DNA from: Clostridium sp. Marseille-P299
GTDB taxonomy: Bacteria; Bacillota; Clostridia; Lachnospirales; Lachnospiraceae
Assembly (NCBI RefSeq): GCF_900078195.1
Contig: NZ_FJVE01000007.1
Coordinates: 1,116,001 to 1,180,000, forward strand
Reading direction: 5' to 3'
Length of the DNA stretch: 64,000 nucleotides
The notes beneath the pieces are model-generated. The model did not search any database, was not told the origin of the DNA, and was given only the letters and a program-made list of their open reading frames with translations. This document shows, one piece after another, positions 1-64,000 of the stretch; position 1 is the first letter of the stretch, and each line of letters begins with the position of its first letter. Both the position numbers and the translations under genes were made by a program.

Positions 1-209
1 GCGATTGTAACAATGTCTAACTCATCATCATTCAACAATTCATTTACATTTGAATAAATATGTAATCCGTTTTCTTTCGCTTTTTCTAAGGCTTCCTCTC
101 GAATATCAAAGACTCCTTTTACATGAATTTCTGGTATTCTAGATAAGACATTCTTAACATGCCATGCTCCCATGCCACCATATCCAATAATAGCCATATA
201 ATGTTTCAT
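1..209 (-). CDS. Gfo/Idh/MocA-family oxidoreductase, N-terminal part (cut by window edge)
   Basis: Translating the minus strand from the ATG at 209 gives a protein that begins MKHYMAIIGYGGMGAWHV. This is a Rossmann beta-alpha-beta start with a GxGGMG dinucleotide-binding motif, followed by a second strand ending in an acidic residue (GVFDIREEA), the usual layout of NAD(P)-dependent sugar or inositol dehydrogenases of the Gfo/Idh/MocA family. About 69 residues are visible and the rest lies outside the window, so substrate cannot be guessed. It is divergent from the AraC gene at 536 across about 330 bp. Family assignment rests on the N-terminal fold pattern only. Confidence 0.7.
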   Translation of the reverse strand, partial: MKHYMAIIGYGGMGAWHVKNVLSRIPEIHVKGVFDIREEALEKAKENGLHIYSNVNELLNDDELDIVTI

Positions 210-535
210 ACGAATCCCCATTCTTGCGCACGTGTATTGTGTATAAAAAGTTTGTGGTGCGCAAACACAAACTTGTATGTGAAATTTTTTTTGATTTTCA
301 CACTACCTTAGTTAGTTGTTACTAGCTTGACTTTACACTTTCTGGATTTATTTAACATTCATAATTGTATTGTAGCACGAGTTAATATATAATACGTGAC
401 ATAAGATATATAAAATTGGACATTTCTTGCACTATTAGTGATTTGGGACTATATAAGTAAAATCATATTTATATGGTACCGTACATGTGTTTTTTCTCGG
501 ACTATGAGCAGCCATTACGTTAAATAGGAGGGACT
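210..535. promoter_or_regulatory. Divergent intergenic region with a 9-bp inverted repeat
   Basis: This 326-bp AT-rich stretch separates the oxidoreductase and AraC start codons and must hold both promoters. A perfect inverted repeat (AAGTTTGTG at 248-256, CACAAACTT at 266-274) lies about 40 bp upstream of the oxidoreductase ATG and could be an operator or a leader hairpin. A second weak pair (TGTGAAA at 278-284, TTTCACA at 296-302) follows it. A good AGGAGG ribosome binding site precedes the AraC start. No convincing -35/-10 pair was chosen. Confidence 0.4.
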
Positions 536-1321
536 ATGCTTAATTATGAAAATCGTTCGGAGTTATTTAGCGCTTTTAACATTGAGAATTTAACATTTCC
601 ATCACACTTGCACACCTACATTGAAATTATTTATGGTATTGGAAATGGACTTTTCGTTGGCATTGATGGGAGAGAATATCAGTTAAGGAAGGGTGATTTT
701 GCTATTGTGTTTCCAAATAGAATTCATAGCTATGAAACCTTTGATGCTTCTAAAGCAATTCTTATATTGTGTCCGTTAGAAATGGCGGGGGATTATCATT
801 CTGTTTTAATAAAAAGTCATCCAGAGGTACCATTGCTACATTCAGAGATAGTACATAAGGATGTACCGTATTTAATTAATTCCATTATGGCGTTAAATGT
901 TTCAGCAGAGAATGTATCACTTATGAAAGCATATATTCAATTAATTTTAGCATTGGTGTTGCCATATTTAAAATTAGTTAAGAATACAGATATCCAGCCA
1001 CCTGGGAGAATGGAACGATTAATTATGTATTTATCTGAACATTTTACAGAAATGATATCTCTTGATTTATTAGCAGAATATTTGGGAATCAGTAAGTATA
1101 GTGTATCAAGAATTTTTAATGAAAAGCTTAAAGTTAGTTTAAGCGACTATGTGAATATGCTAAGGATTGATTTTGCTAAAAGTTTGCTACGAGGAACACA
1201 GGATAGCATACTTAGTATTAGTATGACTTGTGGTTATGAAACTCCAAGAACTTTTAATCGAGAATTTAAAAAAATATGCGGCTGTAGTCCAAGAGATTAT
1301 CGGAATGTTAATAAAATATAG
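536..1321 (+). CDS. AraC-family transcriptional regulator with N-terminal cupin
   Basis: The 261-residue protein has an N-terminal cupin-like sensor region (SHLHTYIEIIYG near residue 23, then the GDFAIVFPNRIHSYE strand pattern) and a C-terminal pair of helix-turn-helix motifs from about residue 160, ending with the AraC signature GYETPRTFNREFKKICGCSPRDYR. Members usually bind a sugar or derivative in the cupin and activate nearby catabolic genes. The ATG follows a GGAGG at normal spacing. The gene stands alone on the plus strand and faces the broken GH43 gene. It differs from the two near-identical AraC paralogues further along. A role in pentose or xylan use is inferred from position. Confidence 0.85.
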   Translation: MLNYENRSELFSAFNIENLTFPSHLHTYIEIIYGIGNGLFVGIDGREYQLRKGDFAIVFPNRIHSYETFDASKAILILCPLEMAGDYHSVLIKSHPEVPLLHSEIVHKDVPYLINSIMALNVSAENVSLMKAYIQLILALVLPYLKLVKNTDIQPPGRMERLIMYLSEHFTEMISLDLLAEYLGISKYSVSRIFNEKLKVSLSDYVNMLRIDFAKSLLRGTQDSILSISMTCGYETPRTFNREFKKICGCSPRDYRNVNKI

Positions 1322-1410
1322 TATGGAAGGTCTGTTACGTATAGTTTTATGTGTATGTTATAAAATTCTTTGTAAGGTAAAAAATTGGAGTAATTATTCT
1401 TAGAATAAAG

Positions 1411-1607
1411 GGGGTATCACAAAATAAAGTTTTACTATGTACATCCAAATGTTTTTCGAAGAAGAAACAAACTTGTATTTTATACGAAAGAAAAGGTCAA
1501 GAATTGGTCATTTTGCCTTTAAGTCATCGTATATAATACAAGTTTGTTACGTAACAGAAAATCATGGAACAAACATATGAAACAATTTTATTTTGCGACA
1601 GCCTTTT
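1411..1607. repeat. Nested inverted-repeat element (MITE-like or large hairpin)
   Basis: Two inverted repeats are nested here. The inner pair, 1466-1487 and 1527-1548, matches at 21 of 22 positions (AACAAACTTGTATT and its complement at the outer edge). An outer imperfect pair lies at 1411-1433 and 1583-1603 (shared core CAAAATAAA). The right end runs into GCCTTTTTT, so on the plus strand the whole could act as a terminator for the AraC gene. The size and nested symmetry also fit a non-autonomous transposon remnant. No coding potential is seen. Confidence 0.5.
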
Positions 1608-1613
1608 TTAAAT

Positions 1614-3368
<1,755 letters not shown>

Positions 3369-3473
3369 CTATATAAACGCAACGAATAGGGAGCGTAGAA
3401 AGAAAAAGAGAAATATAATAAGAATCAGCTAGTATGAACTAAAATTGAAATACTTCGTGATGAGGAGGTCTTT

Positions 3474-5624
3474 ATGGATATTACAAATAACATAGTTAAG
3501 ATTAAGCAGTATCAGGAGCGTGCAAAAGAGCTAGTGGCTAAAATGAGCCTAGAAGAAAAAGTGGATCAAACATTACATAGTGCACCAGCAATAGAACGCT
3601 TAGGTATAAAGGCATATAATTGGTGGAGTGAAGCTTTGCATGGGGTAGCAAGAGCAGGAGTTGCCACTGTATTTCCTCAAGCAATAGGATTAGCTGCAAC
3701 ATTTGATGAGGATTTTATAGAAAAAGTAGCAGATGCAATTTCTACAGAAGGTAGAGCAAAATTCAATATGCAGCAAAGGTTTGAAGATACTGACATATAT
3801 AAAGGTTTGACTTTCTGGTCTCCAAATGTAAATATATTTCGCGATCCTAGATGGGGAAGAGGTCATGAAACGTTTGGTGAAGACCCATATTTAACCTCAC
3901 GATTAGGAGTACGCTTTGTTAAGGGGTTACAAGGTCATGATGAAAATTATTTAAAAGCAGCGGCCTGTGCAAAGCATTTCGCAGTTCATAGTGGGCCTGA
4001 GGATGTAAGACATAGTTTTAACGCTGTTGTTAATAAACAGGATCTATATGAAACATATTTACCAGCCTTTAAAGCTTGTGTACAGGAAGCAAAAGTTGAG
4101 GCAGTGATGGGTGCCTATAACAGAACCAATGGAGAGCCTTGTTGTGGAAGTAAGGCGCTTCTTATTGATATTTTAAGAAAAGAATGGGGATTTGAAGGTC
4201 ATGTAGTTAGTGATTGCTGGGCGATAAAAGATTTTCATGAAGGACACCAGGTGACAAATACACCAGTGGAATCTGTTTCTATGGCAATGAATAATGGTTG
4301 CGATTTAAATTGTGGAAATTTATTTTATTATCTAAAGCAAGCAGTTTTGGAGGGTAAGGTAAAAGAAGAGCGTCTTGATGAGGCATTAATTAATTTATTT
4401 ACAACCAGAATGAAATTAGGAGTGTTTGATGAAAAAGGAGTAAATCCATTTGATAAGATTCCGTATTCTGTTGTAGATAGTAAGCAGATGCAAGAGCTGA
4501 ACCTTGAAGCTGCTTCAAAATGTGTCGTATTGTTAAGAAATGAACATAATCTTTTACCACTGAATAAAAGTAAGATTAAAACCCTTGGGGTAATTGGACC
4601 AAACGCAAATAATCGTAAAGCATTGGTTGGAAATTACGAAGGAACCGCTTCTAGATATTGGACAATTCTTGAAGGAATTCAAGAATATTTAGGTGATGAA
4701 GTTAGAGTTATGGCATCGGATGGATGTCATTTATGTCATAATAGAATCCAAGGCTTAGGAAAACCAAATGACCGTATCGCAGAAGTTAAGGGGATTTGTG
4801 AAGATAGTGATGTTATTATCGCATGTATGGGACTGGATTCTAGCTTGGAAGGAGAAGAAGGTGATCGTGGCAATGAATTTGCCAGTGGTGATAAACCAAA
4901 CTTAAATCTTCCAGGAATTCAACAAGAGGTATTAGAGACGATTAATCAATCTGGAAAGCCTGTAGTATTAGTGCTACTTTCTGGTAGTGCATTAGCGGTT
5001 AATTGGGCACAGGAGCATATCCCAGCTATTTTACAGGGATGGTACCCTGGGGCACAAGGTGGAAGAGCTATCGCAGAGATTCTATTTGGAGAAAAGAGCC
5101 CAGAAGGTAGACTTCCAGTAACCTTCTATCATTCCAGTGAGGAACTTCCGGATTTTACTGATTATAACATGGCAGGAAGAACTTATCGTTATATGAAACA
5201 GGAGGCATTATACCCATTTGGTTATGGCTTATCTTATACGAATTTTGAAATTAGTAATGTTGAAGCAAATCAAACAGATATCAAAATGGATGGAATCGAT
5301 ATTAGGGCTATCATAAAAAATGTTGGCTCAATGCAGGGAGTAGAGACGGTTCAAGCCTATGTCAAAGTGTGTGAAGAGAACACTCCAAATGCTCAACTAA
5401 AAGGTATTAAGAAAGTAGAACTAAAGCCTGGAGAAGAAAAAGAAATCGTAATTCATCTCCCTGTAGAAGCATTCGGATTGTACGATGAGGATGGAAAATT
5501 CCGAATCAAGCAGGGGAAAGTTTGCGTATATATTGGTGGCCAAGCGCCAGATAGTAGAAGTGAACAATTGACAGGAAAGAAAGTAAAAACCATTGAATTA
5601 ATGATTGGAAATGATATACAATAA
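3474..5624 (+). CDS. GH3 family beta-xylosidase/beta-glucosidase
   Basis: The 716-residue protein has the full GH3 layout: an N-terminal TIM-barrel domain with the KHFAVHSGPEDVRH loop, the nucleophile aspartate in GHVVSDCWAI (about residue 247), the second alpha/beta domain with VGNYEG and the GLDSSLEGEEGDR loop, and a C-terminal fibronectin III-like domain after YPFGYGLSYTNFE. No signal peptide is visible, so it is cytoplasmic. In this setting the likely job is removing xylose from the non-reducing end of imported xylo-oligosaccharides; beta-glucosidase activity cannot be excluded. An AGGAGG site precedes the ATG. The gene is followed by a terminator-like hairpin and then GH67. Confidence 0.9.
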   Translation: MDITNNIVKIKQYQERAKELVAKMSLEEKVDQTLHSAPAIERLGIKAYNWWSEALHGVARAGVATVFPQAIGLAATFDEDFIEKVADAISTEGRAKFNMQQRFEDTDIYKGLTFWSPNVNIFRDPRWGRGHETFGEDPYLTSRLGVRFVKGLQGHDENYLKAAACAKHFAVHSGPEDVRHSFNAVVNKQDLYETYLPAFKACVQEAKVEAVMGAYNRTNGEPCCGSKALLIDILRKEWGFEGHVVSDCWAIKDFHEGHQVTNTPVESVSMAMNNGCDLNCGNLFYYLKQAVLEGKVKEERLDEALINLFTTRMKLGVFDEKGVNPFDKIPYSVVDSKQMQELNLEAASKCVVLLRNEHNLLPLNKSKIKTLGVIGPNANNRKALVGNYEGTASRYWTILEGIQEYLGDEVRVMASDGCHLCHNRIQGLGKPNDRIAEVKGICEDSDVIIACMGLDSSLEGEEGDRGNEFASGDKPNLNLPGIQQEVLETINQSGKPVVLVLLSGSALAVNWAQEHIPAILQGWYPGAQGGRAIAEILFGEKSPEGRLPVTFYHSSEELPDFTDYNMAGRTYRYMKQEALYPFGYGLSYTNFEISNVEANQTDIKMDGIDIRAIIKNVGSMQGVETVQAYVKVCEENTPNAQLKGIKKVELKPGEEKEIVIHLPVEAFGLYDEDGKFRIKQGKVCVYIGGQAPDSRSEQLTGKKVKTIELMIGNDIQ

Positions 5625-5677
5625 AAGAGGGGAGCTGCTAGTGGAAGAAGATCTTCCCATGGCAGCCTTTCCTTTTT
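5622..5677 (+). terminator. Intrinsic terminator after the GH3 gene
   Basis: A stem of about 15 pairs (left arm 5634-5648, right arm 5652-5666, three mismatches) closes on a three-base loop around the GAAGATCTTC core. It is followed by CTTTCCTTTTT. It begins directly at the GH3 stop codon and ends about 40 bp before the GH67 start, so it may partly uncouple GH67 expression. Confidence 0.65.
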
Positions 5678-5716
5678 ATAAATGCAAGAGTTTTCGCTGT
5701 TATAAGGAGGGTATTT

Positions 5717-7705
5717 ATGTGGACACAGTTGTGGCTTAATTATGAGAAAAGAAATGATTGCGGGAATAGTACATATATTTCAAGTATAGCGATTCGTGGG
5801 TTTGATCGGGAACATCCAATTGTTAAAAATGCGATCAGAGAACTTAAAGTTGGAGCATGTAAAATGTTACATATTAATCCTGTAGAAGTAGATTTTGATA
5901 TGCTTCAGGAAGGAATTAAGATAATCCGTAATAACGAAGCTTCTAAGAAAGAGTGTTTTACGTTAAAAGAAGTAGATGGGGTTTTGAATTTAGAGGCTAC
6001 GGATGAAAATGGATTATTATATGGTGTTTTTTATATATTACGATACATAGCCATGGAGAAAAATCTTAAGGGCATTAAGGAAAATCAAAGCCCCGATAAT
6101 CCGTTACGTATGTTTAATCATTGGGACAATATGGATGGAAGCATTGAACGAGGATATTCGGGACACTCTTTTTTCTTTAAAAATAATGAAATTCTAGTTG
6201 ATGAGCGAGTGTTAGATTATGCAAGGATGGCAGCAAGTGTAGGAATCAATGGCGTTGTTATTAATAATGTCAATGTAAAGGATGCAGCAACAAAACTAAT
6301 TACTTCAAAGTATTTTAACCAACTTGCGAAACTATCTGAAATTTTTTCTGGCTATGGAATTCGACTTTTTCTTAGTCTAAACTTTGCATCTCCAATTGAG
6401 TTAGGGGATGTGGGGAGTGCAGATCCACTTGATCAAAAGGTAATTCTTTGGTGGAAAGAAAAGATGGCGGAGGTGTTTAAAAACATTCCGAATCTAGGTG
6501 GTTTTTTAGTGAAGGCAGATTCCGAAGGTAGACCTGGACCCTTTACCTATGGTAGAACACAGGCAGATGGAGCCAATATGCTTGCGGATATCGTAGACGA
6601 ATATGGAGCCATCATTATATGGAGATGTTTTGTTTACAATTGCACACAAGACTGGAGAGATTATAAAACGGATCGAGCAAGAGCTGGCTATGATAATTTT
6701 ATTAAAATGGATGGAGATTATCATAAGAATGTTATATTACAAATAAAAAATGGACCAATGGATTTTCAGGTAAGAGAACCAGTTTCTCCGTTACTTGGAG
6801 GGCTTAAGAATACGAATCAAATGCTAGAGGTACAAGTGGCACAAGAGTATACTGGTCATCAAATCGATATTTGTTATCTGATACCTATGTTTAAAGAAGT
6901 ATTAGATTTTAAGACGTATTGCAAAGATACGGAGGATACAGTTGCAGACATAATTAGTGGAAGAACCTTTGGAAAATTAAATACTGGAATTGCAGCAGTG
7001 ACGAATACAGGCAATGATGAAAACTGGACAGGAAATGATTTGGCAGCAGCAAATCTATATGGATTTGGTCGTCTAGCGTTTCAGACATCATTAACAGCAG
7101 AAGAAATTGCTGAGGAATTTATAAGGATGTTAATATCCAATGATGAAGAGGTCGTAAACACAATTAAGGAAATTTTATTGAAGTCTAGGGAAGTATATGA
7201 AAGTTATACGGCACCATTAGGTATTGGATGGATGGTGACACCTCATACACATTACGGACCAAGTGTGGACGGTTATGAGTATTCTAGATGGGGTACCTAT
7301 CATAGAGCGGATCACCTTGGTATTGGGGTTGATAGAACGATAAATGGAACTGATTATGTGAGTCAGTATTATGAGCCAAATGCTTCTATGTATAATGACA
7401 TTAAGACTTGTCCAGAAGAATTGTTGTTATTCTTTCATCATGTTCCTTATACCTATCAATTATCTAGTGGAAAGACTTTAATACAGCATATTTATGATAG
7501 TCATTTTGATGGAGTAAATGAAGTAGAAGCAATGATTGCTTCCTGGGAGAAATTAAAGGAGAAATTACCTCAACCGATTTATGAGCTTGTAAGTAATCGT
7601 TTTATGAAACAATTAGATAATGCAAAAGAATGGAGAGATCAGGTAAATTCCTATTTTTATCGAAAGAGTGGAATTGCTGATGAAAAAGGTAGAAAGATTT
7701 ATTAA
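5717..7705 (+). CDS. GH67 alpha-glucuronidase
   Basis: The 662-residue protein removes (4-O-methyl)-glucuronic acid from the non-reducing end of xylo-oligosaccharides. Family hallmarks are visible: an N-terminal GH67N-like domain, then RMFNHWDNMDGSIERGYSG starting the TIM barrel, VYNCTQDWRDYKTDRA, the NGPMDFQVREP segment, LEVQVAQEYTGHQ, and the C-terminal GWMVTPHTHYGP and RWGTYHRADHLGIG motifs. Length is close to the family norm of about 680. No signal peptide is present, so it acts in the cytoplasm on imported aldouronic acids. The start has GGAGGG at 7 bases. It sits between GH3 and GH2 in the same direction. Confidence 0.93.
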   Translation: MWTQLWLNYEKRNDCGNSTYISSIAIRGFDREHPIVKNAIRELKVGACKMLHINPVEVDFDMLQEGIKIIRNNEASKKECFTLKEVDGVLNLEATDENGLLYGVFYILRYIAMEKNLKGIKENQSPDNPLRMFNHWDNMDGSIERGYSGHSFFFKNNEILVDERVLDYARMAASVGINGVVINNVNVKDAATKLITSKYFNQLAKLSEIFSGYGIRLFLSLNFASPIELGDVGSADPLDQKVILWWKEKMAEVFKNIPNLGGFLVKADSEGRPGPFTYGRTQADGANMLADIVDEYGAIIIWRCFVYNCTQDWRDYKTDRARAGYDNFIKMDGDYHKNVILQIKNGPMDFQVREPVSPLLGGLKNTNQMLEVQVAQEYTGHQIDICYLIPMFKEVLDFKTYCKDTEDTVADIISGRTFGKLNTGIAAVTNTGNDENWTGNDLAAANLYGFGRLAFQTSLTAEEIAEEFIRMLISNDEEVVNTIKEILLKSREVYESYTAPLGIGWMVTPHTHYGPSVDGYEYSRWGTYHRADHLGIGVDRTINGTDYVSQYYEPNASMYNDIKTCPEELLLFFHHVPYTYQLSSGKTLIQHIYDSHFDGVNEVEAMIASWEKLKEKLPQPIYELVSNRFMKQLDNAKEWRDQVNSYFYRKSGIADEKGRKIY

Positions 7706-7921
7706 CTTAAACTTTGCAATTAGTAAATGAATATTTGATAAATTCAGAATTTAATTTATCTATATTACCATGATTAAAACTTTTTCATTTTTGTTCCGAT
7801 TCCTCATTTGGAAGCTACTAATGACTTATAACTTTGACAAAAACAGATATAAAAAGTTCAAAATCCTCACTTTGTTCTTCAAACAGTGAACTTTTTATAT
7901 CTAAATCAAAAGGAGGTACTT
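7706..7921 (+). promoter_or_regulatory. Leader with a 15-bp perfect hairpin just upstream of the GH2 gene
   Basis: A perfect 15-bp inverted repeat (7846-7860 with 7887-7901, arms starting GATATAAAAAGTTCA) encloses a 26-base loop and ends ten bases before the AAGGAGG of the GH2 gene. There is no long T tract after it, so it is more likely a translational or RNA-stability element, or an operator, than a simple terminator. The rest of the gap is AT-rich and holds nothing else I recognise. Confidence 0.5.
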
Positions 7922-10900
7922 ATGGGAAGTATAAGATTATTTAATGACGAATGGACTTTTTTAAAGACGAAACTTGATGTCACGAAAGAAGAGGCACTTG
8001 CTAATTTGGAGCAATTTAGACAAGTTGATATTCCTCATGATTGGCTGATTTATAATGTACATAATTTGTATGAAGATAGTTGTGGTTGGTATTATAAAAA
8101 ATTTAATTTAAGTTCTACATTAGAGTCATTGGGAAGTGTTTTTCTTCGATTTGATGGGGTTTATATGGACTCAACGGTATATGTCAACAATCAAAAAGTC
8201 GGTGATTGGAAATACGGGTATTCTGCTATTACACATGATATCACCAAAGCGTTAAGAAATGGTGAAAATGAGGTACTTGTACAGGTTAGATTTCAATCGC
8301 CAAACAGTCGATGGTATTCTGGTGCAGGTATTTTTCGTAATGTTTATATCAAAGAATGTAGCAGAGCATTTCTACCATTGGATGGAACGTATATCTCTAT
8401 CAATGAGCAAGGAGAGGATTATCTCTTAGAGGTTGAAACCGAAGTAGAGGGACAAATCACTGAAGACATTATGTGTCACTATTCTTTATGGTTTGAGAAT
8501 GAAATGATTCAGGACTTTGGGATGCAGAAAGTGTCTATGTTAAAGGAAAGTAGCAATGTTAATGATAGTAATTCTGCAGTATTAAAGGAAAGTAGTGAAG
8601 TTAATGGCAGTGAATCTGCGTCATTGAAGGACAGTAGTAATATAAATGGTAGTAAATTTGCGTCATTAAAGGAGATAATAAAAAATCCGAGAATTTGGGA
8701 TGTTGATTCTCCCCAATGTTATGAACTACAAGTGGAATTATATGATACATCCTGCAATGAATGTCTAGATTCTGAGAGGATTACCATAGGATTTCGATCA
8801 ATGAAATTTAATCCAGAACTAGGATTTATCTTAAATGGACGACAATTAAAAGTTCATGGGGTATGTGAGCACCATGATTTTGGATGCCTTGGAGCGGCAT
8901 TTTATAAAGAAGCAATGCGAAGGAAGTTTAAAATACTTCGTGAAATGGGCGTAAATGCTCTTAGAACAAGTCATAATATGCCTGCAAAAGAAGTTATGGA
9001 ATTAGCCGATGAAATGGGTTTTTTAATTGTAAATGAAGCTTTTGATATGTGGGAGAGAAATAAAACAGAATACGATTATGCACGTTTCTTTATAGAATGG
9101 GCAAAGGAAGATGTGAAGAGTTGGATTCGCCGTGACAGAAATCATCCAAGTTTAATGTTATGGTCCATTGGAAATGAAATCTATGATACACATGTGGATG
9201 AGCATGGCCAGGAAATAACGGAAAGGCTAGTCTGGCTAGTACGTGAACATGATCCGAAAGAAAATGCATTAATAACAATTGGTTCAAATTATATGCCTTG
9301 GGAAAATGCAAGAAAGTGTGCCGATATTGTTAAAATTGCAGGTTATAATTATGCGGAAAAATATTATGAGGCTCATCATAAGGAGTACAAGGATTGGGTG
9401 ATTTATGGAAGTGAAACTGCATCACTTGTACAAAGCAGAGGAGTATATAAATTTCCATTGTCAAAACCAATTTTATCAGATGAAGATGAGCAATGTTCAG
9501 CATTGGGAAATTCCACCACGAGTTGGGGGACAAAAAATGCAGAGCAATGCATTATAGATGACCGTGATGCTAAATTTTGTTTTGGTCAATTTATATGGAC
9601 TGGATTTGATTACATCGGTGAGCCGACACCATATCACACGAAAAACTCTTATTTTGGTCAGCTAGATACGGCTGGATTTCCAAAAGATGCGTATTATATT
9701 TTTAAAGCAGAGTGGACGGATGCAAAGAAGAACCCAATGGTACATGTATTTCCGTATTGGGATTTTAATGAGGGGCAGTTAATTGATGTGCGTGCATGTA
9801 CCAACGGGGCAGCAGTTGAGCTTTTTGTAAATGATATTTCATATGGATGTCAGGCAATTAATCATGAAACTGGTAAAAAATTATTAGGTGAATGGAAGGT
9901 TCCTTATTCCCCTGGAACTATAAAGGCAATTGCCTATGACATTGATGGAGAACCAATTGCAGAAGAAGTGAGAAATTCATTCCTAGACGCAAAACAGATT
10001 ACTCTGTCTGCGGATAAAACAAAATTGCTAGCTAATGGAGAAGATTTATGTTTCCTTACAATCGCAGTGGAAGATGAATTCATGAATCCTGTGGAAAATG
10101 CAATGAATTATGTAACGGTAACCCTTGATGGACCAGGTAGATTGCTGGGATTAGACAATGGAGACAGTACAGATTATGACGAATATAAAAGTAATGTAAG
10201 AAAACTTTTTAATGGAAAGTTACTGGCAGTGATTGGAACAACATGTAAAGCTGGAGAAATCAAAGTTACTTTATCAGGAGAAGGCCTAAAAAGTAGCACC
10301 ATTACTCTTACTTTGGTAGAATCTAAGATAAGGGAAGAAATCTGTGCAAGGGAGGATTTTCGGAGTTATGATAGAAGTGAAAAAGGGCATCCGATTATCC
10401 CTGTTAGAAAAATAGAACTATCTCTTAAAGAAGGAAATGAACTAAATGAAAATGTAAAAGAGCTGATGTGCAAAGCATATATTTATCCGGAGGATGCTTC
10501 TGATACAAACTTGATTTGGAAAGTAGTAAATGACTCTGGAATAGAAATATCCTATGCACAAGTAGAAGAAATTAAAAATGAGGGTAACGTTCATATAGCA
10601 AAGGTGAAAGCGATTGGAGATGGAGATTTTTATGTAAGATGTATGTCAAAAAGCGGAACGGATAAGATAAGAATTATATCTTCCATGAATTTTCATGCAA
10701 AAGGGATAGGGCGAGCGTTCTTAAATCCTTACGAATTTATTTATGCAGGACTATGTACAGATACAATTGGTGACATTGGAAATGGGAATGAAAAAGGAAT
10801 TTCAACTTCTAGAGACGGGATAAGTGGTGTCATATATAAAAACCTCGATTTTGGGGATTATGGATCTGATGAAATCACCATACCAATTTTTGCTTTAACT

Positions 10901-11500
10901 AGCGATGAATATGAAATCGAGATATGGCAAGGAAGCCCGAATGAGTTAGGTAGTGAAAAATTAACGACAGTAACTTATCAAAAAGAGTCTATTTGGAATA
11001 CCTATCAAGAAGAGACTTATTTGTTACCTCGTAGAATCAAAGGAATCGCTACGATTGCATTTATGTTAAAGGAAAAAGTACATATAAAAGGATTTAAGTT
11101 TCGTAAGCTGAATAAGGCAATTAGCAAAGTTAATGCAGCAGAATGCAACCGAGTATATGGAGATGACTTTATCATTGAATCAGAGGCAGTCACAGGTATT
11201 GGAAATAACGTTACATTAGAATATGAGAATATGGATTTTGGAAGCGAAGGAGTAAGTAAAATTGAGATTACTGGAAGAACACCTCTATCCGTAAATACAA
11301 TACATATTCATTTCACGAAAGAGGATGGAACAAAACAAAATTGCATCGTAGAATTTGATAAGAGGAATGAAAATTCTACAAACCTTGATTATGTAAGTCA
11401 GTTGTTTGAAATCGATAAATTAGAAGGAAAAGGAACGGTAGCATTTGTATTCTTACCAGGAAGTAATTTTGACTTTAATTCCTTTCAATTTATCAGGTAG
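7922..11500 (+). CDS. GH2 family glycoside hydrolase (beta-galactosidase/glucuronidase type), multidomain
   Basis: The 1192-residue protein starts MGSIRLFNDEWTF after AAAGGAGG; an in-frame ATG 36 bases upstream has no such site. An N-terminal sugar-binding jelly-roll (DIPHDWLIYN, SRWYSGAGIFRNVYI) is followed by an immunoglobulin-like domain, then a TIM barrel with the acid/base glutamate in MLWSIGNEIYD (about residue 418) and the nucleophile in YGSETAS (about residue 494). C-terminal bacterial-Ig-like and beta-sandwich modules extend it beyond LacZ length. No signal peptide is seen. GH2 covers galactosidase, glucuronidase and related activities; in a xylan locus it may remove side-chain galactose or arabinose, but the substrate is not readable. 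Residues 209-250 are a threefold repeat inserted in the sandwich region. Confidence 0.85.
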   Translation: MGSIRLFNDEWTFLKTKLDVTKEEALANLEQFRQVDIPHDWLIYNVHNLYEDSCGWYYKKFNLSSTLESLGSVFLRFDGVYMDSTVYVNNQKVGDWKYGYSAITHDITKALRNGENEVLVQVRFQSPNSRWYSGAGIFRNVYIKECSRAFLPLDGTYISINEQGEDYLLEVETEVEGQITEDIMCHYSLWFENEMIQDFGMQKVSMLKESSNVNDSNSAVLKESSEVNGSESASLKDSSNINGSKFASLKEIIKNPRIWDVDSPQCYELQVELYDTSCNECLDSERITIGFRSMKFNPELGFILNGRQLKVHGVCEHHDFGCLGAAFYKEAMRRKFKILREMGVNALRTSHNMPAKEVMELADEMGFLIVNEAFDMWERNKTEYDYARFFIEWAKEDVKSWIRRDRNHPSLMLWSIGNEIYDTHVDEHGQEITERLVWLVREHDPKENALITIGSNYMPWENARKCADIVKIAGYNYAEKYYEAHHKEYKDWVIYGSETASLVQSRGVYKFPLSKPILSDEDEQCSALGNSTTSWGTKNAEQCIIDDRDAKFCFGQFIWTGFDYIGEPTPYHTKNSYFGQLDTAGFPKDAYYIFKAEWTDAKKNPMVHVFPYWDFNEGQLIDVRACTNGAAVELFVNDISYGCQAINHETGKKLLGEWKVPYSPGTIKAIAYDIDGEPIAEEVRNSFLDAKQITLSADKTKLLANGEDLCFLTIAVEDEFMNPVENAMNYVTVTLDGPGRLLGLDNGDSTDYDEYKSNVRKLFNGKLLAVIGTTCKAGEIKVTLSGEGLKSSTITLTLVESKIREEICAREDFRSYDRSEKGHPIIPVRKIELSLKEGNELNENVKELMCKAYIYPEDASDTNLIWKVVNDSGIEISYAQVEEIKNEGNVHIAKVKAIGDGDFYVRCMSKSGTDKIRIISSMNFHAKGIGRAFLNPYEFIYAGLCTDTIGDIGNGNEKGISTSRDGISGVIYKNLDFGDYGSDEITIPIFALTSDEYEIEIWQGSPNELGSEKLTTVTYQKESIWNTYQEETYLLPRRIKGIATIAFMLKEKVHIKGFKFRKLNKAISKVNAAECNRVYGDDFIIESEAVTGIGNNVTLEYENMDFGSEGVSKIEITGRTPLSVNTIHIHFTKEDGTKQNCIVEFDKRNENSTNLDYVSQLFEIDKLEGKGTVAFVFLPGSNFDFNSFQFIR
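8546..8671 (+). repeat. Three in-frame 42-bp tandem repeats inside the GH2 gene
   Basis: Three consecutive 42-bp units encode 14-residue segments of the form (E/D)SS-x-(V/I)N-x-S-x-x-A-x-LK, at 8546-8587, 8588-8629 and 8630-8671. They are Ser/Asn/Lys rich and lie between two beta-sandwich strands in the domain before the TIM barrel. The units differ by point changes, so this is not an assembly artefact of identical copies. The likely effect is a flexible surface loop. Confidence 0.75.
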
Positions 11501-11572
11501 TAAAAGCTCATCCATCGTTTTTGTTTATCAGGTAGTAAAACTCATCCTATTTTTTGGTTATCAGGTAGTAAA
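11491..11572 (+). repeat. Three direct repeats at the 3' end of the GH2 gene
   Basis: The sequence TATCAGGTAGTAAA occurs at 11491, 11526 and 11559, spaced 35 and 33 bp, with a partly shared CTCATCC tail. The first copy carries the last codons and the stop of the GH2 gene; the other two are non-coding copies. This looks like local duplication of the gene end, with no clear function. Confidence 0.7.
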
Positions 11573-11604
11573 TAATCGTCCATGTCATCTGATTTATAAG
11601 GTTT

Positions 11605-11643
11605 AATAATAGCCTGCACTTTATAGTGAGTGCAGGCTTATGT
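11605..11643. terminator. Bidirectional terminator-like hairpin between GH2 and the AraC gene
   Basis: Arms AGCCTGCACT (11611-11620) and AGTGCAGGCT (11629-11638) form a perfect 10-bp GC-rich stem with an eight-base loop in an AT-rich surround. The stop codon of the minus-strand AraC gene lies in the loop, so the last codons of that gene form one arm. The T tract is weak on both sides. A near-identical hairpin ends the paralogous AraC gene at 16780. Confidence 0.6.
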
Positions 11644-12577
11644 TATAGAGATTCCTGTATTCGGAAGGAGTACAGTTTTTAATTTTTTTAAAGGTACGGT
11701 TAAATGTAGATAGACTAGAAAAGCCAGATTGTAATGCGATTTCTGTAATTGTTATCTCAGGATTAAGGAGTAAGTTTTCTGCGGATTTAATCCTTAGATA
11801 ACATAGATAATCATAAAAGTTATAACCAGAACATTGTTTAAAGAGTCTGGAAAAGTGAAACTTTGAAAAGCCAGCAATATCAGAAACCATTTCAAGTGTA
11901 ATAGGGTCCATATAATGCTCATCTAAGTAATCAAATACCTTATTTAATTTTTCAATTAGATATTTTTGCTTACTAGTATTAAGTCCTGCATAGGCTTTGG
12001 TATCCTCCATTGACATTCGAAATTTTCCTAGGTAAGCAAAAAAGTTTAAAAGATTTGAGTAGATTAGTAACTCTCTCAGACTGTCTTGACTAAAATAATC
12101 GTTACACATCTGTGCCAATAAAAAGGCCTCTTTATCGTAAATAGAACCATAGTTATTTTTATTAATAATAATAGGTTGCGATAAATAAGGTGTTAGGTAG
12201 GAAAAGCCTTTTATTTTGGAAAGTATAGAAAAGTCAAACAAAAATATGAGTCTAGTTCCATAAGATGGTGCGATTAAATGATGTAATTCTCCTGCTGGAA
12301 TTATAAAAATATCTCCGGATTTTAGAACATATGTATTCTGGCCAACGATAACAGTATATCCATTTTCTAGTGGCATTATGATTTCTATTGCAGGGTGCCA
12401 GTGAGTTGAGTAATCAAGGGCTTCTTTGTTCACCCAAAAGCGGATTGTAGATCCAGGAAGATAATTTACAACTTCATAATTACCGTCTACTACTCGTAAA
12501 AATTCTTCGTATTCTTGTTGTTGGCGATATCTAATAAGTAAATCATCATCTAAAATATGTTGTAAAATAGCTTCCAT
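11621..12577 (-). CDS. AraC-family regulator, paralogue 1
   Basis: The 318-residue product begins MEAILQHILDDDLLIRYRQQ. An N-terminal cupin (FSTHWHPAIEIIMPLENG-type, then SGDIFIIPAGELHHL) is followed by two helix-turn-helix motifs, with the AraC signature near GFSSLSTFNRTFKKIKNC at the C-terminus. The open frame runs much further upstream, but the chosen ATG follows TTGGAGGGAG and matches the start of the paralogue at 17736. The two proteins are nearly identical over most of their length. The gene is divergent from the permease operon starting at 12949, which it probably controls in response to a xylan-derived sugar. Confidence 0.88.
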   Translation of the reverse strand: MEAILQHILDDDLLIRYRQQQEYEEFLRVVDGNYEVVNYLPGSTIRFWVNKEALDYSTHWHPAIEIIMPLENGYTVIVGQNTYVLKSGDIFIIPAGELHHLIAPSYGTRLIFLFDFSILSKIKGFSYLTPYLSQPIIINKNNYGSIYDKEAFLLAQMCNDYFSQDSLRELLIYSNLLNFFAYLGKFRMSMEDTKAYAGLNTSKQKYLIEKLNKVFDYLDEHYMDPITLEMVSDIAGFSKFHFSRLFKQCSGYNFYDYLCYLRIKSAENLLLNPEITITEIALQSGFSSLSTFNRTFKKIKNCTPSEYRNLYNISLHSL

Positions 12578-12948
12578 AATTTCTCCCTCCAAAGAAAATT
12601 TCTGAGGTGACCTTTTTAATATTAAACTAAAAAAACTATTCGTTGTAAGCATATAAAATACTACACCATTATTGCTATTATAAAAAATGGTAAAATGTAG
12701 TAGTATATAAAATATGCACAAGTATGACGTAAAAAATGATAGTAACTGCAACATGTTGTTTATAAGCAATGATAGCATAAATAAAATTAAATGGCAATAT
12801 GTTGAAAAAATAATTAGTTCACGTTTTAAAAATAGCAAAAAGTGTAAAACGATATAGCAATATATGATAGGCAGATAATTTGGGCTGGTATTATAATGAA
12901 AGTAATAACAAACGTTTTATCAGGAATAAACAGGAGGAGGTACATAAT
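12578..12948. promoter_or_regulatory. Divergent control region of AraC paralogue 1 and ABC operon 1
   Basis: The 371-bp gap is strongly AT-rich. About 75 bp around 12740-12810 resembles the equivalent region before the second AraC/ABC pair (17905-17970): both contain a CA(A/G)CATGTTGTT core followed by ATGATA, CATA and CAATAT blocks. In this copy CAACATGTTG near 12749-12758 is a perfect palindrome. The conservation in front of two regulator/operon pairs suggests shared AraC operators. The AGGAGG of the permease gene closes the region. Confidence 0.5.
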
Positions 12949-13896
12949 ATGAGCAAAAAAGATAGAACGAAAATGCCAAAAAGAAAACAAGAACCTTTGG
13001 TGCGTCATATCAAGAAAAATTGGCGTCTCTATGCATTTTTAGTGATACCAGTTATTTATTACATTGTCTTTCGTTACATACCTATGTTTGGGAATATCAT
13101 AGCATTTCGAAGATATCGCGCTGGAAGTAATATTTTTGGTGATGAATGGAGTGGTTTAAAGTATTTTAGACAATTTTTGAAAGATTTTAGTTTTTGGAGA
13201 GCATTTAAGAACACATTAACGTTAAATTTTTCCTACCTATTAGTTCGCTTTCCAGCTACTTTAATATTTGCACTTTTGCTAAATGAGGTAAGGCGTTTAC
13301 CATGGAAAAAGTTTGTTCAAACAGTTTCTTATTTACCACATTTTATATCAATGGTTGTTGTTGCAGGTATGGTAAAAGAAATTATTTCAGCCAATGGTCC
13401 AATCAATGCTTTTCTTAAAGCAATAGGGAAGGACACAATCTCTTTTATCTCAATTCCAAAGTGGTTTCCAGCAATATTTGTAACATCTGGAATCTGGCAA
13501 GGACTTGGATGGGGAACAATCCTTTATTTGGCTGCCATTTCAAATATTAATCCGAATCTTTATGAGGCAGCACAGATCGATGGAGCAAATCGTTTTAAAC
13601 GAGTTTGGCATATCACATTACCTTGTATTATGCCTACCATTACAACCTTATTAATTCTTGATATTGGTGGACTTGTTGGTTCAGGCGGTGCATTTGAAAA
13701 GGTATTTTTATTATATAATTCAATGATTTATGAAAGTGCTGATATTGTGTCTACATATGTTTATCGAATGGGTGTAGGTTCAGGAAATTATAGTTATGCA
13801 ACAGCGGTTGGTTTGTTTGAAGGATTAATAAGTCTAACGCTACTGACAATTGCTAATATAGCATCTAAAAAAGTATCCGACAGTGGATTATGGTAA
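12949..13896 (+). CDS. Sugar ABC transporter permease (LplB/YtcP-operon type), subunit 1
   Basis: The 315-residue inner-membrane protein starts MSKKDRTKMPKRKQEP after GGAGGAGGT; an upstream in-frame ATG lacks such a site. Six hydrophobic segments are visible from about residue 27, with the permease signature loop (EAAQIDGANRFKRVWHITLP) near residue 225 that docks on the ATPase. It belongs to the LplB-like carbohydrate permeases found with large type-1 binding proteins. It forms an operon with the next permease and the binding protein at 14903. No ATPase is nearby. Confidence 0.9.
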   Translation: MSKKDRTKMPKRKQEPLVRHIKKNWRLYAFLVIPVIYYIVFRYIPMFGNIIAFRRYRAGSNIFGDEWSGLKYFRQFLKDFSFWRAFKNTLTLNFSYLLVRFPATLIFALLLNEVRRLPWKKFVQTVSYLPHFISMVVVAGMVKEIISANGPINAFLKAIGKDTISFISIPKWFPAIFVTSGIWQGLGWGTILYLAAISNINPNLYEAAQIDGANRFKRVWHITLPCIMPTITTLLILDIGGLVGSGGAFEKVFLLYNSMIYESADIVSTYVYRMGVGSGNYSYATAVGLFEGLISLTLLTIANIASKKVSDSGLW

Positions 13897-13908
13897 GGAG
13901 GGGTGCGT

Positions 13909-14832
13909 ATGTTTAAAAGAGCAAAAGAATCAAAAGCTGATCTAATGTCATCAGCACCTAAGCTTAAGATGTCTACTGGATATAAGGTTTTCACCGTATG
14001 TAATACGATTATCTTAGCCTTAATTGCGATTATGACTTTTTATCCGTTTCTTTATTTAGTAGCACAATCGTTCTCATCAGAGGCTGCAATATACTCAGGT
14101 AAAATTACTTTTTATCCGGTGGATTTTACAATAGCTACTTATCTATCCGTGGTATCAAAGGGAGACTTTATAAAATATTACGGCAATACCATTCTTTATA
14201 CCTTGGTAGGAACTACACTTTCTGTATTACTTTCCTCCATGCTGGCTTATCCTTTATCTAAGCCAGAATTGCGGTTAAATAAATTTTTCGGACCATTTAT
14301 TATATTTACGATGTATTTCGGTGGAGGTTTAATTCCAAACTACGTATTAATGAATGCTCTTGGTTTACGAAATACAACGGCTGCATTTATTCTTCCAGGA
14401 ATGATTGGAACCTATTATGTGTTATTGATTCGTTCTTTTTATATCGGTCTTCCACGTGAATTAGAGGAAGCAGCAGAAATTGATGGGTTAACGAAATTTG
14501 GAGTGTTTTTTAAGATTATTTTTCCACTATCAAAACCAATAACAGCAACAATGCTCTTATTTTATGCAGCTAGCTATTGGAGTAACTGGTTTAATGCCTT
14601 TTTATACTTAGAAAACAGAACCAAATGGCCAGTTGCTTATTACATACGTCAAATCATACAAGGTGCAACTACAACAAGTGAAATTGGTGCAAATGATGCA
14701 GGAGCGGCACAGGTCGCAGCTAATATACGTTCTACCTCGATGGTACTAATGGTACTACCTATCATCTGTATATATCCATTTATACAGAAATACTTCGTAC
14801 AAGGAATGATGCTTGGTGGAGTTAAGGAATAA
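13909..14832 (+). CDS. Sugar ABC transporter permease (YtcP type), subunit 2
   Basis: The 307-residue protein is the partner of the preceding permease, 12 bases downstream. It has six hydrophobic spans, starting with TVCNTIILALIAIMTFYPFLY, and the EAA loop (LEEAAEIDGLTKFGVFFKI) near residue 188. I chose the ATG at 13909, seven bases after AAGGAGG; a GTG six bases earlier is too close to that site. The two permeases probably form the heterodimeric channel for imported xylo-oligosaccharides or aldouronic acids. Confidence 0.9.
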   Translation: MFKRAKESKADLMSSAPKLKMSTGYKVFTVCNTIILALIAIMTFYPFLYLVAQSFSSEAAIYSGKITFYPVDFTIATYLSVVSKGDFIKYYGNTILYTLVGTTLSVLLSSMLAYPLSKPELRLNKFFGPFIIFTMYFGGGLIPNYVLMNALGLRNTTAAFILPGMIGTYYVLLIRSFYIGLPRELEEAAEIDGLTKFGVFFKIIFPLSKPITATMLLFYAASYWSNWFNAFLYLENRTKWPVAYYIRQIIQGATTTSEIGANDAGAAQVAANIRSTSMVLMVLPIICIYPFIQKYFVQGMMLGGVKE

Positions 14833-14841
14833 ATAATATTG

Positions 14842-14873
14842 TTATATTTCCGGTGGGGACCGGTGAAATATAA
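14842..14873 (+). promoter_or_regulatory. Intercistronic hairpin before the binding-protein gene
   Basis: Arms 14842-14854 and 14859-14873 (core CCGGT/ACCGG extended by TATATTTC/GAAATATA) form a stable stem with a short GG-rich loop. No U tract follows. Hairpins in this position are known to stabilise the downstream message so that the binding protein is made in excess over permeases; that role is inferred. A hairpin in the same place occurs in the second ABC operon at 29533. Confidence 0.55.
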
Positions 14874-14902
14874 AGAGAATGGTAATAAGAGAAGGAGGAT
14901 GT

Positions 14903-16642
14903 ATGATGAAAAATAAGTTTTTGTGTATGCTACTATGTGCTATTATGGTGATTTCCCTTGTAAGCTGTGGAGGAAAGTCAAATGACACAGGTAAAAAAGT
15001 GGATAGTGGTAATACTTCTACAGTTGAAAAAGTGGATAATAGTGTTACGCCTACAGAAGAGAAACTCGGATATACCTTTGGCGAAAACTTTCATTCGGAT
15101 GATCCAGTAAGCTATACAATGTTTTGGAGTGACCATGAGATGTATCCTTATCAGGATTCCTGGGAAATCTTTGATAAAATTAAGGAAGTTACAAATGTAA
15201 CCTTAGATTTTAAAGATTACTCTATTGCACGTACCGATTATGACGCAAAGAAAGCTTTGATGATTAATTCAGGGCAATCAGCTTATATTATCCCAAAAAC
15301 TTATGATGAGTCTGCATTTGTTGATGGTGGTGCAGTTGTGGCAGTTTCTGAATGGACTCAGTATATGCCTAATTATACAGCCTTTGTTGAGAAATATAAT
15401 CTACAGCCAGATTTGGATACATTAAAAAAGGCAGATGGAAAGTATTATAGATTGCCTGGTTTAAAAGAAGCACCAGAACAGGATTATACTCTAATTATAA
15501 GGAAAGATATTTTTGATGCAGCGGGTGTTGATGTTGCTGCTATAGAGAAAGATTGGAAATGGAATGATTTATACGATGCGTTAGTTAAAGTAAAAGAATA
15601 TATGGTTTCAAAGGGAATGTGTGCTGCAGGCGATTATATCTGGTCAGAAAGATGGCCTGGTGATGATGGTTCTGGTGGCAACTTACTAAAACTAATGGGA
15701 TCTTCCTACGGAGTACCAGCAGGTTGGGCAGTTGGCAATGGTATGGCATATAACGCAGAAAAAGATGAATGGTATTTTGCTTCTATTTCAGAGGATTATA
15801 AAGAATTTATTACGATGTTAAATAAATTCATTAAAGGTGGACTTTTAGATCCAGAATCCTTTACTCAGACAGATGAGCAGGCTTGTCAAAAATTCTATCG
15901 TGGCGAAACAGTTATCTTTGGAACGAATAAAGCAGTGTATACGGATTATATTGCAAACTTAAATAGTACTTTGGGTGAAGGTAAGTACGAATTATATATT
16001 ACAGTTTATCCAATGGGAAATAAGCCATATACTTCTGAAAATTATCGTCTTGAAAATGGTGTTATGATTGCATCGAAAGCACTTAAGGATCTTGGAGAAG
16101 AAGGATTTATAAAATTCATTCGATTTGTGGATTGGTTATTCTACTCAGAGGTTTCCTATGACCTTAGAAAATGGGGTGTAGAAGGAGAAACTTATGAGGT
16201 AGTTAAGGATGAAACTACTGGTAAGAATATTAAGAAACTATTACCACAATGGTATTGTGGTGGTTTAGCAATTGCGCAAACTTCAGATGATCAAAAAGAT
16301 ATGAGAATTGAACTTGGTTATGCAGGCGGCGTATTCTATTACGGAGGAACAGTAGCTCAGATTTCAGATGCTTATAACCCTGTATTACAAGATTATTTTA
16401 GAAGAAGCAATGAATACAGAGAGTTAAAGCCACTTGATCCTACATTTGCTGGAACAGAGGATGAAAATGAACAAATGAATCTTTGGAAAACTCCGTTAAT
16501 TGACAACGTTAATAGTTGGAGCTTACAGTTTGCAACAGGACAAAAAGATATTGAAGCGGACTGGGATGCTTATGTAAGTAGTTGTAAGAACTTAATGTGT
16601 GATCAGTTAGCAAACTTATATAATGAAATATATAAGAGATAG
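14903..16642 (+). CDS. Extracellular sugar-binding lipoprotein (large type-1, LplA/YtcQ-like)
   Basis: The 579-residue lipoprotein starts MMKNKFLCML after AAGGAGG. Its signal peptide ends in the lipobox LVSC, followed by a Gly/Ser/Thr-rich linker and the bilobed solute-binding fold (YTMFWSDHEMYP start, YRLPGLKEAPEQDYTLIIRKD central). The length of about 550-580 residues is typical of LplA/YtcQ-type binding proteins that pair with the permeases just upstream. It captures oligosaccharides outside the membrane. The Trp-rich segments (WKWNDLYDAL, WPGDDGSGG) suit sugar stacking. The ligand is inferred to be xylan-derived. Confidence 0.9.
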   Translation: MMKNKFLCMLLCAIMVISLVSCGGKSNDTGKKVDSGNTSTVEKVDNSVTPTEEKLGYTFGENFHSDDPVSYTMFWSDHEMYPYQDSWEIFDKIKEVTNVTLDFKDYSIARTDYDAKKALMINSGQSAYIIPKTYDESAFVDGGAVVAVSEWTQYMPNYTAFVEKYNLQPDLDTLKKADGKYYRLPGLKEAPEQDYTLIIRKDIFDAAGVDVAAIEKDWKWNDLYDALVKVKEYMVSKGMCAAGDYIWSERWPGDDGSGGNLLKLMGSSYGVPAGWAVGNGMAYNAEKDEWYFASISEDYKEFITMLNKFIKGGLLDPESFTQTDEQACQKFYRGETVIFGTNKAVYTDYIANLNSTLGEGKYELYITVYPMGNKPYTSENYRLENGVMIASKALKDLGEEGFIKFIRFVDWLFYSEVSYDLRKWGVEGETYEVVKDETTGKNIKKLLPQWYCGGLAIAQTSDDQKDMRIELGYAGGVFYYGGTVAQISDAYNPVLQDYFRRSNEYRELKPLDPTFAGTEDENEQMNLWKTPLIDNVNSWSLQFATGQKDIEADWDAYVSSCKNLMCDQLANLYNEIYKR

Positions 16643-16766
16643 ATACAAACTTTTAAATCAAAAAGGAGTTCAAACAGGTCTAAAAAAACTTTAATTTGGC
16701 TCATACGAAATGGGAAAGCAAGTACCAAAAGCCAATCAACTCACACTGGATGAATATTTAAATAAC

Positions 16767-16800
16767 ATAAGCCTGCGCTTTATTGAGAGTGCAGGCTTAT
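16767..16800. terminator. Bidirectional terminator-like hairpin overlapping AraC paralogue 2
   Basis: Arms ATAAGCCTGCGCT (16767-16779) and AGTGCAGGCTTAT (16788-16800) pair at 12 of 13 positions with an eight-base loop. It would serve both the binding-protein gene on the plus strand and the AraC gene on the minus strand, whose stop lies in the loop. It repeats the arrangement at 11605-11643. Confidence 0.6.
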
Positions 16801-17736
16801 ATTATAAAGATTCCTATATTCCGATGGTGTACAATTTTTGATCTTTTTAAAGATACGATTAAATGTTGATAGGCTTGAAAAACCAGATTGTAAAGCAATT
16901 TCAGTAATTGTAACTCCAGGGTGAATAAGTAAGTTTTCAGCAGATTTAATCCTTAGGTAACATAGATAATCATAGAAATTATATCCAGAACATTGCTTAA
17001 AGAGTCTGGAAAAGTGATACTTTGAAAAACCAGCAATGTCAGAAACCATTTCAAGTGTAATAGGGTCCATATAATGTTCATCAAGGAAATCAAATACCTT
17101 ATTTAATCTTTCTATAAGGTATTTTTGCTTAAACATATTAAGGCCTTGGATATTATTGATATTTTCTATTGATATCTTAAAATTTCCTAAATAAACAAAA
17201 AATTCTAATAAGTGGGAGTATATAAGTAACTCTCGAAAGCTATCTTGGCTAAAATAATCATTACACATCTGTGTCAGTAAAAATGCCTCTTTGTCATAAA
17301 TAGAACCATAATCTTGTTTATTAATAATGATAGCTTGTGATAAATATGGTGTAAGGTAAGAAAATCCCTTTATTTTAGTAAGCATGGAAACGTCAAACAA
17401 AAATATGAGTCTAGTTCCTGAAGATGGAGCTATTAAATGATGAAGTTCTCCTGCTGGAATTATAAAAATATCGCCTGGTTTAAGAATATATTCATTTTGC
17501 CCAACGATTACGGTATAGCCATTTTCCAAAGGCATAATAATTTCAAGTGCTGGATGCCAATGAGTTGAGAAATTGGCAACTTCTTTATTCACCCAAAAGC
17601 GGATGGTAGAACCAGGAAGGTAGTTTACAACTTCGTAGTCGCCTTCGACCACTCGCAAAAATTCTTCGGGTACTGGTTGTTGTCGATATCTTATAAGTAA
17701 ATCATCGTCTAAGATATGGTGAAGATTAGCTTCCAT
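16780..17736 (-). CDS. AraC-family regulator, paralogue 2
   Basis: This 318-residue protein begins MEANLHHILDDDLLIRYRQQ after AAAGGAGGC and has the same cupin plus double helix-turn-helix layout as the protein at 11621-12577. The two differ mainly in the linker around residues 190-205 (NINNIQGLNMFKQ here). The C-terminal DNA-binding domains are almost identical, so the two may share operators. It is divergent from the large operon starting at 18188. Gene, terminal hairpin and upstream block are all duplicated, which points to segmental duplication of a regulator cassette. Confidence 0.9.
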   Translation of the reverse strand: MEANLHHILDDDLLIRYRQQPVPEEFLRVVEGDYEVVNYLPGSTIRFWVNKEVANFSTHWHPALEIIMPLENGYTVIVGQNEYILKPGDIFIIPAGELHHLIAPSSGTRLIFLFDVSMLTKIKGFSYLTPYLSQAIIINKQDYGSIYDKEAFLLTQMCNDYFSQDSFRELLIYSHLLEFFVYLGNFKISIENINNIQGLNMFKQKYLIERLNKVFDFLDEHYMDPITLEMVSDIAGFSKYHFSRLFKQCSGYNFYDYLCYLRIKSAENLLIHPGVTITEIALQSGFSSLSTFNRIFKKIKNCTPSEYRNLYNISLHSQ

Positions 17737-18187
17737 TATAGCCTCCTTTCATAAGATATGCTTTTGAAGGTACACATTTAAAGAATACAACTTGCTGAGT
17801 GCAGATTGCTAAGTTTGAAGATAGACACTTTTATTGCTAATGTAAAGTAAAGTGAATTTGTATAAAGTATAGAAAATGCACAATAAAATCACGAAAAATT
17901 ACGTTAAGCACAGCATGTTGTTATAAATGATGATATCATATTAAAATATAAATGACAATATATTAAAAAAATTGGAGTAAATATGGATAAAATGCAATGG
18001 ATTTTCTAATTAATTTTTAATATAGCAATATCTGGTCAATATTTAGCAATACTCAATAAGAAAATAAAGGAAAATATACGTAAAATATATATATAAAAGA
18101 CAAAAAAGTTAATTGATTTTTATTGGAAAACACGAAAGAACTTAAGTTAGCACGTAACTAACAATTTAATTAACAGGAGAGGTAGGT
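17737..18187. promoter_or_regulatory. Divergent control region of AraC paralogue 2 and ABC operon 2
   Basis: This 451-bp AT-rich region carries the second copy of the conserved block (CAGCATGTTG at 17911-17920, followed by ATGATGATATCATA and ACAATATATT). It probably contains the AraC operator and the promoter for the long operon that begins at 18188. The final 60 bp before the start (AACACGAAAG to AACAGGAGAGG) look like a 5' leader. No gene is seen. Confidence 0.45.
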
Positions 18188-21097
18188 ATGAAGTCGAAGA
18201 AAAAATATTTATTTGCTTTATTAATCGTAATCACAATAGCAATTCTATTTATCATTTTTTCACAAGAGCGAGATGTAAACTATCAACACAAGTATGCAAA
18301 TGAAGTAAATTTAAGTAGCGATATTGAAGGAATTGGACGTGAAAATACATACTTAAAATACCTACAGGTGTATGAGGGGATATCTTACCCAGATACGGAT
18401 GTTTCTGTAACTATTAAGGATTATGTAAAAGGAAACGATGTAGAAATACTAGATAATTTTGAAGGGGTAACGAATGTTATCTCGACTTCTGATGAATCTT
18501 ATGTGGAGTGGGAAGTTGAGGTACCACAGGCAGGATTTTATCAAATATATATGGAATATTATCCAGTACAATCAAGAGGCGTAGATATTGAAAGAAAGTT
18601 ATATATAAATGGAGAAGTTCCATTCTTAGGTGCAGATACTCTTAGTTTTACAAGACTATGGACAGATAAAAATGAAGTCAAACAGGATAATCAAGGAAAT
18701 GATATTCGTCCAAGTCAGGTAGATGTTCCAAATTGGATTGGAGGATTTTTTAAAGATCACTCAGGATATTACGCGGAACCTTATACTTTTTATTTTAACG
18801 AAGGTAATAATACTATTGGATTAGAATCAGTAAATGAACCGGTGATTATTAAGTCATTAACATTAAAAAGTGTAGATCAGAATAAAAACTATGAAGCATA
18901 TAAACAAAGTTTACCTACGGTTGCTGAATCAGAAGAAGCAAAAAATTATATTCAAGTGGTACAGGGAGAGACTGCTACACTTCGATCTTCACCATCCCTT
19001 TACGCGATCTATGATCGTTCTTCCTCTAATACAGTACCATATAGCGTTTCAAAGATAAAATTAAATATGATTGGAGGCAATGCTTGGAGAGTTGCTGGAC
19101 AATGGATAGAGTGGGAATTTGAAGTACCACAAGAAGGTTACTACAATATAGCCCTAAAAGGACGACAGAATTATAATCGTGGATTTGTATCCAATCGATC
19201 GATTTATATTGATGGGGAGATACCTTTTTCAGAGTTAAACGAAATTAGTTTTCGTTACAATAATAAATGGGAGTCATTAAACTTGGAAGATAAAGATGGC
19301 ATTCCATATCAATTTTATTTAACACAAGGTAAGCATTCTATAAAATTAGAAGTTACGCTTGGTGATCTTGGGCTTATATTAAATCAGATGGAAGAGTCTG
19401 TGTATCGTCTGAATGAAATGTATCGAAAAATATTGATACTAACAGGAACTACTCCAGATAAATATAGAGATTATAAAATTGATCAGGTATACCCAGAAAT
19501 TATCGAAGCAATGGAATTAGAAAGCAAACGTTTATACAAAATAGTGGATGAAATCGTTAATTACACTGGGCAGAAGGCAAGTCAGGTTGCAGCGGCACTT
19601 ACCTTAGCGCAACAATTAGAACGGTTTGTTAAGAATCCCGATAAAATACCAAAAAGTTTTACTAACTTTAGAGACAACATTAGTGCGCTAGGAACTTCTA
19701 TATTAACTATGAGTGAAGCGCCACTTGATATTGACTATATCACAATCACTGGATTAGATGCAGAACCAAACGTCGTAAAAGAGAACTTGTTTGATAAGGT
19801 AATTCATGAAGTTCGATCATTTGTAGCGTCCTTTACCGAGGACTACAATGCGGTTGGTGATGTTTATGAGAAAGATGAGGCAATTGAGGTATGGATATTA
19901 TCGGGGCGTGATCAAAGTACTATTTTAAAGGCAATGATTGATGATACATTTATACCAAAAACAGATATTAAAGTAAACGTAAAACTTGTAGAAGCGGGAA
20001 CATTACTCAATGCCGTAATCGCAGGTACAGGACCTGACGTCGTATTATCTGTTGGTCAGGGAGAACCAGTAAATTATGCTTTAAGAAATGCAGTAGAGGA
20101 TCTAACTCAGTTTTCTGATTATGAAGAAGTGTTAGAGAATTTCTATAAAAGTGCATATGAACCATTTAAGTTTGAAGACGGTATTTATGCGTTACCAGAA
20201 ACACAGAATTTTAACGTTATGTTTTACCGAAAAGATATATTAAAAGAATTAAAGATAGATGTACCTAATACCTGGGATGAATTAATCGCTATACTTCCAA
20301 TCATTCAGCAGAATAATATGTCGGTAGCAATACCTACAACTGAGCGTGTCATCGGTAACACTTCTTCTCCTGATTTATCAAGCTTTTTTGCGTTGTTATA
20401 TCAAAATGGAGGGGCCTTATATAGTAAGGATGGACGTTCTACATTAATTGATGAAGAAAGTGGGGTTCAAGCATTTAGTACATTTACAAAATTCTTTACA
20501 CATTATAAATTACCAACCATTTATGATTTTGTAAATCGATTTCGATCTGGTGAAATGCCAATTGGAATTCAAGACTATAGTGCATTTAACACCCTTGTTG
20601 TTTTTGCACCTGAAATCAGGGGCCTTTGGGATTTTACACTAATACCAGGAACATTAAAAGAAGATGGTACAATTGACCGCTCTTGTCATACCAGCGGAAG
20701 TGGAACTATGATGCTGGCTCAGGAGAATGAGATTAAAAAAGCAAATGCATGGGAGTTTATGAAGTGGTGGGTAAGTACCGAAACACAGGTTCGTTTTGGT
20801 CAAGAAATGGAAAGCGTAATGGGAGCTTCTGCTAGATATGCAACTGCGAATGTGAATGCGTTTGAGCAATTATCATGGAGCAAAGAACAGCAAGAAGTAT
20901 TAAAAGAGCAAAGAACATACACCGTAGGCATTAGAGAGATAGCTGGAGGTTATTACACTGGAAGGCATATCACCAATGCAATACGTAGAATCATTAATAA
21001 AAAGGAAGATACGAGAGAAACACTTCTAGATTATGCTAGAACAATCAACGAAGAAATAAGTAAAAAGCGTTTAGAATTTGGACTGGATGAGAGATAG
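18188..21097 (+). CDS. Very large extracellular solute-binding protein with N-terminal beta-sandwich modules
   Basis: The 969-residue protein starts with a membrane anchor or uncleaved signal (KKYLFALLIVITIAILFIIF, no lipobox). It then has two related sandwich-like modules with the pattern W-E-x-E-V-P-Q-x-G-x-Y and a (Y/I)-I-(N/D)-G-E-(V/I)-P-F strand (about residues 55-230 and 255-400), a helical linker (about 410-560), and a type-1 solute-binding domain from about residue 575 (IEVWILSGRDQ, GPDVVLSVGQGEP). Ordinary sugar-binding proteins have about 400-550 residues; here the extra modules may bind polysaccharide and hold the receptor near its substrate, which is inference. It opens the operon with its own permeases 12 bases downstream. 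Confidence 0.85.
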   Translation: MKSKKKYLFALLIVITIAILFIIFSQERDVNYQHKYANEVNLSSDIEGIGRENTYLKYLQVYEGISYPDTDVSVTIKDYVKGNDVEILDNFEGVTNVISTSDESYVEWEVEVPQAGFYQIYMEYYPVQSRGVDIERKLYINGEVPFLGADTLSFTRLWTDKNEVKQDNQGNDIRPSQVDVPNWIGGFFKDHSGYYAEPYTFYFNEGNNTIGLESVNEPVIIKSLTLKSVDQNKNYEAYKQSLPTVAESEEAKNYIQVVQGETATLRSSPSLYAIYDRSSSNTVPYSVSKIKLNMIGGNAWRVAGQWIEWEFEVPQEGYYNIALKGRQNYNRGFVSNRSIYIDGEIPFSELNEISFRYNNKWESLNLEDKDGIPYQFYLTQGKHSIKLEVTLGDLGLILNQMEESVYRLNEMYRKILILTGTTPDKYRDYKIDQVYPEIIEAMELESKRLYKIVDEIVNYTGQKASQVAAALTLAQQLERFVKNPDKIPKSFTNFRDNISALGTSILTMSEAPLDIDYITITGLDAEPNVVKENLFDKVIHEVRSFVASFTEDYNAVGDVYEKDEAIEVWILSGRDQSTILKAMIDDTFIPKTDIKVNVKLVEAGTLLNAVIAGTGPDVVLSVGQGEPVNYALRNAVEDLTQFSDYEEVLENFYKSAYEPFKFEDGIYALPETQNFNVMFYRKDILKELKIDVPNTWDELIAILPIIQQNNMSVAIPTTERVIGNTSSPDLSSFFALLYQNGGALYSKDGRSTLIDEESGVQAFSTFTKFFTHYKLPTIYDFVNRFRSGEMPIGIQDYSAFNTLVVFAPEIRGLWDFTLIPGTLKEDGTIDRSCHTSGSGTMMLAQENEIKKANAWEFMKWWVSTETQVRFGQEMESVMGASARYATANVNAFEQLSWSKEQQEVLKEQRTYTVGIREIAGGYYTGRHITNAIRRIINKKEDTRETLLDYARTINEEISKKRLEFGLDER

Positions 21098-21108
21098 GGG
21101 GGATTGAG

Positions 21109-22047
21109 TTGGTTCAGTTTATTAAGAAATATTTTATGTTAAAAAAGAAAAATGCAATCATTGCATGGAAAAAAGCGAAGAAGTGTAAAACATATTATTT
21201 GTTCTTAGCGCCCTATGCCGTTTTATTTACCCTGTTTTATGTAATTCCAGTACTCACCTCCTTAATTTTAAGTTTTACATATTTCAATGTTTTAGAACCT
21301 CCTAAATTTATTGGACTTCAAAATTATATTAATTTAATTCTGGCAGACGATGTGTTTTTAACTGCTGTAAAAAATACATTTATACTTGCAGCAATTACAG
21401 GACCGATTGGATATATGGCCGCATTTTTATTTGCATGGTTTATTAATGAATTACCAAAAATGTTACGTGCATTTGCAGTTGTTATCTTTTATGCACCCAC
21501 AATATCAGGTCAGGTATATTTGATATGGGCGATCATGTTTTCAGGGGATGCCTATGGGTATATTAATGCATTTCTGATGAAATTTGGTATCACGAATGCA
21601 CCAATCTTATGGTTGACGAATCCTGCTTACATGTTACAAGTAGTTTTAATAGTTACTTTATGGATGAGTTTGGGAACAGGCTTCCTCGCTTTCGTTGCAG
21701 GTTTGCAGGGCGTTGATCGAGAACAATATGAGGCTGGATATATTGATGGAGTAAAAAACAGATGGCAGGAATTGTGGTATATTACGTTACCAAGTATGAA
21801 ACCAATGCTTTTGTTTGGTGCTGTAATGACCATAACACAATCTTTTGGAATTGCGGATGTGCCGATTGCTTTGACAGGTTTTCCAAGTACAGATTATGCA
21901 ACACAAACAGTAGTAACGCACTTGATTGACTATGGCTCAATACGATTTGAAATGGGGTATGCATCGGCGATAGCGACGTTGCTATTTATTACTATGATAC
22001 TTTGCAATAAGCTAATACAAGCGATGTTAAGACGAGTAGGAACTTAA
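21109..22047 (+). CDS. Sugar ABC transporter permease, subunit 1 (MalF/UgpA type)
   Basis: The 312-residue inner-membrane protein has six hydrophobic spans (first FLAPYAVLFTLFYVIPVLTS) and the EAA loop YEAGYIDGVKNRWQELWYI near residue 205. I chose the TTG start, which follows a G-rich AGGGGGGAT; an ATG 27 bases later is possible and would not change the membrane part. It lies 12 bases after the large binding-protein gene and is the likely partner of the next permease. Confidence 0.88.
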   Translation: MVQFIKKYFMLKKKNAIIAWKKAKKCKTYYLFLAPYAVLFTLFYVIPVLTSLILSFTYFNVLEPPKFIGLQNYINLILADDVFLTAVKNTFILAAITGPIGYMAAFLFAWFINELPKMLRAFAVVIFYAPTISGQVYLIWAIMFSGDAYGYINAFLMKFGITNAPILWLTNPAYMLQVVLIVTLWMSLGTGFLAFVAGLQGVDREQYEAGYIDGVKNRWQELWYITLPSMKPMLLFGAVMTITQSFGIADVPIALTGFPSTDYATQTVVTHLIDYGSIRFEMGYASAIATLLFITMILCNKLIQAMLRRVGT

Positions 22048-22072
22048 GTTCGTAGAAGATGGAGATAAAGGT

Positions 22073-22939
22073 ATGAAAAGTAGAAAACATTTAAAACGGA
22101 ATAAGCCGAATCGATCACTTGCAGGAGATATCGGTATCTGGTTCATATTAATACTTTTTGGCTTATTTATGGCATTTCCATTGGTATATGCAATCAACAG
22201 TGCGTTTAAACCGTTGGATGAAATATTTGTCTTTCCTCCAAGATTATTTGTGAAAAATCCTACCATGGATAATTTTCAAGATTTGTTTGTAATTATGGGA
22301 AAATCTTGGATTCCTTTTACAAGATACTTATTTAATACGGTATTTATTACTACAGTTGGTACAGGGGGACACTTACTTATAGCTTCTATGGGAGCTTATG
22401 TACTTGCAAAATATGATATACCAGGAGGAAAGACGTTCTTTAATATAGTAATAACAGCCCTTATGTTTAATGGGTATGTAACTGCTATTCCAAATTATTT
22501 AATAATGTCAAAGATAGGATGGGTAGATACGGTATGGGCAGTTGTCATACCTGCATTTGCAGCTCCTATGGGATTATTCCTTATGAAACAATATATGGAG
22601 GGGATACCAGATGCACTGTTAGAGGCTGCAAAGATCGATGGTGCTAAGGAATGGAGAGTGTTTACAAGAATTGTAATACCAATGGTGAAGCCAGCTTGGT
22701 TAACATTATTAATACTTTCTGTTCAAAATTTGTGGAATACAAAGGCATCCAACTTTATTTACTCGGAGGAGTTAAAAACCCTACCATATGCATTACAACA
22801 AATTATCAATGGTGGTGTTTCAAGAGCTGGTGTTGGTGCTGCGGTTACTTTGGTTATGATGATTGTACCGATTGCAATCTTTATTATATCTGAAAGTAAT
22901 ATTATAGAAACAATGGCTAGTTCTGGAATTAAAGATTAA
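22073..22939 (+). CDS. Sugar ABC transporter permease, subunit 2 (MalG/UgpE type)
   Basis: The 288-residue permease has six hydrophobic segments from about residue 22 (IGIWFILILFGLFMAFPLVY) and the EAA motif LLEAAKIDGAKEWRVFTRI near residue 180. It is 25 bases downstream of its partner and pairs with it. The following gene starts 10 bases after the stop, so these genes are almost certainly co-transcribed. Confidence 0.9.
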   Translation: MKSRKHLKRNKPNRSLAGDIGIWFILILFGLFMAFPLVYAINSAFKPLDEIFVFPPRLFVKNPTMDNFQDLFVIMGKSWIPFTRYLFNTVFITTVGTGGHLLIASMGAYVLAKYDIPGGKTFFNIVITALMFNGYVTAIPNYLIMSKIGWVDTVWAVVIPAFAAPMGLFLMKQYMEGIPDALLEAAKIDGAKEWRVFTRIVIPMVKPAWLTLLILSVQNLWNTKASNFIYSEELKTLPYALQQIINGGVSRAGVGAAVTLVMMIVPIAIFIISESNIIETMASSGIKD

Positions 22940-22949
22940 GGAGGAAACA

Positions 22950-24425
22950 ATGAAGAAAAAAAGTTTTGCATTCATACTACTATGCGTTGCATTACTGTTG
23001 TTTCCAACAATCACAGTACATGCAGCAGGCACTACATATACCTATACCTATGATTACTGGGGAGAAAATAGAGAATCTCCAGATGCTTATACCGCAGAGC
23101 GTTTACTGACAGGGAGCGACTTTGGAGTCGGTGATTTTAAAGATCCACAAGGAATTTTTGTTCGAGATAATCGTATTTATGTGTGTGATACTGGAAATAA
23201 CAGAATCGTTATATTAGAACGACAAGGAGATCAGATAAACTTAGAGAATGAGTTTAGTGAGTTTTCCGGAGATAGCAATATATTAACATTTTCTGGTCCT
23301 CAAGATATATACGTTTCGCTAAATGGTGACATGTACATTTGCGACACGAATAATCAAAGAGTAGTACATATAACGAAAGACCTGCAATTTGTGAAACAGA
23401 TGGAGAGACCAGTGGATGAAACGGTGGCTACTTCCTCAGACTTTCTTCCAATGAAAGTTGTTACTGATGGGTCCGGTAGAGCAATCGTACTAGTTAAAAA
23501 TTATAATAAAGGTTTCGTTACCTATAAAAACAATGGAGAATTTGGTGGCTACATTGGAGCGAATGAAGTGAAGTTCAATATCAGAGATTATTTGTGGAAA
23601 ATGATTTCTACGAAGAAACAAAGAGAACAATTGCAGCAATTTGTTCCTACAGAATATAACAATCTCGCTCTTGATAAAGAAGATTTTATTTATTGCACAA
23701 CATCCGTTTTTGAAGAATATCAATTGAAAAATGATAAAGCGAAGCCTATTCGTAAATTGAATGCGATGGGAGCGGATATTTTAATCAAAAACGGTGAGTA
23801 TCCTCCAATTGGTGACCTTTGGTGGGGAAATGCAGCTGGCATCTCTGGTGCTTCAAAATTAATCGATATTACAGCCCTTGACAATGGTACATATTATGCA
23901 ATTGATCGTACAAGAGGTAGAATTTTTGGATATGATTCTCAAGGAAATTTACTATATGCATTTGGTAGTTTAGGTAATAAACAGGGATATTTTCAGTATC
24001 CAACTGCGATTGATCATATGGGCAATGATTTAGTCGTTCTAGACTCTAAATCTGCTGGTATTACAATTCTAAAAATGACTCAATATGGTCAATTAATTTA
24101 TGATGCATTGGCAGAGTATGAAAAAGGGAATTACGATATCTCTGCGGATTATTGGAGACAGGTATTAATGCAAAATGGTAATTATGATCTTGCCTATATT
24201 GGAATAGGAAGAGCGTTGTTAAGACAAGAAAATTATAAGGAAGCAATGGAATATTTTAAAATAAAATTAGACGATGAAAATTATTCGAAAGCATTCCAAT
24301 TATACCGAAAAGAGTGGATTGAAGAGCATATCGCTTGGATTGCATGTGGATTCTTTGCAATCATTGCAATTCCTCCTCTTATAGGAAAGTTGAAAAAAAT
24401 AAAGAGAGAGGTGGATGAGGCGTGA
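22950..24425 (+). CDS. Secreted NHL/beta-propeller protein with TPR-like segment and C-terminal membrane anchor
   Basis: The 491-residue protein has a cleavable signal peptide (ending VHAAG, about residue 27). NHL-type beta-propeller repeats follow (FKDPQGIFVRDNRIYVCDTG, FSGPQDIYVSLNGDMYICDT, then FQYPTAIDHMGNDLVVLDS). Next is a TPR-like helical region (about residues 385-445: LAEYEKGNYDISADYW, LLRQENYKEAMEYF) and a C-terminal membrane span (WIACGFFAIIAIPPLIG) with a basic cytoplasmic tail. So most of it sits outside, fixed to the membrane. Comparable proteins occur next to Yip1-like and DUF5696 genes in Firmicute sugar operons, from memory, but their function is unknown. It overlaps the next gene by four bases. 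Confidence 0.75.
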   Translation: MKKKSFAFILLCVALLLFPTITVHAAGTTYTYTYDYWGENRESPDAYTAERLLTGSDFGVGDFKDPQGIFVRDNRIYVCDTGNNRIVILERQGDQINLENEFSEFSGDSNILTFSGPQDIYVSLNGDMYICDTNNQRVVHITKDLQFVKQMERPVDETVATSSDFLPMKVVTDGSGRAIVLVKNYNKGFVTYKNNGEFGGYIGANEVKFNIRDYLWKMISTKKQREQLQQFVPTEYNNLALDKEDFIYCTTSVFEEYQLKNDKAKPIRKLNAMGADILIKNGEYPPIGDLWWGNAAGISGASKLIDITALDNGTYYAIDRTRGRIFGYDSQGNLLYAFGSLGNKQGYFQYPTAIDHMGNDLVVLDSKSAGITILKMTQYGQLIYDALAEYEKGNYDISADYWRQVLMQNGNYDLAYIGIGRALLRQENYKEAMEYFKIKLDDENYSKAFQLYRKEWIEEHIAWIACGFFAIIAIPPLIGKLKKIKREVDEA

Positions 24426-25084
24426 AATTAAATAGTGTATTCGATAAAAACAAGGTAACACATGTAGGAAAAACATTGCGTTATTCCTTATATGTAATAA
24501 CTCATCCACTGGATGGTTTTTGGGATTTAACTCATGAAAAGAGAGGATCTGTTGCAGCTGCCAATATAATAATTGCTGTTTCATTATTAACAACAGTCTT
24601 TAAACTTCAATTTACAAGTTTTATATTCAATAAAGTAATATGGGAATATGTTAACATAATTGAAATAATCTTAGGATTTATATTACCAATAATTTTAGGA
24701 TGCGTAGCAAATTGGGCATTGACTACACTTTTTAATGGAAAAGGTACAATGAAACAAATATATATGGCGATTGGCTATGCGTTAACACCATATGTAATTA
24801 TACAATTACCAATGATTTTTATCAGTAATTTGATGACAGTTCAGGAAGGGGCATTTTATTTTTATCTAACATCGTTTTCTAATATCTGGTGTGCATTTTT
24901 AATTGTTTGCGCTACCATGATGATACATGATTACACTTTAGGAAAGACGGTGTTAACTTTAATTGCAACGGCAATTGGTATTATGGTAATTATCTTTGTG
25001 TTCCTTTTATTCTTTAGTTTAGTAACAGATGCTGCAGCTTACTTTATTTCTTTGTACAAGGAAGTAGTTTTTCGATTTTACTGA
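24422..25084 (+). CDS. Yip1-family-like integral membrane protein
   Basis: The 220-residue protein starts at a GTG that overlaps the preceding stop (GTGA), preceded by GAGAGAGGTGG, so translation is probably coupled. After an amphipathic start (LRYSLYVITHPLDGFWDLTHEKRGS, a motif typical of bacterial Yip1 proteins) it has five hydrophobic spans (about residues 42-60, 74-95, 112-135, 150-170, 178-205). Yip1 proteins are poorly understood in bacteria. Its fixed place between the propeller protein and the DUF5696 lipoprotein suggests an assembly or scaffold role for the transport system; that is inference. Confidence 0.75.
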   Translation: MKLNSVFDKNKVTHVGKTLRYSLYVITHPLDGFWDLTHEKRGSVAAANIIIAVSLLTTVFKLQFTSFIFNKVIWEYVNIIEIILGFILPIILGCVANWALTTLFNGKGTMKQIYMAIGYALTPYVIIQLPMIFISNLMTVQEGAFYFYLTSFSNIWCAFLIVCATMMIHDYTLGKTVLTLIATAIGIMVIIFVFLLFFSLVTDAAAYFISLYKEVVFRFY

Positions 25085-25098
25085 TTAGGAGGCAAGTG

Positions 25099-27621
25099 AT
25101 GAAACATTTTATTAAAATAGGATTAATCCTGATATCATCGGTGCTATTGGTCGGTTGTACAAAAGAAATTGCGCAAGATGATATCATGGATACCTATAGT
25201 TATGTAGAGGATAATAGTACTTATGTACTTGAAAATGATTCGTTAGTATTTACGCTAGATCCCAACACTACGTATTTTGAAGTACGAAACAAGAAGGATA
25301 ATTCTGTATGGAATTCGAATCCAGTGGATGCTGAAAATGATCCTAGCGCAGATGCCAAGAGTAAAAAATATCTACAGTCTACACTGCTATTAGAATATAG
25401 CAATGATGCTGGTATAAATACATTGTTTAATAATTTTGAGTATAGCATCAGTAAGAATAATTTTCAGATAATTCAAGAGCAGGATTATGTAAAGGTAAAT
25501 TACACTATTGGTGATGTTCAGAAAGAGTACATATTTCCACAAGCAATTTCAGAATCTAGAATAACAACATTTATGGATAAAATGGATGCAAGTGCGAAAA
25601 AGAAAATAAATTCTTACTATCGTAAATTAGACATCAATAATTTACGTCCTACCGACAACAAAGCGGAGCTTTTAGAATTATATCCCGATTTAGAGCAGGA
25701 AAATGTTTATGTTATAAGAGAAGGAATACAGGAGTATTTGAAGGTTAAAATAGAAGAAATCTTTGCTGCGGCTGGATATACGAGAGAAGATTTTGAAGCT
25801 GACAACAAAAGGTACTCTGGTGAAAGTGGAGAAAACAAACCATATTTTAATTTGTCCATTGTTTATCGTTTGGAAGACAATGAATTAGTAATTGAGTTAC
25901 CATTTGAAGATATGATGTGGACCAAAACATTTCCATTAACGAAAGTAAAATTACTACCTTATTTTGGTGCAGGAAGTACAGTAGATCAAGGATTTTTATT
26001 GGTTCCAGAAGGTAATGGTGGAATTATTCAGTTTAATAATGGGAAAGTAGAACAAAGTTCCTACTACAATGAAGTATATGGATGGGATGAAGGAATTAAA
26101 AGAGATGCAGTCATTGATGAGAGACGAAGCTCTTTCCCGGTATTTGGTATCTCCCAAAATGGTAGTTCAATGATTGGTATTTTAGAAGATTACGCATCAG
26201 TTGCATCCATAGAAGCAGACATTAGTGGACGTTCTCATAGCTATAACTACATTGGAGCTACGTATACTGTACTGCATGCATCTTCACTGAATGTATCAGC
26301 AAAAACAGACAAATCCGTAATGGTATTTGAAGCAAAAAAACCAACTGGATCCATCAAACAAAGATATTGCTTTTTAGAGTCAGATACTTACACAGATATG
26401 GCAGTTGCATATCGAGAGTATTTAATGAGCAAACACAACCAATTAGTAAAACGTGACGATAGTAATACACCAGTAAATATAACGTTGATTGGAGCGATTG
26501 ACACCATTAAACAACGTCTTGGATTTCCAGTCTCGGTACCAACATCCTTAACTTCCTATACGGAAGCACAAGAAATGGTGAAAGATTTTATAAGTAGAGG
26601 ATATAAGAATCTCTCCATACGTTATAGTGGATGGACGAATAATGGAATTAAGCAAAAAGTTCTCGATAATGTTAAAACAATTTCGCAGCTTGGAAGTGAG
26701 AAGGATTTAAAGAAGTTAATAAATTTCTCTAAAGAACAGGGAGTTGATCTTTACTTAGAAGGCACTGTTACCTATGCTTTTCCACAGAGTGGATTCAATG
26801 GTTTTAGCATCAGTAAAGATGTTGCAAAATATTCAAGTCGTGAAGTGATAAAACTATATTCGTTTTCACCTGTTTATTATGGAATTGAGGATTGGAAAGA
26901 TGCCTTTTATTTACTGAAACCACAGAGAATAATTACTTACATGGAGAATTTAAAAACAAAGGCAAAGGAATATGGAACGAATGTAGCATTTTCTGATATT
27001 GGTTATGTAGTAAGTGCGGATTATAATCCGAAAAACCTTACTACGAGAGAAGAAGTAATCCATATGCAACAGGAAAAATTAAGTGAGATACAACAAGAAA
27101 ATGTTAATGTAATGATAAAATATGGAAATGATTATGCACTTCCATATGCAACTCTGGTAACAGACATGGAGTTAAAGGGTAACCAATTCCAAATCATTGA
27201 TTCGATGGTTCCGTTCTATTCCATAGCAATCCATGGTTTAGTAAATTATACTGGTTCATCCATTAACCTTTCTGGAGATTATGAGGAGCAGATTTTAAAA
27301 AGTGCGGAAACGGGAGCAGGCCTTTCCTTTACATTTATGAAGGAGAGCTCCAATGTATTACAAGATACACTATATACCTACTTGTTTGGTTGCGATTATA
27401 GCAAGTGGAAAGAAGAGGCTTATCGATTATATAGTAGATACAATGAAGAACTAGGGCATTGTTTTAATCAGTTTATAACAACACACGAGATCTTATCTCC
27501 AGGAGTATTCGTTACTACTTATGAAGATGGTACAAAAGTATATACGAATTATAACTATGATGCTTATAAAGTTGATGACCTAAGTATACCAGCAAGAGAC
27601 TATAAAGTGGAGAGGAGGTAG
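25099..27621 (+). CDS. DUF5696-type large lipoprotein
   Basis: The 840-residue protein starts MKHFIKIGLILISSVLL and ends its signal peptide with the lipobox VLLVGC, so it is anchored outside the cell. The body is rich in beta strands in the first half (LVFTLDPNTTYFEVRNK, LPYFGAGSTVDQGFLLVPEGNGG) and looks like an alpha/beta barrel in the second (YKNLSIRYSGWTNNG, GVDLYLEGTVTYAFP, GTNVAFSDIGYVVSADYN), a layout reminiscent of a glycosidase, though no catalytic residues can be assigned. From memory I match it to the DUF5696 family seen with paired ABC importers. A GTG three bases upstream of the chosen ATG is an alternative start. Confidence 0.7.
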   Translation: MKHFIKIGLILISSVLLVGCTKEIAQDDIMDTYSYVEDNSTYVLENDSLVFTLDPNTTYFEVRNKKDNSVWNSNPVDAENDPSADAKSKKYLQSTLLLEYSNDAGINTLFNNFEYSISKNNFQIIQEQDYVKVNYTIGDVQKEYIFPQAISESRITTFMDKMDASAKKKINSYYRKLDINNLRPTDNKAELLELYPDLEQENVYVIREGIQEYLKVKIEEIFAAAGYTREDFEADNKRYSGESGENKPYFNLSIVYRLEDNELVIELPFEDMMWTKTFPLTKVKLLPYFGAGSTVDQGFLLVPEGNGGIIQFNNGKVEQSSYYNEVYGWDEGIKRDAVIDERRSSFPVFGISQNGSSMIGILEDYASVASIEADISGRSHSYNYIGATYTVLHASSLNVSAKTDKSVMVFEAKKPTGSIKQRYCFLESDTYTDMAVAYREYLMSKHNQLVKRDDSNTPVNITLIGAIDTIKQRLGFPVSVPTSLTSYTEAQEMVKDFISRGYKNLSIRYSGWTNNGIKQKVLDNVKTISQLGSEKDLKKLINFSKEQGVDLYLEGTVTYAFPQSGFNGFSISKDVAKYSSREVIKLYSFSPVYYGIEDWKDAFYLLKPQRIITYMENLKTKAKEYGTNVAFSDIGYVVSADYNPKNLTTREEVIHMQQEKLSEIQQENVNVMIKYGNDYALPYATLVTDMELKGNQFQIIDSMVPFYSIAIHGLVNYTGSSINLSGDYEEQILKSAETGAGLSFTFMKESSNVLQDTLYTYLFGCDYSKWKEEAYRLYSRYNEELGHCFNQFITTHEILSPGVFVTTYEDGTKVYTNYNYDAYKVDDLSIPARDYKVERR

Positions 27622-27625
27622 TAAC

Positions 27626-28534
27626 ATGGCAAAAAAGAAACAAAAAAATATGCGTAAAAGAAAAGCAATTGCAGGATATTTATTCATCTCTCCATTTATC
27701 ATAGGTTTTTTAGCCTTTATGGTTGTTCCATTGTTTGAGTCACTAAGGATGAGTTTTAGTAACGTAGTAATAGGTGTAGGAAATGGTGGATTTTTATTGG
27801 AGTTTACCGGTTTAGCAAATATTAAAAAAGCCTTAACGGTTGATCCTGAATATACTAGATTTTTAACAGAAGAGTTAACACGTATGGCAACTCAGGTTCC
27901 CACTACATTGATTGTTAGTTTTTTCATGGCTTTATTATTAAATCAAACATTTAAAGGGAGAGGAGTTGTTCGTGCTATATTTTTCCTTCCAGTTATACTC
28001 TCCTCGGGGGTTTTAGTTGGACTAGAGTTTAATAATAGCTTATTATCCGGAATGCAGGAATACATACAAGCAAATTCACAAACTTCGAATATAACCGCAG
28101 TACTAGAAGACATCTTAGCGAACAGTGGTTTTGGAGATCGATTTTTGGAGACCGTTTATAATGTTGTAAACAATGTTTATGATGTTGTTATTGCTTCTGG
28201 TATCCAAATTATCATATTCCTTTCAGGGCTTCAAACGATATCAAAAAGTATGTATGAAGCAGCAACCATTGAAGGATGTACTTCATGGGAAAGTTTTTGG
28301 AAGATTACATTACCACTTGTAAGTCCTGTTATTCTTGTAAATGTAATCTATACAATTGTTGATTTCTTTACAAGGACTGACAGCGAGGTTATGAGTAAAA
28401 TCTCAGAAACTATGATATCAAAAATGGATTATGGATTTAGCTCTGCTATGGCATGGATCTATTTTGTATCAGTCATGCTAATCATTGGTATTTTCAGTGC
28501 CATTACTTCAAGGTGGGTGTATTATTATGAATAA
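27626..28534 (+). CDS. Sugar ABC transporter permease, subunit 1 of third importer
   Basis: The 302-residue permease begins four bases after the DUF5696 gene with GAGGAGGT in front. It has an N-terminal basic stretch, hydrophobic spans from about residue 14 (AGYLFISPFIIGFLAFMVVP) and the EAA loop YEAATIEGCTSWESFWKI near residue 210. The periplasmic loop between spans is longer than usual (NSQTSNITAVLEDILANSGFG). It overlaps the next permease gene by eight bases. Confidence 0.88.
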   Translation: MAKKKQKNMRKRKAIAGYLFISPFIIGFLAFMVVPLFESLRMSFSNVVIGVGNGGFLLEFTGLANIKKALTVDPEYTRFLTEELTRMATQVPTTLIVSFFMALLLNQTFKGRGVVRAIFFLPVILSSGVLVGLEFNNSLLSGMQEYIQANSQTSNITAVLEDILANSGFGDRFLETVYNVVNNVYDVVIASGIQIIIFLSGLQTISKSMYEAATIEGCTSWESFWKITLPLVSPVILVNVIYTIVDFFTRTDSEVMSKISETMISKMDYGFSSAMAWIYFVSVMLIIGIFSAITSRWVYYYE

Positions 28535-29528
28535 AAACCAAAAAGAAAAATGGAACGATTTTAAAAGGCGAAATCAACAATCCGGTGGTTATCTCCTGAA
28601 AAAAGTAATAGCGAATAAAGCGTATAAACTAATTCGGGCAATATTATTATTTGGCTTATGCTTTTTAATCTTACAGCCAATTTTCAATAAGATCTCTTTG
28701 AGTTTTATGCAAGAGAAGGACTTATATGATCCGACGATCATAGTAATACCTAGGAATTTCACAACAGAGAACTATAAATTAGTGAATTCACTGATTGGTT
28801 ACTGGAAGGCTTTGAGAAATTCACTGGGTGTATCAGTTATGTCAAGCTTATTACAAGTTACATTTTGTACACTTGTTGGATACGGGTTTGCAAGATTCCA
28901 GTTCCCTTTAAAAAGATTTTGGTTTGCCTGTGTGTTGTTGGTAATCATTGTTCCACCACAGACAATTATGTCCTCACTTTACTTAAATTTCAGATTCTTT
29001 GATTTCTTTGGAGTGATGAAAGCAACGACTGGAAAGACTATGAACTTACAAAATTCCATGATCCCTTATATTTTATTATGTATGACTTGTATGGGGCTAA
29101 AGAGTGGATTGTACATATTTTTAATACGTCAATATTTTAGAGGGGTTCCAAAAGAATTGGAAGAAGCAGCTTATGTAGATGGTTGTGGTAATTTTTCAAC
29201 GTTCGTACGTATCATGTTGCCAGATGCAACTCCAATATTAACTTCCTGCTTTTTATTTGCATTTGTTTGGCAATGGACTGACTCATTCTATTCGAAGATG
29301 TTTTTAGGAAAAATATCATTATTATCAAGTAAACTAACAGCCATTACTGGGCTATTATCGGACTATTTAACAGCAATTAATGGAACAGGAACTAAACCAT
29401 CCATTGCTTATGGACAGATGATGATATCAACAGGAATGATTATGGCGATTATACCACTTTTATTAATTTATATTGTTGCACAAAAGGGATTCGTTGAAAG
29501 TTTAAGTCAAACGGGAATTAAGATGTAG
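28527..29528 (+). CDS. Sugar ABC transporter permease, subunit 2 of third importer
   Basis: Starting at 28527 after AAGGTGGG gives a 333-residue protein MNKNQKEKWNDFKRR, overlapping the previous gene by eight bases; a more distal upstream start adds 14 residues from within the preceding gene and has no site. Six hydrophobic spans (first AILLFGLCFLILQPIF) and the EAA loop LEEAAYVDGCGNFSTFVRI near residue 220 are present. It pairs with the preceding permease and the binding protein downstream. Confidence 0.88.
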   Translation: MNKNQKEKWNDFKRRNQQSGGYLLKKVIANKAYKLIRAILLFGLCFLILQPIFNKISLSFMQEKDLYDPTIIVIPRNFTTENYKLVNSLIGYWKALRNSLGVSVMSSLLQVTFCTLVGYGFARFQFPLKRFWFACVLLVIIVPPQTIMSSLYLNFRFFDFFGVMKATTGKTMNLQNSMIPYILLCMTCMGLKSGLYIFLIRQYFRGVPKELEEAAYVDGCGNFSTFVRIMLPDATPILTSCFLFAFVWQWTDSFYSKMFLGKISLLSSKLTAITGLLSDYLTAINGTGTKPSIAYGQMMISTGMIMAIIPLLLIYIVAQKGFVESLSQTGIKM

Positions 29529-29532
29529 CAAG

Positions 29533-29558
29533 ATAGCAAAGTGTACGACACTTTCTAT
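29533..29558 (+). promoter_or_regulatory. Intercistronic hairpin before the third binding-protein gene
   Basis: Arms ATAGCAAAGTGT (29533-29544) and ACACTTTCTAT (29548-29558) form a short hairpin with a three-base loop and one mismatch. It occupies the same place, between permease and binding-protein genes, as the hairpin at 14842-14873, and lacks a U tract. A role in stabilising the binding-protein message is inferred. Confidence 0.5.
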
Positions 29559-29588
29559 AGAAAGATTATTTAAAGGAGGATACGTATT

Positions 29589-31016
29589 ATGATGAAAAAG
29601 TTAAAGAAAAAAGTAGCCATAACATTAGTTGCAGCTTTGAGTATGGCTATGTTAACTGCTTGTGGGGGAAAAGAAGTTGAGAAAACAAATTCAAATGTAA
29701 CACCAACGGAAGCAGCTGCTGAAGCTACACCGACGCAAGAAGTTACTCCAACCAGTGAACCAGAACCAGAAATGGATCTTGGAGGTATGGAAATAACAAT
29801 TGGTGATTGGTGGTCTACTGGGGAAGCAACACCACCAACAACTGCTCAAGAAGAAGCGACTCAAGAATACCGTGAAATGATTCAGAAAAAGTATAACTTC
29901 AAAATGACTCAAATCGCGGTTGGTGATTGGGATACTTACCAAGAAGTACTTACAACCTCTATTATGGCAGAAGATCCTGCAGCGGATGTATTTATTATGG
30001 CACCAAACTGGATTGCTCAACCACTTTCAAACGGATTATTATATGACTTAGCAACACTTGAGAGCTTTGATTTTAAGGAAAGTAAGTGGAATCCATCAGT
30101 TATTAGTACCATGACATATGGTAATTCAATTTATGGTATGGCTTCAGGAAGAGCAGAGCCAAAACTTGGTGTATATTGGAATAAGAGATTATTCGAAGAA
30201 GCAGGTTTAGATCCAAATCTTCCTTATGATTTGCAAGCAAGTGGTGATTGGACTTGGGAAAAGTTTGAAGAACTTTGCAAGAAGTTAACAATTGATAACA
30301 ATAACGATGGTATTATGGATAGTTATGCAATGGTAAGTTTCTCAGTAGACTTCTTTAGAGGAGCGGTAACTAGTAACGATGCTCGTTTCATCGGTAAAGA
30401 TGCACAAGGTAAATTCTACAATGGAACATTAGAACCGAACTGGGTAGAAGCAATGCAATGGGCGGTAGGATTGATTCAAAAAGGTTATGAAATGCCTGTA
30501 CCATCACCAGATGCAAACTGGGACTGGTTCATTTCAGCATTCCACGATGCTAAGGTAGCTATGCAAGTTGGTGAGCAATATAGAACTGGAACATGGGAAG
30601 ACATGACAGACGATTTCGGTTTTGTATTATTTCCAAAGGGACCTAAGAGTGAAGGATACGCTGCATACTTTAGTGATAATATAGCAGTGATTCCATCCTG
30701 CTATGATAAAGAAACTGCTGAAAAGATAGCATTTGCTTATAATTTATGGACGAATCCTACACCAGGATATGAAGAGGATGCAGATTCCTGGAAAGACTAT
30801 TATTATACTAGATTCCGTGATGAAAGAGCAGTTGATGAAACATTAGCTATGATGTATGATGGTGCAATTATAAATAATGATTACTTGCAGTTTGTTTACG
30901 GTACTAGCTTCGGAGATATTGCATACGATGTTTATGCATTAGGTAAGACTCCTGCTGAAAAAGCGGAAGAAATATCCGGAACATGGGAAGCGTTATTAAA
31001 CGATGCAAATAAATAA
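29589..31016 (+). CDS. Extracellular sugar-binding lipoprotein of third importer
   Basis: The 475-residue lipoprotein has a signal peptide ending in LTAC (lipobox) and a long Thr/Glu/Pro linker, then a type-1 solute-binding domain (MEITIGDWWSTGEA, AADVFIMAPNWIAQPLSNG, YGMASGRAEPKLGVYWNKR). A DNNNDGIMDSYA segment resembles a calcium-binding loop. AAAGGAGG precedes an ATGATG start. It closes the 13-kb operon and is followed by a strong terminator. It probably feeds the permease pair 27626-29528. Confidence 0.9.
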   Translation: MMKKLKKKVAITLVAALSMAMLTACGGKEVEKTNSNVTPTEAAAEATPTQEVTPTSEPEPEMDLGGMEITIGDWWSTGEATPPTTAQEEATQEYREMIQKKYNFKMTQIAVGDWDTYQEVLTTSIMAEDPAADVFIMAPNWIAQPLSNGLLYDLATLESFDFKESKWNPSVISTMTYGNSIYGMASGRAEPKLGVYWNKRLFEEAGLDPNLPYDLQASGDWTWEKFEELCKKLTIDNNNDGIMDSYAMVSFSVDFFRGAVTSNDARFIGKDAQGKFYNGTLEPNWVEAMQWAVGLIQKGYEMPVPSPDANWDWFISAFHDAKVAMQVGEQYRTGTWEDMTDDFGFVLFPKGPKSEGYAAYFSDNIAVIPSCYDKETAEKIAFAYNLWTNPTPGYEEDADSWKDYYYTRFRDERAVDETLAMMYDGAIINNDYLQFVYGTSFGDIAYDVYALGKTPAEKAEEISGTWEALLNDANK

Positions 31017-31040
31017 AAGTATTACATAGGAATTCCTAAG

Positions 31041-31077
31041 AAAACAGGGGAGATAGCTATAACTCCCCTGTTTTATC
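31041..31077 (+). terminator. Intrinsic terminator of the second ABC operon
   Basis: Perfect 12-bp arms (AAAACAGGGGAG 31041-31052, CTCCCCTGTTTT 31063-31074) with a ten-base loop, the right arm ending in TTTT. It lies 25 bases after the binding-protein stop. The A/T-rich ends make it usable in both directions. Confidence 0.85.
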
Positions 31078-31112
31078 TAAATATAAGTGATTTCAACTGC
31101 TAGGAGGGGGAA

Positions 31113-32405
31113 ATGAAACTTTTTTTAAAATATAGAAACCTAATACTGTTATATTCCGTGTTATGTTGTGGTTTTGTATTCATGTCATGTGATAAAAAGG
31201 AACAAAATACAAAGGATACTTCCGTTGAGCCTACACAAGCCGTAAGTCAAGGGATTACAGCCGCCCCTGAGGATGGGAAGGAGAAAGAGAAAGATAACGT
31301 AGCCTCTACAATGGAAGATAACGCTTACTATGAAAATTATACTAAGACAGGGGCCTTAGCAAGTATAAAAGATGTATATAAAGACAAGTTTCATATTGGA
31401 GTAGCATTAGCGAAACCGGATATTGAAAACAAGATAAAAGCCGATTTCGTTACATCTCAGTTTAGTAGTATAACATGTGAAAATGAAATGAAGGCAGACT
31501 TTACATTGGATTATGCTGCAACACTGGAACAAGGTGATGAGGAATATCCGGTTGTAAATATGAAAAACGCTGTTGTTGCATTAAATTTTGCAAAAGAAAA
31601 TGATATTAAAATGCGTGCTCATACTTTAGTTTGGCATTCCCAGACTCCAAGGTGGTTATTTACAGAAGGTTTTGATAAGAGTGAAGATGCTCCGTTTGTA
31701 ACAAGAGAAGTAATGTTAGCAAGAATGGAAAATTATATTAAGCAAGAGATGGAGTATGTCAATACAAATTATGAGGGCGTTGTTTACGCATGGGATGTAG
31801 TGAATGAGGCTATTGAAATTGGGGATGGCCATAAAGATGGTATTCGTATAAAAAACAATTATTGGTATGAAGTAATTGGTGATGATTATATTGAACAGGC
31901 CTTTACTTTTGCTAGGAAATATACGGATAAGAATCAGAAATTGTTCTATAACGATTATGGAACTTATGAAAAAAGTAAACTCTTCGCAATATGTGAATTA
32001 GTAAATAAATTAAAAGAAAAAGGAATCATTGATGGTGTTGGTTTGCAAGATCACATACAAATTGACTATCCAACGACTCTTGATTACCAGTATGCAATTA
32101 ATAAATATTCAGAACTAGGTTTAGAGATACAGATTACAGAGCTTGATATTGCATGTCCGGAAGATACGGAGGAAGCACAGGAGAAATTAGCTACTAGATA
32201 TCGCACTATATTTTCAATATTGCTTAATTGCTTAAATAAAGGAAAAGCAAATATAACAGGTGTTACGGTATGGGGATTATCTGACGATCGTTCTTGGATT
32301 AATAAACCGGATAAACCTAGTTACCCTTTGCTATTTGATAAAAATTTAAAACCTAAGAGAGCATTTTTCGGTGCATTGTTAGATCCATCAGTTAAGAAAT
32401 ATTAA
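31113..32405 (+). CDS. GH10 endo-1,4-beta-xylanase, surface lipoprotein
   Basis: The 430-residue enzyme has a lipoprotein signal (VFMSC, about residue 26), a charged Glu/Lys/Thr linker to about residue 70 and a complete GH10 barrel. Visible hallmarks are TCENEMKADFT, MRAHTLVWHSQTPRWLF, the acid/base glutamate in YAWDVVNEAIE (about residue 231), FYNDYGTYE, and the nucleophile in QITELDIAC (about residue 346), ending with TVWGLSDDRSWI. It cuts the xylan backbone at the cell surface. It is the first gene after the terminator of the ABC operon and starts with AGGAGGGGG. Confidence 0.93.
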   Translation: MKLFLKYRNLILLYSVLCCGFVFMSCDKKEQNTKDTSVEPTQAVSQGITAAPEDGKEKEKDNVASTMEDNAYYENYTKTGALASIKDVYKDKFHIGVALAKPDIENKIKADFVTSQFSSITCENEMKADFTLDYAATLEQGDEEYPVVNMKNAVVALNFAKENDIKMRAHTLVWHSQTPRWLFTEGFDKSEDAPFVTREVMLARMENYIKQEMEYVNTNYEGVVYAWDVVNEAIEIGDGHKDGIRIKNNYWYEVIGDDYIEQAFTFARKYTDKNQKLFYNDYGTYEKSKLFAICELVNKLKEKGIIDGVGLQDHIQIDYPTTLDYQYAINKYSELGLEIQITELDIACPEDTEEAQEKLATRYRTIFSILLNCLNKGKANITGVTVWGLSDDRSWINKPDKPSYPLLFDKNLKPKRAFFGALLDPSVKKY

Positions 32406-32460
32406 TAGGTAATTCATCCAGAATAGGGATAACGGGATAGCCATTACAGTTTAAAAATAA

Positions 32461-32529
32461 ATGAACAAAGGGGGCCTAAATCCATGCCGACACGTTAGAG
32501 ATAATTTGTGTAGTAGGCATGAACAAATT
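32461..32529 (+). promoter_or_regulatory. Leader element A: G-run plus CATGCC/GGCATG hairpin
   Basis: A G-run (32470-32474), then TCCATGCC (32481-32488), a GAGATAATTTGTG spacer and GGCATGAACA (from 32516) form a potential hairpin just before the chosen GH43-CBM6 start. A similar sequence with the same order of blocks precedes the GH43 gene at 41041. A second small inverted repeat, GAACAAAT/ATTTGTTC, follows at 32521-32551 and reaches into the coding region. Function unknown; a translation-control RNA element or a small repeated element would fit. Confidence 0.45.
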
Positions 32530-34188
32530 ATGAGTCATTCACATTTGTTCCAACGATCGTTTTTATTCATAAGCTTTTTTATAGCAATTATTTTAATTGG
32601 ATGTAGTAATAAAAACGAATTAAAAACTACGGAAGGGATAAAGGTTATAGAGGAGAATTCAGATGCAAAGGAATTTAATCAAGACGGAACAACACAGGAA
32701 GAAAATAATGGAGAGGAAAAAGAAGATATGATTCAAGAAGATTTAGAAGTATTATTTCATGATGTAGAAGTTAAAGAGGCGATCAAACAATTATGGGAGA
32801 ATAACCCATTGATTGCACAGGATTATGGAGCAGATCCATTTGCAATGGTTTACAATGACCGCGTGTATGTATATATGACTCAAGATGTGTACATGTACGA
32901 TGCTGCAGGAAATCTTTCTCAAAACACGTATGCTAATATCAATAGTTTGCGGTGTATATCCTCTGCTGATTTAGTAAATTGGACAGATCATGGTTGGATC
33001 CATATTGGTGGTATACAAGGTGTGAGCACATGGGCGAAAAATTCATGGGCACCTGCTGCAACCTGGAAAGTAATTGATGGAAAAGAACAATTTTTTGTTT
33101 ATTTTGCAGATAGTGCAAGGGGTATTGGTGTATTAACGGCAGATAGTCCAATCGGTCCGTTTCGAGACCCAATTGGAAAACCTTTCATAACGAGAGAAAC
33201 TCCAAACTGTGAAGGAGTAGCATGGATGTTTGATCCAGCAGTATTAAATGATGACGATGGAAGCTCCTATTTATATTTTGGAGGTGGAGTACCAGAAGGT
33301 CTTGAGGAGTCACCAAAAACAGCGAGAGTTATTGAATTAGGAGAGGATATGATAAGCACGGTTGGTGATGCTGTTGTAATCGATGCCCCATTTTTATTTG
33401 AGGACTCGGGCATTAACAAGATAGGTGATACTTATTATTATTCCTATTGTTCGAATTTTAGTAGCAGGGCAAACGCAACGGGCGAACATATTCCTATTGC
33501 TGGTGAAATTATTTATATGACAAGCAAATCGCCACTTGGCCCATGGGATTATCAAGGGTCTATATTAAAGAACCCGGGACATTTTTTTGGAACGGGGGGA
33601 AATAATCATCATAGTATGGTTGAGTTTAAAGGTCAGTGGTATATATTTTATCACACTCAGATATTACAAGATTCACAAAAACTAACCGGTGGTTATCGTA
33701 GTACAAGTGTTAATGCAGTCACTTTGAATGAAGATGGAACAATAAGTCCAGTTCAAGCAGATAAAAATGGAGTAAAACAATTGTCAACACTAAATCCTTA
33801 TGAGGAAATATTAGCTACGACGATGTCAAATTCTTCTGGAATATCTATAGCAGAAGAAAAGAAAAAAAGCTTCAAAGAAACTACGAAAGTTACGGTTTCT
33901 GACATTGATAGTGGTGACTGGTTAAAGATTAGTGGTCTGGATTTTGGAGATAAGGGAGCAAAAGAATTAACCATACGCTTTGCAAGTGAAGGTTCTGGTG
34001 CCGTGAAGGTTTGCGCAGATAAACTAAATGGCAAAGCAATAACTTTCGCAAAGATTAGTGAAACGGGAAGCTTTGATAAGGTGATGGAAGTAACGGTTTC
34101 AGTAGCAGAGTTAACAGGAGTTCATGATCTTTATTTTGTTTTTTCTGGTTCTGGATATCGAATTCATTCCTGGACATTTCATCAATAG
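32530..34188 (+). CDS. GH43 arabinoxylan arabinofuranohydrolase-like lipoprotein with C-terminal CBM6
   Basis: From the ATG at 32530 the product has 552 residues with signal peptide LFISFFIAIILIGC (lipobox IGC). An ATG at 32461 is in frame but would translate the leader hairpin and give a poor signal peptide. The GH43 propeller starts AQDYGADPFAMVYNDRVY (catalytic base Asp), with WMFDPAVLNDDDG carrying the second acidic residue and the acid probably in DAPFLFEDSG, close to the XynD/AXH type. A C-terminal beta-sandwich (VTVSDIDSGDWLKISGLDFG to the end) fits CBM6. Likely role: removing arabinose side chains from arabinoxylan at the surface. Confidence 0.85.
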   Translation: MSHSHLFQRSFLFISFFIAIILIGCSNKNELKTTEGIKVIEENSDAKEFNQDGTTQEENNGEEKEDMIQEDLEVLFHDVEVKEAIKQLWENNPLIAQDYGADPFAMVYNDRVYVYMTQDVYMYDAAGNLSQNTYANINSLRCISSADLVNWTDHGWIHIGGIQGVSTWAKNSWAPAATWKVIDGKEQFFVYFADSARGIGVLTADSPIGPFRDPIGKPFITRETPNCEGVAWMFDPAVLNDDDGSSYLYFGGGVPEGLEESPKTARVIELGEDMISTVGDAVVIDAPFLFEDSGINKIGDTYYYSYCSNFSSRANATGEHIPIAGEIIYMTSKSPLGPWDYQGSILKNPGHFFGTGGNNHHSMVEFKGQWYIFYHTQILQDSQKLTGGYRSTSVNAVTLNEDGTISPVQADKNGVKQLSTLNPYEEILATTMSNSSGISIAEEKKKSFKETTKVTVSDIDSGDWLKISGLDFGDKGAKELTIRFASEGSGAVKVCADKLNGKAITFAKISETGSFDKVMEVTVSVAELTGVHDLYFVFSGSGYRIHSWTFHQ

Positions 34189-34266
34189 GAATTATGGGAT
34201 AAAATTTTAAAGTTAATGTAAAATGTTTCTTGAAAAAACTACATGTATGATAGAGAGGTAATCCAT

Positions 34267-35853
34267 ATGAACGTTGTAAAGAATCCAATATTATCTGGTT
34301 TTTACCCAGATCCATCGATTTGCAGAGTAGAAAATGATTTTTATCTGGTTCACTCAAGCTTCGCTTATTTTCCAGGTGTTCCTATTTTTCATAGTAAAAA
34401 CTTAGCGGATTGGACGCAAATAGGAAATATATTAAATCGCAAATCACAGCTTCCATTAAAAAACAGTAAGCACTCAGGTGGTATTTTTGCACCAACAATA
34501 CGTTATCATGAGAATACCTACTATATGATTACAACGAATGTTTCAGGTGGTGGTAATTTTATTGTTACAGCAACAAATCCAAGGGGACCATGGTCAGAAC
34601 CTTATTATTTAGGTGAGAAGGCGATTGGCATCGATCCTAGCTTATTCTTTGACGAAGATGGAACTTGTTATTATGTTGGTACTAGACCAAATCCTACTGG
34701 AGTTCAATACAATGGAGATTGGGAAATATGGGTGCAAGAGCTTGATTTGAATCACATGCAATTGGTAGGTGAGAGCTACGCGATTTGGAAAGGTGCATTA
34801 AAAGATGTGATATGGCCGGAAGGTCCCCACATTTATCATAAAGATGGTTATTATTATGTATTAAATGCAGAAGGTGGTACGGGACCAGATCATGCAGTTA
34901 CAGTTGCACGTAGTAGACATATTTTAGGACCATATGAAAACAATCCGAAGAATCCAATTCTAACACATAGACACTTAGGAAAAGATTATCCTGTTGTATA
35001 TGTAGGACACGGAGATCTCGTAGATGATGCTGATGGCAATTGGTATGTGGTTATGTTAGCAAGCAGACGTTGCGAGGGCTACATAGGCTTGGGTAGAGAA
35101 ACATTCCTTGCTAAGGTAGTGTGGGAGGACGGATGGCCAGTGGTAAACCCAGGAATTGGTAAACTAGAAGATTGGGTTTCCCTACCTTATCCATGTAACG
35201 AAAAAGAAAAGATTAAAAAACAATCTTTACTAGAATCCTTAACTAATAAGCAGGATGTGCTAATGCTACGGAATCCAAGTAGTGATTTTTATACACTGGA
35301 AAAAGATAAGATTATGATGAAATTACTTCCTGAGACGTTAAAAGAACTGAAAAGCCCAGCGTATCTTGGATTTCGTCAACTGGAATACTTTTATAGTGCG
35401 AATCTGACGATTGAGTTAGATAGGTTGCTTGCTGAGGAAGAGGCAGGGATTGCAATATTACAGAGTAATGAATACTACATCTTGTTTCGAATAAAGCAAT
35501 GTGAAGAGTGTGAATTTAATCATTGTAGGATTCAACTTGTAAAATGTATAAAAGAAAAAGAGCAACTTTTAGCGGAACGATTATTATCCGATTTTATGAC
35601 AGATTCACAGGATCATATCATTGGATTTAAAATAATAGGACACGGTCAAAGGGCTGATTTTATTTTTCAATATAATCAAGTGGATTATCAGGTGCTAAAG
35701 GATGTAGACATTCATGAAATGAGCACAGAAGTAGCTGGTGGATTTGTTGGTAATACAATAGGAGTTTACGCAAGCTCATGTGGGCGGAAAACAAAAAATA
35801 CATTAGAAGTTAAAGATTTTCATATCGAGTATGAATTAGAGGTATTGGAATGA
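34267..35853 (+). CDS. GH43 beta-xylosidase/alpha-L-arabinofuranosidase, cytoplasmic
   Basis: Starting at 34267 after GAGAGG gives 528 residues, MNVVKNPILSGFYPDPSICR. The five-bladed propeller shows the catalytic base region PDPS, the transition-state modulator [13 protein letters not shown] and the acid in WPEGPHIYHKDGYYYV; a C-terminal concanavalin-like sandwich (from about residue 320) completes the two-domain form. No signal peptide, so it acts on imported oligosaccharides. It is the intact paralogue of the amber-interrupted gene at 1614-3242. It overlaps the following esterase gene by four bases (ATGA). Confidence 0.9.
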   Translation: MNVVKNPILSGFYPDPSICRVENDFYLVHSSFAYFPGVPIFHSKNLADWTQIGNILNRKSQLPLKNSKHSGGIFAPTIRYHENTYYMITTNVSGGGNFIVTATNPRGPWSEPYYLGEKAIGIDPSLFFDEDGTCYYVGTRPNPTGVQYNGDWEIWVQELDLNHMQLVGESYAIWKGALKDVIWPEGPHIYHKDGYYYVLNAEGGTGPDHAVTVARSRHILGPYENNPKNPILTHRHLGKDYPVVYVGHGDLVDDADGNWYVVMLASRRCEGYIGLGRETFLAKVVWEDGWPVVNPGIGKLEDWVSLPYPCNEKEKIKKQSLLESLTNKQDVLMLRNPSSDFYTLEKDKIMMKLLPETLKELKSPAYLGFRQLEYFYSANLTIELDRLLAEEEAGIAILQSNEYYILFRIKQCEECEFNHCRIQLVKCIKEKEQLLAERLLSDFMTDSQDHIIGFKIIGHGQRADFIFQYNQVDYQVLKDVDIHEMSTEVAGGFVGNTIGVYASSCGRKTKNTLEVKDFHIEYELEVLE

Positions 35854-37313
35854 AATATAATTGGGGAATTATACTCTTAAGCTTTATACTAGTCATTCTT
35901 TCTTTTTCTGGGTGTAGTAAAAGGAAGTTAGGTGAAACAGTACAAGATAAGACAAACCAATATGATTTAAATATAGTAGAGAATGATTTGGGTAAAAACG
36001 AAAAAAGTAAAGACTTAAAAAGTGAGTTAGTCAAGGATCAGGAAGACACGATTCAGGAAGAAGCGAAACAGGAAGAAATAGATCAGATAGATTTAGAACA
36101 GAAAGATAAGAATCAGGAAGCATTACCACAATCAGTAGGTAAGAAGGATGAAAATAAGAAGACTGAAAAAAAAGAGGTTTATAATACAATGTTGAAACGA
36201 TCATTGGTATCTACGGGAAATACTTATCGCATGAAAACGGCAATTGAAAAAGCGAAACAAGGAGAGAAAGTTACGATTGCATATATTGGGGGATCGATAA
36301 CCGAGGGCGCAGGTGCATCCAGTGCTAGTAAAAGTTATGCATATCAGACATATGAATATTTTAAAGATACCTACGGGCAGGGCGATGGTAGCAATGTTTC
36401 ATTTGTAAATGCTGGTATGGGGGGTACGCCATCTACCCTTGGAATTTTAAGGTATGATAGAGATGTTACTGAATATGGAAACATTGAACCAGACATCGTT
36501 TTTATTGAGTTTGCAGTAAATGATTATCAAGAACCAACGAATGGTGAGGCTTATGAAAGTTTGGTTAGAAAAGTACTTTCATCAAAAAACAGACCTGCTG
36601 TGGTCCTAATGTTTAGTGTGTTTCAATCAAAGTGGAATATGCAGAATCTTTATATTCCAGTAGGGGAGTATTATGAGCTTCCAATGATTAGTATAAAAGA
36701 TGCAGTTGTTCCTGAATTAGAAGAAGGGAGAATGACGGATGCATTATTTTTTGCAGATCAATATCACCCAACGACCTATGGGCATACGATAATGGCCAAT
36801 TGTATAAAGAATTACTTTAATGCAATTGATGAAATGGAGAAACATAGTGAAGATATTACAATTCCATTGGAAGCTAAGATTGGTAAAGCTTATGAAAAAA
36901 TCCAAATGGTTGATCGTTCTTATAAAGGGGATGAGATTGAGATTATTCCTGGTGGTTTTTCTGCATTTGATGAAAAGATAGGAAGATTTATGGGCAATAA
37001 ACCAACATTTCCAGAGAATTGGATGAAGGATAAGGAGCAAGAAGATGAGAAATTAATAATGAATTTAAATTGCAAAAACCTTCTAATCGTCTATAAGGCA
37101 AGTTCAGATACTTCGTATGGAACTGCAGAGATATACGTGGATTCCAAATTAGTAATGAGTATTGATGGTTACCAAAGTGGGGGATGGAATAATCCAATCA
37201 CGGTATCTTTAATAAACGAAAAAATTGCAGATAATCATTGTGTCAAGATTAAAATGTCAAAGGATAGTTTAGATAAAAGTTTTACGATTCTAGCGTTTGG
37301 TTATTCAAAGTAA
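35850..37313 (+). CDS. SGNH/GDSL-type esterase lipoprotein (probable xylan deacetylase)
   Basis: The 487-residue protein has a lipoprotein signal (LSFSGC, about residue 23), a long charged Glu/Lys/Asp/Gln linker to about residue 110, and an SGNH hydrolase domain. Block I is IAYIGGSITEGAGASS (nucleophile Ser about residue 150), the glycine block is NAGMGGTPSTLG, the Asn block is EFAVNDYQEP and the catalytic Asp/His pair is DQYHPTTYGH (about residue 310). A C-terminal beta-rich domain follows. Its setting points to acetyl-xylan esterase activity at the surface; the exact CE family is not assigned. Translation is probably coupled to the upstream GH43. Confidence 0.8.
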   Translation: MKYNWGIILLSFILVILSFSGCSKRKLGETVQDKTNQYDLNIVENDLGKNEKSKDLKSELVKDQEDTIQEEAKQEEIDQIDLEQKDKNQEALPQSVGKKDENKKTEKKEVYNTMLKRSLVSTGNTYRMKTAIEKAKQGEKVTIAYIGGSITEGAGASSASKSYAYQTYEYFKDTYGQGDGSNVSFVNAGMGGTPSTLGILRYDRDVTEYGNIEPDIVFIEFAVNDYQEPTNGEAYESLVRKVLSSKNRPAVVLMFSVFQSKWNMQNLYIPVGEYYELPMISIKDAVVPELEEGRMTDALFFADQYHPTTYGHTIMANCIKNYFNAIDEMEKHSEDITIPLEAKIGKAYEKIQMVDRSYKGDEIEIIPGGFSAFDEKIGRFMGNKPTFPENWMKDKEQEDEKLIMNLNCKNLLIVYKASSDTSYGTAEIYVDSKLVMSIDGYQSGGWNNPITVSLINEKIADNHCVKIKMSKDSLDKSFTILAFGYSK

Positions 37314-37335
37314 GATAAAAAGGAGTAATAAAAGG

Positions 37336-38460
37336 ATGGATGGTGCATTTTATACTGGAACATATCCTAATCTTATCAGTGAGTTTGGGATTTCGGAAGA
37401 AGAAATTGAGAAAAGAATACAAGATGTTTTTCAAACGATATTTTTTGATAATGAAGAAAAGTTTTACTTTGAATCTGGAGAGAATATGGGGTACCTACTG
37501 GATACAGGTAACCTTGATGTAAGATCAGAAGGAATGAGTTATGGTATGATGATGGCGGTTCAAATGGATCGTAAAGATATATTTGATCGTCTGTGGCTAT
37601 TTTCTAAAACATACATGTACCAATCTAGTGGTAAATACGAGGGATATTTTGCATGGTCGGTATCTCCAGATGGAACAAAGAATTCACAAGGGCCTGCACC
37701 AGATGGTGAAGAATATTTTGCTATGGCGTTAATGTTTGCAAGTCACCGCTGGGGCGATGGCATACCACCGTTTAATTATAGTGAACAAGCAAAAGACATT
37801 CTATGGCACTGCCTACATCAGAATGAATTGGTAGTGGATGGCCGTGCTATGTGGGATCAGAGCAATCACTATATCAGGTTCGTTCCCGAGGTGGATTATA
37901 CCGATCCATCCTATCATTTGCCTCATTTTTATGAATTATTTTCACTTTGGGCAAAAGAGGAAGACCGAAGTTTCTGGAAAACGGCAGCTATAGCAAGTCG
38001 AGAATTCTTACATATTACCTGTGATGACGTTACGGGTATGGCTCCAGAATATGCGGAATATAGTGGTTTACCTAAGCGTTTGTTCCATGATGGACAATTT
38101 TATTCTGATGCATACCGTGTGGCAATGAACATTGGTTTAGATGCAGCTTGGTTTCATAAAGATGCGACTCTTGGAGTAATTGTTGATAAATTACAAACAT
38201 TTTTCTCGGAAAAAACGAATTTAATAGATTTTAACAATTACTTAATCGATGGAACAGCATTGGATCAATTTGCATTACATCCTATCGCCATAATCGCTAC
38301 CAATGCAGCGGGATCATTAGCTGCTACAGGTAAATATCGTCTAGAATGGGTGAATTTATTTTTAAATACGCCTCTTAGAAAAGGTGATCGCAGGTATTAT
38401 GATAATTGTCTATATTTCTTTTGCCTTTTAATGTTAGCTGGAAGGTATCGCATTTATTAA
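37336..38460 (+). CDS. GH8 reducing-end xylose-releasing exo-oligoxylanase (Rex)
   Basis: The 374-residue protein from the ATG at 37336 matches, from memory, Bacillus halodurans Rex almost motif for motif: YLLDTGNLDVRSEGMSYGMM (acid Glu near residue 67), GYFAWSVSPDGTKNSQGPAP, DGEEYFAMALMFASHRWGDG, SYHLPHFYELFSLWA, and the RRYYDNCLYFFCLLML end. Rex enzymes remove xylose from the reducing end of short xylo-oligosaccharides in the cytoplasm, complementing GH3 and GH43. No signal peptide. The longer frame starting at 37297 lies inside the preceding gene and is not preferred; AAAAGGAG precedes the chosen start. Confidence 0.92.
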   Translation: MDGAFYTGTYPNLISEFGISEEEIEKRIQDVFQTIFFDNEEKFYFESGENMGYLLDTGNLDVRSEGMSYGMMMAVQMDRKDIFDRLWLFSKTYMYQSSGKYEGYFAWSVSPDGTKNSQGPAPDGEEYFAMALMFASHRWGDGIPPFNYSEQAKDILWHCLHQNELVVDGRAMWDQSNHYIRFVPEVDYTDPSYHLPHFYELFSLWAKEEDRSFWKTAAIASREFLHITCDDVTGMAPEYAEYSGLPKRLFHDGQFYSDAYRVAMNIGLDAAWFHKDATLGVIVDKLQTFFSEKTNLIDFNNYLIDGTALDQFALHPIAIIATNAAGSLAATGKYRLEWVNLFLNTPLRKGDRRYYDNCLYFFCLLMLAGRYRIY

Positions 38461-38554
38461 TATAAAAAGTCATATGAAAGTAACGAATAAATCAATATGA
38501 ATGAAAATAAACTACGTATTTTATAATCAAAGGTTTGGTGCATGGAGGAGTATT

Positions 38555-39511
38555 ATGCTGAAAGAGAAGTATAAGAATTTTTTTAAGGTTGGGGTAGCAG
38601 TTAGTGATAAAACAATAGAAAGTCATGCTGAAATAATAAAAGAACATTTTAACAGTATTACATGTGAAAATGAGATGAAGTATTCCAGTGTTACGAAGCA
38701 GGAAGGAATTTATGACTTTCATAAAGCAGATAAAATTGTTGAATTTGCAGCAGAAAACAACATTCCTGTTCGTGGACATACGTTTGCTTGGCATAATCAG
38801 ACACCAGATTGGGTATTTGAAGGTAGTAAAGAGCAACTATTAAATCGTATCAAAAGCCACTTTGCTATTCTAGGGGAGAGATATAAGGAACAGGTCTATT
38901 GCTGGGATGTAGTAAATGAAGCGATTGAGGATAAAACTGGATTAGTTATGCGTCAATCCAAATGGGTAGAGATACTTGGTGAAAATTTTATGGATACCAT
39001 ATTTCACATGGTGAAGGAACAACTGCCGAATACGGAATTGTTTTATAACGATTATAATGAGTGCAATATTGAAAAACAAGCAAAAACAATTCAGGTGATA
39101 AAAGGGATGAAGGAAAGAGGTGTTCCTATTGATGGTGTAGGTTTACAATGTCATCACAACATTTATTTTCCATCAGAGGAAGATCTAAAACGTACAATTG
39201 AAGCCTATGCTGATTTGAATATGAAAATACATATTACAGAAATGGATGTCTCCCTTTTTGAGTACAATGATCATACTAGATTATTAAAACCTTCCGTTGA
39301 ATTACTTAAAAAGCAGGCAAAGACATATGAAACTGCATTTCGTATATTCCGAGAATATAAAGATTATATTGACTGTGTTACCTTGTGGGGAGTTGCAGAC
39401 GATGTCACTTGGTTGGATAATTTCCCTGTAAGGGATCGTAAAAATTGGCCATTGTTATTTGATGAGGAGCATAGACCTAAAGAAGCATACTATCGTATCA
39501 TGGATTTTTAA
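38555..39511 (+). CDS. GH10 endo-1,4-beta-xylanase, intracellular
   Basis: The 318-residue enzyme starts MLKEKYKNFFKVGVAVS after ATGGAGGAG and has no signal peptide. It has the complete GH10 barrel: TCENEMKYSS, VRGHTFAWHNQTPDW, the acid/base in CWDVVNEAIED (about residue 122), LFYNDYNECN, and the nucleophile in HITEMDVSLF (about residue 229). Small cytoplasmic GH10 enzymes of this kind degrade imported xylo-oligosaccharides and aldouronates. It is separate from the lipoprotein GH10 at 31113, so the locus has an outside and an inside xylanase. Confidence 0.92.
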   Translation: MLKEKYKNFFKVGVAVSDKTIESHAEIIKEHFNSITCENEMKYSSVTKQEGIYDFHKADKIVEFAAENNIPVRGHTFAWHNQTPDWVFEGSKEQLLNRIKSHFAILGERYKEQVYCWDVVNEAIEDKTGLVMRQSKWVEILGENFMDTIFHMVKEQLPNTELFYNDYNECNIEKQAKTIQVIKGMKERGVPIDGVGLQCHHNIYFPSEEDLKRTIEAYADLNMKIHITEMDVSLFEYNDHTRLLKPSVELLKKQAKTYETAFRIFREYKDYIDCVTLWGVADDVTWLDNFPVRDRKNWPLLFDEEHRPKEAYYRIMDF

Positions 39512-39667
39512 GCAAATAGATAGAAGTATTTACTGAAATATATATGAATAACAAATAGTTAAAAGTACTTACTGTATTATATATGAATAACAAATAGTTA
39601 GAAGTACTTACTGAAATATAAATGAATAACAAATAGTTAGAAGTACTTACTGTATTATACATGTATA
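39512..39667. repeat. Four tandem copies of a 39-bp repeat
   Basis: Starting right after the GH10 stop codon, four units of 39 bp (39512, 39551, 39590, 39629) share (A)CAAATAGTTAGAAGTACTTACTG followed by a variable AT segment and ATGAATA. Units 2 and 4 and units 1 and 3 are more alike in the middle (TATTATA versus AAATATA), suggesting duplication of a 78-bp pair. There are no unique spacers, so it is not CRISPR. The plus-strand role is unknown; the minus strand is open through the repeats but has no start signal. Confidence 0.85.
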
Positions 39668-39708
39668 ACAATTTAAACGCTTGATTCGTATGTGATTGGA
39701 AGGAGAGT

Positions 39709-39746
39709 ATGATGAACAAATGAAATCATACAAATTTGTTGCATGA
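39709..39746 (+). promoter_or_regulatory. Two overlapping leader mini-ORFs before the CE1 esterase
   Basis: After GGAAGGAGAG, an ATGATG at 39709 encodes four residues and stops at 39721-39723. A second ATG (39720) overlaps that stop as ATGA and encodes MKSYKFVA, stopping at 39744-39746, which again overlaps the esterase start as ATGA. The strong ribosome binding site thus serves the first mini-ORF, and the esterase would be reached by coupled re-initiation. An inverted repeat AACAAAT/ATTTGTT spans 39715-39740. The reading is direct from sequence; function is inferred. Confidence 0.5.
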
Positions 39747-40933
39747 AGTTCTTTTTAGTTGTGGTTATTTGTGTACTAAATCTATTGATGGTTTCCTGTT
39801 CGAACCAAGAGGTACCATCAAAGTTGATAGAAACATCGATGAATACGGAGGTTGCTGGAATGGATGAAACAAATACAATACAAAATAGCACTGATACATC
39901 AACAAATGAGGAATTATTATCTACAGTAGTACCAACGAAAGCTGAGGAACAAAAGATTACAGGGGAAGAAACTAAAACAGAGCAGTCAACAAAAAAAGAG
40001 GATACTGTTTTTAAAGTGGAACCATCGAAATCATTAGGTCAAGCGGCCCTAGTTCCAACCTTATCACCTGAGAATTTTGATCCTACTGCAGAAATTAGCT
40101 ATGAAATCCCAGAGAAATATTCCGCAATACGTTCGGAATATAGTGGAAGCATTCAACTAATCTATTATGATACATTTGACTATTTTGGAGATAATGCTCC
40201 GTTAAAGAAACCGGCTTATGTGTATCTTCCTTATGGCTACGATGAGGAAAAGCAGTATAACGTTTTATATTTAATGCATGGCATTGGTGGAAATGAGAAG
40301 GAATGGGGAATGTATCACAATGCATCTACCCTAAAAGCAATTATGGATAATTTAGTTTATTACGGAGACATCGAACCATTTATTGTAGTGGTACCAAATG
40401 GAAGATCCAGTGTCAACTATGCCAATACAAATTCAGACCATAACTCATTTTATAAGTTTGGAAATGAGTTACGCAATGACTTAATTCCATATATCGATGC
40501 AAATTTTGCAACGTTTGCAGAATATAACGAACAAGGTTATGACTTAACATTGGCGAGAGAACATCGTGCGATGGGTGGCCTTTCTATGGGAGCGATGCAA
40601 ACAATTAATATTGGCTTGTGTGAATCACTTGATATTATTAGTTATTTTGGTGCATTTTCAGCTTGCCCGACGACAAATACATCTGCAAAGATTGTAAGTG
40701 CGCTGGATAATTTTAAAGATTATGATATTAATTATTTTTATAACATCTGTGGAACTGCAGATGGAATTGCTTGGCCACATGCAACAAATGCTGTACTAAA
40801 CATCACATCTTTATCAGAAAGATTACGTGAAGATGAGAATTTTAAATGGCAAGAAATCGAAGGTGGTGTGCATGATTTTAAGGTGTGGTACCTAGGTTTT
40901 TATAATTATGTACAATTAATATTTAATAAGTAA
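39743..40933 (+). CDS. CE1-type (feruloyl/acetyl xylan) esterase lipoprotein
   Basis: The 396-residue protein has a lipoprotein signal (VVICVLNLLMVSC), a Thr/Glu linker to about residue 115 and an alpha/beta hydrolase domain of the esterase D type. Visible motifs are KKPAYVYLPYGYDEEKQYN, YLMHGIGGNEKEW (oxyanion region), the nucleophile elbow GGLSMGAM (Ser near residue 281), and the C-terminal histidine in EGGVHDFKVWYLG. It probably cleaves ferulate or acetate esters of arabinoxylan at the cell surface. The start has no own ribosome binding site and appears coupled to the upstream mini-ORFs. Confidence 0.85.
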   Translation: MKFFLVVVICVLNLLMVSCSNQEVPSKLIETSMNTEVAGMDETNTIQNSTDTSTNEELLSTVVPTKAEEQKITGEETKTEQSTKKEDTVFKVEPSKSLGQAALVPTLSPENFDPTAEISYEIPEKYSAIRSEYSGSIQLIYYDTFDYFGDNAPLKKPAYVYLPYGYDEEKQYNVLYLMHGIGGNEKEWGMYHNASTLKAIMDNLVYYGDIEPFIVVVPNGRSSVNYANTNSDHNSFYKFGNELRNDLIPYIDANFATFAEYNEQGYDLTLAREHRAMGGLSMGAMQTINIGLCESLDIISYFGAFSACPTTNTSAKIVSALDNFKDYDINYFYNICGTADGIAWPHATNAVLNITSLSERLREDENFKWQEIEGGVHDFKVWYLGFYNYVQLIFNK

Positions 40934-40972
40934 AAGGTGAAAAGGTTTAAAGTTATAACATGAATGAATAAA

Positions 40973-41034
40973 GGGGGGGGGACCGAGTCCATGCCAGCAA
41001 TTTCATGGAGATTTGTGCAATAAGAGGCATGGAC
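40973..41034 (+). promoter_or_regulatory. Leader element B: G9 run plus 9-bp hairpin
   Basis: A run of nine G (40973-40981) is followed by GTCCATGCC (40987-40995) and its perfect complement GGCATGGAC (41026-41034), with GAGATTTGTG in the loop. The order and bases resemble leader element A at 32461. It ends six bases before the chosen GH43 start, so the hairpin would cover the position where a ribosome binding site should be. Confidence 0.5.
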
Positions 41035-41040
41035 ATATAT

Positions 41041-42591
41041 ATGAAGAATAATCCAATCATTTGGTCTGATTATCCGGACCCAGATGTTATAAGAGTTGAA
41101 GATACTTATTATATGATAAGCACGACTATGCATTTTATGCCTGGGGGAGTGATTTTACGTTCTTATGACTTGATTCATTGGGAAATTATAACTTATGTTT
41201 ATGAAGAATTGGATCGCACTCCAGCTCAGTGCCTTGTCGGAGATGAAACTATTTATGGAAAAGGCATGTGGGCAGCGTCAATTCGATACCATAATAGTAA
41301 ATTTTATGTTTGCTTTGTTTGTAATGATACCGGTAAAACGTATTTATACCACTCAAATAATATCATGGGACCTTGGGAAAAACAGATAATTGAGGGATTT
41401 TATCATGATTGCTCGCTATTGTTCGATGATGATGGTCGAGTATTTATCGTATATGGAAATAGTAAGATTCATTTAGTTGAACTAAATAAAGAATTAACTG
41501 AACCAAAAGTTGGCGGTATTTCACGAGTAATTGTTGAAGAAAAAGGAAATGTAACACTTGGCTATGAGGGAGCTCATTTTTATAAAATCAATGGTAAATA
41601 TTATTTGTTCTTAATACATTGGCCAAAGGATGGTTTTGGTAGAAGAACAGAGGCTTGTTACGTAGCTAATTCAATTGAAAGTGAATTTGTTGGAAAAGAT
41701 GTATTAGATGATGATATGGGATATCTCAATCAAGGAGTTGCTCAAGGTGGTATTGTGGATACTCCTTGGGGGGATTGGTTCGCTATGTGTTTTCAAGACC
41801 ATGGTGCAATTGGACGGATTCCGGTCCTAATTCCCGTTCAATTTATCAATGACTTCCCAGTGTTTGGCATAGAGAATAAGGTGCCACATTATATCACAAT
41901 TCCAAGCACTTATCCAGAGCATGTGTATCCACCCTTATATGATAGTGATAATTTTAATTACATACCAGATGAAAAAGGTCGAATTCAATTAAAAAAAGTA
42001 TGGCAATGGAACCATACTCCGGAACATAACTTATGGTGCATAACGAAACAGCCTCAAGCATTGAGAATTATTTCGGGTAAAATCAGTGGCGATGTAACAT
42101 TAGCAACCAATACTCTTACACAAAGAATGGTAGGACCAGTCACAACAGCCACTGTCACAGTGGATGGAAGACAGTTGAAAAATGGAGATTTTGCTGGACT
42201 CTGTGCATTGCAGGGCTGTTATGGACTAATCGCTCTAACCAAAGAAGATGAAAAATTTTATCTTGCAATGATTGGGAAAGAACCAAAGGAAAGTGAGAGC
42301 ATCTGGGGTATTAAGGGGAGTGATAAACAGTCAGGAAAAGAATATGAAAGGATACCATTCCCCCAAAGCAAAGTTACATTTCAACTAAAGGCTAATTTTT
42401 ATGATAATATTGATGAAGTTGAGTTTTATTATAAAGAAGGGGAATCCTTCGTGAAACTTGGACCAACAGTTAAGTTATACTTTAAGTTGGATCATTTTAC
42501 AGGTTGTCGTGTGGGCCTTTTCTTGTACTCAACGAAAACAGTTGGTGGGTCAGTAGGTTTTACGGATTTTTTCTATTCAGTAAAAGAATAG
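41041..42591 (+). CDS. GH43 beta-xylosidase-like enzyme with C-terminal concanavalin-like domain
   Basis: The ATG at 41041 gives a 516-residue protein, MKNNPIIWSDYPDPDVIR, with the family's usual start. A longer frame from 41005 would include the leader hairpin. The propeller shows YPDPDVIRV (catalytic base), FYHDCSLLFDDDGRVF (second Asp) and the acid probably in LGYEGAHFYKINGKYYLF. A beta-sandwich from about residue 310 is like the C-terminal domain of GH43 xylosidases. No signal peptide, so cytoplasmic. It ends the plus-strand xylan gene series. Confidence 0.85.
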   Translation: MKNNPIIWSDYPDPDVIRVEDTYYMISTTMHFMPGGVILRSYDLIHWEIITYVYEELDRTPAQCLVGDETIYGKGMWAASIRYHNSKFYVCFVCNDTGKTYLYHSNNIMGPWEKQIIEGFYHDCSLLFDDDGRVFIVYGNSKIHLVELNKELTEPKVGGISRVIVEEKGNVTLGYEGAHFYKINGKYYLFLIHWPKDGFGRRTEACYVANSIESEFVGKDVLDDDMGYLNQGVAQGGIVDTPWGDWFAMCFQDHGAIGRIPVLIPVQFINDFPVFGIENKVPHYITIPSTYPEHVYPPLYDSDNFNYIPDEKGRIQLKKVWQWNHTPEHNLWCITKQPQALRIISGKISGDVTLATNTLTQRMVGPVTTATVTVDGRQLKNGDFAGLCALQGCYGLIALTKEDEKFYLAMIGKEPKESESIWGIKGSDKQSGKEYERIPFPQSKVTFQLKANFYDNIDEVEFYYKEGESFVKLGPTVKLYFKLDHFTGCRVGLFLYSTKTVGGSVGFTDFFYSVKE

Positions 42592-42926
42592 TTTTAGTTC
42601 TTATCATCCGTTAGCAGAGTCATTATGTAGCATTAACATTGCAGTATCTTCAATTCCAAACGCTAATATTAAAAACAAGAAAGATACCAGTTGAGAAAGT
42701 AATAATTTGAAAAATAGTAAAGAGAATGCTATTATATCAACTGCTTATGAAATTGTAAATCTTTTGTAATCAATTGATAAAAAGTATAAAAAAAGAAGTA
42801 ATTACTTGCGACAGAAAATATCATAGGTTATACTATTTCTATAAATTATGAAGTTTTGATTGGTAGATTTTTGTTCGATGACTTCAACGTATAGAATTGA
42901 TAAAAGTTAGGGGAGTATGATAATTA
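42592..42926. other. Intergenic region, end of xylan locus
   Basis: This 335-bp AT-rich stretch has no open frame with a start signal. A weak GTATCTT/AAGATAC inverted pair (about 42640-42690) is not followed by a T tract. It should contain the TetR gene's promoter, but I see no clear -35/-10 pair. Confidence 0.4.
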
Positions 42927-43484
42927 ATGTCAGAAGCACTGATTACTAAAAAGGCGATAGCCCAAGGATTAAAAGAATTAACAAAGTCAAAGTCATTTAG
43001 TAAAATAACAGTTTCCGATATAACGAACAGCTGTGGTTTAAATCGTCAAACTTTTTATTATCATTTTCAAGATAAATATGAATTACTAAATTGGATTTAT
43101 TATAATGAAGGATTTTTGCCTGTTATTGAAGGGATAACTCTTGAAAACTGGCATGAAAAATTATCAATTTTATTTACACATATGAAAGAAGAACAAACCT
43201 TTTTTAGTAATACGATAAAGGCGGATGAGACTTGTTTTAAAGACTATCTATTTAATATTACTGTCACTTTGTTTGAAGAGGCAATTGAGGCAGTGGATGT
43301 AGAGCGTGTATTAAAACCAGAAGATCAGAAATTTTTTGCTTCTTATTTTGCATATGGAATTTGCGGTACCGTTATTTCATGGGTTGAAAAAGGAATGAAA
43401 GAGCAACCCGAACAATTAGCCAAACGTTTGAAATATTTGGCGACTAGTTGTGAAAAGTTAGCTTATGAACGATTTTTATTATAA
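42927..43484 (+). CDS. TetR-family transcriptional regulator (DhaS-like)
   Basis: The 185-residue protein has a typical TetR N-terminal helix-turn-helix (KITVSDITNSCGLNRQTFYYHFQDKYELLNWIYY, residues about 24-57 in total) and a C-terminal all-helical dimer and ligand domain of the type found in DhaS-like regulators (FFASYFAYGICGTVISWVEKGMKE). Its target is unknown; the neighbouring small gene and oleate hydratase are candidates because TetR regulators often sit beside fatty-acid stress genes. Start has TTAGGGGAG at a slightly long spacing. Confidence 0.85.
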   Translation: MSEALITKKAIAQGLKELTKSKSFSKITVSDITNSCGLNRQTFYYHFQDKYELLNWIYYNEGFLPVIEGITLENWHEKLSILFTHMKEEQTFFSNTIKADETCFKDYLFNITVTLFEEAIEAVDVERVLKPEDQKFFASYFAYGICGTVISWVEKGMKEQPEQLAKRLKYLATSCEKLAYERFLL

Positions 43485-43506
43485 AAAGGATAAATGGACA
43501 GGATTT

Positions 43507-43767
43507 TTAGAATAGATGAAATCGATGAATTACCCAATTTTTTAAATCGGATTCATTGATTTTATCTTCTTTTAATTCTTCCATAAGAGTTAAGAACTCT
43601 TTATTAATTGTAGTAATGCTTTGCTCTGATATTTTATCTTTGCTAATTGTATTTGCTGCGTCAATAATACCTTTTGCTGCATATTTTGTAGAACGGTCTT
43701 TATTCTTTAAGAAAAAGGAAAAGACAGTATCAAACGCCGCTTGTTTTAATTTTTTATCTAATGACAT
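43507..43767 (-). CDS. Small uncharacterised protein, 86 residues
   Basis: The start at 43767 (MSLDKKLKQAAFDTVFSFFLK) follows ATGGGAGGG; upstream codons in the same frame lack a site. The product is Lys-rich and predicted helical, with no signal peptide, membrane segment or cysteine. A KYAAKGIIDAANTISKDK stretch looks like an amphipathic helix. I do not recognise the family. It is convergent with the TetR gene, 22 bases from its stop, and divergent from oleate hydratase. Confidence 0.65.
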   Translation of the reverse strand: MSLDKKLKQAAFDTVFSFFLKNKDRSTKYAAKGIIDAANTISKDKISEQSITTINKEFLTLMEELKEDKINESDLKNWVIHRFHLF

Positions 43768-43935
43768 AGTAACCCTCCCATGTTTCCTGTAGGTAATTAA
43801 ATTAAGGTTGAACATTTTTTTAACCGAATTCTTTATCTATGCAATTTAAAGTCTTGGAATCGCAGGTATTGCTTCAGTAATTTTAAATTAACATTATAAT
43901 AATATTATTATATTAACAATATCTTTCGGATATCG

Positions 43936-43969
43936 AAATAGACAAACTTGGCGATTTGTCTATTTTTTT
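43936..43969 (+). terminator. Strong intrinsic terminator upstream of oleate hydratase
   Basis: Perfect 11-bp arms (AAATAGACAAA 43936-43946, TTTGTCTATTT 43955-43965) with loop CTTGGCGA, followed by a T-rich run to 43969. No plus-strand gene ends just before it; TetR ends 450 bp upstream with an opposing gene between. It could stop transcription entering the oleate hydratase gene or be a leader attenuator. Confidence 0.75.
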
Positions 43970-44021
43970 AATATATTTTAAAGAATGTCAAATTTTATGA
44001 CAGAGAAAAAAGTTTGTTTAA

Positions 44022-44049
44022 TTACAAAGTATATAAATTTGGGTATACT
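44022..44049 (+). promoter_or_regulatory. Candidate promoter of the oleate hydratase gene
   Basis: TTACAA (44022-44027) and TATACT (44044-44049) with a 16-bp spacer lie downstream of the terminator and about 90 bp before the start codon. They fit a sigma-A type promoter moderately well; the placement after a terminator supports it. Confidence 0.4.
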
Positions 44050-44138
44050 ACAAGCATCAAGTAATTGATTCACCTGGTAAAATAAAAGAAATAATAGATT
44101 TTAAAATAAGAGATGGATGTATCTGGAGGTAAATCACT

Positions 44139-45938
44139 ATGAATAAAAAGTATTTAAAAAAGAAGTATAAAAAAATGTGTAGAAGTTATAAAAAGAGAAA
44201 TGTTTTAATACTAGGTGCAATGGTAGGAGCAGTTACCGCAGCAACCGTTTATGCGAATAAGAAGATGAATAAGTGTAAGACTCAAAAATGTAAGAACTCA
44301 AAAATATCAAATAAGAGAACTTATACGAATTTAGGAAATGGTAGTTCAAAGGATAAAAGTAATCGTCAATTTTATTTTGTTGGAGGCGGATTAGCTTCTT
44401 TGGCAGGTGCAGCATATCTAGTAAGAGATTGTGGTGTAGAGGGTAAGAACATTCATATTCTTGAAGGGATGAAAATTCTTGGCGGTAGCAACGACGGTGC
44501 AGGTAACGTTGATCAAGGATTTATATGCCGCGGTGGTAGAATGTTAAATGAAGAAACTTATGAAAACTTTTGGGAACTTTTCTCTTCCATACCATCTTTA
44601 GATGTTAAAGGAAAGAGCGTAACAGAAGAAATTTTGAATTTTGATCATCTACATCCAACCCATGCACAAGCTCGTTTGGTTGATAAAAATGGTAAAATTT
44701 TAGATGTAAAGAGCATGGGATTTAATACCGCAGATCGTTTGGCCCTTGGAAAATTAATGATTACGCCAGAAGAAAAACTAGATGATATGACGATTGAAGA
44801 TTGGTTTGCGAAAACACCACACTTTTTTGAAACAAATTTCTGGTATATGTGGCAAACAACATTTGCTTTTCAAAAATGGTCTAGTTTATTTGAATTCAAA
44901 CGTTATATGGAACGTATGATATTTGAATTTTCACGGATTGAAACACTGGAAGGTGTAACACGTACTCCATATAACCAATATGAGTCAGTAATTCTACCAT
45001 TAAAGAGCTATTTAGATTCTCATGGAGTTGATTTTAGTATAAATGCAACGGTCACAGATATTGATTTTGCTGATGACGATACGATAACAGCAACAGCCAT
45101 TCATCTTGAAAGGGATGGAAATGAAGAAGTCCTTGTACTAAATGAAGGTGATCTTTGTTTTATGACCAATGCTTGTATGACAGATAGCGCATCTTTAGGT
45201 GATTTGTACACACCAGCAACCTATGAAGCAAATCGACCAATTTCAGGTGAACTTTGGAGTAAAGTTGCAAAGAAGAAAGAGGGGCTTGGAAATCCTGAGC
45301 CGTTTTTTGGACATCCTGATGAAACGAATTGGGAGAGCTTTACAGTAACAATGAAAGGAAATAAATTATTAAAATTAATCGAAGAATTCTCTGGAAATAT
45401 CCCAGGTAGTGGAGCACTTATGACATTTAAAGATTCCAATTGGTTAATGAGCATTGTAGTTGCAGCGCAACCTCATTTTAAAAATCAGCCAATGGACACT
45501 ACAATCTTTTGGGGCTATGGTTTATATACCGATCGTCTCGGTAATTATGTAAAGAAATCAATGCGTGATTGTACCGGTGAAGAAATTTTGACCGAATTAC
45601 TCCACCATCTTCATATGGAAGAACATATGGATGAAATTATGGAGAGTGTAGTGAATGTGATTCCATGTATGATGCCATATGTTGACGCACAGTTCCAACC
45701 ACGTAAAATGACAGACCGCCCGAAAGTGGTACCAGAAGGGTCTACAAACTTTGCGATGATTAGCCAGTTCGTTGAAATACCGGAAGATATGGTATTTACA
45801 GAAGAATATTCGGTTAGGGCTGCAAGAATTGCAGTCTATACCTTAATGGGCGTAAAAAATAAAAAAATATGTCCAGTAACACCATATAAAAAGGATCCAA
45901 AGGTTCTTTTGACTGCTCTAAAAACAGCGTATCGTTAG
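44139..45938 (+). CDS. Oleate hydratase (MCRA family) with N-terminal membrane anchor
   Basis: The 599-residue protein hydrates the cis-9 double bond of unsaturated fatty acids to 10-hydroxy acids, using FAD as structural cofactor. Family hallmarks: FYFVGGGLASLAGAAYLVRD (FAD motif), GGSNDGAGN, GFICRGGRMLNEETYENFW, FWYMWQTTFAFQKW, MTNACMTDS and the C-terminal QFVEIPEDMVFTEEYSVRAA. Known enzymes start about 20-25 residues before the FAD motif; this one has about 77, with a Lys/Arg-rich start, a hydrophobic span (VLILGAMVGAVTAATVYA, residues 23-40) and a basic linker. So it is probably membrane-tethered, placing it near its lipid substrate. TGGAGG lies before the ATG. Confidence 0.9.
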   Translation: MNKKYLKKKYKKMCRSYKKRNVLILGAMVGAVTAATVYANKKMNKCKTQKCKNSKISNKRTYTNLGNGSSKDKSNRQFYFVGGGLASLAGAAYLVRDCGVEGKNIHILEGMKILGGSNDGAGNVDQGFICRGGRMLNEETYENFWELFSSIPSLDVKGKSVTEEILNFDHLHPTHAQARLVDKNGKILDVKSMGFNTADRLALGKLMITPEEKLDDMTIEDWFAKTPHFFETNFWYMWQTTFAFQKWSSLFEFKRYMERMIFEFSRIETLEGVTRTPYNQYESVILPLKSYLDSHGVDFSINATVTDIDFADDDTITATAIHLERDGNEEVLVLNEGDLCFMTNACMTDSASLGDLYTPATYEANRPISGELWSKVAKKKEGLGNPEPFFGHPDETNWESFTVTMKGNKLLKLIEEFSGNIPGSGALMTFKDSNWLMSIVVAAQPHFKNQPMDTTIFWGYGLYTDRLGNYVKKSMRDCTGEEILTELLHHLHMEEHMDEIMESVVNVIPCMMPYVDAQFQPRKMTDRPKVVPEGSTNFAMISQFVEIPEDMVFTEEYSVRAARIAVYTLMGVKNKKICPVTPYKKDPKVLLTALKTAYR

Positions 45939-46033
45939 AGCAGTAAACAAATTTTTTTCTTATTAAGGATATTTTGTATAAGTAGAGTTGTTATGAAAGA
46001 AAACAAACCGAAAGAATAATATAGATTTAAAGC

Positions 46034-46069
46034 CTGCTAGATATGATATAAAGGTCTAGCAGTTTTTTT
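46034..46069 (+). terminator. Intrinsic terminator of the oleate hydratase gene
   Basis: CTGCTAGA (46034-46041) pairs with TCTAGCAG (46055-46062), followed by seven T. Group II intron A starts immediately after the T run, so the terminator forms its 5' exon. Confidence 0.85.
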
Positions 46070-46092
46070 GGTGCGCCCAGCATGGGCGCAAT

Positions 46093-47801
46093 GAGGGCAC
46101 TGAAAAAGTCTGCTTTTTAATAACTTATTACCGCTACTTTAGAAATAAAAAAACGACTCTTTCAATTTTGGATTTATTTTTGAAAGAATCGTTTTTTAGT
46201 GTCCATATAACTTCATATATATTTTAGTTTTCATTCATTAATTTTATAATTCGCTTCATATTTACTGCAAATATGGATAACGCACCTTGTATTTCCATAC
46301 CAAAAAGACCTGAATAAGATGCGGTATCATATCCAAGTCTATATTTTAACTCACTATTTTTAGCTTCAATATTATATATTTCCTTTGCTTTTTCTTTGAA
46401 AAAATCACTATTTTGAAATTCTTCCTGTTTACTGTGAACGTTTGATATCATAGTTTCAGAATATGTTTTTCTTTTGGCTCCTTCTTTATAACATCCCTCA
46501 CGGTATGGACATATCTTACACTTATTTATATCAAAATCGTATAATACTCTTGGATTTTTAAGTTTTTTCTCTCTATTTTGATAACTTTTTCTAAAAGCCA
46601 TATGACCAGCTTTGCATACGTACATTCCTGCATCTTTATTAAATTCAAATTCATCTTCTTTGGTCCTACGTCCTTATGTTATAGACGAATTTAATTGTGC
46701 AATTAAATTTAAATCATTTGTTGTAGTATACTCAATGTTTTTCTTTTCTGAATAGGCTTTATCACCAATAATATTTTTTATTTCCATACCTGTATTTTTA
46801 CTTTTATTAATTAGTTCTTCTAGTTGTTTTCTATCTGTTTTTTCTCCACTTGTTATTATAGCAGCTGTAATTATTCTTTCTTCTGTCATTGCGATATGAG
46901 TCTTATAACCAAAAAAAGCGGTATCTGCTGTTTTGTGACCATTCGAGCATCCTCATCTTTTGGACATTGTATATGTTCAATATCATCATTAACTGTTTCC
47001 ACTAATAAATTTATTTTTTCGGTAACTTTAGGATAGTTACTAATAACTTCATTTTCCTTTATTACATTTATTAATTCTTCACAATAAACTAATTCTTGTT
47101 CTAAAGAATCCTCGGTATTCTTTGCTGGAAAGGATTTTTTTATAGATTCATCTATTTCATAAACAGCTTTCCTTAATTGTTTAGAGCGTTCTTGTAATAT
47201 CTCACGAGGTGATTTTTGATTGTATTTTGATTTCGTATGCGTTGAATCTACTATAATAGATTTTGAATTTATAATTCCTTTTTCTAATGCGATTGAAACT
47301 GTTTTATTAATCAACATATCCAATAAGTTAATATCTTTTAAACGCAGTTTTCTGAATTTTGTAAGAGAACTTGGATTGATAACACCTTCTTCAGGAGCCA
47401 TATCTAGAAAGTATTTAAATGACATATCATACTTAGAGCGTTCTACTATATCAACATCTGACAAATCAAAAATAGACTTAAGTAGAAGATACTTAAACAT
47501 TCTTATCGGATTTATAGCATTTCTGCTATTATCAATACAATATTTAGCTGTAAGTTCCTGATATACGAAATCAAAGTCTATAAGTTCGTTTATTTTTCTT
47601 AATAGATTATCTTTTGGAACCACTAAATCGTATATAGCCATAAAAGGGCTTAAGATTAATTTTTGTTGCTGCTCTAACATAAAATCACCACCTGTATTTA
47701 ATATTCCTATTATATCAAAAAAGTATTGAAAATGCTGGATTTTTCAACATTTTCAATACTAAAATTGTTTTCTTTATTTAGAGGACTTTTTCAGTGCCCT
47801 C
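46093..47801 (-). mobile_element. IS1182-family insertion sequence inside intron A
   Basis: Perfect 18-bp terminal inverted repeats (GAGGGCACTGAAAAAGTC at 46093-46110, its complement at 47784-47801) bound a 1709-bp element. A 9-bp direct repeat GGGCGCAAT flanks it exactly (46084-46092 and 47802-47810), and removing the element plus one copy restores the intron's domain I. The transposase is on the minus strand and has two lesions, so the copy is not autonomous. Family assigned from the transposase. Confidence 0.88.
46224..47680 (-). pseudogene. IS1182-family transposase, broken by a frameshift and a stop
   Basis: Read from 47680, the protein starts MLEQQQKLILSPFMAIYDLV and carries the DUF772-like N-terminal region (RMFKYLLLKSIFDLSDVDIVERSKYD) and the first catalytic Asp region (SIIVDSTHTKSKYNQ). 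A frameshift near 46950 separates it from FFGYKTHIAMTEE-type sequence; the next frame (to 46674) ends in a TAA, after which the same frame continues with GRRTKEDEFEFN and then KAGHMAFRKSYQNREKK and the final EAKNSELKYRLGYDTA segment. The full-length protein would be about 480 residues. The C-terminal catalytic Glu region is thus in a separate fragment. Confidence 0.85.
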
Positions 47802-48208
47802 GGGCGCAATCTAATGGGTTAAAGTCCCTAACACGTCCTAGTAGTGGGAAGTGTATAGCCTAAGACAAGGGTGTCGTCCGTGAGGACGAATCTGAAGGAA
47901 GTTCGTGGGCAAATCTCTGGTCCGATGAATAGAAATCACATATAAGGCATGGAGTGAGGATAAGACTGCCGAACAAGTTAAAGTCCAATAACTACTCGAA
48001 ATCATTCCATGTAAATGTGGCGGATAGATGGAAAGGAAGATTGTGTTCTTACCTGGGGAGGTCTTAGCGGTAAGTTGTGGAAATGAACTTTGAAACAACA
48101 ACCCATACAGCGATGTATGGCTGAGCGTTAAGAAGTCAGCAGAGGTTATAGTACCGGAGGTAGCCGACGACCTTTGGGAAGGACTGAACAATAGGAGGTT
48201 TTGAAAGT

Positions 48209-48465
48209 TTGAAAGAAACAAAGAAATGTAATGAAAGCAGACAACTGAATAAACAAACAGGTCATTTGCAAAAGGATAGAGTGGAACTCGAAAGCTATGC
48301 AAAGGCGCCGAGCATTTCTATGACGTCAGAAGATGGACAAAACGCCCAAAGTGAATATCACTATGGATGGGAACTTATCTCCACTATTAAGTAATATCAT
48401 GTTGCATGAACTAGATATGGAATTAGAACGAAGAGGACTTAAGTTCTGCCGTTATGCAGATGATT
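48209..48465 (+). pseudogene. Intron A reverse transcriptase, N-terminal and YADD-side fragments with internal deletion
   Basis: A TTG at 48209, after TAGGAGG, opens MKETKKCNESRQLNKQTGH, resembling the N-terminus of LtrA-like proteins. After about 50 residues a deletion and +1 shift (near 48365) jump directly to the palm region GNLSPLLSNIMLHELDMELE and RGLKFCRYADD, skipping roughly 180 residues with finger motifs. The YADD codons are then cut by intron B at 48466. The matching C-terminal part resumes at 50333. The protein cannot be functional even if intron B is spliced out. Confidence 0.8.
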
Positions 48466-50332
48466 GTGCGCCACGAAGGCGTGTCAAAGTAGCGTAGCTA
48501 CTTGAAGACAGCTATGCTGTGCAGATGATGGTGGTAGGCCCACCGAAATCGCCATACAGGTGGAGGTTTCAAACTACCTTAAGGTGCTGTAGTCAAAAGC
48601 TATGGTATTGAGCGTTAAGGAAAAGGCAGTAATAAACTGTCAAGTGTGTATTAAGGAGATGAAGGAAAAGTGAACCACTTACGAAAATGTCGTAAGCGTA
48701 CAGATTCCATCAAAACCAGGGGGTAGTCGTTAACCTGGGATAAGTCTAGAGGAAACCTGTTTACTGTCTAGATGGTGGACGGCATAAAGGTGGCATGAAC
48801 TTAATACAGGCGTCTGTACGGAACGTGGGAACCCACGGGCTGATGTTAAGGGAGTATATCAAGCGGAAGAACCGTAAGATAAGAGTACCAATGCAGTCAT
48901 GGGGGCAGATTGGGTTGTAGTAGTGAGGAAGTTTCTGTAATGGGAATGGAGCGAAGAACCCGAATTATTCCGTTTCAAGAATAAGTCAACTTTGAAAGGA
49001 GGAGGAACTTATGCAAGAAACAAAACCATATAGTATTTCAAAACGAGCAGTAATTGCTGCTTATGAAAGAGTAAAAGCAAACAAAGGAACGTACGGAGTA
49101 GATGACCAATCTATCCAAGACTTTGAGAGAAAACTTAACAATAATCTTTATAAGATTTGGAACAGAATGTCATCGGGAAGTTACTTTCCAAAACCTGTAA
49201 AGGCAGTAGCAATTCCAAAGAAAAATGGAGGAACTAGACTACTAGGAATTCCGACAGTAGAGGACAGAATTGCACAAATGGTTGTAAAGTTGTATTTTGA
49301 ACCAAATGTTGAGTCCATATTTTACGAAGATTCCTATGGTTATAGACCAAACAAATCTGCAATACAAGCACTTGATGTAACAAGAACGAGATGTTGGAGA
49401 AAAGATTGGGTACTGGAGTTTGATATAAAAGGTCTCTTTGACCATATCAGACATGATTATCTTATGGAAATGGTGAAGCGACATACAAAAGAGGAGTGGA
49501 TTCCTCTCTATATTGAACGATGGCTAGTTGCACCATTCCAGATGGAGGACGGAACACTAGTTCCAAGAACTTCGGGAACACCTCAAGGTGGAGTGATTAG
49601 TCCAGTACTAGCGAATCTATTTCTTCATTATGTATTTGATGATTTTATGGCAAAAGAGTTTCCTTCAATTCCTTGGGCGAGGTATGCAGATGATGGAATA
49701 GCACACTGTGCATCGCTCAAACAGGCAAAATATTTGCAACGTAGACTAGAAGAACGTTTCATGCGCTTTGGATTGGAGTTAAACCTAGATAAGACAAGGA
49801 TAGTATACTGTAAGGATGATGACCGTAAAGGAAATCATGAATATACGTCCTTTGATTTTCTAGGATATACCTTTCGGCCAAGGCACGCAATGAATAAGTA
49901 TGGAAAGTTCTTTACAAACTTTCTACCAGCAATGAGTGAGAAAGCGAAGAAATCCATACGGAAAACGGTTAGAAAGTGGAAGTTGCAACATAAGCCAGAT
50001 AAGGAGCTACGGGATTTAGCAAATATGTTTAATAGCCAAATACAGGGTTGGATTAACTACTACACCCATTTCTATAAGTCGGAAATATATGATGTCTTGC
50101 GATACATCAATCAACGGTTGGTGTATTGGGTACGTAGGAAATATAAGAAACGTAATGCAAGACGAAGAGCAGAATACTGGCTTGGAGAGATAGCGAAACG
50201 TGATAGAACTTTGTTTGCACACTGGAAATTTGGTATACTACCATCGGTTGGATAATGGGAGCCGTATGAGCTGAGAGGTTCACGTACGGTTCTGAGAGAG
50301 ACTTAGGGGGAGGTTCCCTAGGTCTACTTACT
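48466..50332 (+). mobile_element. Group II intron B, inserted in intron A's reverse transcriptase gene
   Basis: The 5' end GTGCGCCACGAAGGCG follows GCAGATGATT, and the 3' end follows domain V (50259-50292, GAGCCGTATGAGCTGAGAGG and ACGTACGGTTC) and domain VI (about 50300-50332). Joining the flanks gives GCAGATGATT plus GCAATGTATAC, which reads ADDCNVYVKSK in frame, the normal continuation of a group II reverse transcriptase. The 1867-bp element carries its own intact reverse transcriptase, so it appears complete. The 3' boundary could be off by one base. Confidence 0.88.
49011..50255 (+). CDS. ltrA: Group II intron reverse transcriptase/maturase of intron B
   Basis: The 414-residue protein shows the reverse transcriptase series: GTYGVDDQSIQDFE (RT0/1), IPKKNGGTRLLGIPTVEDRIAQ (RT2), DSYGYRPNKSAIQAL, VLEFDIKGLFDHI (RT3), SGTPQGGVISPVLANLFLHY (RT4), ARYADDGIAHC (catalytic RT5) and FLGYTFRPR (RT7), then a basic maturase X domain ending IQGWINYYTHFYKS and WVRRKYKK. 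There is no HNH endonuclease domain after it, as in several bacterial lineages that use replication forks for priming. AAAGGAGGAGG precedes the ATG. The protein should splice and mobilise intron B. Confidence 0.93.
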   Translation: MQETKPYSISKRAVIAAYERVKANKGTYGVDDQSIQDFERKLNNNLYKIWNRMSSGSYFPKPVKAVAIPKKNGGTRLLGIPTVEDRIAQMVVKLYFEPNVESIFYEDSYGYRPNKSAIQALDVTRTRCWRKDWVLEFDIKGLFDHIRHDYLMEMVKRHTKEEWIPLYIERWLVAPFQMEDGTLVPRTSGTPQGGVISPVLANLFLHYVFDDFMAKEFPSIPWARYADDGIAHCASLKQAKYLQRRLEERFMRFGLELNLDKTRIVYCKDDDRKGNHEYTSFDFLGYTFRPRHAMNKYGKFFTNFLPAMSEKAKKSIRKTVRKWKLQHKPDKELRDLANMFNSQIQGWINYYTHFYKSEIYDVLRYINQRLVYWVRRKYKKRNARRRAEYWLGEIAKRDRTLFAHWKFGILPSVG

Positions 50333-50919
50333 GCAATGTATACGTGAAATCAAAGAAATCAGCAGAGCGAGTTATGAAAAGTATCACGAAGTTTATAGAA
50401 AAGGACTTGAAGCTTAAAGTTAACAAAGAGAAAAGTAAGGTAGACCGATCATGGAAACTAAAATATCTAGGATATACCTTTTACAATAAGAAAGGTGAAA
50501 TGGGAATAAGAGTACATCAAGTTTCTGTTAAGAAGTTAAAAGGAAAACTTAAGAGTATCACTGGAAGAAGTAACGCAATGAGTATGGAACTCAGAGCCAT
50601 TAAACTTAAACAATTAATTGTTGGCTGGATAAGCTACTTCAAACTAGCAGATATGAAAGGTACTTTACGAGAACTTGATGAGTGGCTAAGAAGACGTTTA
50701 CGTCTTTGTTACTGGAAACAGTGGAAAAAGATTAAAACGAAACATGATAACTTAGTTAAACTAGGGGGAAAGAATTGGAAAGCATGGGAACATGCGAATA
50801 CTAGGAAAGGCTACTGGAGAATCTCCAATAGCCCAATCTTAAATTCAACTCTTACCAATAATTATCTTAGAGAACAAGGTTTTATAACACTTAGTGAAAG
50901 ATATTCGCAAGTAAGGTAA
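50333..50919 (+). pseudogene. Intron A reverse transcriptase, C-terminal fragment
   Basis: This is the second exon of the intron A protein, resuming CNVYVKSKKSAERVMKSITK just after intron B. It carries the thumb and maturase X domain: KYLGYTFYNKKGEMG, LKQLIVGWISYFKLADMKG, LDEWLRRRLRLCYWKQWK and KGYWRISNSPILNSTLTN, ending about 20 bp before domain V of intron A. There is no HNH domain. It would only be translated with its N-terminal part after splicing of intron B, and that part is deleted. Confidence 0.85.
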
Positions 50920-51267
50920 TCTTATTGAACCGCGTATACCGAGCGGTACGTACGGTGGTGTGAGAGGACGGAAATTCAATTAATGAATTTCCTCCTACTC
51001 GATTGTATCTATAAATGAGAGTATGATACATATTATTTATAGATTAACAGGTGTTAATTGTGAATTTCGCTATAAATATATATGAATATCGAATTTTTGC
51101 TATCTTGATATAAAAACAATGTACAATTAAGATATAAATCAATAGAGTTCATGTATATTTACATTGAACTGTTAAGGTTGATAGAGAAGAGCTGGAAAAT
51201 ATCTGATAAAAACTGTTTATAAAGTGGAGGGTTAAGTAGTGGGAAAAAAATACATATAAAATATATA

Positions 51268-52038
51268 GTGTTTATGCTTGTATTATTAATAATAGCTTCG
51301 GGTATTATGTATAGCCAATTTAGACGTGGTAAAAACATATATCTTGAATATGGAGATGATTTTTCCGATGTTAAACTATATACCGAAGAGGGTGAAAAAA
51401 TAAAAGGATTAAATAATGACAAAACTAATCTAGTATTTTATTTGTCTGATAGTTGCCAACCTTGTATGGAACTCCTGAGATTTATTTCGAGTATTGATAC
51501 TATGGAGTCATTATCTGAATATTCCATAAGTTTAGTGTGGATAGATGAGATACCTACTAAAAAAATTAATAATTATAATTTTAAAAATGTTACCAACTAT
51601 ACTTTAAAAGGAAAAACACAATTTGTAGGTTATACTCCATATATTTATGTGATAAAAGATAACATAGTTATATTTGAGACAAGCAAAGCAGAAGATATTA
51701 TTAAACTAATATTAAACAATGCCGTTTCTCCTAATATTAAGGCTTTAACATTTAAAGATATTAGCAATAAATATAATTGTATACCAAATGAAACCGCTTT
51801 AATTTTTTTGACAGAAAACTGCGAATCATGTTTAGATATTAATTCTTATATAGAGACTATTAAAGATAAATATATGAATTTTATATTTATTACTAATTAT
51901 GATAATTATGAAGAAGATAAATTTATTAATGATAGTTTTAATGTATATAATCAGATATTTGAAGTTAAGCTCTATCCGAGTATTTATGCACTTAAAGATA
52001 GTACTGTTACAGAAATTGATTGGAATAGTCTACACTAA
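51268..52038 (+). CDS. Membrane-anchored tandem thioredoxin-like protein
   Basis: The 256-residue frame starts at a GTG in the membrane span (FMLVLLIIASGIMYSQF). Two thioredoxin-like domains follow: the first with SDSCQPCMELL (about residue 62) and GYTPYIYV, the second with TENCESCLDIN (about residue 184) and LYPSIYALKD, i.e. two CxxC sites each with a cis-Pro candidate. So it is an extracellular redox protein held by an N-terminal anchor. A GTG at 51239, seven bases after GGAGGG, would give a better start (MGKKIHIKYIV) but needs a one-base shift in a run of seven A at 51244-51250. It lies 27 bases before the cysteine-rich peptide gene. It is AT-rich compared with the left half of the window. 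Confidence 0.8.
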   Translation: MFMLVLLIIASGIMYSQFRRGKNIYLEYGDDFSDVKLYTEEGEKIKGLNNDKTNLVFYLSDSCQPCMELLRFISSIDTMESLSEYSISLVWIDEIPTKKINNYNFKNVTNYTLKGKTQFVGYTPYIYVIKDNIVIFETSKAEDIIKLILNNAVSPNIKALTFKDISNKYNCIPNETALIFLTENCESCLDINSYIETIKDKYMNFIFITNYDNYEEDKFINDSFNVYNQIFEVKLYPSIYALKDSTVTEIDWNSLH

Positions 52039-52064
52039 TATAATTTTTAAGGAGGTTATATTTT

Positions 52065-52352
52065 ATGATAAATTTTAAAAAAGCAGGTATTGTTTTATCT
52101 TTGGTTGGGTTGATGACTTTTATGCAAGCAGGAACTGTCGCACAAGCTGCAAAATCTTGTGGTAATTGGGATACTTATAGTTCAAGTACATATTGTGATA
52201 CGAGTGATGGATGCGGAGCATTTTGGCTTCAGGATACTAGTAAGACAACTAAATATCAAAGCAGAATTTGTTCAGAAACTAGTTCGGATAATGGTACTGT
52301 AACTATTACTAAAGAATACCAGACCGTTGTAAGTAAAAATGGATGTTGCTAA
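52065..52352 (+). CDS. Secreted six-cysteine peptide precursor (unknown family)
   Basis: The 95-residue product starts after TAAGGAGG and has a clear signal peptide: basic MINFKK, hydrophobic core to about residue 20, and AQAA before residue 30. The mature part of about 66 residues contains six cysteines (residues 32, 44, 50, 69, 94, 95), ends in GCC, and is rich in Ser, Thr and Gly. Up to three disulfides are possible. There is no double-glycine leader, lipobox or membrane helix. Its neighbours are redox proteins and a MacB-type ABC system, which suggests a disulfide-stabilised exported peptide such as a bacteriocin-like toxin or signal. I do not recognise the family. Confidence 0.75.
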   Translation: MINFKKAGIVLSLVGLMTFMQAGTVAQAAKSCGNWDTYSSSTYCDTSDGCGAFWLQDTSKTTKYQSRICSETSSDNGTVTITKEYQTVVSKNGCC

Positions 52353-52391
52353 TTTAGAGTATTGGTTCAAATTAATAAAAGAACATAATAA

Positions 52392-54059
52392 CCTGAATTA
52401 TTCATGTAAGTAAATAACAAAGTTAATTTACTGATCTTTATATCAGCCCGTTGTTTTTTACTTTGATTTTATGATTTTACTTTTTTTAACAGTCAAAAAG
52501 AAAGGAATTTAACTAAGGTATTATTACTCTCTTTTTTTAACTGCCAATGTGCAACTCACTATCTACTCTAATAACCTTTGTAGTGGTCTTAGTGAATGTA
52601 TTTTTGATAAAACCTCATTAAATTCATTTTTATAAGGGCAACTACTGCATAACTTAAAGATTAGATAGCGTGATTTCTTCGTTAGCCTTGCTGCTATTTT
52701 TATAAGTTTTAAACGAATTGTATCAACTTGAAGATGTCTCATCTTCTTTGGTAAAACCATTCGACGAAACCAATTGAATATGTTATATGTTAACATATTG
52801 ATTTGGAGTCGATTTTGATTAGTTATGAAATCATGATTTGGCATAGCATTCATATGAAAGCCTAGTTTTGCTTCTTTAATCATGTTTTCCATAGTCCCTC
52901 GATTACAATAAAAACGTAAAATATCCTGGGCAGGAATCTCCATATTTGTAACGATGAATGTATAATTAGCTACCATTACTCCATATGGTTTTTCAATCTT
53001 GCAAACAATTCTACGAGGATATGCCCAGCTATCAGCAGCATACATGAATTCAGTATAAGTGCAAGCGTAATCAACAAGATTATTGTTTAATGATTCCATA
53101 AAATCATAAACATCACCTTCAACCATCTTACGTAAGCGTGCTGATTCCTTCATACGAATAGCAAAACTCACACCATTGGTCTCTAACTTTTCATAAAGCA
53201 TAACGTCTGCGAAACCACTATCACCTCTTAAGAATAGTTGAGTATCTGGATAATTATCCATATATTCCAATAGGAGAGGATACAAAAAATTATGTGCGTC
53301 CTTTGAAGTGTAAGTATTTCCTGGTCTTAACTCAGCCTTTAATAAATCCTTAGTTAACCCATCAAATACTAATAATGGATGATATCCAACGTTTTGATAA
53401 TGAGTATTATAGCTACTACCTTCTTGCGAACCATACGTAGTAAATGAAGTAGAGTCGACATCAAGAATGATCTGTTGTGGTTGTTCATAAGAATAAATCT
53501 TCTCACGTAATAGTTGATGAAGAACATCCATCTGCACAATACAGATGTCATCAAGACGATTCATAAAACGGCTTATTGTAGGTTGAGATGCCAATCTTTC
53601 TTTCGAAAGAATTTGAGTAAATATAGGATCAAAAGCCAATTCATCCGCATCATCATCTTGAAAGTACCCAGCGATGTTTTGAAAGATACGTTGCATGAGT
53701 ATGGATGAATCAGAATGAATACGCTGTTTTGTATCAGTACTAAAATTCTCAGCAATGATAGAGGGGATCTTTAGTTTATTTATATATTCATAGAGTAAAA
53801 GTAATCCAGAATCGGAGGAAAGTTCTCCTCCATTAAAATTTATTTTAATACGGTTATTGCATTCTAAGTGTAAATCCTGTAAACTAGACATATAAGGTTT
53901 CTCCTTTGTTTGATTTTGGGTCGCACTTAAATTTTAACAAAGAAGAGGCCTTTTTTCTATATCTAGATTTCACTTTTTAGGTGAAAGTAATAAATGTATG
54001 AAACTCAGTATTAAAAAGGTATTGTATCATGCTAACAAGGTCAGCATGAATAATTCAGG
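52392..54059 (-). mobile_element. IS1380-family insertion sequence
   Basis: Terminal inverted repeats CCTGAATTATTCATG (52392-52406) and complement (54045-54059) bound 1668 bp carrying one transposase on the minus strand. A 4-bp direct repeat ATAA flanks it (52388-52391 and 54060-54063), as expected for the family. It separates the peptide gene from the propeller lipoprotein gene; without it the gap would be about 130 bp. Confidence 0.88.
52563..53891 (-). CDS. IS1380-family transposase
   Basis: The 442-residue protein is intact. The N-terminus has the family's FNGGELSSDSGLLLLYEYI segment. Catalytic DDE regions are visible as IILDVDSTSFTTYGSQEG, LFLRGDSGFADVMLYE and the Glu region YCNRGTMENMIKEAKLGF, followed by a C-terminal NRLQINMLTYNIFNWFRR. 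It is the only gene of the element, which may still be active. Confidence 0.92.
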   Translation of the reverse strand: MSSLQDLHLECNNRIKINFNGGELSSDSGLLLLYEYINKLKIPSIIAENFSTDTKQRIHSDSSILMQRIFQNIAGYFQDDDADELAFDPIFTQILSKERLASQPTISRFMNRLDDICIVQMDVLHQLLREKIYSYEQPQQIILDVDSTSFTTYGSQEGSSYNTHYQNVGYHPLLVFDGLTKDLLKAELRPGNTYTSKDAHNFLYPLLLEYMDNYPDTQLFLRGDSGFADVMLYEKLETNGVSFAIRMKESARLRKMVEGDVYDFMESLNNNLVDYACTYTEFMYAADSWAYPRRIVCKIEKPYGVMVANYTFIVTNMEIPAQDILRFYCNRGTMENMIKEAKLGFHMNAMPNHDFITNQNRLQINMLTYNIFNWFRRMVLPKKMRHLQVDTIRLKLIKIAARLTKKSRYLIFKLCSSCPYKNEFNEVLSKIHSLRPLQRLLE

Positions 54060-54124
54060 ATAATTAATCAATAAAAAAATAAAAAAACTATTATATTAGT
54101 GTAGAAACTATAATGGAGGAGATT

Positions 54125-55075
54125 ATGAAGAGAAGGATAATATTGGAATTGATTGTTATAGTTCTAGTATGTACTGGATGTAAAATTAACAGTGATGGTG
54201 AAGTAAGTTCTAGTCTTAAAATTAATTACATTAACTCAGAATATTTGGAGAAAACGGTGTTTATTGATAATGATGAATTAAATTATCCGACGGATATTGT
54301 TTGTACAGAACAGTTAATATATGTAGTGAATCAAGGTAATAGTAATATCTTAACTTTTGATCTCAAGGGTGAGTTAATTGATAGTTTTGGGAAATATGGA
54401 CAAGGTAACTCAGAATTCACTAACCCACAAGCAATATCAATAAATGATGAAAATATATTTGTAGTAGATAGAGATAGTTGTAGAATACAAGTTTTTGATA
54501 AGAAATATAACTTTATTAAAGAGATAATAATAGATTCATTGAAAAACTCGAATGATGTTCATGCATTAGATTTAGAAGTAGATAATCAGGGGAATATATA
54601 TCTAACGGTAGAGGGGGTAATACCGAAATTATTAAAGATATACAAAATTAATTCCGATGGTGATATTAAAAAAATAGGGAAAGAACTTATTGGTGTTATG
54701 GACAGATCAACAGATGATGAAATTTTTTTCACACCAACTTATGAAGTGTTTGAGACGAAAGAACAGCTAGGATATCGGAGTGGAAAAAGTTTTGTTAGTA
54801 TAATAAATAATTCTGTAGAAAAAAAGTTTGATTTAACAACCAAGTATACACCTACATCAATACATCTTACAGAAGATAGAATCTATTTATTTTCTAATTA
54901 TATGAAGCAAATTGACGAATTTTTATTCGATGGAAGTTATGTTAGTACATTATTTAGGGAAAACCCTTCCGATGAGAATGATGGGATGACACATATGGAT
55001 ATGTATAAAGACTGTTTTTATATGACAGATAGCAAAAAGAATGTAATATATATGTTTAAACCACAAGGAGATTAA
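54125..55075 (+). CDS. Six-bladed beta-propeller lipoprotein (NHL-like)
   Basis: The ATG at 54125 follows TGGAGGAG and gives a 316-residue lipoprotein, MKRRIILELIVIVLVCTGC (lipobox CTGC). NHL-like blades follow: LNYPTDIVCTEQLIYVVNQG, FTNPQAISINDENIFVVDRD, and VHALDLEVDNQGNIYLTVEG. An upstream in-frame ATG at 54113 is part of the ribosome binding site. The protein is surface-exposed and could bind the secreted peptide or a partner; that is inference. It lies four bases before the first permease gene. Confidence 0.8.
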   Translation: MKRRIILELIVIVLVCTGCKINSDGEVSSSLKINYINSEYLEKTVFIDNDELNYPTDIVCTEQLIYVVNQGNSNILTFDLKGELIDSFGKYGQGNSEFTNPQAISINDENIFVVDRDSCRIQVFDKKYNFIKEIIIDSLKNSNDVHALDLEVDNQGNIYLTVEGVIPKLLKIYKINSDGDIKKIGKELIGVMDRSTDDEIFFTPTYEVFETKEQLGYRSGKSFVSIINNSVEKKFDLTTKYTPTSIHLTEDRIYLFSNYMKQIDEFLFDGSYVSTLFRENPSDENDGMTHMDMYKDCFYMTDSKKNVIYMFKPQGD

Positions 55076-55079
55076 CAGA

Positions 55080-56222
55080 ATGTATATTCTTACAATTATG
55101 GTGCGTTTTCTGAGACATGACAAATTGAAATTTATATCGTTAAGCCTTTGTCTAGCACTTGGAATGCTAATAGGTACTATGTTTGTGTGTCAAGCATATG
55201 AGGCATGGTATAGTTATTTTGATTACGAAGAAAGCATAGCTTATGATCAGATAATCATTGTACAAACAGAGGACAATTTAATTAAACTAAGTGAAGATGC
55301 TGACATATATGAAAGTATAAAGTTTATTAATAATGTTGCTCCGTATAGATATTATGTCACAGATTTAATTACATTTAATCAAGAAATTATGATAGGTGTA
55401 TCTGTAATAGGTACAAATACTGCATTTTATAACATGTTTAATGATTATGAATACATTGTAGGAAGATGGTTTAATTCTGATAAAGAATGTGTTATTGGTG
55501 AAAAAATAGCAAATCGATCTAAGATTAGTATTGGAGATACTATAATTATAAATAATTATAGTTATAAGGTAGTTGGTATTAATAATATTATGAAATATAG
55601 TGAAATAATATTCATTGATGATACAGCGGGCTCAATTAGATATGATAGTACGAGTATATTTGATAGTTCAACCTATAAAGCAGGTTTTAATAATATGCAA
55701 AAACCTCAATATTATTATGTTTATTTGAATGAGAAAGTGACAGATGATAATATGCATACTATACAGAATTATATAATAAAAAAATATAAGTCAGGTAATT
55801 TTATTAAGGGTCGTAACCTAATGATTGATGAGAAAAATCAGTTGTACAGTGGTTGGGGGATGTCTATTATCTTATCTATTGTATCCATCTTCTATGGTGT
55901 TATTAATATACATAATATTGAAAAATTTTATTATATTAAAAGAAAAAAAACATATGGTATTTTACTTGCTCATGGCGCTACAAAAAAACAACTATTTACA
56001 GCTATTTATTTCGAGAGTGGTATTATAACGTTATTATCATCCGTCATACTCTTTATAGGGGTCTATCTTTTAAGTATATCCAGAATAAATTATAGAGTTT
56101 CAATGAGAGTTGATTTATATGTTTTTGCAACTATATTTTTAGCTGGGCAAATTTATTCATTGATTTACTCGTGGATAAACACAAGGTCTTTACAAAAACA
56201 ATCAATTAGAACTATATTTTAG
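55080..56222 (+). CDS. FtsX/MacB-like ABC permease 1
   Basis: The 380-residue protein has an N-terminal span (LSLSLCLALGMLIGTMFVC), an extracellular domain of about 200 residues (with IGVSVIGTNTAFYNMF and VVGINNIMKYSEII, typical of MacB periplasmic core), and three C-terminal spans including the FtsX segment IKRKKTYGILLAHGATKKQL. This fits a type VII ABC permease, which couples ATP use to work outside the membrane. It probably pairs with the next permease as a heterodimer. The codon use is extremely AT-rich. Confidence 0.85.
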   Translation: MYILTIMVRFLRHDKLKFISLSLCLALGMLIGTMFVCQAYEAWYSYFDYEESIAYDQIIIVQTEDNLIKLSEDADIYESIKFINNVAPYRYYVTDLITFNQEIMIGVSVIGTNTAFYNMFNDYEYIVGRWFNSDKECVIGEKIANRSKISIGDTIIINNYSYKVVGINNIMKYSEIIFIDDTAGSIRYDSTSIFDSSTYKAGFNNMQKPQYYYVYLNEKVTDDNMHTIQNYIIKKYKSGNFIKGRNLMIDEKNQLYSGWGMSIILSIVSIFYGVINIHNIEKFYYIKRKKTYGILLAHGATKKQLFTAIYFESGIITLLSSVILFIGVYLLSISRINYRVSMRVDLYVFATIFLAGQIYSLIYSWINTRSLQKQSIRTIF

Positions 56223-56241
56223 TTTGAAAGGATTAAATTAT

Positions 56242-57405
56242 ATGGAGTTCATGTTTAAAAGGATATTTCAAAAGTTAAGAAGTAATTTTAGAATATACAG
56301 TTTAATTGTATTGCAGATTGCTATTGCCATTTTAATTTTGAATGTAAGTTTAATACTTTCGGTAAATTCAGATAAAAAATTAGAACGTTTATTGGAAGAA
56401 AATAAAAATGAAGAATTTCATATATTAGTAAAAGACATGAATGCTTCGTTATATGATTATAGTGAAAACTCAATTGATGATAATTTCACTGAAAGTAATT
56501 ACGAGGCGATTCCATTTTCTACTGAGGATTTAGATGAGTTATCTAAAGTTCTATCTAATATAGATTGGAAAATAGAGGTTGTTTTAAATATAAACTTTTT
56601 ATTAAAAGATAATACAATAGAATCAATTGGTGCAGTTTATACTACAGGTACTAAGGAAGTCTTTATGAATGAGAATACATATAATATATTATGTAATGTA
56701 ATTAAGACAATAAATATTAATGATTTCCCATATGAAATAAAAGAAGATAAATTGGTTGCCTTAGATGGTAAAGAGTATCAAGTAAATATTCAGAATAGCA
56801 ATGACTCAAATATTTACCTTCCTTACGAGTTATATTATAAACTTTATAATCCAAGTCATCTATTTGATACTCGCTTAACGATTGTATTAAAGGACTTTAG
56901 TTTTGATAACGGAGATATCTTAATTAAAGCACAGACTCTACTTTCCTCTAATAGTAATTTTATATATTATTTAAACAATGAATTTTATGACATGTTAAGA
57001 AGTCTTCATAGTGTAGCGGAGGAGAATACAGTTATAAGATTTATATCCTATATTTTACTTATCATCACAACGATTGGTTTAACTGGTGTATTTATTTTGA
57101 TTATAAATGAAAGAAAAAAAGAGGTTGCCATTAATTTAGCATTAGGCTCTAGCAAAAAAAGAGTCTGTATTGAGTGTTATATTGAGTTAATGATGCTAGC
57201 TCTAACAGGATGTACCTTAGGACTATCCTCTAATATAATATTTGGGATTAAGGATTTAAACTACATTAATGTATCATTACGACCAAATCCATATGTAATA
57301 ATAGTTCAACTGATAATTATATGTGGGATAGTTATGATTTCAATGATTCCAGTAATTAAAACAGTAACTATGTTAACACCTATGGAAATATTAAGAGTTG
57401 AGTGA
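56242..57405 (+). CDS. FtsX/MacB-like ABC permease 2
   Basis: From the ATG at 56242 (nine bases after AAAGGA; a TTG 18 bases upstream is weaker) the product has 387 residues, MEFMFKRIFQKLRSN. It has an N-terminal span (YSLIVLQIAIAILILNVSLI), an extracellular domain to about residue 265, and three C-terminal spans with the FtsX motif NERKKEVAINLALGSSKKRV. It forms the likely heterodimer with the preceding permease. The ATPase gene begins eight bases after its stop. Confidence 0.85.
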   Translation: MEFMFKRIFQKLRSNFRIYSLIVLQIAIAILILNVSLILSVNSDKKLERLLEENKNEEFHILVKDMNASLYDYSENSIDDNFTESNYEAIPFSTEDLDELSKVLSNIDWKIEVVLNINFLLKDNTIESIGAVYTTGTKEVFMNENTYNILCNVIKTININDFPYEIKEDKLVALDGKEYQVNIQNSNDSNIYLPYELYYKLYNPSHLFDTRLTIVLKDFSFDNGDILIKAQTLLSSNSNFIYYLNNEFYDMLRSLHSVAEENTVIRFISYILLIITTIGLTGVFILIINERKKEVAINLALGSSKKRVCIECYIELMMLALTGCTLGLSSNIIFGIKDLNYINVSLRPNPYVIIVQLIIICGIVMISMIPVIKTVTMLTPMEILRVE

Positions 57406-57412
57406 GGTAAAA

Positions 57413-58087
57413 ATGATAAAATTGAGAGAAATTTCTAAAACTTACAGAGGAAAAAATATTTATACGGAAGCAATAAGTAAACTTAGTTTCAAAGTAAATG
57501 ATGGTGATTTTGTTGCTGTTATGGGACGTTCAGGAACAGGCAAAACTACTCTTTTAAATATTATTGGTTGTATGGATAGTTTTGATAGCGGAGAATATTA
57601 TTTTAATGGTAAAAATCTACTAGAATTAAATAGCAATCAATTAGCTAAGTTTCGTAACCAAAATATAGGTTTCATTTTTCAATCTTTTAATTTAATTCAA
57701 GATCTAAATTCAATTGATAATGTTGAGTTACCATTGGGGCTGGCAAAAATTGAAAAAAATGAAAGAAGGGAAAGAGCATTAGAGCTACTTAAAGAAGTTG
57801 GTTTAAAGGAAAAAGCTCATCATAAGCCGGCAGAGCTATCAGGGGGTCAGCAACAAAGAGTGGCCATTGCTAGGGCATTAGCGAATCGTCCTAAAGTCTT
57901 ACTAGCTGATGAACCAACAGGAAATTTAGATGAAAAAAGCGGATTTCAAATAATGGAATACTTAAAAAAATTAAATAAAGAGGAAAAAGTTACAATTATT
58001 ATGGTAACACATGATATATTAATTGCTGAATATGCGGATTATATAGTAGAATTACGAGGGGGGAAAACAGTTTGCAAAAGCGTCTAA
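57413..58087 (+). CDS. ABC transporter ATP-binding protein (MacB/LolD type)
   Basis: The 224-residue ATPase starts MIKLREISKTYRGKNIYTEA after GTGAGG; an upstream TTG is less likely. It has Walker A GRSGTGKTT, the Q loop FIFQSFNLIQDL, signature LSGGQQQRVAIARALA, Walker B VLLADEPTGNLDEKSG and the switch His in MVTHD. The LolD/MacB subgroup matches its FtsX-like permeases, so the three form one type VII ABC complex. Such complexes in Firmicutes act in peptide sensing and resistance or peptide export. It overlaps the thioredoxin-CcdA gene by 16 bases. Confidence 0.92.
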   Translation: MIKLREISKTYRGKNIYTEAISKLSFKVNDGDFVAVMGRSGTGKTTLLNIIGCMDSFDSGEYYFNGKNLLELNSNQLAKFRNQNIGFIFQSFNLIQDLNSIDNVELPLGLAKIEKNERRERALELLKEVGLKEKAHHKPAELSGGQQQRVAIARALANRPKVLLADEPTGNLDEKSGFQIMEYLKKLNKEEKVTIIMVTHDILIAEYADYIVELRGGKTVCKSV

Positions 58088-58828
58088 GTAATGTAATCAT
58101 ACTTTTGTCATTCATATTAATAATTTGCAATAGCAATGTCTCTGAAGCTGCAAGTAATGGGATTGAAAAAACAATAATATACTTTTATTCACCTACATGT
58201 AGTTCTTGTATTGATGTTAAAAATTACTTTAAGGGTTTAAATGATGATATCAATATTATATCTTACGATATTACTGAAAATAATAATAAGGCACTATTAA
58301 ATTCCTATTGTGAATATTATAAGGTTGCTGAAGGAAAATTTGGCGTTGTACCCATAGTGTTTGTGAGCGAAGGATATTTATTTGGTAGAGAGGAAATTGA
58401 AGAAAAATTAATTGATATTTTAGAAAATAAATACTCTATAAATACGCCATTGTTAAAAGAAGGTAATTATAATCATGATATTAAAACGTTTGAAAGTATA
58501 AATGCAGTAACTATAGTTATAGCTGGAATAGTTAATGGACTTAATCCCTGCTCTTTATCAATGTTAATATTTTTATTATCGTTATCATCGAGTAAAAAAG
58601 AAAAGATTGTAAAAGTAGGAATATCGTTTATTTTAGGTAAATTTATCGGATTTTTGTTACTTGGTGTTGTATTCTTTAATATGCTAAATAGTATTAATTT
58701 TATGTTAATAAGTGTTATTACTAAATATATTATTGTTATATTTTGTTTATTATTTATAATTTTAAATATATATGATTATATTGTAATTAAAAAAAATAAA
58801 TACGAAAAAATTAAATTAAAACTTCCAA
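58072..58828 (+). pseudogene. Thioredoxin plus CcdA-like membrane protein, 5' part (split by IS256-family element)
   Basis: A TTG start after GAGGGGGG opens a signal-like span (VIILLSFILIICNS) and a thioredoxin domain with YFYSPTCSSCIDVKNYF (CxxC near residue 43) and GVVPIVFVSEG (cis-Pro). Membrane spans follow with the CcdA/DsbD-like NPC motif GIVNGLNPCSLSMLIFL (about residue 158). At KLP the frame enters the insertion. Joining 58828 to 61425 restores an open frame of about 374 residues, so the host gene was intact until the insertion. The protein would carry electrons across the membrane to the external thioredoxin domains. Confidence 0.82.
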
Positions 58829-58933
58829 GATAGTGTAAAATATTTTGTGTAAATAAAAATAGAGAAGTTCCATCTGACATGGTAAAATGTTTAACGACGA
58901 AGAAAAACATAACCAAGAAAGAAGGACTTCCCT

Positions 58934-59913
58934 ATGACTAATAATAACAAAAATCAAAAAGAAAATCTAGACTTAAACTCTTTTTTTGAAGAGTATATTC
59001 TTGGTCTATTAAAACAAACCATGGAAACCTTGATGAAGGAAGAACTCACTAACATTCTCCAGTACAGTAAATATAGCTACGAAGGACATGGTACTGGCAA
59101 TTCACGCAACGGATACTATACCCGTAATTATGAAACCAAATACGGTCTGATTGAGAATCTTAAAATTCCTCGTGACCGTAATAATGAGTTTGAACAACAA
59201 CTCATTCCACCATATGCAAGAAGAGATGATTGGCTAGAAACCATGATCATCCGCATGTATGCAAGTGGAGTATCTACACGTGAAATTGCTAACATCATTG
59301 AAAAACTTTATGGAAATTCTTATAGTGCGGCTACAGTAAGTAATATCACTGATGTTGCTCTTGAAGAAATTGAACAGTGGCATAAGCGTCCTCTAAAGAA
59401 GAGGTACAGTGTCATTTATATTGATGCTTTACATCTTAAATTAAGAAGAGATACAGTATCAAGTGACGCCGTTTACTTCATTTTAGGTGTCGATGAAGAT
59501 GGATACCGTGAAGTATTAGACTTCTTTATCGGTGTAAATGAAAGCGCTTATGTTTGGGAGGATAATCTTCGCCAGATAAAAGAACGAGGCGTAGATGAAG
59601 TTCTCCTCTTCGTCATGGACGGTCTCTCTGGACTTGACGATGCTGTTCATAGAGTATATCCAAAAGCGGATATTCAACGATGTATTGTCCATAAAGTTCG
59701 TAATGCAATTCGTAGTGTTCGTAAGAAAGATATCAACGATTTTACAGCTGATTTAAAAGTTGTATACGAATCTCCAAACCTAGAGCAGTGTAGAGCAGCT
59801 TTAGACGAATTTGCTGTTAAATGGAGTAAATCTTATAAACGTGTAGTGGAATCCTGGTTAAATGACGAGGACTTATTCACATACTATAAATACCCTGTTC
59901 TAGTCAAGCAAAA
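58934..59913 (+). pseudogene. IS256-family (mutator-type) transposase, N-terminal part
   Basis: The segment starts MTNNNKNQKENLDLNSFFEE and carries the mutator hallmarks ARRDDWLETMIIRMYASGVSTREIA, YIDALHLKLRRD (first catalytic Asp), LFVMDGLSGLDDAVHRVYPKADIQRCIVHKVRN (second Asp and C-x2-H). It reads through FTYYKYPVLVKQN and is then cut by the IS3-family element. The C-terminal part resumes at 61138. Confidence 0.9.
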
Positions 59914-59935
59914 TTGTAACACTAGTGTATAAAAT

Positions 59936-60826
59936 TTAAGCAGCTCTAGCCTGAGCTGGTGTTTTCCCTTTATTATACTTGTGTGGTCTTACATGATTAT
60001 ACCAAATATAAGCAAATTCATTTACTGCAGCATCTAAGTCCTCTTTCGTTTTATATGAAAAATGATTCATACGTTCTGATTTTAACGTATTATAATAACG
60101 CTCCATAGGAGCATTATCATAAGGACATCCTGCTCGGCTCATACTTTGTTGTATATGAGCCTTTTCACAGAATACATTGAATTCTTGTGAAGTGAATTGG
60201 GTTCCTTGGTCGCTATGAAGGATTAATCCTCTCTTTGGCTTATGACGCTGAATAGCAATTTTAAGTGTTGCAATCGCTAATTCAGATGTTATATGATCCC
60301 CATTTAAACTAGCAATCACTGAACGATCAAATAAGTCAAGAATCGTACAATTATAACGAACTGTACCATTTTCTAAAAAAAGATAGGTGAAATCTGTACA
60401 CCAAACCTTATTTTTGGCTCCAACGACAAAGTTTTGATTTAAGAGATTAGGATAAACTTTATGAGCTTTTCCTTTCTTATAATCAGGCTTTTTACGTCTT
60501 GTAATAGAACGTAGACCGAGCTCTTTCATATATTTATGGATGGTTGAATCACTATACTTATATTTACGTTGTTCTAACAAATCACGCATCATTCTGTAGC
60601 CTGGAGCACCGTTTGCTTCATGGTAAATTTCAACGATTTTACGTTGCGTTTCAGCTTTTTGAGCATGATAAGTAGACTTACGATTCTTTAAGTAATTATA
60701 GTAAGCATTTGGTGATAGGTTGAATTTCCGTAAAAGCCAACGTAGGCCAAACGTGTTGCAATTTTTCTGGATAAACTGGTAAACAACTAATCGATTTCCT
60801 TCGCAAAGAATGCTGCCGCCTTTTTT
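59936..60826 (-). CDS. IS3-family transposase OrfB (integrase domain)
   Basis: The reading frame from the slippery site covers LVVYQFIQKNCNTFGLRWLL, the HTH_21-like GAPGYRMMRDLLEQRKYKYS, and the rve catalytic core: WCTDFTYLFLENGTVRYN (Asp), LILHSDQGTQFTSQEF (Asp), DNAPMERYYNTLKSE (Glu), ending AYIWYNHVRPHKYNKGKTPAQ. It is probably made as an OrfAB fusion by -1 frameshifting on AAAAAAG (60820-60826) rather than from the internal ATG at 60592. All catalytic residues are present, so the element may be active. Confidence 0.9.
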   Translation of the reverse strand, partial: KKGGSILCEGNRLVVYQFIQKNCNTFGLRWLLRKFNLSPNAYYNYLKNRKSTYHAQKAETQRKIVEIYHEANGAPGYRMMRDLLEQRKYKYSDSTIHKYMKELGLRSITRRKKPDYKKGKAHKVYPNLLNQNFVVGAKNKVWCTDFTYLFLENGTVRYNCTILDLFDRSVIASLNGDHITSELAIATLKIAIQRHKPKRGLILHSDQGTQFTSQEFNVFCEKAHIQQSMSRAGCPYDNAPMERYYNTLKSERMNHFSYKTKEDLDAAVNEFAYIWYNHVRPHKYNKGKTPAQARAA

Positions 60827-61077
60827 AAGAACTCATTCTCCTTTTTCAATTCTTCAAGTTGACGTCGAAGACGTTTGTTCTCCTCGTAGGAATCGGTCTC
60901 TTGTTTGATGATAGGATTTGTTTTGCATTCTTTACGTCGTTGTTGTAGCCAGTATGTGATCGTACCACTTCCTAAGTTGTACTCTTCAGTTAAACTCTTT
61001 TTTGTACGTCCTTCTTCCAGATAAAGACGCAATATTTTTTCTTTTAGTTCAGGTTCATATTTATTATAAGTAGCCAT
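60787..61077 (-). CDS. IS3-family transposase OrfA (helix-turn-helix)
   Basis: The 96-residue protein MATYNKYEPELKEKILRLYL has a helix-turn-helix (RTKKSLTEEYNLGSGTITYW) and a leucine-zipper-like C-terminal coil (KRLRRQLEELKKENEFLKKAAAF). The frame ends past the AAAAAAG slip site shared with OrfB. OrfA binds the element ends and regulates transposition. Confidence 0.9.
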   Translation of the reverse strand: MATYNKYEPELKEKILRLYLEEGRTKKSLTEEYNLGSGTITYWLQQRRKECKTNPIIKQETDSYEENKRLRRQLEELKKENEFLKKAAAFFAKEID

Positions 61078-61137
61078 GCTGTAATCTCTCCTTAGTTTTG
61101 TATTATTATATCAAAATTTTATACTAAGGTGTTACAA

Positions 61138-61387
61138 CTTAATTATACCAGGACACCCTGTTTCTATGCGAAAATCCATCTATACAACGAATTGGATCGA
61201 GCGCTTTAATAAAGAAGTACGTCGTCTTGTAAAAACTAAGGATGCACTACCCACAGAAGACGCATGTAGTAAACTCGTTTATTATAAAGTGATTTCTTAT
61301 AATGAATCATGGTCTACAAGAAAGCTTAGAGGCTTTGCTTGTTCATCAGATAAACTTCAGGATATGTTTACCGAAAGGTACGCATAA
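61138..61387 (+). pseudogene. IS256-family transposase, C-terminal part
   Basis: The remainder of the mutator-type transposase resumes as LIIPGHPVSMRKSIYTTNWIE and contains the catalytic-Glu helix region IERFNKEVRRLVKTKDALPT, ending WSTRKLRGFACSSDKLQDMF. It is in frame with the N-terminal part once the IS3-family element is removed. Confidence 0.88.
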
Positions 61388-61424
61388 ACTATTTACACAA
61401 AATTATTGACACTACCACTTCCAA

Positions 61425-61792
61425 ATAAGATTATATCGTTAAATCATAATCTAATAAAATATATAGAGAAAAAGAATAAAAACAAGTTGTTAGTAGTGTT
61501 CTATTTGATATTAGGACTTTTAATAAGTTGTGGGGAGTTTCTTTGTACTGGACAAATATACTTATCAACAATATTAACTATGATTAATAATAATATTTAT
61601 AAACAGAAAGCTATTTTTTACTTTATTATTTATAATTTAGCATTTATATTACCATTGATGATAAGTGTTTTTGCTATATTTAAGCTTAGAGATACTTTTG
61701 AAGTATCAAATTTTTTAGTAAATAAAATGAAATATATAAAACTTATAAATGTAATATTTTTTATAATAATAATTATTTATAACATCCTATAA
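61425..61792 (+). pseudogene. Thioredoxin plus CcdA-like membrane protein, 3' part
   Basis: Continues the gene begun at 58072 after the 8-bp target repeat: NKIISLNHNLIKYIEKKNKNK, then a span with the second redox cysteine pair, LLISCGEFLCTGQIYLSTIL, matching the second conserved Cys region of CcdA-type proteins. Two further spans (AIFYFIIYNLAFILPLMISVFAIF and YIKLINVIFFIIIII) follow. With the first part it gives both cysteines needed for transmembrane thiol exchange. Confidence 0.82.
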
Positions 61793-61858
61793 TTATATTA
61801 TTGATTTTTTCTAAATATTATATGAAATAAGGCGTTATGTGTTTCTTAGGGAGATTAC

Positions 61859-62164
61859 ATGAAGATTCTTAAAATATTATTTTATAATGATCAATTAGAA
61901 TTTATTGAAAAAAAATACATAAAGGAATTTAAAGTTAACGAGGAATATATTATAGAACAATGCATTTTAAGATATTCAACTAATGAGCCTTGTATAATAT
62001 ATAGGACTCTTGTGATTAATTCAACACATATTATGCTAGATGATTATTTTCGTGATATATCTAAAAGTAAAAGGGATAAGATTGAAATTAGAGAATTGCC
62101 TTATAATGTTTTTTATGCAATTGAATTTCCTGATAATGCGATGTTTTTGGAAGTCTCTATATAA
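61859..62164 (+). CDS. Uncharacterised small protein, 101 residues
   Basis: The frame starts MKILKILFYNDQLEFIEKKY six bases after AGGGAG, 66 bp downstream of the CcdA-like gene and with the same very AT-rich codon use. It has no signal peptide or membrane span, one cysteine pair candidates apart (ILRYSTNEPCII), and mixed alpha/beta character. It may be the last gene of the peptide locus, for example an immunity or accessory protein, but nothing in the sequence shows this. Confidence 0.6.
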   Translation: MKILKILFYNDQLEFIEKKYIKEFKVNEEYIIEQCILRYSTNEPCIIYRTLVINSTHIMLDDYFRDISKSKRDKIEIRELPYNVFYAIEFPDNAMFLEVSI

Positions 62165-62573
62165 TATAGTATGCCATTATCTCATAGCCAACTTTTCTTA
62201 AAGACTTTGAGCCTCTTTTAGAAATTCTTCTATTAGAACTACAAAATTGTACTAATCTTATTACTATTCATCTTTGCTCGTAACACGAAAGACAATGAAT
62301 GTTTTCAACCAGCTAAATCGAATATTTAAAATAAGTAGATTGCTGACACTTTTACACACGGATGTAAAAATCCACTGTTGGGGACGCCAACCATTAAGGT
62401 CTACTTATTATAACAAAAATAAGAGTAGGAATTGTAGCCAATGACTATAATCTTACTCTTATACTGTACAAAGTTTTGGGCGGGTTCTGCTAGAGCTGCT
62501 TTACTAGATTCATAGCTAATTTTATGTATTAGTTCTTATACATCTGTTTCTGGGCGTGATAAATAAACCTTAT
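62165..62573. other. Intergenic region between the peptide locus and IS debris
   Basis: No gene is seen in these 409 bp. A 9-bp inverted pair (ATAAGAGTA 62419-62427, TACTCTTAT 62454-62462) could be a weak terminator or an IS end. Stop-rich sequence around 62340-62400 (TTTTACA-CGGATGTAAAA hairpin) may also be element remnant. Confidence 0.4.
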
Positions 62574-63127
62574 TTAGTTAGAAGAAGGTAAAATACGGGT
62601 ACGTAAACGTTCAAAGTTACGAATACCATATGAGGTACGTTTGAGAACTTTGATTTTGTTATTAAAGCCCCCTGTAGGTTCGATTGAAAGTCCGTATTTA
62701 AAAGTATTTAATATTTCTTGTGACCAATGCCGATATGTAACAGCGCACTTTTCAAACTCTTAAATACCTGGTCCTTCAGCATTGCGAATCTATTCATAAA
62801 ACTCAGTTCTTTGGATTGAGTTATATTTTGACAAATATCATAAAGCCATTCTTTAAGCATATACGCTTTTCTTAAAGCATCATTGTAAAGAAGCATAATG
62901 TCACATGCCTTTTTATCCTTATCCTTTAATTGATTATACCTTGCTAATATTAGACAATGACTGCGTTCATAGTATTTCCTCATTGTGGCTGTCATACTTT
63001 TTTATAGACTTTTACGTACATTTTAGATGACCATGTAACTTGGCGAACGAAGTGATATCTATCGATAATTACTTGAGCGTTAGGAAAAAAGCGACGAGCC
63101 CAATTCAACATAAGGTCGTAAACATAT
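62574..63127 (-). pseudogene. ISL3-family transposase remnant (C-terminal half)
   Basis: Fragments read on the minus strand include LMLNWARRFFPNAQVIIDRY and HFVRQVTW, then ALRKAYMLKEWLYDICQNI, and the typical C-terminus GGFNNKIKVLKRTSYGIRNF followed by RLRTRILPSSN and a stop. At least two frame breaks (near 62995 and 62760) and a missing N-terminal half make it dead. Confidence 0.8.
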
Positions 63128-63349
63128 CACATACGAAATACTTTACTCAGTGTTGTTCACTACGATTTATGGCACTGGAGGATTTTTTATTATTAATTAA
63201 TTAATTATTGTAGTAGTGAATTAATTTGAAGTGCACCCTGTCAAGTAGACAGGTGAAATATAAAAGTTTAATACTATCAATCATTTATAACGGTTGGCAG
63301 TATTTTCATGCCACCTGTTTTGTCAGATGTTCCCTGTATCCCACTGGCG

Positions 63350-64000
63350 TCATACAGTTAAGCCTCTTCTGATAATGCAGCGGGATACTAGTGACATGAT
63401 TTGAACAATTCTTGCATCATTCAGTTTCTTCTTACAACTCTTTGATGTATACTGATAACCTCTGTCACTATGGAAAAGGGGGGTTGTACCAGGATATTCT
63501 TGGTAAGCAATGTTAAATGTTTTAAATGCTAATGCATTATTGTTTGAGTTTCCAGGAACAAAGGATACAATACTTTTATCACTGAAATCAAGAATTGCAC
63601 TGAGATAAACTTTGCGACCTAAACCATACTTTATTTCAGTCACATGGGTAAATCCATTTATAATAAGAAGAACGTTGTATTCCCATGAGATCACACATTT
63701 CTGATATAGGATATGCTTTTGTATTATTTAATGCCTGTATTGAAAGATATATGGTTTCATATCTAACCTGGCTTAAGAACGCCTCCTTTCTATTTCGTTG
63801 AGTTTTTTAATAAATCTATCTCCATCTGTTTTCTACGGTTTTTCGCTTTAAGAACTTTATTCTGATATTTTCCTCGTATGCTATATTTTATGCATATATC
63901 TGCTTGTGAGAAAATTCTCTCAAGATAATCTGTTACCGCATGGAGCTTTAAAGAAATAGGATATATAGAGTTAATAGATTTATTAATTAGCCCGTCCTTG
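63350..64000 (-). pseudogene. IS3-family transposase remnant (OrfB part and OrfA-like end)
   Basis: The minus-strand frame 63694-63350 contains rve-type motifs HVTEIKYGLGRKVYLSAILD and PLFHSDRGYQYTSKSCKKKL, then loses the catalytic Glu region in a frameshifted tail. Upstream (63800-64000) short pieces such as KLHAVTDYLERIFSQAD and LKAKNRRKQMEIDLLKN look like an orfA/orfB junction. A CACC-CTGTC/GACAGGTG hairpin at 63234-63255 may be the element end. The remnant continues beyond the window. Confidence 0.7.

Follow-up and report, generated by a model that had tools for sequence, protein, structure and literature searches.

The Lactococcin 972 family has Sec-secreted precursors, similar in size to the one described here, that are encoded beside an ABC transporter; to our knowledge these peptides are without disulfides. 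Pediocin, for its part, carries a double-glycine leader and leaves the cell through a dedicated exporter, and in Bacteroidetes the NVEALA peptides are associated with DUF5128 propellers and TlpA. Like the unit described below, pediocin-type operons (with PedC or BrcD; also those of sublancin, with BdbA, and thermophilin, with BlpGst) encode a small secreted disulfide peptide together with a thioredoxin-fold oxidoreductase, and in one report recombinant pediocin made together with PedC was more potent, its MIC falling from 1.2 to 0.4 µM (PMC4919988). As regards protection, the MacB-like transporter YknWXYZ is reported to shield Bacillus against SDP, a peptide toxin of its own making (PMC4887032).

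We analyzed a window of 64,000 nucleotides from Clostridium sp. Marseille-P299 (contig NZ_FJVE01000007.1), in which an original prediction had picked out a secreted six-cysteine peptide with its own thiol-redox proteins and a type VII ABC complex. From its sequence and its relatives, we read the locus, with modest confidence, as an operon, damaged here by IS elements, whose product is a bacteriocin-like peptide, secreted and disulfide-bonded, with its own thiol isomerase and a self-protection device made of a propeller and a type VII ABC complex. Its features are as follows.

51268-52038, + strand: Trx2, a membrane-anchored protein with tandem thioredoxin-like domains (CQPC, CESC); a homologue lies directly 5' of the peptide gene at locus L123
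52065-52352, + strand: peptide precursor of 95 aa, six cysteines after a signal-peptide-like start ending AQA/A
52392-54059, - strand: IS1380 element in the gap between peptide and propeller (transposase 52563-53891, scoring 373 bits with the IS1380 model; 4-bp duplication ATAA)
54113-55075, + strand: six-bladed beta-propeller lipoprotein, NHL/DUF5128-type (PF17170, E 6.4e-10; likely start ATG 54125)
55080-56222, + strand: permease 1 (MacB_PCD 1.6e-14, FtsX 1.7e-10)
56224-57405, + strand: permease 2 (FtsX 4.6e-9)
57398-58087, + strand: LolD/MacB-type ABC ATPase
58072-58828 (ORF to 58833), + strand: 5' part of the Trx-CcdA fusion, comprising the thioredoxin and the start of CcdA
58829-61416, strand not given: IS256 element carrying an IS3 element inside, with the 8-bp target duplication ACTTCCAA
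61417-61792, + strand: 3' part of the Trx-CcdA fusion (aligned piece 61406-61792)
61859-62164, + strand: partner gene of Trx-CcdA, which we label NEPC; about 100 aa, no visible signal peptide, an invariant Pro-Cys

The genes named in the original prediction are present and, as it stated, all on the + strand and closely packed outside the IS elements, with gaps of 26, 4, 1, -8 and -16 bp when the propeller start is set at ATG 54125 and the IS-bearing gap is excluded. The 95-residue precursor has its six cysteines, and the signal-peptide-like start was read by eye, without a predictor. The end of the unit had been placed at 61792; it runs on to 62164 with NEPC, a homologue of the gene just 3' of a Roseburia Trx-CcdA gene (30% over 77 residues). 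Codon use had been called extremely AT-rich; it is AT-rich, with GC3 of 0.16-0.23 in the unit genes vs 0.25-0.28 in five other window genes, and "extreme" is too strong a word.

The permeases score 55.2 bits with PF12704 (cut-off 27) and 41.4 and 36.8 bits with PF02687 (cut-off 25.5), and the ATPase 114.5 bits with PF00005 and 238 bits with the LolD model, whose cut-off is 307.75. Judged by these matches, the predicted complex has the features of a type VII or MacB-like ABC, namely an FtsX permease with MacB_PCD and a LolD-type ATPase. PADLOC, run on eight window proteins and two from L009, returned only ABC/AAA-type ATPase matches and one weak permease match.

The Trx-CcdA gene, also part of the original prediction, is there, split in two by the IS256 element; its C-terminal end lies beyond the IS, where 61406-61792 is 37% identical to the Roseburia Trx-CcdA (E 1e-16). 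Trx2 matches the Pfam Thioredoxin model under its cut-off (E 0.003) and has an irregular start: a GTG that by eye has a good Shine-Dalgarno sequence does not lie in frame, and the stretch from the preceding stop to GTG 51268 contains no in-frame ATG, GTG or TTG. Two IS insertions, one of them intragenic, together with this irregular start suggest that the window copy of the unit is decaying. Genes of IS elements and group II introns occur both around and within the locus.

Most of the named gene set is a real unit, and the operon type is genuine. Class-wide searches with the propeller and with Trx2, in 391 genomes apiece, found the two genes adjacent in genomes G424 and G681. At the G424 locus (L123) the order is Trx2, peptide, propeller, the same as in the window, and no FtsX or ATPase gene stands beside the peptide within that locus. 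A six-cysteine peptide is followed at L126 (G545) by propeller, FtsX, FtsX, ATPase and thioredoxin genes, and a family search of 105 genomes found the same six genes at L143 (G769); there the FtsX model is reached (32.5 and 36.6 bits) and MacB_PCD is not (15.2 bits). In L126 and L143 the peptide gene is separated from the propeller gene by 104 and 75 bp; the later intergenic distances are -14 to +1 bp. In all three loci the peptide gene lies directly 5' of the propeller gene with no IS between genes; the proposed IS-free conservation therefore holds for the six genes of L126 and L143 and for Trx2, peptide and propeller in L123, and fails for CcdA. The L126 copy is bordered by IS-type genes.

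The same 105-genome search gave a locus (L144, G710) where what is left of a peptide gene precedes a propeller gene that is itself broken, whereas the propeller loci of G759 (L145) and G681 contain no peptide and none was seen at two further propeller loci (L146, L147) from a search of 71 genomes of G424's family. With a propeller profile, matches at E <= 1e-6 were obtained in 46 of 299 genomes, of which we fetched the three strong ones and left out the 43 weaker; G353 from the class search is likewise not among the fetched propeller loci. A set of propeller, FtsX, FtsX and ATPase genes is common to loci L070, L071 and L072, and neither peptide nor CcdA was seen in them. The L070 copy lies beside BlaI- and BlaR1-type genes and the L071 copy beside genes for an ECF-type sigma factor and a zinc-finger anti-sigma factor; these peptide-less copies look like orphan, inducible resistance. 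At L125 (G583) a TlpA-like gene lies nearby in divergent orientation. Plasmids searched with the propeller and permease gave no useful match, and viral contigs none to the propeller or Trx-CcdA.

Twelve propeller genomes were fetched, drawn from the class and from the families of the named Clostridia loci. Two FtsX genes are in the unit in 10/12 and the ATPase in 8/12; a thioredoxin gene is found in six (one a fragment), including all three with an intact peptide. One further genome has a remnant, and in eight neither peptide nor remnant was found, which would allow the ABC a different principal role. The original prediction would have regarded the unit as a chance assembly had the peptide always occurred without the redox and ABC genes or these genes with unrelated neighbors. 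The propeller-ABC does also exist without the peptide, which is part of that refuting condition; strong peptide matches in the genomes searched occur only beside a propeller. A small secreted-looking ORF with at least four cysteines precedes 3 of 16 propeller ORFs (counted by hand) vs 2 of 587 other large ORFs (Fisher p 1.5e-4; 6e-5 after collapsing near-identical loci), against a crude background of 49 loci over 9 kb that partly overlap and are not a random sample. The peptide-propeller linkage comes from few genomes, L126 and L143 being in one family.

A search of 5.8 billion proteins, word-based and hence of limited reach, found two relatives of the peptide (98% and 71%). First searches also gave, besides the queries themselves, one relative of Trx2 (58%) and five of the propeller, of which three matched well, at 66, 48 and 29% identity. 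The contigs that carry these relatives mostly measure 1.9-13 kb; for the peptide relative P0002 the longest has 47.9 kb. Queries with the peptide matched nothing among plasmids, phages, viral contigs or genome contigs, and PDB sequences held no match to the L126 peptide. With no cut-off reached in our Pfam/NCBIfam scans and only these two relatives in the protein search, the family will probably escape annotation by homology. In searches of whole genomes with the peptide only (7, 21 and 9 genomes, some in common), strong matches appeared only beside a propeller and the remaining matches were at E 0.067 or worse; the peptide is patchy, being present in 1/21 and 1/9 genomes of two genera, each time in the genome already known.

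The window and P0002 peptides are identical at 54 of 66 residues of the mature part and 13 of 29 of the signal. For more distant pairs we shuffled the mature parts 5000 times per pair and counted the shuffles that reached the real score: 7 in local and 0 in global alignment for window vs L126, 9 and 0 for P0002 vs L126, 17 and 0 for window vs L123, 0 and 0 for L126 vs L123, and 359 and 0 for the weak pair P0002 vs L123. By this measure the window and L126 peptides are homologous, above chance level. The mature cysteines are at positions 3, 15, 21, 40, 65 and 66 in the window peptide, at 3, 16, 21, 39, 59 and 61 in those of L126 and L143 (62% identical to each other), and at 3, 21, 39 and 59 in the secreted, four-cysteine, 90-aa peptide of L123. 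Exactly the second and sixth cysteines are missing from the last, which suggests that these two form a disulfide pair. The net charge is -1 in the window peptide and +12 in the L123 peptide, and a single killing mode is therefore not implied. An AlphaFold2 model of the peptide, from three sequences, reached a pLDDT of only 43 and was set aside.

The disulfide-isomerising role that had been proposed gains from the relatives rather than from the window itself. The last gene of the L143 and L126 units encodes a membrane-anchored single thioredoxin whose best NCBIfam match is TIGR01295, PedC/BrcD (E 3.8e-15 and 4.7e-13; 56.1 and 49.3 bits, both under the curated cut-off of 120), whereas the thioredoxin domains of the window Trx2 and Trx-CcdA have no PedC/BrcD match. 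The likeness of the L126 and L143 proteins to PedC/BrcD supports this disulfide role.

The CcdA part of the window locus has a different distribution. A Trx-CcdA scan gave 15 loci, of which L003-L009 (E <= 1e-30) were taken further and L010-L017 were weaker. The NEPC model alone matched 8/299 genomes of one family and 17/391 of the class, 25 places beyond the two genomes already known. At the 23 of these that were fetched, Trx-CcdA is always present, adjacent in 22 and with one gene between in L037; G328 was left out of the neighborhood reading, and around a match in G137 (E 3.7e-4) the 3-kb locus contains no Trx-CcdA. Altogether NEPC lies within 500 bp of Trx-CcdA in 31 of the 32 places scanned, eight of which had originally been found via Trx-CcdA itself. 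The pair occurs with dockerin- or CBM-bearing secreted enzymes and Trx2 (L003, L006, L094; L092 and L093 by eye), with regulators of the AraC type that adjoin sugar-ABC genes (L036, L097) and with a NifS-like desulfurase (L002, L008, L009, L039). We considered NEPC as a general cysteine desulfurase partner and rejected this, the adjacency being seen only in L002, L008, L009 and L024/L039 among the loci read. A model of the L003 member folded with a pLDDT of 86.5, and Foldseek found no PDB match to it at E <= 0.001.

In the NEPC loci other than the window we found no propeller of the window family, and CcdA plus NEPC is therefore an independent module, a local addition to the unit in the window; among the loci scanned it meets the peptide only there. 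CcdA was likewise rejected as an essential member of the peptide unit, as it was not found in L123, L126 and L143; the L143 thioredoxin is a weak match to the thioredoxin part of the Trx-CcdA model. NEPC, which has no annotation, is of interest in its own right as a partner of thiol transport across the membrane.

We infer the toxicity and immunity roles of the unit, and envisage the following course. The precursor, as read from its sequence, would exit via Sec and be cleaved at its AxA site. To judge from family and linkage, a membrane-anchored thioredoxin would then make or shuffle its disulfides outside the membrane; in L126 and L143 this would be the PedC-like single thioredoxin, and in L123, as in the window, the tandem Trx2. 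The propeller lipoprotein and the FtsX-FtsX-ATPase complex would sit at the outer face of the membrane and may keep the producer safe, in that they bind the peptide and clear it from the membrane, much as YknWXYZ shields Bacillus against SDP. In the window strain, the added CcdA plus NEPC module could keep the thioredoxins reduced for isomerisation. Export of the peptide by the ABC complex, which the original prediction had allowed for, is unlikely because the precursor carries a signal peptide, and we dropped it; an FtsX-type ABC is better read as protective. Peptide-less copies near resistance-type regulators, patchiness and IS-type neighbors (window, L126) agree with toxin and immunity.

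The peptide might instead be a secreted signal, or pheromone, with the propeller and FtsX-type ABC as its receptor and transducer and the thioredoxins setting its disulfide state; we regard this as unlikely. FtsX-type ABCs of the BceAB type are able to sense peptides, the propeller is a plausible binding protein, and regulators adjoin the propeller-ABC in L070 and L071; however, the six unit genes of L126 and L143 include no kinase, response regulator or other regulator. The mature part is strongly conserved in the close pair of window and P0002, yet the distant mature peptides have diverged, keeping most cysteines. In the L123 peptide, the signal region is a weak match to the N-terminus of Phr secreted inhibitors (E 0.005, 17.2 bits, cut-off 25), but the match is restricted to residues 8-26, which are the signal peptide. 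Patchy presence and the PedC-like thioredoxin of L126 and L143 also argue against signaling.

Another reading has the peptide as a secreted protein with a structural, protease-inhibiting or adhesive role, the isomerase being needed for its folding and the propeller-ABC handling lipoproteins or surface proteins; this seems to us quite improbable. The acidity of the window peptide, the LolD similarity of the ATPase and the frequency of peptide-less propeller-ABC copies among the fetched loci are consistent with it; the PedC/BrcD-like isomerase, the small size, the patchiness and the IS-flanked copies (window, L126) fit bacteriocins better. That an orphan peptide came to lie by chance, in an IS-rich region, with a redox module and an ABC that both serve general purposes appears very improbable. 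IS and group II intron genes do lie around and inside the locus, and CcdA plus NEPC and the propeller-ABC are each found alone; yet the same peptide family precedes the same propeller family, IS-free, in L123, L126 and L143, genes overlap, and the enrichment exceeds background. This counter-evidence covers peptide, propeller and thioredoxin, not the CcdA plus NEPC part.

With the bacteriocin-like peptide as our preferred reading, we tentatively suggest a wider picture, whose chances we put at a little short of even: a new class of Sec-exported, disulfide-knotted bacteriocins of Clostridia, with immunity through a propeller lipoprotein on a two-permease type VII ABC, and with orphan immunity complexes, some beside BlaI/BlaR1 or ECF sigma regulators, amounting to a layer of resistance that has gone unrecognised in Clostridia, the Lachnospiraceae among them. 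We found this peptide operon type in none of the open-access papers searched. Should the peptide prove to be a bacteriocin, anaerobes would contribute a disulfide-rich class complete with its folding helper, together with a new architecture of immunity; in these organisms extracellular disulfide formation is an interesting problem in itself. The propeller genes offer a handle for finding more such peptides.

Among described systems, the Lactococcin 972 ATPase model TIGR03608 matches the window ATPase at 225.4 bits, under its cut-off of 254.85, and the Lcn972 models of Pfam/NCBIfam match neither the peptides of the window, L126, L143 and L123 nor the window permeases. NVEALA systems share a small secreted peptide, a DUF5128-type propeller and a thioredoxin; PF14055 (NVEALA) matched neither the window peptide nor any of the three peptide-bearing genomes, with Bacteroides ihuae as a positive control. 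In contrast to pediocin-type operons, the Clostridia unit has a Sec-type signal in place of a double-glycine leader and dedicated exporter, up to six cysteines, a MacB/FtsX-type ABC with a propeller lipoprotein, and a thioredoxin that scores under the PedC cut-off. With YknWXYZ, which is described as protective against an endogenous peptide toxin (PMC4887032), it shares a MacB-like ABC; it differs in having two FtsX permeases and a propeller lipoprotein, with genes adjoining the peptide gene. No MacA/HlyD-type adaptor was found among the window or L143 genes scanned, and vs the MacAB or YknXYZ tripartite pump the propeller lipoprotein occupies the adaptor's position. Neither of the features by which we tested membership, a score above the PedC cut-off and a MacA-type adaptor, was found in the genes scanned. 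The unit comes nearest to pediocin-like operons in its folding helper and to YknWXYZ in its proposed protection device.

The genes of the propeller lipoprotein also occur in other genomes, in loci fetched for comparison (L-numbers), in the following arrangements:

L124:6931-13420 and L145:5202-11688, a run of three propeller lipoproteins in tandem, then the tandem-thioredoxin protein and two FtsX genes
L146:9229-9600, a fragment of the tandem-thioredoxin protein, directly upstream of propeller-ATPase-FtsX-FtsX
L125:10999-12759, a CD1871A-family small CXXC protein, a NapH-like ferredoxin and a TlpA-like lipoprotein, adjoining a propeller-ABC unit

No matching ATPase and no peptide were seen adjoining the triple arrays, and the position of the L146 fragment suggests that the peptide side has been lost there. 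The L125 genes are a further extracytoplasmic redox set.

This thioredoxin-CcdA family has a partner gene, which we label NEPC; it is unannotated, encodes about 100 residues with an invariant Pro-Cys, and lies in the window and 31 places elsewhere. The NEPC of locus L003 gave a good AlphaFold model, for which Foldseek returned no PDB match.

Window 61859-62164, NEPC
Window 44139-45938, oleate hydratase (767 bits against a cut-off of 567); the TetR-type regulator close by, at 42927, matched the DhaS activator model

Upstream, positions 1-46000 read by eye as a large carbohydrate-utilisation island, with GH3 confirmed and GH43, xylanase, sugar-ABC and AraC-type genes assigned by eye only; behind it come genes for transposase-like proteins and for reverse transcriptases of group II introns (49011-50919).

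Candidate clusters, possibly RiPP-like, lie in Lachnotalea (L009:5524-12567) and on a Roseburia plasmid (L002:10388-14533). They encode an M50-like protease or its PqqD-M50-like fusion form, along with a small transmembrane peptide with the tail GKTF(S/T)G..C, a NifS-like cysteine desulfurase, thioredoxin-CcdA, NEPC, a thioredoxin and an ABC.
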